The position numbers and the translations under genes were made by a program. A stretch of DNA of 23,258 bases, taken from IMG/VR virus record IMGVR_UViG_3300028393_000345, positions 1-23,258 of that record. One strand, 5' to 3'. The stretch is from a virus. Below the pieces are notes generated by a model. The model worked only from the letters and a program-made list of their open reading frames with translations. It had not been told where the DNA came from and made no database searches. Positions 1 to 23,258 of this stretch are shown here, piece by piece (the first letter of the stretch is position 1; the number at the start of each line of letters is the position of its first letter).

Positions 1-1039
1 AAATGTGATCTGAAGTTCCCGCAATTATGGCACCATTTGCAACAATTGCGCCACTAGAATAGTGAGTTTTCAGAATACTGGATGCGCCAACTATTGTCGA
101 GCCTGGTCCAACCAATACCCCAATAGATGAATGGACATGGGTCCGATTGGCCGTTCCGGTGACGTTTCCAAGCTGACCAACCAAATTCCCCGTCGATGGA
201 TGGGTGCGGAATCGGGTTGCAGAACCGGCAATTGTTGCTACTTGACCAGCCAAGTCACCCGTAGTTAAGTGAGCGCGGAATCGGGTTGCGCTTCCCATAA
301 CCATCGGACCGGGGCCAACTAGGATACCGCTAGTCAAATGCCTACGGGTGCGGGATGCCGCGCCAGCAATAGCCGAGCTTTGTCCAATCAGAGCGCCTGT
401 TGTTGAATGGTTTACTCTGCCCGATATTCGATTAGCAGCACCTGAAACAGCCGAGCCTGCGCCGATCAATGCGCCGGTTGACGGATAATTGTGTGTTCTA
501 GCCGCTGCACCAGAAACAGTTGATCCGGAACCAGTTAATGCGCCGGTTGACGAGTGAGCATGGGTTCGATTTGCCGAACCGCTAACAGCCGAGCCAGGGC
601 CAATCAGCGCGCCGGTTGACGGATGGACGTGAGTTCGGCTTGCAGAACCTGCAACAACTGAGCCGGGGCCAACGATAGCCCCGGTGGACGGATGGGTGCG
701 GAATCGCTTGGCTGCACCAGAAATAGTTGAGCCTGGGCCAACAATAGCGCCCGTTGAAGGGTGAACACGGGTTCGTTTGGCCGCACCGGCAATAGTCGAG
801 CCTGGGCCAGTTAAAGCTCCTGTTGAAGAATGTGCGCGAAATCGTTTAGCCGCACCGGCAATTGTTGATCCCGGGCCAGTCAATGCTCCTGTTGAAGGAT
901 GTGTGCGGAATCGTTTAGCTGCACCAGCAACCGTTGATCCTGGGCCAGTTAAAGCGCCTGTGGTTGTGTGTTTTGCCTTGTGCGCAGCAGAACCCGCGAT
1001 AATTGATCCAGGTCCAGTTAAAGAGCCTGTGGTTGTGTG
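1..1039 (-). repeat. 69-bp (23-residue) in-frame tandem repeat array in the fibre gene, about 15 copies
   Basis: Reading the minus strand from 1039 leftward, a unit with consensus H-x-S-T-G-A-L-x-G-x-G-S-x-x-x-G-x-A-x-R-x-x-x recurs at a 69-bp period (for example, equivalent CCNGGGCCAG sites at 801, 870 and 939). About 15 copies are present and the array continues past the window edge. Central copies are close to identical at protein level, while the copies nearest the left edge are more diverged. One copy (about 420-500) carries a 9-bp, three-residue insertion, so the spacing to the next copy is 78 bp. It is a coding repeat, not a CRISPR: there are no unique spacers and the reading frame is kept. 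Confidence 0.9.
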
Positions 1040-3631
1040 AGTGCCAGCAGTAGTTGGAACATAAGTGATGACAATTAAACCGGGGCCACCAGTGCCTCCA
1101 GTAACAACTTGACTGCTACTTGCGCCACCACCAGCGCCGCCGCCACCATATGCAGTATTTGTGTTTACTGCTACTAAACCAGTGCCGCCAGCACCACCAC
1201 CGCCACCAATTGAGTTAAGAACATCAACACCAATACCACCAATACCATTGCCGCCGGTATTTGAACCTCCACCACCACCGCCTCGAACTCCTGTACCTCC
1301 ATTAGCGACCCCGCCGCCATTACCAGCAGAATTATTACCACCAGTACCGCCAGTTGTGCCACTTGCAAGACCACCTATACTGCCGCCACCATTGCCGCCG
1401 CCGCCAGAACCCGCTGCACCAACCGAGGCCGCAGTTATACCTACACGACCAGCACCACCTGTTCCATTAGGGCCACCTGCGCCACCACCACCAGCACCAC
1501 CAGAAAAACCAGACCCGATATACCCGCCATTACCACCTGCGCCGCCGGTTGCAGTTGAACCAATACCACCCACCCCCCCAAGGTTGGCTGAAGCAATACT
1601 ACCCGTACCACCTTTACCACCAGCCGCAGTTGATGCGCCAGAATTCCAAGTAGTTGCAGTGCCATCCACTCCGGGGTTTGCTATTGCTCCACCAGTACCA
1701 CCAGTACCGCCAGTTCCTATCGCATAAGTAATTGTTCCTGAAAGCGTTTGGTTTGTTAACTGTGTGTATCCACCACCGCCACCACCAGCGCCAGATGCAA
1801 TACCCCCAGAAAAGAAACAGCCAGATGCACCACCACCAGCACCAAAAATGTGGATGGTGTTATTTGAATTGTTCCAATCAGCAGGAACAGTCCAACTTGT
1901 ACCTGAAGCAAGCGCATAAGCAACAGGTCCAACCGCCGAAAATAATGCCCCTTTTACATTACCACCATTTACGGAATTTGCACCCAAATACCATTTATAA
2001 GGAGCAGTTCCATTTGTGGCAAATGGTGTAAATGTTATGCTTGAAACACTAAGATAATCTGGAGTTGTTACTGTACCGCCACCATTTAACTGAATGCTTG
2101 TACCATTAGCACCTGTAAGAGTAAGCAATTTTCCCGCAGTGCCAGCGCCAGTAAAAGAATTTACTTGTATGCTGTTAGCTGGAAAAACAATCGATGTTGC
2201 CCCAGTCGCTGTATACGTTGCCGTAATGTTATTTAATACAAGTCCAGTAACACTTGGAATTGTTAATGCACCAGCGCCGCCATTATTCAAAGTGCAATTA
2301 AAAGTTGATCCGCCTGAAACAAAACTTTTAGCGGATGCGCTTGTAAGACTAATTGAGCCTGTGCCTGAACCTGCGGTAGTTGTAAATCCCGTTGGAACTG
2401 CATTGTTAAATGCGGTTGTACCTGATGCCGCAATTGCTAATGTGCCGCCATTAAACGTCAGGTTTTTTGTTCCTGTCGCTGTTAAAAATGTAGCCGTTGC
2501 AGTAGCAGAAAGTGTTAATGTTTTACCATTTAAGTCCAACGTACCATTGGTAAGCGTAACTGCTCCAGCAACAGCCGCACTTGTTGTTAACGCACTTTGA
2601 AGACTCCAAGAACCACCAACCCCATTAAATATAAATGGAACAGATAAAGTAATACCATTTGATGTAATTGTTCTTGATGTTATTGGGGGAGTACATAATG
2701 GTTGTAATGGCTGTGTTGAAGCAAATGTAATAGACCCTGTACCAGTCCATACAGTAGTTGATGCCAAAGACATCGACCCATTAACTGACAATGTTGCAGT
2801 TGATTGAGCAAATGTTACAGATGATCCTGATATATTAAAATCAAGACAAAATATAGTGCTAGAAGGACTAACTGTATATGGACCCGCTTGGTCAAAATAC
2901 ACATTATCTTGAGCTGTTGGAACAGGCGCTCCGCTTGCTCCACCAGAAGAAAATGCCCAGTTTGTTGTTGATGTTGTTGTCCAAGAACCTGAGCCGCCCA
3001 CCCAATAACGACCGCTTGGAATAAGCAATAAGTTAATTGCACAAAGTGTTGAGCTAACACTAAGTGTTGCTGTTCGTGCTGTAATAGCCCCTGCTGTTGC
3101 TTGCAGTTCATCAACAATCAACAAACCGCGATTTTGGCTTGATGGAAGGGTTGATCTATTTGCTCTTTCGGTTGTTGATGCTGGATCAGTCCATGTACCT
3201 GTTGCACCAGTAACCGCTGCACCATAAACACTAACAATATATTGGTTGTCGTAAACAGTTCCAAATGTTGTTGTTGTTGAGACTGTTGTTCCGGACGCTG
3301 CTGCTGTACGATTAGTTGTATAAAGACCACTAACTCCACGATAAGCAACAATACAAGACGATGTTGTTGCCCCCGATACCGTTACTACCTGACTAGTAGT
3401 GGGTTCTGTTCCACTTGCAAATTTGGTATATACAAAAAGATTGCTTGCTACTGAATCTTGTAATGTCCAACCAGATGGGGTTGTTGGAGTAGCTGTTGAG
3501 CAAACCGTTAATATTAAAAAATCACCTTGTTGAACAAGACCAGCGGGAGTATTACCCACTGGCGAGTGAAAACTTAACGATGGGTTTGCCCCAACAGTGA
3601 CCCCCGTAGAATCAACGTAAGCAATAGCCAT
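1..3631 (-). CDS. Large tail-fibre/adhesin-like protein with Gly-rich domain and 23-residue repeats (3' end outside window)
   Basis: The minus frame is open from an ATG at 3631 to the window edge (1210 codons, no stop), so the C-terminus is missing. Domains seen: residues 1 to about 110 look like a beta-sandwich (GDFLILTV, TPSGWTLQD) of the sort that opens many phage fibre proteins. From about 205 there is a WVGGSGSW...TNW segment followed by short Asn/Thr-rich strands typical of a beta-helix. At about 581 WTVPADW leads into a domain dominated by glycine (about 595-850), resembling the Gly_rich_2 family. From about 865 onward come tandem 23-residue repeats. This composition fits a virion fibre or surface-binding protein. 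The start lies 2 nt after the stop of the 58-aa gene, so the two are probably co-transcribed. The Shine-Dalgarno is weak. A role in host recognition is inferred from architecture only; an extracellular adhesin of a prophage is the alternative. Confidence 0.8.
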   Translation of the reverse strand, partial: MAIAYVDSTGVTVGANPSLSFHSPVGNTPAGLVQQGDFLILTVCSTATPTTPSGWTLQDSVASNLFVYTKFASGTEPTTSQVVTVSGATTSSCIVAYRGVSGLYTTNRTAAASGTTVSTTTTFGTVYDNQYIVSVYGAAVTGATGTWTDPASTTERANRSTLPSSQNRGLLIVDELQATAGAITARTATLSVSSTLCAINLLLIPSGRYWVGGSGSWTTTSTTNWAFSSGGASGAPVPTAQDNVYFDQAGPYTVSPSSTIFCLDFNISGSSVTFAQSTATLSVNGSMSLASTTVWTGTGSITFASTQPLQPLCTPPITSRTITSNGITLSVPFIFNGVGGSWSLQSALTTSAAVAGAVTLTNGTLDLNGKTLTLSATATATFLTATGTKNLTFNGGTLAIAASGTTAFNNAVPTGFTTTAGSGTGSISLTSASAKSFVSGGSTFNCTLNNGGAGALTIPSVTGLVLNNITATYTATGATSIVFPANSIQVNSFTGAGTAGKLLTLTGANGTSIQLNGGGTVTTPDYLSVSSITFTPFATNGTAPYKWYLGANSVNGGNVKGALFSAVGPVAYALASGTSWTVPADWNNSNNTIHIFGAGGGASGCFFSGGIASGAGGGGGGYTQLTNQTLSGTITYAIGTGGTGGTGGAIANPGVDGTATTWNSGASTAAGGKGGTGSIASANLGGVGGIGSTATGGAGGNGGYIGSGFSGGAGGGGAGGPNGTGGAGRVGITAASVGAAGSGGGGNGGGSIGGLASGTTGGTGGNNSAGNGGGVANGGTGVRGGGGGGSNTGGNGIGGIGVDVLNSIGGGGGAGGTGLVAVNTNTAYGGGGAGGGASSSQVVTGGTGGPGLIVITYVPTTAGTHTTTGSLTGPGSIIAGSAAHKAKHTTTGALTGPGSTVAGAAKRFRTHPSTGALTGPGSTIAGAAKRFRAHSSTGALTGPGSTIAGAAKRTRVHPSTGAIVGPGSTISGAAKRFRTHPSTGAIVGPGSVVAGSASRTHVHPSTGALIGPGSAVSGSANRTHAHSSTGALTGSGSTVSGAAARTHNYPSTGALIGAGSAVSGAANRISGRVNHSTTGALIGQSSAIAGAASRTRRHLTSGILVGPGPMVMGSATRFRAHLTTGDLAGQVATIAGSATRFRTHPSTGNLVGQLGNVTGTANRTHVHSSIGVLVGPGSTIVGASSILKTHYSSGAIVANGAIIAGTSDHI
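1075..1850 (-). other. Glycine-rich domain segment of the fibre protein
   Basis: On the minus strand this stretch encodes mostly Gly with Ala, Thr, Ser and Asn (runs such as GGTGGTGG, GAGGGG), bounded by IHIFGAGGG at the start and by GGTGGPGLIVITYVP at the end. That start and end match the usual limits of the Gly_rich_2 type of phage fibre domain. On the plus strand the same bases create an artificial proline-rich open frame. Glycine-rich domains in phage adhesins are known to form polyglycine-II helix bundles that contact host receptors; applying that here is an inference. Confidence 0.65.
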
Positions 3632-3633
3632 TT

Positions 3634-3810
3634 TTATTCAACCACGTCCGTGGGTTCAACCGGCTGGTTAAAAATTGACACCCAGTCGTTCAAGCGCTGC
3701 TGTTTTAGGATTTCAATCTCAGTGTCAGATGGGGTCGGCTCATCATCAGAAAACCAAAGGGCATCTGCAAACTTGCCGTAAGGAGTTTCAAATTCAAAGT
3801 CGATTTTCAC
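3634..3810 (-). CDS. 58-aa hypothetical protein preceding the fibre gene
   Basis: A small acidic protein (MKIDFEFETPYG at the start, PVEPTDVVE at the end). I chose the GTG at 3810 because GGAG stands at the right distance upstream. A farther GTG at 3837 would lie inside the terminator stem and has no ribosome site. Small proteins of this kind (a beta-rich start followed by a helix with the pattern EIEILKQQRLNDW) commonly precede fibre genes in phages of this type, but no function is known to me. The stop is 2 nt before the fibre start, implying coupled translation. It could be a fibre chaperone or a linker; there is no direct evidence for either. Confidence 0.65.
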   Translation of the reverse strand: MKIDFEFETPYGKFADALWFSDDEPTPSDTEIEILKQQRLNDWVSIFNQPVEPTDVVE

Positions 3811-3820
3811 ATTGCACTCC

Positions 3821-3849
3821 AATAAAAACACCCGCACTAAGGCGGGTGT
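3821..3849 (-). terminator. Rho-independent terminator inside the structural operon
   Basis: Read on the minus strand, ACACCCGC, a 6-nt loop, then GCGGGTGT forms a perfect 8-bp GC-rich stem (plus-strand arms 3828-3835 and 3842-3849), directly followed by a run of T (TTTTATT). It lies 25 nt after the stop of the 130-aa gene and only about 10 nt before the Shine-Dalgarno of the 58-aa gene, leaving no room for a separate promoter between them. Confidence 0.85.
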
Positions 3850-3874
3850 AGTTCAGCCTACCCCGCAGGGGCTA

Positions 3875-4267
3875 TTAAGCAGACAGCGCGGTATACGTCA
3901 GCGAACTGCAAGAAACCGTGTCACCGGCGGCAACTGTCAGGCCGTTGGTCATGTTGATGTCAGAACCCGAAGCAGCAACAGAACACTGAATGATGGCGGT
4001 GCCGCCAGAGGTTTGCAGGGTTGCAAACGCAACAGCAGACGCATTACCTGCGGCATTGGTGTCGCTCGTGATTGCGTTGGCCGTGGCGGTGCCAGAAGAT
4101 GACGCGCCAAAGGCAGTTGCCGACAAAGGCAAGGTGGCCACAGCAGTGCCAGGTGCGGCAATGGTTGAGGGCGAAATACGGAACACCAAGTTTCCGCTGG
4201 TGCCGATCAACGCGGTGACGGCGTCGGTTGCTGCGTTACGAGCCGACGTGCTGTGTGTTACTGCCAT
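3875..4267 (-). CDS. 130-aa Ala/Ser/Thr-rich phage protein, possibly a small virion protein
   Basis: Starts MAVTHSTSARNAATDAV and is rich in Ala, Ser, Thr and Gly, with only two cysteines, both near the C-terminus, and no membrane segment. The strand-and-turn composition suggests a compact beta-rich domain. GAAGGAG stands 7 nt before the ATG. The gene follows the 53-aa gene, overlapping it by 32 nt, and is the last gene before the terminator, the place where strongly expressed structural genes often sit. Short proteins with this N-terminal pattern (HSTxxRNAxxDAVxxLI) recur in phages and are usually left as hypothetical. A decoration or head-completion protein is possible but unproven. Confidence 0.75.
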   Translation of the reverse strand: MAVTHSTSARNAATDAVTALIGTSGNLVFRISPSTIAAPGTAVATLPLSATAFGASSSGTATANAITSDTNAAGNASAVAFATLQTSGGTAIIQCSVAASGSDINMTNGLTVAAGDTVSCSSLTYTALSA

Positions 4268-4397
4268 TTTGAAGCTCCTTCAATTTGTCTTCGTCGAGGT
4301 ATCCGACGAGTTCGACGGTTTCGGTTTTACCCGTTTCTTTTCGGGTAATCTCAAGGGTAAACCGTAGTTCACCAGGTTGTCCTGCAAGTTCTATCAT
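4236..4397 (-). CDS. 53-aa overlapped small protein of unknown function
   Basis: A short frame beginning MIELAGQPGELRF and ending QHVGS. Its ATG overlaps the stop of the upstream gene as ATGA (4394-4397), and its 3' end overlaps the next gene by 32 nt, so the GAAGGAG ribosome site of the next gene lies inside it. The sequence is charged and fully hydrophilic (TLEITRKETGKTETVEL, then GYLDEDKLKELQNG), resembling a small beta-hairpin plus helix. It fills what would otherwise be a 126-nt gap in a tightly packed operon. It is probably expressed by translational coupling. I do not recognise a family. Confidence 0.6.
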   Translation of the reverse strand: MIELAGQPGELRFTLEITRKETGKTETVELVGYLDEDKLKELQNGSNTQHVGS

Positions 4398-4756
4398 GCC
4401 AGAAATCTCAGTTTGTACAAGGTAGACAAGTACCGGCCAACAATTTCATCAATTATATTCTGCAAAGCGGTATCTTCTTTGCTCACCACCTTGTACCGAC
4501 CATCCTCAATGTCTTTGAGCGAGTCTTGCAAGAACTCAACAATGTTGGTCGTTTTCTTGGCACTTAGCAAGCTGATTGGTCCAATCAACTCGTGACGGCC
4601 TTGGTACGCTTCGGTGAAATTGTCAGCCAGTTCAATGATTTCATTGTAGAACTCATTGAGCGCCATGTGCTTAGAGAAACTGCGGGTGTTCAAATGCACC
4701 GAGTGCGCAACATCACGCGCAAGAAACAGCGTGCCTACAAAATCAGCGGGTTTCAT
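4394..4756 (-). CDS. DUF5856-like phage protein
   Basis: A 120-aa protein, mostly helical by composition, with the segment LFLARDVAHSVHLNTRSFSKHMALNEFY near residues 10-37 followed by acidic and hydrophobic helices (EIIELADNFTEAYQG). Its start overlaps the portal stop as ATGA (4753-4756). The His/Glu pattern (H18, H21, H30, E35) and helix-bundle look resemble a ferritin/Dps-like fold. From memory it matches the phage family DUF5856, with function unknown. Its position directly after the portal suggests an accessory role in the virion or its assembly, but metal binding or a non-structural role cannot be excluded. Confidence 0.7.
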   Translation of the reverse strand: MKPADFVGTLFLARDVAHSVHLNTRSFSKHMALNEFYNEIIELADNFTEAYQGRHELIGPISLLSAKKTTNIVEFLQDSLKDIEDGRYKVVSKEDTALQNIIDEIVGRYLSTLYKLRFLA

Positions 4757-6939
4757 TGTTGCATCCCTTCAGTCGATTCTGGCATACCCGGCATTTGACG
4801 CGGTTCCGACTGCTCTACCTCTGGGCGTGCGGCCATCAAGTCACCGCTATTGATCATCGAGTGGATAGTACCCACAGCGATGTCCTGAATCTGTTCCGGT
4901 GACATACTGGCCTGAATTGCAGAGATGCGCTGCGTTTCGGCTTGGAATGCCTTGATGTCAGCCTCATAGTCTTTGCGACGCTGCTCCTGCATTTCAATAG
5001 ATTTGCCCACGTTTTGCAACATCTGGTGCATCTGTTCCATTTCCTGGCCCATCGCCTGCATCTGCTGCTGGGCGGCAGCCAGTGCCGGGTTGTCCTCGGC
5101 ATCATCCATGAGCTTGGGGTCAATAGTCTTGGCAAACCGTTTGGCCATCTCTTGAGCGCCTGGCCAATCCATGTTCTTCACAAACAAGTCACCAGCCACC
5201 TGCCAAAGTTGGGGGTTACCCTGCAACAGTTGAGCCATAGCCTCCAAAGCCTCTTGGCGCTTGGTGGCATAGCCTGGGCCGGTGGTAACCACCACATCGT
5301 ATTTGCCAACGGTGGGGTTGTAAATTTTGTCGATCACAATCCCATGCTCGTTTTGCACTTTGCGAACGGCTTCGGGCTGGGTCGGGTCAATCTTGACCAT
5401 ATCAGACTCGCCGTCTTCGCCAATAATCCGAGCGATACGCTGGGTGTCGTAAATCTTGGGGATCAGGTCCACCAACTGACGGGTGACATAGCGCACTGCA
5501 CGAGCCAAGTTGTCAACATAGTGATAGGTTCCGGTATCACCCTCGCGCTGACGCGCCAGGATGGCTTTGCCAGATCGCTCGTTGCCTTGCTGACCCAGTG
5601 ATGCGTCGTACTGGCCAGTCGTGGATTTAATGTCCTCAGAGGCCCCTGCTTTGGCTTGCAGCAGGCCAGATGACGCCATCGGGGGCTGGGCACGCTGGGG
5701 CAAAGGCAAAATAGCGCCCTGGCCATCGGTAACATCAGGGTTTACCTCTAAATACGGCCAGTTGGTCGTGTTGGCGGTCTTCCACTGGTTTTCATAGCCC
5801 TCAAACTGGCCACCATAGCCAATAAACGGGGCCTTGGGTGCCAGAGCCAGCATCTCTGCCTCTTGGGACACCCAGTAGTTGTACATCCGCTGTGCGTCTT
5901 TGGCATTTCGGACCAAACCGCTCATGTAGATGCGGCCATCCACCTCAAATTCGTTGCCAATGACCTTTACAACCGGAATCCAAGCACCGGCCCAGTCGCG
6001 TTCTTCCAAGATTTCGTAGCCGTTGATCTTGCACCACTTGACCTTCTTGATCTCCACCTCGCGCTTTTGCTTGGGAGCGCCGTACATGGCCTTCATGGCC
6101 TTGTCTTCAGGCGTGCCAGCGTAATAGGACTGGTTGCCAGGGTACAAGTGCAGCGTTTTGTGGTCGTAGTCGATGTAGAAATACTCGGCAATTCGCACTG
6201 TATTTTCGTTAATCCACTGGTTAATGGACTGATCGCCCACGCCCATCGACTGCAAGGTGTTAATCGGCGCAGCGTTGGGGTACAGCCGGTGATATTCCTC
6301 TTTTGGTATATCTTCGGTGATAAAACACCACTTGGCATCAGCACCGCAAGGGTCTTGAATCATGGGGTCCATGTAGACCGAGAACGAATTGCGGATACGG
6401 CCAATCTTAATGTCCTGATTGAACGATTTATCGTCGCAATACTCGGTCAAGATGCGCAGGTAACCCTCGCCATACGCCACTTGGTTCTCGCAGGCCGTGT
6501 CGTATGCAACATCGGCGTCGCTGATGTACTCAATGTGACGCACGATGCCATTAAACACCTCGGCCACCTGAATGTCGGCACCGTCATCGGCTGGGATGAC
6601 TTTTCCAGATGGGCGATTCTGGCGCTGGTCGTTTGTGACTTGGCGAACGTGCTGGGGCAGCTTGTTGATTGTCAGGCAGGGACGAGCATTGATCGTCTGG
6701 CCTTGCACAGCGCCACGGGTAGACAGCACATCGGCTGGCCACTGCCACTGGTTGTCGGGCGAACCGGCAAAGAACCGCAGGTCATCCAGCTCATCCTCAC
6801 GGGACTCAGAATAGGCCGAGATGGCCATGTCCAAACGGCTTCTGGCCGTACTCAGCACATCGGCAGAGCTTTTGTCCTTGGCCGAGCCGCCTTCGGATAC
6901 AGCAGCGGCGGCGGTGATCCCGGTGTAATCTTGAGGCAT
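4753..6939 (-). CDS. Portal protein, P22-like
   Basis: 728 residues, very close to the 725 of P22 gp1. The portal is the dodecameric ring at one capsid vertex through which the terminase pumps DNA and to which the tail attaches. Visible hallmarks: INARPCLTINKLPQHVRQVTNDQRQNRP near residues 83-110 (the conserved P22-portal signature), a central mixed domain with many Tyr/Trp, GQYDASLG and GNERSGKAIL around 440-460, and a long Gln/Met-rich coiled coil near 610-680 that fits the helical barrel. It begins at a TAATG overlap with the preceding lysine-rich gene and ends in an ATGA overlap with the DUF5856-like gene, so the block is one operon with terL. No frameshift or truncation was seen. Confidence 0.93.
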   Translation of the reverse strand: MPQDYTGITAAAAVSEGGSAKDKSSADVLSTARSRLDMAISAYSESREDELDDLRFFAGSPDNQWQWPADVLSTRGAVQGQTINARPCLTINKLPQHVRQVTNDQRQNRPSGKVIPADDGADIQVAEVFNGIVRHIEYISDADVAYDTACENQVAYGEGYLRILTEYCDDKSFNQDIKIGRIRNSFSVYMDPMIQDPCGADAKWCFITEDIPKEEYHRLYPNAAPINTLQSMGVGDQSINQWINENTVRIAEYFYIDYDHKTLHLYPGNQSYYAGTPEDKAMKAMYGAPKQKREVEIKKVKWCKINGYEILEERDWAGAWIPVVKVIGNEFEVDGRIYMSGLVRNAKDAQRMYNYWVSQEAEMLALAPKAPFIGYGGQFEGYENQWKTANTTNWPYLEVNPDVTDGQGAILPLPQRAQPPMASSGLLQAKAGASEDIKSTTGQYDASLGQQGNERSGKAILARQREGDTGTYHYVDNLARAVRYVTRQLVDLIPKIYDTQRIARIIGEDGESDMVKIDPTQPEAVRKVQNEHGIVIDKIYNPTVGKYDVVVTTGPGYATKRQEALEAMAQLLQGNPQLWQVAGDLFVKNMDWPGAQEMAKRFAKTIDPKLMDDAEDNPALAAAQQQMQAMGQEMEQMHQMLQNVGKSIEMQEQRRKDYEADIKAFQAETQRISAIQASMSPEQIQDIAVGTIHSMINSGDLMAARPEVEQSEPRQMPGMPESTEGMQQ

Positions 6940-7079
6940 TATTTTTTCTTCGGTTTGGGTGCTTCACGCTTGACCGAATACGCAATTGCCACGGCCTGTT
7001 TCACGGGTTTACCCGCTTTAACCTCGGCTTTTACGTTCTTGCGAAACGCTTCGGGGGATTTAGATTTAACGAGTGGCAT
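6939..7079 (-). CDS. 46-aa lysine-rich small phage protein (AGKPxKQAVAIA motif)
   Basis: A very basic protein (12 Lys and 2 Arg in 46) reading [19 protein letters not shown], then [17 protein letters not shown] and a KPKKK tail. The AGKPxKQAVAIA core is a pattern I know from many small phage proteins found near terminase and portal genes; function unknown. Its stop overlaps the portal ATG as TAATG. The strong positive charge suggests nucleic-acid contact, perhaps during packaging. It is the third of three consecutive lysine-rich genes. Confidence 0.75.
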
Positions 7080-7080
7080 A

Positions 7081-7209
7081 TCACTTCTTTTTCATTGGCA
7101 TGGGCTTGGCCTGGCGCTTATCGGCGGCCATGTCTTTCTTGCTGCCCTCTTTGCCGTATGCTTTTTTCTCAACGTCTTTTTTGGATTTTTCAAACTTTGT
7201 TGCCATCAT
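7081..7209 (-). CDS. 42-aa lysine-rich small phage protein
   Basis: One third lysine (14 of 42), with the core [21 protein letters not shown] and a PMPMKKK end. Two ATGs in tandem (7209 and 7206) are both possible starts; the first overlaps the stop of the preceding gene as ATGA. The next gene starts 1 nt after its stop. No hydrophobic segment or known domain. Same style and probably same kind of role as its two neighbours, which is not established. Confidence 0.65.
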
Positions 7210-7361
7210 TTCCCCTTTTTGGCCGTTTTGGCCGAGTCTTTGAAATCTTTGGCGCTAGGCGCTGCCTTGCTGCCAACTTTGTTCATCTTTTCACCAGAAC
7301 CCGCTTTGATGCGAGCTTGCTTGGCGTGAATGTTGGCGTATAGCCCAGGTTTAGTTGCCAT
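7206..7361 (-). CDS. 51-aa lysine-rich small phage protein (KPGLYANIHAKQ motif)
   Basis: Starts MATKPGLYANIHAKQARIKAG and continues GSGEKMNKVGSKAAPSAKDF. The LYANIHAK and GSGEKM..GSKxAPsxxdF pattern is a recurrent small phage protein family without known function. 12 of 51 residues are lysine. I chose the ATG at 7361, one base after the terL stop and preceded by GGGGGC, over an upstream start that would lie inside terL. It probably forms one translation unit with terL and the next two lysine-rich genes. Confidence 0.78.
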   Translation of the reverse strand: MATKPGLYANIHAKQARIKAGSGEKMNKVGSKAAPSAKDFKDSAKTAKKGK

Positions 7362-7362
7362 T

Positions 7363-8904
7363 CTATGCCCCCAGCCATGAAGTTGAAATACCGGATTGCC
7401 CTTGGCTACGGACAACACGTTCCTTGGGATTGTACTCCCGTTTCGCTATTGGGAAAGCAAAGGTCACGGCAATCGCATCTGCCGCATCCGGCGAAGCAAG
7501 ACCCCGTGCTTTCATTTCCTTCTTTCCTTCCAGAAAAATAACTCCAGCCGAGTTGGGCTTTTTCATAGGCCCCACCAAGTCGTTTTTCAAAATCCTGTCC
7601 TGTGGAATCGACGCAGTCTTTAACCAATCGCGCATTGCACCCCACATCTCGGCACGCTTATTACCCCACATTAGCGGAGTCTTGGACTTTGAGCCAAAGT
7701 TCACACCCCTCACTTTGTATCGCTGTTCGGTCAACCTGTCAAGGATGCCGTAGCCCAGGCCACCCTCATCAATAACGGTCAGGGCAGGTTTGTACTCCTC
7801 GATGGCGTCAATCACATTACCCACCGTAGTCATTGTGTCATCGCCCTTGTATCGCTTGATTGCAATAATGTCCCGCCCTTGGCGCACGGCAATCACGGTG
7901 CTGTCCATGCCACCCCGCGCTGGGTCTACCCCAATCACAATCGGTGCGGTCATGTCCTTGTGCTTTTCCCGTTTCATGGCGTCGTCTACCAAAAACGGAC
8001 CAATGAACTGATCTTCTCCGCTTTTGGGGAAATCGCCATACACCTCAACCCGAGCTTCATCCGAGTCTTCTCCGTACTCGGCAATAATTTGGTCATAGAT
8101 TGCTTTGTCTGTGCCCTCGACGTCTCGGGCGTCAATCTTCCGGCTTCCCCAGAAGTCCCGTTTACTACCCTCGACTGCTTCATAAAAATACCCCGTGTTG
8201 CGTCGCCCGTTGGAGAACGCAAACCAATACCGATCCAAGATGTTTTCTGTAAAGAAGCCAGCCGCCACCGACCAGATGCTGTCCGGTATACCCGACGCTT
8301 CGTCAAAGATCACCATCATCCCGTCCATGTTGTGCACACCGGCATATGAGTCAGGGTTCTCTTCGCTCCACAGCTTACCCTCGGCGCCCCAGTACCGGGT
8401 GCCTTTTTGAAGGTCACGCTCAACCAGCTCTGTCAACCACTGCGCCGGGTTTAGAGCTGTGGCTGTTGGTTCCCACCAGTGCGCGTTCAAAGACATCGTG
8501 ACCCATTTGGTCAACTCGCCCCAGGTCACTTTACGCAACTGATTCTCACTATTAGCGGATACCACGACGCTGGAGCCAATACGAGTGGTTATCATCCAGT
8601 GCACAAGCCACGACACCAGTGCTGACTTCCCCACGCCCCGCCCAGACACCGTTGAGTCGCGCAGCGCCTCGATCAACTGATTGTCGTCTAGCTTGCCCTT
8701 GTTATCACGGATGAAGTCCCGTATGCGTCGCAGCACTTCGCGCTGCCATTTCCGAGGCCCTTTGAAGTTGGCCAACGGCGTGTTCTTCTGCCCCCACGGG
8801 TAAACGAACATCACAAACATCTCTGGGTCGTTAGCAAGCTGCGGACTCCAAAGCTGAGTCATTATGGTCTGCTCTTCATCAGCCGAGTACCGGGGTTTCT
8901 GCAT
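7363..8904 (-). CDS. terL: Terminase large subunit (packaging ATPase/nuclease)
   Basis: A 513-residue motor that cuts concatemeric DNA and drives it through the portal. ATPase domain: Walker A SGRGVGKS at 87-94, Walker B MMVIFDEAS at 196-204, coupling segment FAFSNGRRNTG near 228-238. RNase H-fold nuclease domain: VIGVDPARGG with D327, VIDEGG with D379, and D473/D476 in SPDAADAIA near the C-terminus, together giving the expected metal-binding acids. Length fits the P22/Sf6 group (about 470-500 residues). The ATG overlaps the terS stop as TGATG, which decides the start. The ATPase and nuclease motifs appear intact, so it should be active. Confidence 0.95.
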   Translation of the reverse strand: MQKPRYSADEEQTIMTQLWSPQLANDPEMFVMFVYPWGQKNTPLANFKGPRKWQREVLRRIRDFIRDNKGKLDDNQLIEALRDSTVSGRGVGKSALVSWLVHWMITTRIGSSVVVSANSENQLRKVTWGELTKWVTMSLNAHWWEPTATALNPAQWLTELVERDLQKGTRYWGAEGKLWSEENPDSYAGVHNMDGMMVIFDEASGIPDSIWSVAAGFFTENILDRYWFAFSNGRRNTGYFYEAVEGSKRDFWGSRKIDARDVEGTDKAIYDQIIAEYGEDSDEARVEVYGDFPKSGEDQFIGPFLVDDAMKREKHKDMTAPIVIGVDPARGGMDSTVIAVRQGRDIIAIKRYKGDDTMTTVGNVIDAIEEYKPALTVIDEGGLGYGILDRLTEQRYKVRGVNFGSKSKTPLMWGNKRAEMWGAMRDWLKTASIPQDRILKNDLVGPMKKPNSAGVIFLEGKKEMKARGLASPDAADAIAVTFAFPIAKREYNPKERVVRSQGQSGISTSWLGA

Positions 8905-9467
8905 CAGTTGTTCTCCAGTCGTGGGGTCACATCAAGTATCTCGGCTTCAAGTATCCGGTTGTGCGCTGCTTCAAGAGCTGCCCGAACTGAGATCGTGCCA
9001 CCCAGCTCCACCGTCTTAGTCTCGCCGTACTTGCGACGGTTGTCAGCCGCGATACGAAACCGATAAGTGTCAACGATCAACTTGGACCGCTGCACATCCT
9101 CCATCTCGTACTCACCCAGCGCATGACGAACCATCTTGTCAGCCCACGCCTCGCTTCGCAGCTCCTCGCATTCTTTAAGGGTCGCCAGTCTTTCAGGGTC
9201 TTTTTTGATCCACCGGCGAAACGCGCCAGGGTCCAAGTCAAGGTCAATCTCGCCCAAGGCGGTGCTTAACTCAGCGCCGCTGGCTAATCGGTCCATGATT
9301 CGGGGGAACAGCATTTCAAACCGAGCATATGCGAGTTCACGCAAAGATGCCTTGTGTGACATCTGGGCTGGGGCTGCTGGTGAAGACGGGCTTGCTGCTA
9401 ACCATGATGGGATTTCTACGGGTGCAACAGTATCCACGCCTACGGATTCGAGAGTGTCTTTTTCCAT
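8904..9467 (-). CDS. terS: Terminase small subunit, Sf6-like
   Basis: A 187-residue protein that would recognise the packaging start site and load the large subunit. A Pro/Ala/Ser-rich N-terminus (1-37) precedes an HTH-like region (about 48-92, including ALGEIDLDLDPGAFRRWIKKD). This is followed by a helical oligomerisation part and the segment IVDTYRFRIAADNRRKYGETKTVELGG (131-157), which I recognise from Sf6-type small terminases. GGAAG stands 4 nt before the ATG. It is the first gene of the leftward late operon, facing the 0.7-kb control region. The packaging (pac) site is usually inside or near this gene; none was identified here. Confidence 0.88.
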   Translation of the reverse strand: MEKDTLESVGVDTVAPVEIPSWLAASPSSPAAPAQMSHKASLRELAYARFEMLFPRIMDRLASGAELSTALGEIDLDLDPGAFRRWIKKDPERLATLKECEELRSEAWADKMVRHALGEYEMEDVQRSKLIVDTYRFRIAADNRRKYGETKTVELGGTISVRAALEAAHNRILEAEILDVTPRLENN

Positions 9468-9620
9468 AGTGCTTCCATGCTACCACAAAGGGGATGAATG
9501 TGGGTGTCAAGTATCAGTGGGTACATTGTCACAAAATTATTCTAAAAAATTTTCACGGGGTTCGTGATTCCTCCGCAACGACAGCCTCAAGTCGCTCGGC
9601 CCTCTGCCCCCCGCACCCCC

Positions 9621-9667
9621 GCCACCCGGCGCCCGTGATTCCATGCTGCAATGCAGCGCCGGGTGGC
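9621..9667. repeat. 12-bp perfect inverted repeat with nested palindrome
   Basis: Arms GCCACCCGGCGC (9621-9632) and GCGCCGGGTGGC (9656-9667) are exact reverse complements with 23 nt between. Inside lies GCTGCAATGCAGC (9645-9657), itself a palindrome around a central A and overlapping the right arm by two bases, so two alternative hairpins compete. No T-run follows on either strand, so it is not a typical terminator. Confidence 0.7.
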
Positions 9668-10040
9668 CGTGGATCAGGTGTGACAATGTGACAGTGAATA
9701 ATTGTGACATGGTGTCAATGTACATTGTCACCCGTTGACATGGTCACAATGTGGGTGACTATTTCACCTTGTGACAATGTATAACTGTCTCCATTGTGAC
9801 AGTGATGCAGCGGGTGTGTTTGTGACAATGTGCCAATGGTTCAAGCATCATTGTTGCATGAAAACAACAGATGCCTGATTTTTGGGCAGAGTGTGACTTT
9901 TTTCCTCCGCGCGGAATCCTTGAAAAATGACTACTTTTTTAAAACACCCTTTTCGAGTAGGTGGATACCGAGTTTCAGTCAATCTGTCACAGATGAATCC
10001 AAGCCCCCAAAGAAGCCCCGAAACCACTGGGGAAAAACTA

Positions 10041-10072
10041 TTGACAATGGCACAATGATAGAAATATACAAT
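10041..10072 (+). promoter_or_regulatory. Candidate sigma70 promoter (upstream of pair)
   Basis: TTGACA at 10041-10046 matches the -35 consensus. TATACA at 10065-10070 is an acceptable -10 with an 18-nt spacer. The -35 overlaps a TGACAATG repeat. It reads towards the early genes. Confidence 0.5.
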
Positions 10073-10083
10073 GGCACAATCTA

Positions 10084-10111
10084 TTGACAATGGCAAAATG
10101 GATGCTACAAT
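10084..10111 (+). promoter_or_regulatory. Strong sigma70 promoter for the early operon
   Basis: Perfect -35 TTGACA (10084-10089) and -10 TACAAT (10106-10111, five of six matches) with a 16-nt spacer. The first early gene starts about 50 nt downstream of the expected transcription start. The -35 overlaps a TGACAATG repeat, so a protein binding that motif would block this promoter. Confidence 0.75.
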
Positions 10112-10169
10112 ACATTCACTCGCACAAAACGGCGAGTCACTGTAATCCGTAACACTTGAAAGGTAAACC

Positions 10170-10502
10170 ATGAAACAAACAATTTACGAATCAGACTTCA
10201 TCCGCGCATTTGAGAACGCCGGGCGCAAGGATCAATTCACCCGTGAGGCACTGATTGCGCTCTATGAGCATTTTGAGCAATTGGAGGCAGACACTGGTGA
10301 AGAGTTGGAGTTGGATGTCATTGGCATCTGTTGCGACTACTGCGAAGACACTTTTGAGAACATTGCCGAGAACTATTCTATTGACTTGATCGGATGCGTT
10401 GATGACCTTGAGCGTGAATTGGCAGTGATTGACTATTTAACCGATCACACTTTTGTCTGTGGCACTTGTGACAATGGCCGCATCGTTTATCAACAATTTT
10501 GA
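10170..10502 (+). CDS. Acidic 110-aa early phage protein
   Basis: The first gene after the early promoters, with GAAAGG 7 nt before the ATG. It is strongly acidic: by my count 26 Asp/Glu against 7 Lys/Arg. Segments: FENAGRKDQFTREALIALYEHFEQLE (helical), then TGEELELDVIGICCDYCED, ENYSIDLIGC, and a VCGTCDNGRIVYQQF end. I recall similar proteins (GEELELDVIALCC...) as common hypothetical proteins of proteobacterial phages; function unknown. The CC and CxxC cysteines could bind metal. First-transcribed, small and acidic fits a host-takeover or DNA-mimic protein, but this is only inference. Confidence 0.85.
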   Translation: MKQTIYESDFIRAFENAGRKDQFTREALIALYEHFEQLEADTGEELELDVIGICCDYCEDTFENIAENYSIDLIGCVDDLERELAVIDYLTDHTFVCGTCDNGRIVYQQF

Positions 10503-10514
10503 GGAGAACACACC

Positions 10515-10673
10515 ATGCAAGCTTTTTTGGTACGCAACAAACGCATGACCTTTGTCGCCGTAGTTTGGGCGGCTAATGCGCGACTCGCTGGTAGTTTGGC
10601 ATTCGAACTCGGAGCGCACCCGCTCTCACGCATTCGCGTCATGCAAATTGATGGACACGCCAAGGCTTTTTAA
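10515..10673 (+). CDS. 52-aa small early protein
   Basis: Reads MQAFLVRNKRMTFVAVVWAA and ends MQIDGHAKAF. GAGGAG lies 8 nt before the ATG, 12 nt after the previous stop. It has a moderately hydrophobic middle (FVAVVWAANARLAGSLAFELG), not long enough to be a sure membrane span, and a basic start. No family recognised. Position between two expressed early genes and a good ribosome site support it. Confidence 0.6.
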   Translation: MQAFLVRNKRMTFVAVVWAANARLAGSLAFELGAHPLSRIRVMQIDGHAKAF

Positions 10674-10690
10674 TTATTTGGAAATAAATC

Positions 10691-10780
10691 ATGCGAACCC
10701 TAATTCACGATATCCTTTGCGCCCTGGCCTTTGCCGTTGTTGCGTTTGTGCCCTTTGCTATTTACTTTTGGAGAATGTGA
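10691..10780 (+). CDS. 29-aa single-span membrane microprotein
   Basis: Reads MRTLIHDILCALAFAVVAFV then PFAIYFWRM. About 20 consecutive residues are hydrophobic, a classic transmembrane segment, with a charged end on each side. A GGAA ribosome site stands 7 nt before the ATG. The next gene starts 2 nt after its stop, and that gene's GGAG lies inside this one, suggesting coupling. Function unknown; phage membrane microproteins often act on host membrane processes. Confidence 0.5.
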   Translation: MRTLIHDILCALAFAVVAFVPFAIYFWRM

Positions 10781-10782
10781 CC

Positions 10783-10956
10783 ATGTACATCGTATGCTGG
10801 ATGACAAACAACAATCGAAGCTACTGGTCAGCATTTGACGACCCAGACAATGCCCGCTCGGAATATGAGCGGCTAAGATGTCTTGACACTATTTACACTG
10901 TCACATTGTCAGCAGTAGTAGATAGTACCGACTACCCTTCAACTTTGGAGCATTGA
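10783..10956 (+). CDS. 57-aa small early protein
   Basis: Starts MYIVCWMTNNNRSYWSAFDDP with the rest acidic (DNARSEYERLRCLDT). The frame is open far upstream, but the ATG at 10783 is the one with GGAG 9 nt before it and placed after the previous stop. The aromatic-rich beginning and the YxxxxSAFDDPDNARSEYERL pattern look like a small folded domain. No family recognised. Confidence 0.7.
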   Translation: MYIVCWMTNNNRSYWSAFDDPDNARSEYERLRCLDTIYTVTLSAVVDSTDYPSTLEH

Positions 10957-10959
10957 ACC

Positions 10960-11172
10960 ATGATTGACTTGACTACTTTACCCGCAAGTGATGCGGAGCG
11001 TTTAGCTTATGCCGAGGGTTTTACATTGGCTGCAAAACTATTTGCCCGAATTGATGATCTAGAAAAGGCTGCTGAGACTTTGATTGGTGTTTTGGATGAC
11101 ATTGGGGGAGCTACTAACTTTGAGCAATCCGTAACCGATTTCCGAGAAATCCTCGATAGGGGGATCAAGTGA
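10960..11172 (+). CDS. 70-aa acidic helical early protein
   Basis: Reads MIDLTTLPASDAERLAYAEGFT and continues with amphipathic helix patterns (KLFARIDDLEKAAETLIGVL). GGAG stands 9 nt before the ATG, 3 nt after the previous stop. Composition suggests a small alpha-helical, possibly dimeric protein. No family recognised. The next possible gene overlaps its stop. Confidence 0.7.
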   Translation: MIDLTTLPASDAERLAYAEGFTLAAKLFARIDDLEKAAETLIGVLDDIGGATNFEQSVTDFREILDRGIK

Positions 11173-11228
11173 CAACCCTTTTGCTATTTTTTGTTGTCTT
11201 GCTGCTAGTTTACATTTTTGACATATAG
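11169..11228 (+). CDS. Possible 19-aa hydrophobic microprotein
   Basis: A GTG overlapping the previous stop (GTGA, 11169-11172) opens a frame MTTLLLFFVVLLLVYIFDI that is nearly all hydrophobic and ends just before the regulator's ribosome site. The overlap and membrane-like composition are suggestive, but the frame is very short, has a GTG start and has no clear ribosome site of its own. It may instead be a non-coding gap. Confidence 0.35.
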   Translation: MTTLLLFFVVLLLVYIFDI

Positions 11229-11238
11229 GAGATATTTA

Positions 11239-11604
11239 ATGAACCCACAATTAGTGGCCTTGGCTAACCGCCTTGGCCTAAGTGATGCACGCGCCGCTGC
11301 TTATCTCGGCGTGCCACCTAGCACATGGCACAAGTGGCTACATGGCAAACGAAACCCCAGTGCAGGGGCTAACCGGCTGCTTTATGTCCTTGGGGTAGTG
11401 GAAACCCTGGCCCCTAACCTGCACGAATCGTTTATTCCGCCGCTGGAGGGATCGCAAGCGGGTCGGGCTAGGGTAGCTACCCCCAAGGTTCCCGCACCGC
11501 CTGATGACGCTATGCGCGGCCTGCTTGACGCCCTGCGCGAGAAGCTAAGGGACGAATACGCTACCGGCCAAGACAGCCGGGCTGATGAAAAGGATGAAGA
11601 ATGA
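11239..11604 (+). CDS. Helix-turn-helix transcriptional regulator (121 aa)
   Basis: Residues about 7-45 form a Cro/CI/XRE-like HTH: LANRLGLSDARAAAYLGVPP then STWHKWLHGKRNPSAGANRL, with the recognition helix around PSTWHKWLHGKR. The C-terminal half is proline-rich then acidic and charged (ALREKLRDEYATG to DEKDEE), probably for oligomerisation. AGGAGA lies 7 nt before the ATG at 11239, which I prefer over an ATG 21 nt upstream that would sit before that ribosome site. As the only clear DNA-binding protein of the early operon it is a natural candidate for binding the TGACAATG repeats; this is inference. The next gene overlaps it by ATGA. Confidence 0.8.
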   Translation: MNPQLVALANRLGLSDARAAAYLGVPPSTWHKWLHGKRNPSAGANRLLYVLGVVETLAPNLHESFIPPLEGSQAGRARVATPKVPAPPDDAMRGLLDALREKLRDEYATGQDSRADEKDEE

Positions 11605-11783
11605 CTCAAGACGACCTATATGACCTGCTCGACATCGTTTGGGATGTCATCAAGGCACTCGCACTATCTGCCGTGATTGCGCTGGCCGCCGGGTATCTTT
11701 ATGGCAAACTGGTGGACAGTCCGGCCAAGAAAACCGTGCCCGACTGCGGCTCGTGCCGCCTTTATAAGGATAAATCAAAATGA
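11601..11783 (+). CDS. 60-aa single-span membrane protein with C-terminal CxxC
   Basis: An acidic start (MTQDDLYDLLDIVWDVI) is followed by a transmembrane helix about 18-34 (ALALSAVIALAAGYLYG) and a polar tail with DCGSCRLYKDK. ATGA overlaps at both ends. The CGSC could bind metal or form a disulfide. Charge distribution does not settle the orientation. It is not the usual size or position for a holin, and a clearer holin candidate is at the right end of the window. Function unknown. Confidence 0.7.
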   Translation: MTQDDLYDLLDIVWDVIKALALSAVIALAAGYLYGKLVDSPAKKTVPDCGSCRLYKDKSK

Positions 11784-11869
11784 CTTGGCCATTCCCTTTA
11801 ACCCCTATTCCCGTTGATCACAAGCCACCTAAATTCAACCCGGACAACTTCGAGGATGCACCACTATGA
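11780..11869 (+). CDS. 29-aa microprotein
   Basis: Reads MTWPFPLTPIPVDHKPPKFN and ends PDNFEDAPL; rich in proline. It is joined to both neighbours by 4-nt ATGA overlaps (11780-11783 and 11866-11869), which is the main support, since non-coding gaps would not show this at both ends. The lack of predicted helix suggests a disordered peptide or a mere translational bridge. Confidence 0.55.
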   Translation: MTWPFPLTPIPVDHKPPKFNPDNFEDAPL

Positions 11870-12048
11870 CTAAGAACACCGACCCCCAGGCTTTCCCTAG
11901 CAATCAAAACAGCAACGGCATGAGTTTGCGAGACTACTTTGCGGCTAAGGCTATGCAAGGGCTGCTTGCTGGCGGCGCCACAACTGAACAAGTGCTTAAA
12001 TACTCGTATCAATATGCAGACGCAATGCTGAAAGCGAGGGAAGCATGA
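11866..12048 (+). CDS. 60-aa conserved-type phage protein (SLRDYFAAKAMQ motif)
   Basis: After a polar start (MTKNTDPQAFPSNQNSNGMS) comes LRDYFAAKAMQGLLAGGATTEQV and YQYADAMLKAREA. The pattern GMsLRDYFAakAmqgll...YxyADAMLkaRe is one I recognise from many small phage proteins of unknown function in early regions. ATGA overlaps at both ends. Probably a small helical protein. Confidence 0.8.
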   Translation: MTKNTDPQAFPSNQNSNGMSLRDYFAAKAMQGLLAGGATTEQVLKYSYQYADAMLKAREA

Positions 12049-12278
12049 CCAAAAAGAAAGCACTAAGGGTTAACCCTAACTCACAGTTGCACGCGCTGCC
12101 GGTGAAGTCCGACAAACTATCGGAGAGCTTTAGGCGCTCAATTGCCAATGGTCGGGGATATGAACCCAGAATCAGGCCGCCAGAAGAAGCAACGCCTCGG
12201 CAGAATGACTGGCGGGGCAGTGTTTACGATCCGTCCGATTGGGTCGACTCTAGCTCGGGGCTAGCTAAGTGGAGCTAG
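12045..12278 (+). CDS. 77-aa basic hypothetical protein, last gene of the early operon
   Basis: Starts MTKKKALRVNPNSQLHALPV; polar and basic with Arg/Pro-rich middle (SFRRSIANGRGYEPRIRPPEE) and Trp-containing end (WRGSVYDPSDWVDSSS). Probably largely disordered. ATGA overlap with the previous gene. Its TAG and the TAG of the converging metallophosphoesterase gene share the palindrome CTAG at 12275-12278. No terminator was seen at this junction. No family recognised. Confidence 0.7.
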   Translation: MTKKKALRVNPNSQLHALPVKSDKLSESFRRSIANGRGYEPRIRPPEEATPRQNDWRGSVYDPSDWVDSSSGLAKWS

Positions 12279-13237
12279 ACATCAATAATCTGGCCTCGGA
12301 ACTCAATTTGGCCATCTGCCCACTTGTGTACGATCTCTGGCCATAGCATCTCGCCATCTTTGAAGGTAAGCACCACAAAGCCCGACCGCCAATTGGTTGG
12401 GCTTTGTTCTAAGTAGTTCTCGAATTGTGGGCCTGACGGCTCTGCCAGCGTGCCAGTGTCAACACCGAACCGATTGCCGTTGTAATCGGCAAATGGTGTG
12501 ACTTTCAGGCTATGCAAATGGCCAGTCACGATTGACTTACCAGAGTTAACTGTATTGTTGTGGGTGGCATGGATGCCGCCCTTCCATCGGTGCTTAACCA
12601 CTACATTATCCGTTGGCCAGCATGACCAGCACATAGTCCAGGCGTCGAAATGATCCTTCAAACTGAACCCTTTGACCTGTTCATACTGGGGAGCATTGGC
12701 GGCGAGTCGATTCTCAAAACGAGCATCATGGTTACCAAGTGTCCAAATCAATTTAACTTTGCGGTAGGCTTGCTTTGCAGTGTCCTCGATCTCTCCCATA
12801 GCAATCTCGCAAGCTTTGAGTTCTTGAATAATCGAAGGGGTTTGATCCCAGCCGATTCTGGGAAAACGGCTAACCGAAGCGCCGTCAAAAATATCGCCAT
12901 TGGCAATGAGCCCCTTAGGCTTAAGCTCGGAAATCGCCCATAGCAGACCTTTGTATGCGGTAGTGTGGATGCCTGGCCAAAAGTGAGCGTCACTAAAGAC
13001 AATGATTGTGCCGTTTTCGATGCCAAGATTAACGCGAGCGGTGGATGCTACATTGGTTTCTACGGTTCGTTTTTGCGGGGTGTCGATCTCAAAATTGATG
13101 CCGGTTCTAGCCTGGATTCTTACTTTTCGTTTTTGCAAACTGCGAACATCCATGCCAACTTCACGAGCCATAATGCCCACCGATTTATAGGTTCGCATTA
13201 ACTCAATAAACATCTCGTCAGTTAGTTTGGTAGTCAT
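12275..13237 (-). CDS. HTH-metallophosphoesterase (calcineurin-like phosphatase/nuclease)
   Basis: 320 residues. The N-terminus (about 8-46, FIELMRTYKSVGIMAREVGM then DVRSLQKRKVRI) looks like a helix-turn-helix. From about 77 there is a full metallophosphoesterase core: FSDAHFWPG (D83, H85), NGDIFDG (D115, D118), TLGNHDARFE (N169, H170), H223/H226 and GHLHS (H240, H242). All expected metal-binding residues are present, so it should be active. Family members are phosphatases or, like Mre11 and SbcD, nucleases. With a DNA-binding domain and primase/acetyltransferase neighbours, a nuclease acting in phage DNA processing is the likeliest guess. It sits 2 nt after the GNAT gene and probably shares its transcript. 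Confidence 0.85.
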   Translation of the reverse strand: MTTKLTDEMFIELMRTYKSVGIMAREVGMDVRSLQKRKVRIQARTGINFEIDTPQKRTVETNVASTARVNLGIENGTIIVFSDAHFWPGIHTTAYKGLLWAISELKPKGLIANGDIFDGASVSRFPRIGWDQTPSIIQELKACEIAMGEIEDTAKQAYRKVKLIWTLGNHDARFENRLAANAPQYEQVKGFSLKDHFDAWTMCWSCWPTDNVVVKHRWKGGIHATHNNTVNSGKSIVTGHLHSLKVTPFADYNGNRFGVDTGTLAEPSGPQFENYLEQSPTNWRSGFVVLTFKDGEMLWPEIVHKWADGQIEFRGQIIDV

Positions 13238-13239
13238 AG

Positions 13240-13668
13240 TCAGTCCTTCAGTTTTAGTCGCCAGTACAAAGTACCCTTAGCACCCCAAGGCACCGAAGGA
13301 TCAAACAGTTTGAAACCCATAGATATCAGCGAGTTGCTTGATGCCGGGTTTTCGTAAGTGTCGGTGATTAACCACCGCCACCCTTGAGCTTTTGCTTGTC
13401 GGACTCGGACATGAATAAGGCGCTTCTGTATTCCTTGTCCACGAGCAGCAGGAACAACCCCTGCACGACACAAATACCCAGTATCACCCCAGCGAGTAGA
13501 AGGAATAAGACCGGCGAAAGCAATCGGACTACCATCTTCACCAACAGCAATCCACCACCAGCCAGAATTTGTAACATGAGGTCTATCCCAAGGTAGGCAA
13601 AGCTCTTGAAGCGCAGATAAAGTATTCTGCGATTCAGCACTTTTGAGGTTTGCCCGTTTGATTAGCAT
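13240..13668 (-). CDS. GNAT-family N-acetyltransferase
   Basis: 142 residues, typical for a single GNAT domain. The acetyl-CoA site motif A is clear: LCRAGVVPAARGQGIQKRLI (67-85, with RGQGIQ as the Q/R-x-x-G-x-G/A loop). Motif B follows at NPASSNSLISMGFKLF (107-122). A WWWIAV strand at 37-42 and the TLYWRLKLKD end complete the fold. Substrate unknown: it might modify a host protein, a small molecule or a phage protein. A 44-nt gap with a possible promoter separates it from the primase gene upstream, while the metallophosphoesterase follows after 2 nt. The ribosome site is weak. Confidence 0.88.
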   Translation of the reverse strand: MLIKRANLKSAESQNTLSALQELCLPWDRPHVTNSGWWWIAVGEDGSPIAFAGLIPSTRWGDTGYLCRAGVVPAARGQGIQKRLIHVRVRQAKAQGWRWLITDTYENPASSNSLISMGFKLFDPSVPWGAKGTLYWRLKLKD

Positions 13669-13674
13669 CAGAAC

Positions 13675-13705
13675 ATTCTACAATTGAATTGTGAAAAGAA
13701 TGTAA
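13675..13705 (-). promoter_or_regulatory. Possible promoter and 13-nt palindrome before the GNAT gene
   Basis: On the minus strand TAGAAT (13680-13675) resembles a -10, with TTACAT as a poor -35 at 19 nt. Between them lies ACAATTGAATTGT (13680-13692), a palindrome around a central G, in the position of an operator. The match is weak and could be chance in AT-rich DNA. Confidence 0.25.
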
Positions 13706-13712
13706 CCCCACA

Positions 13713-16181
13713 CTATTCGTCTAAAAGGTTAGCACCGTAGACCTTTGGTTTTTCTTTGGGTGACAACTTATAGATGTCATTAAGCTGGCGCTGCTTGGCC
13801 TCAATAATTGACCGGCGATGGTCGGCAAACATAGTAGTCAACCTTGGGTCAATTGCCCATTGTGCGTGGTGTCGATGCTCGCCAGTGCCATCGTCCATAC
13901 GGATTACCCACTTGCCGTCCTCAAGCACCTGCATGGCGCCCAGAACCCATTGATCCTGCACCCAATTGTTTATCCCCTCGAGCTGGCGCCTGCCTGAACG
14001 CTTGATTTCGGACAGTGTAACCATCTGCTTGTCGGCGTGTTGAATCACATATTCAATGACCCACTGATCAAAGCTGGATGTGCCCCCAATGTCGTCAAAC
14101 GCATACCGATAGACTGGGATAATGTAGGAGCGCACGAGCTTGATTACACGGCGCAGCAGCTCTGCGCTGACTGTGGGGCTGAAGGGATTCTCAATGATGT
14201 GAAACACGAGCGCCAGGCGGCCAACCGTACCCTCGAGCTTACCAAATGCTGTCAGAAAAGTGTTGCCGCTATGCAACAGTATCTCATCCTGCTTGGTGTC
14301 CGCATACCATTGTTGGAACTCGCGAAACACATCATATGCTTCTGGCGACAACTTAAAAGTAGTGACCGGCATGGCATAGGCAATCCGAATTGCATTGTTC
14401 CACGCTTCAATGTTTAACATGAAATCGGGCAAAGGCTGACCAATGCCCCAGTTGCGATTGCGCAACACTGCTGGTATAAACCTTTGTAACAGGCCATCCG
14501 CTGCGAGAGAGGCTTTGCTTTGTGCAAAAACTTCAGGCTGGACATTCCCGTAAATCGCAACGGCCATATTCTCGGCTCGGATTGACCCAGTCCCCACACG
14601 ATCCATCTCGTATCTGTCTGACTCGTAGCTTACAACCCAAGCCGAACGATCTTCACCAGATGCTCGGTTCTTCATTCGCTCTATCCAGTTGCTCATCTCG
14701 TCCAGAATACAGATCAGCCCACGGGGACGGTCTGCCGCCTCACGCACCAGCTTTTGACTGGTAATGTCGCTGACCTTAATCCGAACGGGCACGGGCTTGG
14801 TGGGCAGATCGTGAACCATAGGGGCTTGGTCGGTGCCGAGCAATGCCTCGGGACTGGCCGAGAACTCCAGATACGCTTTGTGTGATGCTGCCCATGCAGC
14901 CTCTCGCCCCTCCCACTCCAGCTTCTCTTTGTTGTAGCGCGGGATGTCGGCCATCTCCAACTCAGTCAGAACTTCAAACATGGGCTTGGAGGCTGGGGAT
15001 TTTTTAAGCGCAGGGTTTCCGATAGTCATTAGCCAAAGAACTGGCGGCACCTTAAACCTGGGCATCAACTCAAGCCGAGTGCGTGCATCAACCGCCCCAC
15101 AGACGGCAGACAGGCCAGCAAATAAGGGAACCAACGGATCGCACCCAATCTCAATGGCCACTTGGTTAGCACGGTCGCACAACACTTTAGGCCATAGCGC
15201 CACATCCATGTCAGGTGGCAAAGGGCGCAGGCCAGAGATCAATTCGTCGGGAGTAATCTTGGGCGGCTCGGTGTTTTTGAACAGGTCGGACACATCAATA
15301 GCTGGGCGCACCCAACCGGACTGTTTGGCCAAGTGAAACAAGGTGCCCAACTTAACGGAGTTGTCTTTATCAGAACGAAAACTCTTCCATTGTTGGGTGA
15401 GTGCCTTTTCGCCAGGATACTTTGCAGACGGCAAGCTCCAGTCATTCCACAACATCAGTGCTTGGTCGAGCTGGTCTGTCTGATTGCCAGCCCAATGCAA
15501 CGCCATGCCGCAGTTGATCCATTCTTCTCGTGAACAGTCGGGGTTGATATGAGCTAATGCACCACCGATCTCTTCCCAACTAGCGTCCATCACTTCGCCG
15601 GTGGCAATCGTGCGCGTCTTGTCGTTTTCCAACATCCCAAGCCAAAGGTCAAGCAGGGGCTGTGGAATCATTGGCAGGCGGGTCCAATTACCATTGCCTG
15701 CCCAGCGATAGGGTTGGTTTGTCTCAGGGTGAATCGAGGGTGGCAGAACATCCTGCACAGTGAGACCGTTAGCCGTAGCGCAACGCAACTCGTATGCGGT
15801 GATGCTGTTGACCATGATTTTCTTAGTGGGCAGGCACAACCCGTCAGGCATCCGATAAAGCAGCTTACCGTGCCCTGGTCGACCCGACTCAATGATCACT
15901 GCATCGGCTGCGTTGTAGTAACCGTTGATGTCGATGCCCTGTGCAACAGTGGCGTCCCAGTTGTCAATGTCCAACGCCATCGTGCCGCTGTACGCATGGG
16001 CTAAACCAATGCCATAGCCAGGTGGTAAATCGGCTTGGGTTTTCAGAGCGTTTTTACGCAGATTCCACCCTTGTGTGCGAGGGCCTTTGGTGCCAGCAGG
16101 GATTGGTACAAGACTCCACCCATGTCGGATGTAAGCGTCAATTGATGCGGGATGGGGTTGCACTTGGGTTGCTGTGTTCAT
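13713..16181 (-). CDS. Primase/helicase-like replication protein: Prim-Pol + PriCT-2 + DUF3987
   Basis: 822 residues. Prim-Pol domain (about 12-170): GYGIGLAH, ALDIDNWD with D71/D73, IIESGRPGHGKLLYR (S99..H104), and LPPSIHPETNQPYRW (146-160), the usual order of the bifunctional primase/polymerase. PriCT-2-like domain about 205-285 (LAHINPDCSREEWINCGMAL then HWAG). The DUF3987-type ATPase/helicase-like domain from about 330 has a Walker-A-like IGNPALKKSPA (387-397) and Walker-B-like GLICILDEMSNW (488-499). In Walker A the glycine before the lysine is replaced by lysine, so ATP use is uncertain. It should prime phage DNA synthesis, supplying the polymerase encoded on the opposite strand. It starts in the divergent control region and leads a leftward group. 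Confidence 0.88.
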   Translation of the reverse strand: MNTATQVQPHPASIDAYIRHGWSLVPIPAGTKGPRTQGWNLRKNALKTQADLPPGYGIGLAHAYSGTMALDIDNWDATVAQGIDINGYYNAADAVIIESGRPGHGKLLYRMPDGLCLPTKKIMVNSITAYELRCATANGLTVQDVLPPSIHPETNQPYRWAGNGNWTRLPMIPQPLLDLWLGMLENDKTRTIATGEVMDASWEEIGGALAHINPDCSREEWINCGMALHWAGNQTDQLDQALMLWNDWSLPSAKYPGEKALTQQWKSFRSDKDNSVKLGTLFHLAKQSGWVRPAIDVSDLFKNTEPPKITPDELISGLRPLPPDMDVALWPKVLCDRANQVAIEIGCDPLVPLFAGLSAVCGAVDARTRLELMPRFKVPPVLWLMTIGNPALKKSPASKPMFEVLTELEMADIPRYNKEKLEWEGREAAWAASHKAYLEFSASPEALLGTDQAPMVHDLPTKPVPVRIKVSDITSQKLVREAADRPRGLICILDEMSNWIERMKNRASGEDRSAWVVSYESDRYEMDRVGTGSIRAENMAVAIYGNVQPEVFAQSKASLAADGLLQRFIPAVLRNRNWGIGQPLPDFMLNIEAWNNAIRIAYAMPVTTFKLSPEAYDVFREFQQWYADTKQDEILLHSGNTFLTAFGKLEGTVGRLALVFHIIENPFSPTVSAELLRRVIKLVRSYIIPVYRYAFDDIGGTSSFDQWVIEYVIQHADKQMVTLSEIKRSGRRQLEGINNWVQDQWVLGAMQVLEDGKWVIRMDDGTGEHRHHAQWAIDPRLTTMFADHRRSIIEAKQRQLNDIYKLSPKEKPKVYGANLLDE

Positions 16182-16233
16182 ACAATATGCTCGTTGGTAG
16201 TTGCCAACACCTTCTTGGTTGGAATGGACTTAG

Positions 16234-16261
16234 CCCCGGTATCGCAAGGTACCGGGGTTTT
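16234..16261 (+). terminator. Hairpin terminator in the divergent replication control region
   Basis: CCCCGGTA (16234-16241), an 8-nt loop, then TACCGGGG (16250-16257), followed on the plus strand by TTTTCTTTTT. It has the full form of a rightward rho-independent terminator, although no plus-strand gene ends here. On the minus strand there is no T-run, but the hairpin would lie in the primase leader RNA if that transcript starts further right. Confidence 0.7.
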
Positions 16262-16288
16262 CTTTTTGAAATTATTTTTGATCATGTG

Positions 16289-16316
16289 TTGCAATTGTAG
16301 CCGATTGTGATACACT
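16289..16316 (+). promoter_or_regulatory. Sigma70-like promoter for the rightward replication operon
   Basis: TTGCAA (16289-16294) and TACACT (16311-16316) with a 16-nt spacer; expected start about 25 nt before the RHH gene. On the minus strand the same DNA offers TACAAT (16299-16294) as a -10 for the primase group, so the two promoters may overlap. The leftward one lacks a good -35. Confidence 0.55.
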
Positions 16317-16346
16317 TATGTTCATCCAATCAAAGATATTTCAAAA

Positions 16347-16544
16347 ATGTCCTTACCTAAAACACTAGACACACACATCACTCTTCGAGTGAGCCAACGT
16401 GTCCGCACCGCGTTCATTCGCAAGGCAGAACGATACGGGAAACCGTCTGATGTCTTGCGAGAACTCATCGAGTCGTTTCTTGATGATCGTCTTGTAATCC
16501 AACCCAATCCTAAGAAGGAATCTCTTTATGTCACTCGAAAATAA
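16347..16544 (+). CDS. Ribbon-helix-helix DNA-binding protein (65 aa)
   Basis: MSLPKTLDTHITLRVSQRVR then TAFIRKAERYGKPSDVLREL and IESFLDD fits the Arc/CopG-type ribbon-helix-helix: a short beta strand (THITLRV) followed by two helices, with G31 at the turn between them. First gene after the rightward promoter and right beside it, so autoregulation and control of the divergent primase promoter are likely. The start has no strong ribosome site. It overlaps the next gene by 17 nt. Confidence 0.8.
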   Translation: MSLPKTLDTHITLRVSQRVRTAFIRKAERYGKPSDVLRELIESFLDDRLVIQPNPKKESLYVTRK

Positions 16545-16923
16545 AATTGAGGCGTTAACCGCCGCCGTGATCGCCCTGACCGCCAAGCTGGAGTCTGGCA
16601 CTGTACCAGTAGCTGCGCCCGAGGTGCAAGCTCCGGTAGTTGAAGTTGCACCTGCTCCAGTAGTAGCAGCCGCACCCGTGATGCCTGCTCCCCCAGTGTT
16701 TGTAACACCCGTTACTGTCGCACCGGCGACACCTGTGGCTGTTGCACCGTTCTCGGATAGCAAGGGTTTGATCGACTATGTCATGGGCGCTTATAAGACC
16801 CTTGGTCCACAAAAGGGTGGACAGATTCAGACAGTGCTGACCGGCATGGGTTACCAAAACATCAACGATGTGAAGCCCGAGCATTACGCCCAGTTGGTAG
16901 CTGGTGTGGAAGCATTGAAATGA
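16528..16923 (+). CDS. 131-aa protein with Pro/Ala/Val-rich linker and conserved C-terminal domain
   Basis: A helical N-terminus (MSLENKIEALTAAVIALTAKLE, coiled-coil like) is joined by a low-complexity Ala/Pro/Val linker (about 26-75) to a compact C-terminal domain (about 76-131: DYVMGAYKTLGPQKGGQIQT then GMGYQNINDVKPEHYAQLVA). I know similar C-termini from phage proteins placed before DUF2800-type nucleases, with no proven function. GAAGGA lies 8 nt before the ATG. ATGA overlap with the nuclease gene. It could be an oligomeric partner of the nuclease or the ssDNA-binding protein. Confidence 0.75.
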   Translation: MSLENKIEALTAAVIALTAKLESGTVPVAAPEVQAPVVEVAPAPVVAAAPVMPAPPVFVTPVTVAPATPVAVAPFSDSKGLIDYVMGAYKTLGPQKGGQIQTVLTGMGYQNINDVKPEHYAQLVAGVEALK

Positions 16924-18218
16924 GTGCACACGCTCAACTGTCGCCCTCCAAACGTAACCGCTGGGCCTTGTGCCCAGGGTCTATTCGTGAGGAAGCAAAG
17001 TACCCGGAGCAAGAGTCCGGTGCTGCCTCAGTGGACGGTACTCATACCCACACCTTGTTGGAACACTGCATCAAGACTGGCTTGGCTAACCCGTTGCCCA
17101 TGATTGGTCTGACGTTCAAGGACCATGAGGGTGAGTTTACCGTTGACAAAGGTCGTGCCGAACGGGTAAAGGTGGCGATTGATTACATCCACAGTCGCGT
17201 AAGTGATTACAACGGTCTGTGTGAAGTGTATGCCGAGACCCGGGTTGACCCCAAGTATCTACTTGGTCGTGATGACATGGGTGGAACTGTTGACGTTCAG
17301 CTTCTGGGTGGCGACACCATTGAGCTGATCGACTACAAGGACGGCATGAATCCGGTAAGCGCCGAGGATAATCACCAGTTGCAGCAGTATGCGATGGGTG
17401 TGTTGGCTGGGTTTCAAATTCCCGTGAACCTTGAATACCCGTTTAAGACTGTTCGCATGACAATTGTTCAACCGAAAAATGCTATCAGGGGCCTAAGTCC
17501 GATAGTTTTTTCCGAAGTGCCGGTCAAGAATATCTTGGACATGATTGGTACAATGGTTGTTCAAGCCAAAGCAACCGATGCACCGGATGCGCCGCTTGTA
17601 CCGGGCGAAAGTCAGTGTAAGTTTTGCCGTGCAAAGGGGTCATGCTCCGCGCTGGCAGGCAATGTAATGAAAGAGATGGGTGTCATGTTTCCCACAGTAA
17701 TCCAAACGCTCGATGTTGCGCAGCAAAGCGCAGATAAAGACCCCAGTACGATGGACGATTCACAGATTCGTCAGATCATCGAAGCAGCCCCCTTGATGCG
17801 ACAGCTTCTCGAGTCAGTTGAAGAAGAGGCCATGCGCCGGATGAAAGCTGGGCAAATTATTCCTGGTCTCAAGTTGGTTAATGGTCGTGGGTCCCGAGCA
17901 TGGTCGCTCAAAGAAGATGAAATGGCCGAGAAGCTCGTGAAGATGGGCATCCCCAAAGGCGCCATCTATGAAACTAAACTTGTGAGTCCTGCTAAAGCTG
18001 AAAAGCTCACCTGGCTCAAAAAAGACGGCACGCAAGTCCAATTGACTGATCGTCAACTGCAACGCATGGAGCAAGACTATGTCGTTAAGATGGCTGGCAA
18101 GCTCACCGTTGCATCCGAATCTGACAGCCGCCCCGCTGTCATCACAAATGCTGCACCTATGTTCAGTGCAGTAGAGGTAGCACCTGCTGCCGAATCCTTG
18201 CCCTCGTGGCTCTCGTAA
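16920..18218 (+). CDS. DUF2800 family Cas4/RecB-like nuclease
   Basis: 432 residues. The start LSPSKRNRWALCPGSIREE is the family signature. PD-(D/E)XK core: GTHTHTLLEH (H42, H44), GGTVDVQLL (D125), IELIDYKDG (D138, K140) and QLQQYA (153-158). Cysteines C18, C233, C236 and C242 (CKFCRAKGSC) match the four ligands of a Cas4/AddB-like iron-sulfur cluster. A C-terminal extension of about 180 residues is less conserved, with KKDGTQVQLTDRQLQRMEQD near 365-385. It should be a DNA end-processing exonuclease for phage recombination and replication. ATGA overlap upstream; DUF2815 follows after 18 nt. Confidence 0.9.
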   Translation: MSAHAQLSPSKRNRWALCPGSIREEAKYPEQESGAASVDGTHTHTLLEHCIKTGLANPLPMIGLTFKDHEGEFTVDKGRAERVKVAIDYIHSRVSDYNGLCEVYAETRVDPKYLLGRDDMGGTVDVQLLGGDTIELIDYKDGMNPVSAEDNHQLQQYAMGVLAGFQIPVNLEYPFKTVRMTIVQPKNAIRGLSPIVFSEVPVKNILDMIGTMVVQAKATDAPDAPLVPGESQCKFCRAKGSCSALAGNVMKEMGVMFPTVIQTLDVAQQSADKDPSTMDDSQIRQIIEAAPLMRQLLESVEEEAMRRMKAGQIIPGLKLVNGRGSRAWSLKEDEMAEKLVKMGIPKGAIYETKLVSPAKAEKLTWLKKDGTQVQLTDRQLQRMEQDYVVKMAGKLTVASESDSRPAVITNAAPMFSAVEVAPAAESLPSWLS

Positions 18219-18236
18219 CTTTGAAAGGTAATTATC

Positions 18237-18905
18237 ATGTCCGATATCGTTTTTCTGTCTAGCGTTCGTTTGTCTTTTCCTCACCTTGCTGAACCCCAGA
18301 AGCAAGTGAATGAAGCCACCGGCGCCACCCGTATTAGCTACAACGCTGAGTTCATCATGCCGCAGGACCATGCAGGATTTCAGCAGTTTATGAAACGCTA
18401 TGCCGATATGGCACTGGAGAAGTTTAAGGATCACGCTCAGACAGTAATGGCCATGATTCAGAATGATCGTAAAACCCGTTGCTTCGGTTTGGGTAACGAG
18501 AAGATCAACAAGAAGACATTCTTGCCATACGATGGTTACGCTGGCCAAGTTTTTATCACTGCTGGCCGTGACTCGCAGCCCCAGATGATTCAGGCTGATG
18601 GCTCACCCGTTGACCCCAGCAACACGATGGCTTACCAGCAGCTTGCACGCAAGATGTACGGTGGATGTCGCGTCAATGCCGCTATCAAACCTTGGATGCA
18701 AGACAACAAGCATGGTCGTGGCATCCGTTGCGATCTGATTGCTGTGCAATTTGCTGGGGACGATACGCCATTTGGCGAGGGTTCTGTTGACGCATCAAAC
18801 CTGTTTGGTGCCGTGGCCGGTGCTGCTGCTGGTTTTGGTGCAGTGTCTCCAACGATGCCTGCTGCACCGTTCCAAGGGCTTCCTTCGTTCTTAGGCGGCA
18901 ATTAA
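18237..18905 (+). CDS. DUF2815 protein, probable single-stranded DNA-binding protein
   Basis: 222 residues: VFLSSVRLSFPHLAEPQKQV at the start, YNAEFIMPQDH, KNDR-type basic patch (IQNDRKTRCFG), LPYDGYAGQVFITAGRDSQP, KMYGGCRVNAAI and GIRCDLIAVQFAGDDTPFGEG. This order is typical of DUF2815, a family usually adjacent to DUF2800 and considered similar to T7 gp2.5 single-strand-binding proteins. The C-terminus (about 187-222) is Ala/Gly/Pro-rich and flexible, but it is not the acidic tip usual in SSBs. GAAAGG stands 8 nt before the ATG. It would coat ssDNA for the polymerase and helicase. Confidence 0.85.
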   Translation: MSDIVFLSSVRLSFPHLAEPQKQVNEATGATRISYNAEFIMPQDHAGFQQFMKRYADMALEKFKDHAQTVMAMIQNDRKTRCFGLGNEKINKKTFLPYDGYAGQVFITAGRDSQPQMIQADGSPVDPSNTMAYQQLARKMYGGCRVNAAIKPWMQDNKHGRGIRCDLIAVQFAGDDTPFGEGSVDASNLFGAVAGAAAGFGAVSPTMPAAPFQGLPSFLGGN

Positions 18906-18923
18906 GTTAATGGGGGAAAGCGG

Positions 18924-18986
18924 ATGCTGCTAACAATGTGGGTTCATCCACAAGCAGACGCAGCGAGTACCCCACCTCTTGAGTAA
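18924..18986 (+). CDS. Possible 20-aa leader peptide upstream of the polymerase
   Basis: MLLTMWVHPQADAASTPPLE is encoded after a GGGGGAAAG ribosome site, and its TAA overlaps the polymerase ATG as TAATG (18984-18988). The polymerase start has no strong ribosome site of its own, so coupled reinitiation from this peptide would explain how it is translated. Very short, no homology to judge by; it could be coincidence. Confidence 0.35.
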   Translation: MLLTMWVHPQADAASTPPLE

Positions 18987-20848
18987 TGGTTATGAGTAAC
19001 GATTATGTATTCGACATTGAAACATTTCCAAACGTGTTTACCTTGGCCGTTGAACACGCTGATGCCCCGCTGCGCTGGATGTTTGAGATAAGTCCTTGGC
19101 GTAATGATTCCAAGCAGATCGTGGAGTTCCTCCAGTATCTCAAGAATACTGACGCACGCATGATCGGGTTTAACAACCTCGGGTTTGATTACCCTGTGAT
19201 TCACACATTGGTCCGAATGGGTCAGAGCGATGCCAACACGCTGTATCAAAAAGCTCAGGCTATCATTGACGCGCAAGATGATGACAGTCGATGGATGCAC
19301 CAAGTCAATCCTACGGATCGGTTTGTGCAACAGATTGACTTGTTCAAAATCCATCACTTTGACAACCGCGCACGTTCAACCAGTCTAAAGATGCTGGAGT
19401 TCAATATGCGCTCAGAAAGCATCGAGGACCTGCCGTTCCCTGTGGGCACCATGCTAACTCAAGAGCAGGCCCAGGTGTTGAAGAAATATAATCAGCATGA
19501 TGTCAGCGAGACCAAGAAGTTCATGGGATTTACCAAGGACATGATTCAGTTTCGCGAGAAGCTGTGCGCCTTATATCCTGGCCGAGATTGGTTGAATTAC
19601 AACGACACCAAGATTGGCAAAGAGTATTTCATTATGAGTTTGGAACAGGCTCAGGTGACCTGCTATGACTATTCTGACAAGGGTCGCACACCTCGTCAGT
19701 CCAAGCGCCCTGTGATTCATTTGCGGGATGCGATTCTGCCTTGGATTAATTTTCAAGCGCCTGCGTTTACTCAGATGCTGAACTGGCTTAAGGCACAAAG
19801 CATCACTGAGACCAAGGGTGTATTTACCGACCTAAGTGCACGGGTCAATGGATTTGATTTTGTTTTTGGATTGGGTGGGATTCATGGGTCAGTTACGTCA
19901 GAAGTCATCGAGTCAGATATTGACCGAGTCATCGTGGATTTGGATGTCACGTCATACTATCCAAGTTTGGCGATCAAGAATGGGTTCTTCCCCGCACACT
20001 TGGGTAAAGAGTTCTGTGCCATCTATGCCAAGCTATTTGAGCAACGAAAAGGATACCCCAAAAGTTCCCCAGAATCAGCAATGTTAAAGCTCGCGCTTAA
20101 CGGCGTATATGGGGATAGCAACAACCAGTTCAGCGTGTTTTATGATCCGCTGTACACCATGACAATTACTCTAAATGGGCAATTATTGTTGTGTATGCTG
20201 GCCGAAGCATTGATGCAAATTGATGGGCTTCGTTTGCTTCAGGTAAATACCGACGGGCTGACCGTGTCGATTCCACGGGTTAACAAGGATATGCTGGACG
20301 CTGCTCGCATGGTGTGGGAAAACGCCACTAAGTTGCAGCTCGAAGAATCCACCTACAAGCGGATGTCAATTCGGGATGTAAACAACTACTTGGCAGAATA
20401 TGACAACGGCAAGGTTAAGCGCAAGGGCGCATACGAGTATGACCAAGACTGGTCCCAGAATCACGGCGCCTTGGTGATTGCCAAGGTGGCAGAGAAGGTC
20501 CTGATCGAAGGCGCACCGATTCGTAAGACTGTTGAAAGCTGGCCTGATGTAATGGATTTCATGCTACGCACCAAAGTGCCTCGCTCGAGTCACTTGGCTA
20601 TCGAATACCCTGGCCAAGAGCCGCAAAAGTTGCAAAACATTACCCGCTATTATATTGCCAAAAACGGTGGCCATCTTTTCAAATGGATGCCCCCGTTAGC
20701 TAAGAAGCCAAACGACTGGCGCAAGATCGGCGTGGAAGCTGGGTGGGGTGTGCAACCCTGCAATGACATTCGGGATGCTGGAAAGCTGCCGATTGAGTTT
20801 GATTATTACATTCGAGAAGTGGAAAAGCTATGTCTTTCACTCGCATAA
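18986..20848 (+). CDS. Family B-type DNA polymerase with 3'-5' exonuclease (compact, 620 aa)
   Basis: Exonuclease motifs: FDIETFPN (D10, E12), GFNNLGFDYP (D68) and YNQHD (Y168, D172). Polymerase motifs: GLGGIHGS (296-302), motif A DVTSYYPS (D320-S327), motif B KLALNGVYG (368-376), motif C VNTDGL (420-425) and KxY-like KRKGAYEYD (478-486). These order as in B-family enzymes; motif C has N-T-D-G instead of D-T-D-S. Only about 48 residues separate motif A from motif B, leaving no place for the TPR1 insertion of protein-primed enzymes. It replicates phage DNA, probably primed by the Prim-Pol product. I kept the ATG at 18986 because of the TAATG overlap; an ATG six bases later is equally possible. 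Confidence 0.9.
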   Translation: MVMSNDYVFDIETFPNVFTLAVEHADAPLRWMFEISPWRNDSKQIVEFLQYLKNTDARMIGFNNLGFDYPVIHTLVRMGQSDANTLYQKAQAIIDAQDDDSRWMHQVNPTDRFVQQIDLFKIHHFDNRARSTSLKMLEFNMRSESIEDLPFPVGTMLTQEQAQVLKKYNQHDVSETKKFMGFTKDMIQFREKLCALYPGRDWLNYNDTKIGKEYFIMSLEQAQVTCYDYSDKGRTPRQSKRPVIHLRDAILPWINFQAPAFTQMLNWLKAQSITETKGVFTDLSARVNGFDFVFGLGGIHGSVTSEVIESDIDRVIVDLDVTSYYPSLAIKNGFFPAHLGKEFCAIYAKLFEQRKGYPKSSPESAMLKLALNGVYGDSNNQFSVFYDPLYTMTITLNGQLLLCMLAEALMQIDGLRLLQVNTDGLTVSIPRVNKDMLDAARMVWENATKLQLEESTYKRMSIRDVNNYLAEYDNGKVKRKGAYEYDQDWSQNHGALVIAKVAEKVLIEGAPIRKTVESWPDVMDFMLRTKVPRSSHLAIEYPGQEPQKLQNITRYYIAKNGGHLFKWMPPLAKKPNDWRKIGVEAGWGVQPCNDIRDAGKLPIEFDYYIREVEKLCLSLA

Positions 20849-20864
20849 CCAAAGGAGCCAAACC

Positions 20865-21044
20865 ATGATGATGTTTACCCTTGAAGCCTACGAGGCACAG
20901 ATGGAATTAACCCGGTCTATTGAGCGCCATAGAATCGCACGATTGTTGCGCCAGGCAGCAGAAGATCACCCAAAATGGGAAACGCATAATCTTTTGCAAC
21001 TACTGGCCCAGGAGGTGGAAGATCATGCTGGAAAAGCAAATTGA
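20865..21044 (+). CDS. 59-aa small helical protein between polymerase and VRR-NUC
   Basis: Three consecutive ATG codons begin the gene (20865, 20868, 20871), the first 7 nt after AAAGGAG. The sequence (MMMFTLEAYEAQMELTRSIE, then RHRIARLLRQAAEDHPKW) is almost wholly amphipathic helix with acidic and basic patches. Its end overlaps the VRR-NUC gene by 20 nt and contains that gene's AGGAGG. Not a known family to me; it could be an accessory of the nuclease. Confidence 0.7.
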   Translation: MMMFTLEAYEAQMELTRSIERHRIARLLRQAAEDHPKWETHNLLQLLAQEVEDHAGKAN

Positions 21045-21309
21045 AGCCCGAGTCTGTGAATACGCCAGGACAAAGAGTGTGCTTGCGTACAAGTTCACCA
21101 GCCCCGCACGGGCTGCTGTGCCAGATCGTTTGTTCATCTCGCCAAATGGACGTATGTGGTTCTGTGAATTTAAGCGTGAAGGACAGAAGGCAACTGTGGC
21201 TCAAGAACGAGAGCACGCCAAACTCCGACAACAAAAAGTAAATGTGTTTGTAATTGATAACGTAACTGAAGGAAAAACGATGATTGATTTAATGGTGATG
21301 GGATGCTGA
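21025..21309 (+). CDS. VRR-NUC domain nuclease (94 aa)
   Basis: A minimal VRR-NUC: E3, then SPARAAVPDRLFISPNGRMW with D34, and FCEFKREGQKAT with E48 and K50, which together form the PD-(D/E)XK catalytic set; H64 may complete it. The frame is open further upstream, but AGGAGG 9 nt before the ATG at 21025 decides the start. Standalone phage VRR-NUCs are thought to resolve branched DNA such as Holliday junctions. It overlaps the helicase gene by 7 nt, so the two are probably made together. Confidence 0.9.
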   Translation: MLEKQIEARVCEYARTKSVLAYKFTSPARAAVPDRLFISPNGRMWFCEFKREGQKATVAQEREHAKLRQQKVNVFVIDNVTEGKTMIDLMVMGC

Positions 21310-22709
21310 CGCCAGACTTACTGCACGAGTATCAAAAAAAAGCTGTTAACTTCCAGTGCACTCACCCCGAGTCGATGCTTTGGCTGGACATGGGCTTGGG
21401 TAAAACGGTAATTACGCTTACAGCACTCTCGCATTTGATCAACACTGGTTTTCTGACTGGTGTGGTTATCGTGGCGCCAATTCGCGTTATCCGATTAGTC
21501 TGGCGTCAAGAAGCGTTAAAGTGGCAACACACCAAAGACATCAAGTTCAGTATGGTGACCGGCACCAAGGATCAGCGTACCCGTGCGCTTTTGCGCCCTG
21601 CGGATGTGTATCTTATTAACTACGAAAACTTGGGCTGGTTATCTGAAACCTTGCAAACTTACTTTGTCAAAAAAGACAAGCCTTTGCCGTTCAACGGCAT
21701 TGTCTGGGATGAAATAAGTAAGATGAAAAACAGCGCCACTGCGCGCGTCAAAGCATTCCGCAAAATCGCAGAAAAGTTTGTCTGGACGACAGGATTGACT
21801 GGCACCCCAGCGTCCAACGGTTACAAAGACCTGCATGGTCAGTTCCTTGTTGTTGATAAGGGGCAGCGTTTAGGCACCAGTAAGACAGCTTTCAAGACTC
21901 GGTTTTATCGCAAAATAGGACCATTCAAAGAGCTGCCTTACGACGATACAGAAAGCACAATCAAAAACCTGATTGGTGACATCACACTTGAGATGAGCGC
22001 CGAGGATTACAACCCGTTGCCCGATTTGATGGTTAACAACATCAATATCGAAATGCCCGAGGAGCTTCGCGGCAAGTATGACCAAATGGAAAAAGAGTTT
22101 TTCTTGACGTTGGACAGCGGCAAAGAAGTTGAGATGTTTAACCAAGCTGCTTTAACTAACAAGTGTCTTCAGTTTTCCAACGGTGCCATGTACCCAGTTG
22201 CAGGGATGCCCTTGTGGGAACCAATCCATGACCTAAAGCTGGATGCACTTGAGGAAATCATTGACGAGGCTCAAGGAAGCCCTGTGCTTTGCTCGTATGC
22301 CTACCGCAGCGATGCTCAAAGGATCATGGAAAAGTTCAAAGCACTTGATCCAATTAACTTGACTGAGTGTAAGTCTGAAGCATCGTTGATTAACGCTATG
22401 AAACGATGGGCAGCCAATGATTGCGTTTTGATGATTGGGCACCCGGCATCAATGGGTCATGGAATCGACGGACTCCAAAAGAACGGCCACATTCTTGTGT
22501 GGTATGGGCTTAACTGGAGTCTGGATTTGTATGACCAGTTCAATGCCCGTGTGCGCAGGCAAGGACAGGGCGCGCCTGTTTTATGTCACAGAATCTTGAT
22601 GCAGGACACCCTGGATCAAGCTCAAGCCTTGGCCCTTGATGAAAAGGCCACAACCCAAGCAGGACTGCGAAATGCGGTCAAGCAATACCGACACCAAAAA
22701 GGAGTTTGA
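21303..22709 (+). CDS. SNF2/DEAD-like helicase
   Basis: 468 residues with superfamily 2 motifs in order: Q-motif-like LLHEYQKKAV (7-15), motif I DMGLGKT (29-35), Ia VVIVAPIRVI, motif II VWDEISKMKN (133-142), motif III GLTGTPAS (163-170), motif V GHPASMGHGIDGL (378-390) and motif VI QFNARVRRQGQ (411-421). This is the short SNF2-type helicase common in phage replication modules beside a VRR-NUC and a polymerase. It lacks chromatin-remodeller extensions. Likely a DNA translocase or branch-migration motor working with the nuclease. The motif II acids and the motif VI arginines are kept, so it should be active. Confidence 0.92.
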   Translation: MLTPDLLHEYQKKAVNFQCTHPESMLWLDMGLGKTVITLTALSHLINTGFLTGVVIVAPIRVIRLVWRQEALKWQHTKDIKFSMVTGTKDQRTRALLRPADVYLINYENLGWLSETLQTYFVKKDKPLPFNGIVWDEISKMKNSATARVKAFRKIAEKFVWTTGLTGTPASNGYKDLHGQFLVVDKGQRLGTSKTAFKTRFYRKIGPFKELPYDDTESTIKNLIGDITLEMSAEDYNPLPDLMVNNINIEMPEELRGKYDQMEKEFFLTLDSGKEVEMFNQAALTNKCLQFSNGAMYPVAGMPLWEPIHDLKLDALEEIIDEAQGSPVLCSYAYRSDAQRIMEKFKALDPINLTECKSEASLINAMKRWAANDCVLMIGHPASMGHGIDGLQKNGHILVWYGLNWSLDLYDQFNARVRRQGQGAPVLCHRILMQDTLDQAQALALDEKATTQAGLRNAVKQYRHQKGV

Positions 22710-22710
22710 A

Positions 22711-22899
22711 ATGTTTGAAAAAATAAAAGCCATGTTCCGTTTGCCTAGTCCACAGGTCGTGGCTATGCGCGAGCTTGAGGACGCACAAAGATATTTGCTG
22801 CGTGCCCAGTCGGGATTAGACTATTCTCAATCAATGTGTCAGTACCATCAGGCGCGGATTAAGCGCCTGACGGCAACACTTAGCAAGGCTGAGAATTAA
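22711..22899 (+). CDS. 62-aa small helical protein, end of the replication operon
   Basis: Reads MFEKIKAMFRLPSPQVVAMR then ELEDAQRYLLRAQSGLDYSQ and HQARIKRLTATLSKAEN. Long amphipathic helices suggest a coiled coil. GGAG lies 6-7 nt before the ATG, directly after the helicase stop. I recall similar small proteins (MRELExAQRxLLxAQ...YHQARIKRL) in related phages, with unknown function. Its stop converges with the holin stop over TTAA at 22896-22899. Confidence 0.78.
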   Translation: MFEKIKAMFRLPSPQVVAMRELEDAQRYLLRAQSGLDYSQSMCQYHQARIKRLTATLSKAEN

Positions 22900-23108
22900 G
22901 CAGCGGGTGCACCAAAACCTGCGGCGGTGTCGGCAGTGGTCTTTTTATCGTACATCGACCATGCCACACCTGCCAAGGTGGACACAGCGCCAATAACGGC
23001 GTCAAGGGTGGTGCCGCTCAACCCCCAGGTTACCAGAAAGCCACCGCCAGCAGTGGTTAACAGGTGGCGCAAGAGTGCGGTAAAAATGGTACTCATGGTC
23101 ATGTTCAT
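22896..23108 (-). CDS. Holin-like membrane protein (70 aa)
   Basis: Two hydrophobic segments: about 14-30 (LRHLLTTAGGGFLVTWGL) and about 34-53 (TLDAVIGAVSTLAGVAWSMY), separated by a short turn and followed by DKK. This is the small two-span phage holin pattern (RHLLtxxGG..., then GxxxtLxGxxWSxxDK). It would permeabilise the inner membrane to release the endolysin. The ATG at 23108 overlaps the endolysin stop as ATGA and has AAGGA at the proper distance; an internal ATG at 23096 (MSTIF) could give a second start, as in dual-start holins. The C-terminus is Ala/Gly/Pro-rich. Confidence 0.75.
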   Translation of the reverse strand: MNMTMSTIFTALLRHLLTTAGGGFLVTWGLSGTTLDAVIGAVSTLAGVAWSMYDKKTTADTAAGFGAPAA

Positions 23109-23258
23109 GGATATTCCTTAAAAGGTAATTGAAAATGGGGACCGTCTTTCAAAGTTTTCCAATCCCCGCCCCATTCGAGAGGGATGTCTAGTTCAGCAGC
23201 CGCCAGTTTCATAGCGCCTGCGATCTTGGCGTACAGTGGCCAAGACCAATCAACCCGG
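23105..23258 (-). CDS. Endolysin, M15 peptidase type, C-terminal fragment (5' end outside window)
   Basis: Only the last 50 residues are in the window: RVDWSWPLYAKIAGAMKLAA, then WGGDWKTLKDGPHFQLPF and KEYP. The WGGDWKxxxDGPHFxL signature is that of L-alanyl-D-glutamate peptidases (M15 family, T5 endolysin type), where the D and H (DGPHF) are the zinc ligand and catalytic region. It cuts peptidoglycan cross-bridge peptides. It precedes the holin with a 4-nt ATGA overlap, the reverse of the lambda order. Confidence 0.85.
   Translation of the reverse strand, partial: RVDWSWPLYAKIAGAMKLAAAELDIPLEWGGDWKTLKDGPHFQLPFKEYP

Follow-up and report, generated by a model that had tools for sequence, protein, structure and literature searches.

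The polymerase of this virus is a member of the crAss-like group of B-family DNA polymerases (PolBs), which is already known, widespread and little studied. Its gene, a 620-aa open reading frame with an ATG start at positions 18986..20848 (+) of the window (the whole 23,258-base virus fragment that was analysed), encodes a compact B-family polymerase with a 3'-5' exonuclease. The best explanation of our results, to which we give a probability of about 0.88, is a replicative, RNA/DNA-primed, proofreading PolB belonging to that group; its activity, the source of its primers and a compensation between two Asn residues of its active site are parts of this reading that we infer. Judging by its occurrence across homologous sequences, the NTDG form of motif C is the normal signature of the crAss-like group and is not peculiar to this virus.

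All the motifs of the enzyme lie on the plus strand. The exonuclease domain contains Exo I (D10-I-E12, 19013..19021), Exo II (N63...D68, 19172..19189) and Exo III (Y168-x3-D172, 19487..19501). GGIH (G297, G298, H300; 19874..19885) stands at the position of the YxGG-type motif, which we take to be the linker between the exonuclease and polymerase domains. The polymerase domain has motif A (D318-L-D320-V-T-S-Y-Y-P326, reading DVTSYYP from D320; 19937..19963), motif B (K368-LALNGVY-G376, 20087..20113) and motif C (N421-T-D423-G, within QVNTDGLTV; 20246..20257). Past motif C there is a conserved acid, E453 (20342..20344), which lines up with the acidic residue of LEIEFETHY in E. coli Pol II and of LELEYEG in KOD, followed by a KxY equivalent (N466-N-Y468, 20381..20389) and by a KRKG motif (K478-G481, 20417..20428) that was seen in the alignment of 60 homologues and is aligned with FKG of Pol II. 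The initial annotation had described a compact family B enzyme with an intact exonuclease and no TPR1, and the reading of the frame and its motifs, the profile searches and the predicted fold all bear this out. We also found, as it had stated, 48 residues between motifs A and B (D320 to K368) and an Asn in place of the first carboxylate of motif C. Its comparison of NTDG with the usual DTDS holds for the Asn, which is unusual, but not for the Gly, which is ordinary, as archaeal PolBs have DTDG. Likewise, a spacing between motifs A and B of well over 100 residues is true of phi29 (134) and RB69 (149), but that comparison took in only phi29-like and T4-like enzymes. PRD1 has 120 residues and E. 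coli Pol II only 74, and the spacing of 48 is thus short, yet just 26 under that of Pol II.

These features are not due to chance, since they are invariant or nearly so, together with the catalytic and exonuclease residues, across an alignment of 60 diverse homologues with identities down to about 23-25%. D and E of Exo I, N63 and D68 of Exo II, Exo III, GGIH, D320, S323 and P326 of motif A, K368, N372 and G376 of motif B, and N, T and D of motif C are the same in 60/60, as is N466. The Gly of motif C is conserved in 59/60, and the acid at position 453 is Glu in 57/60 and Asp in 3/60. Two positions ahead of the motif A Asp, D318 is found in 54/60 and missing from 6/60, with His in its place in crAssphage. 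The spacing between motifs A and B is 48 in 40/60 and 50 in 13/60, with an overall range of 44-75. NTDG was present in every further homologue from bacterial assemblies with an intact motif C region, a sister family with KTDS excepted, while the homologue genes without NTDG are fragments or interrupted. A DTDS string found in 11 homologues is a chance occurrence, as it sits in the exonuclease domain and not in motif C.

Several observations on the homologues are worth recording. A separate ORF splits three related polymerase genes at one shared site (L010, 1988-2515; L129, 3305-3976; L139, 2350-2850), equivalent to residues 473-476 of the polymerase studied here, immediately ahead of the KRKG motif. 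The interrupting ORF of L129 resembles a GIY-YIG homing endonuclease, and no intron was recognised when the split polymerase genes were searched with Rfam. A distant homologue (L152 and L153, about 3942-5071) is split around motif A by a GIY-YIG-like ORF (IYCIRN..KYIGKS), and the viral contig L152 also has, upstream of its polymerase gene, a gene for a tmRNA (1052-1420; Rfam RF00023, 55 bits). Gordonia and Arthrobacter phage proteins annotated as primase/polymerase (H176-H179) match only the exonuclease part of the polymerase family, which suggests that other fusions make use of this domain as well. An identical polymerase is found in a second IMG/VR record (3300027708_000308, 22,991 bases), which could derive from a second assembly of one and the same sample.

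The gene is part of a replication module. A PrimPol-PriCT_2-DUF3987 helicase gene (13713..16181, minus strand; PF09250, PF08707, PF13148) encodes the phage's own primase-helicase. It is followed on the plus strand by genes for a DUF2800 / PD-(D/E)XK exonuclease (16920..18218, from profile searches), an Enc34-type (DUF2815, gp2.5-like) single-stranded DNA-binding protein (SSB; 18237..18905, PF10991), the PolB, a VRR-NUC-type nuclease / resolvase (20920..21309, of which 21025-21297 is homologous to the nuclease of phage DSL-LC05) and a SNF2-family helicase (21303..22709; phrog_62, 86% identical to the SNF2 of DSL-LC05). This order matches those of DSL-LC05 and Burkholderia phage AH2, both with the same B-type polymerase. 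Components of these types have also been described in the Enc34 module (PMC5686142), and in crAssphage the SNF2 gene lies directly 3' of the crAss-like polymerase. In view of these modules, a B-type enzyme in this slot, which had been considered notable, is well precedented. Elsewhere in the window, a 1210-aa open frame (2-3631, minus strand) beyond the portal and virion genes runs off the edge and has no Pfam or PHROGs match, and a small gene between the portal and virion genes (4394-4756, minus strand) matches phrog_858, 'starvation-inducible transcriptional regulator' (E=5e-25).

The Asn of motif C could be disabling, in which case the enzyme would be a catalytically weak or specialised (translesion or repair) polymerase, PolB2-like, and the host polymerase would copy the genome. 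Archaeal B2 polymerases, which also lack the first motif C Asp, are indeed weak, damage-tolerance enzymes (PMC7544198). However, B2 polymerases have lost their exonuclease motifs, while here these are invariant in all 60 homologues. Furthermore, no second polymerase, either of family A or another B, was detected among the searched genes of the window, and the gene sits in a replication module with its own PrimPol. As the window is a fragment, the rest of the genome may still encode another polymerase. On balance, we regard a weak or repair enzyme as improbable. An inactivated enzyme is not favoured either, as every other catalytic and exonuclease residue is invariant in the 60 homologues; PolBs that lack the first motif C Asp and are active have been described, namely piPolB and archaeal B2 (PMC7544198).

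Protein-primed or primer-independent synthesis, as in phi29-like or piPolB-like polymerases, seems very unlikely. The size of the protein is near that of phi29 polymerase, and piPolBs also lack the first Asp (PMC7544198). However, TPR1 and TPR2 are insertions specific to protein-primed polymerases (PMC6921018), and 48 residues between motifs A and B leave no room for TPR1. The spacing between motifs B and C, 53 residues here and 51-54 in 60/60 homologues, compared with 73 in phi29 and 88 in PRD1, has no room for TPR2. Besides, the genome encodes a PrimPol primase, and a profile built solely from relatives with at least 46% identity to our polymerase failed to recognise phi29 and PRD1 (both >100). 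The same profile found cr50_1 (Crassvirales, 4e-89), NP1 (3e-81), AH2 (1e-61) and crAssphage (2e-56), and reached RB69 at 1e-4 and Pol II at 2e-3.

According to the PHROGs profile search, the polymerase belongs to phrog_1252, 'DNA polymerase' (E=6.1e-186, residues 3-615), a subfamily also matched by crAssphage, AH2, SANTOR1, V07, NP1, RcWata, LN34 and cr50_1, and in which members such as crAssphage, AH2, NP1, SE1Kor and V07 have the same NTDG and a short spacing between motifs A and B. Homologues were found by tblastn in 955 of 50,697 isolate-phage records, with identities from 75% (DSL-LC05) to about 25%. In a tree of 46 rows, a single branch (96/89; recovered in 98% of bootstrap trees) sets the 29 crAss-like rows apart from the Pol II/T4, protein-primed and helicase-fused PolBs, with one change of label. 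This group takes in crAssphage, Queuovirinae, Casjensviridae and Sashavirus, and our polymerase adjoins that of DSL-LC05. The AlphaFold2 model, from 44 aligned sequences, shows a confident PolB fold (mean pLDDT 93.3, pTM 0.88). Among the solved structures of the PDB, Foldseek matched it best to archaeal family-B polymerases and to pol alpha, and the best matches among the BFVD viral predictions include the polymerases of crAss-like phages cr3_1 and cr11_1 and of crAssphage. In the predicted secondary structure NTD stands at a hairpin turn between strands 416-420 and 424-430, where motif C would be expected. No family A match was obtained in Pfam, NCBIfam or PHROGs, and Foldseek gives family B. 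Pfam (DNA_pol_B included) and NCBIfam searches gave nothing above threshold, so that the polymerase looks orphaned to Pfam-based annotation. As a side observation, the record of Vibrio phage V07 (MT135025; 349 kb) is classed as Schizotequatrovirus and marked UNVERIFIED, yet has a Queuovirinae-type polymerase, and may be a mixed assembly.

The crAss-like PolB group was named in 2020 by Kazlauskas et al., who flagged its divergent MotifC and KxY (PMC7544198). To judge from crAssphage's own sequence rather than from the published logo, that divergent MotifC would be NTDG; crAssphage has NTDG at motif C and NNY at KxY, exactly as our polymerase does. The idea of a distinct, undescribed lineage, put forward in the initial annotation and in line with the missing Pfam DNA_pol_B match and merely sub-threshold NCBIfam matches, is hardly tenable, as the polymerase falls in phrog_1252, groups with crAssphage in the tree and fits a group described in 2020.

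The replicative reading has to account for the active site. D320 and D423 correspond to D411 and D623 of RB69, which bridge the catalytic metals. N421 occupies the position of RB69 D621 and N466 that of K706, two residues whose side chains the primer minor groove reportedly holds in place together. N466-N-Y468 falls on the KxY motif, with N466 in place of the Lys, in each of two separate profile alignments (KOD; Pol II/RB69); contrary to these, a multi-family MAFFT alignment shifts KxY of Pol II by one residue. The RB69 triad of D411, D621 and D623 has been described as engaged directly or indirectly (PMC3792054), and the KxY residues steady the primer terminus in phi29 (PMC6921018). The two positions hold Asp/Lys in canonical enzymes, Asn/Asn in the crAss-like group and Lys/Ala in the sister family, which suggests that they are partners. 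The joint substitution to N421 and N466 may thus represent a compensating pair.

We hypothesize that a replicative, RNA/DNA-primed, proofreading PolB of a tailed phage would work as follows. The PrimPol-DUF3987 protein of the phage itself would most likely make the primers, the template would be coated by the DUF2815 protein, and the polymerase would extend and proofread. Two catalytic metals would be held by D320 of motif A and D423 of motif C, while the charged Asp/Lys pair would be replaced by an uncharged, hydrogen-bonding Asn/Asn pair (N421/N466), with the primer end still positioned. D318 may restore some negative charge in most members, although not in crAssphage. As the sole general compensation D318 was ruled out, because of its absence from 6/60 homologues, crAssphage included.

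It is tempting to propose, at somewhat less than even odds, that the two positions interact and that the Asp/Lys pair has been rewired in two ways, becoming Asn/Asn throughout the crAss-like group and Lys/Ala in the sister helicase-PolB family, where the lysine would have moved to the opposite partner. The KTDS group sits beside the crAss-like one in the tree, so that Asp and Lys may not have been lost independently in the two. No independent third loss of the Asp was found in the cellular PolBs searched, which comprised only DTDS/KKRY Pol II and DTDG archaeal enzymes. If the pair was rewired, PolB catalysis would need only two carboxylates, the contact with the primer end could be rebuilt without charge, and a very abundant group of phage enzymes would have a distinct metal dependence or fidelity.

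This enzyme alone adds little; what matters is the group, with about 1000 isolate-phage records, crAssphage included, and an unusual active site. In the open literature we found no account of the activity or other biochemistry of any crAss-like member, nor of how catalysis proceeds in its active site when the customary first acid is missing, and a literature search for DNA polymerases with NTDG returned no polymerase paper. A comparison of Asn/Asn, Asp/Lys and Lys/Ala enzymes would test the role of the first motif C carboxylate, and the putative Asn421/Asn466 pair is the one idea that we think worth carrying forward.

Among known systems, phi29 and PRD1 polymerases are clearly different, with spacings between motifs A and B and between motifs B and C of 134/73 and 120/88, respectively, against 48/53 here. 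Archaeal PolB2 and bacterial G2 enzymes have an unconserved ExoI, no ExoIII, a D(K/R) motif and a His in motif C (PMC7544198), whereas in our polymerase ExoI and ExoIII are invariant and motif C has no His. Archaeal PolBs (KOD, 9N, Pfu) and E. coli Pol II / RB69 share the PolB fold and the order of exonuclease and polymerase motifs, but they retain the motif C Asp (DTDG in archaea) and the KxY Lys, and have longer fingers (motifs A and B are 74 residues apart in Pol II and 149 in RB69). The sister family phrog_4210 consists of helicase-PolB fusions from gut Clostridia and other assemblies (L218-L242), probably the HelPrimPolB group. In the tree it adjoins the crAss-like group, with 98/92 support for the two together, and it also lacks the first motif C Asp, but it has KTDS at motif C, AxY at KxY and an N-terminal primase/helicase-type domain, for a length of about 1350 aa. 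Our polymerase has no such fusion; its 620 aa comprise exonuclease and polymerase only, and the PrimPol-helicase is encoded by a separate gene. Phage AH2 (Nazgul-like, Casjensviridae) has, as here, PrimPol, DUF2800-type exonuclease, SSB, PolB, resolvase and helicase in this order, although its polymerase (684 aa) is only 25% identical. The polymerase of DSL-LC05 (WJZ48139.1) is 75% identical, has the same motifs and lies in the same order of RecB-like exonuclease, SSB, PolB, nuclease and SNF2; for a 'nucleotide kinase' ORF overlapping its end, we found no counterpart in the window. Finally, our polymerase equals the crAss-like group (phrog_1252; PMC7544198) in full-length homology, NTDG, NxY for KxY, an intact exonuclease and the lack of TPR1 and TPR2. 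Nothing sets it apart from that group beyond normal divergence, its spacing of 48 being the commonest there.
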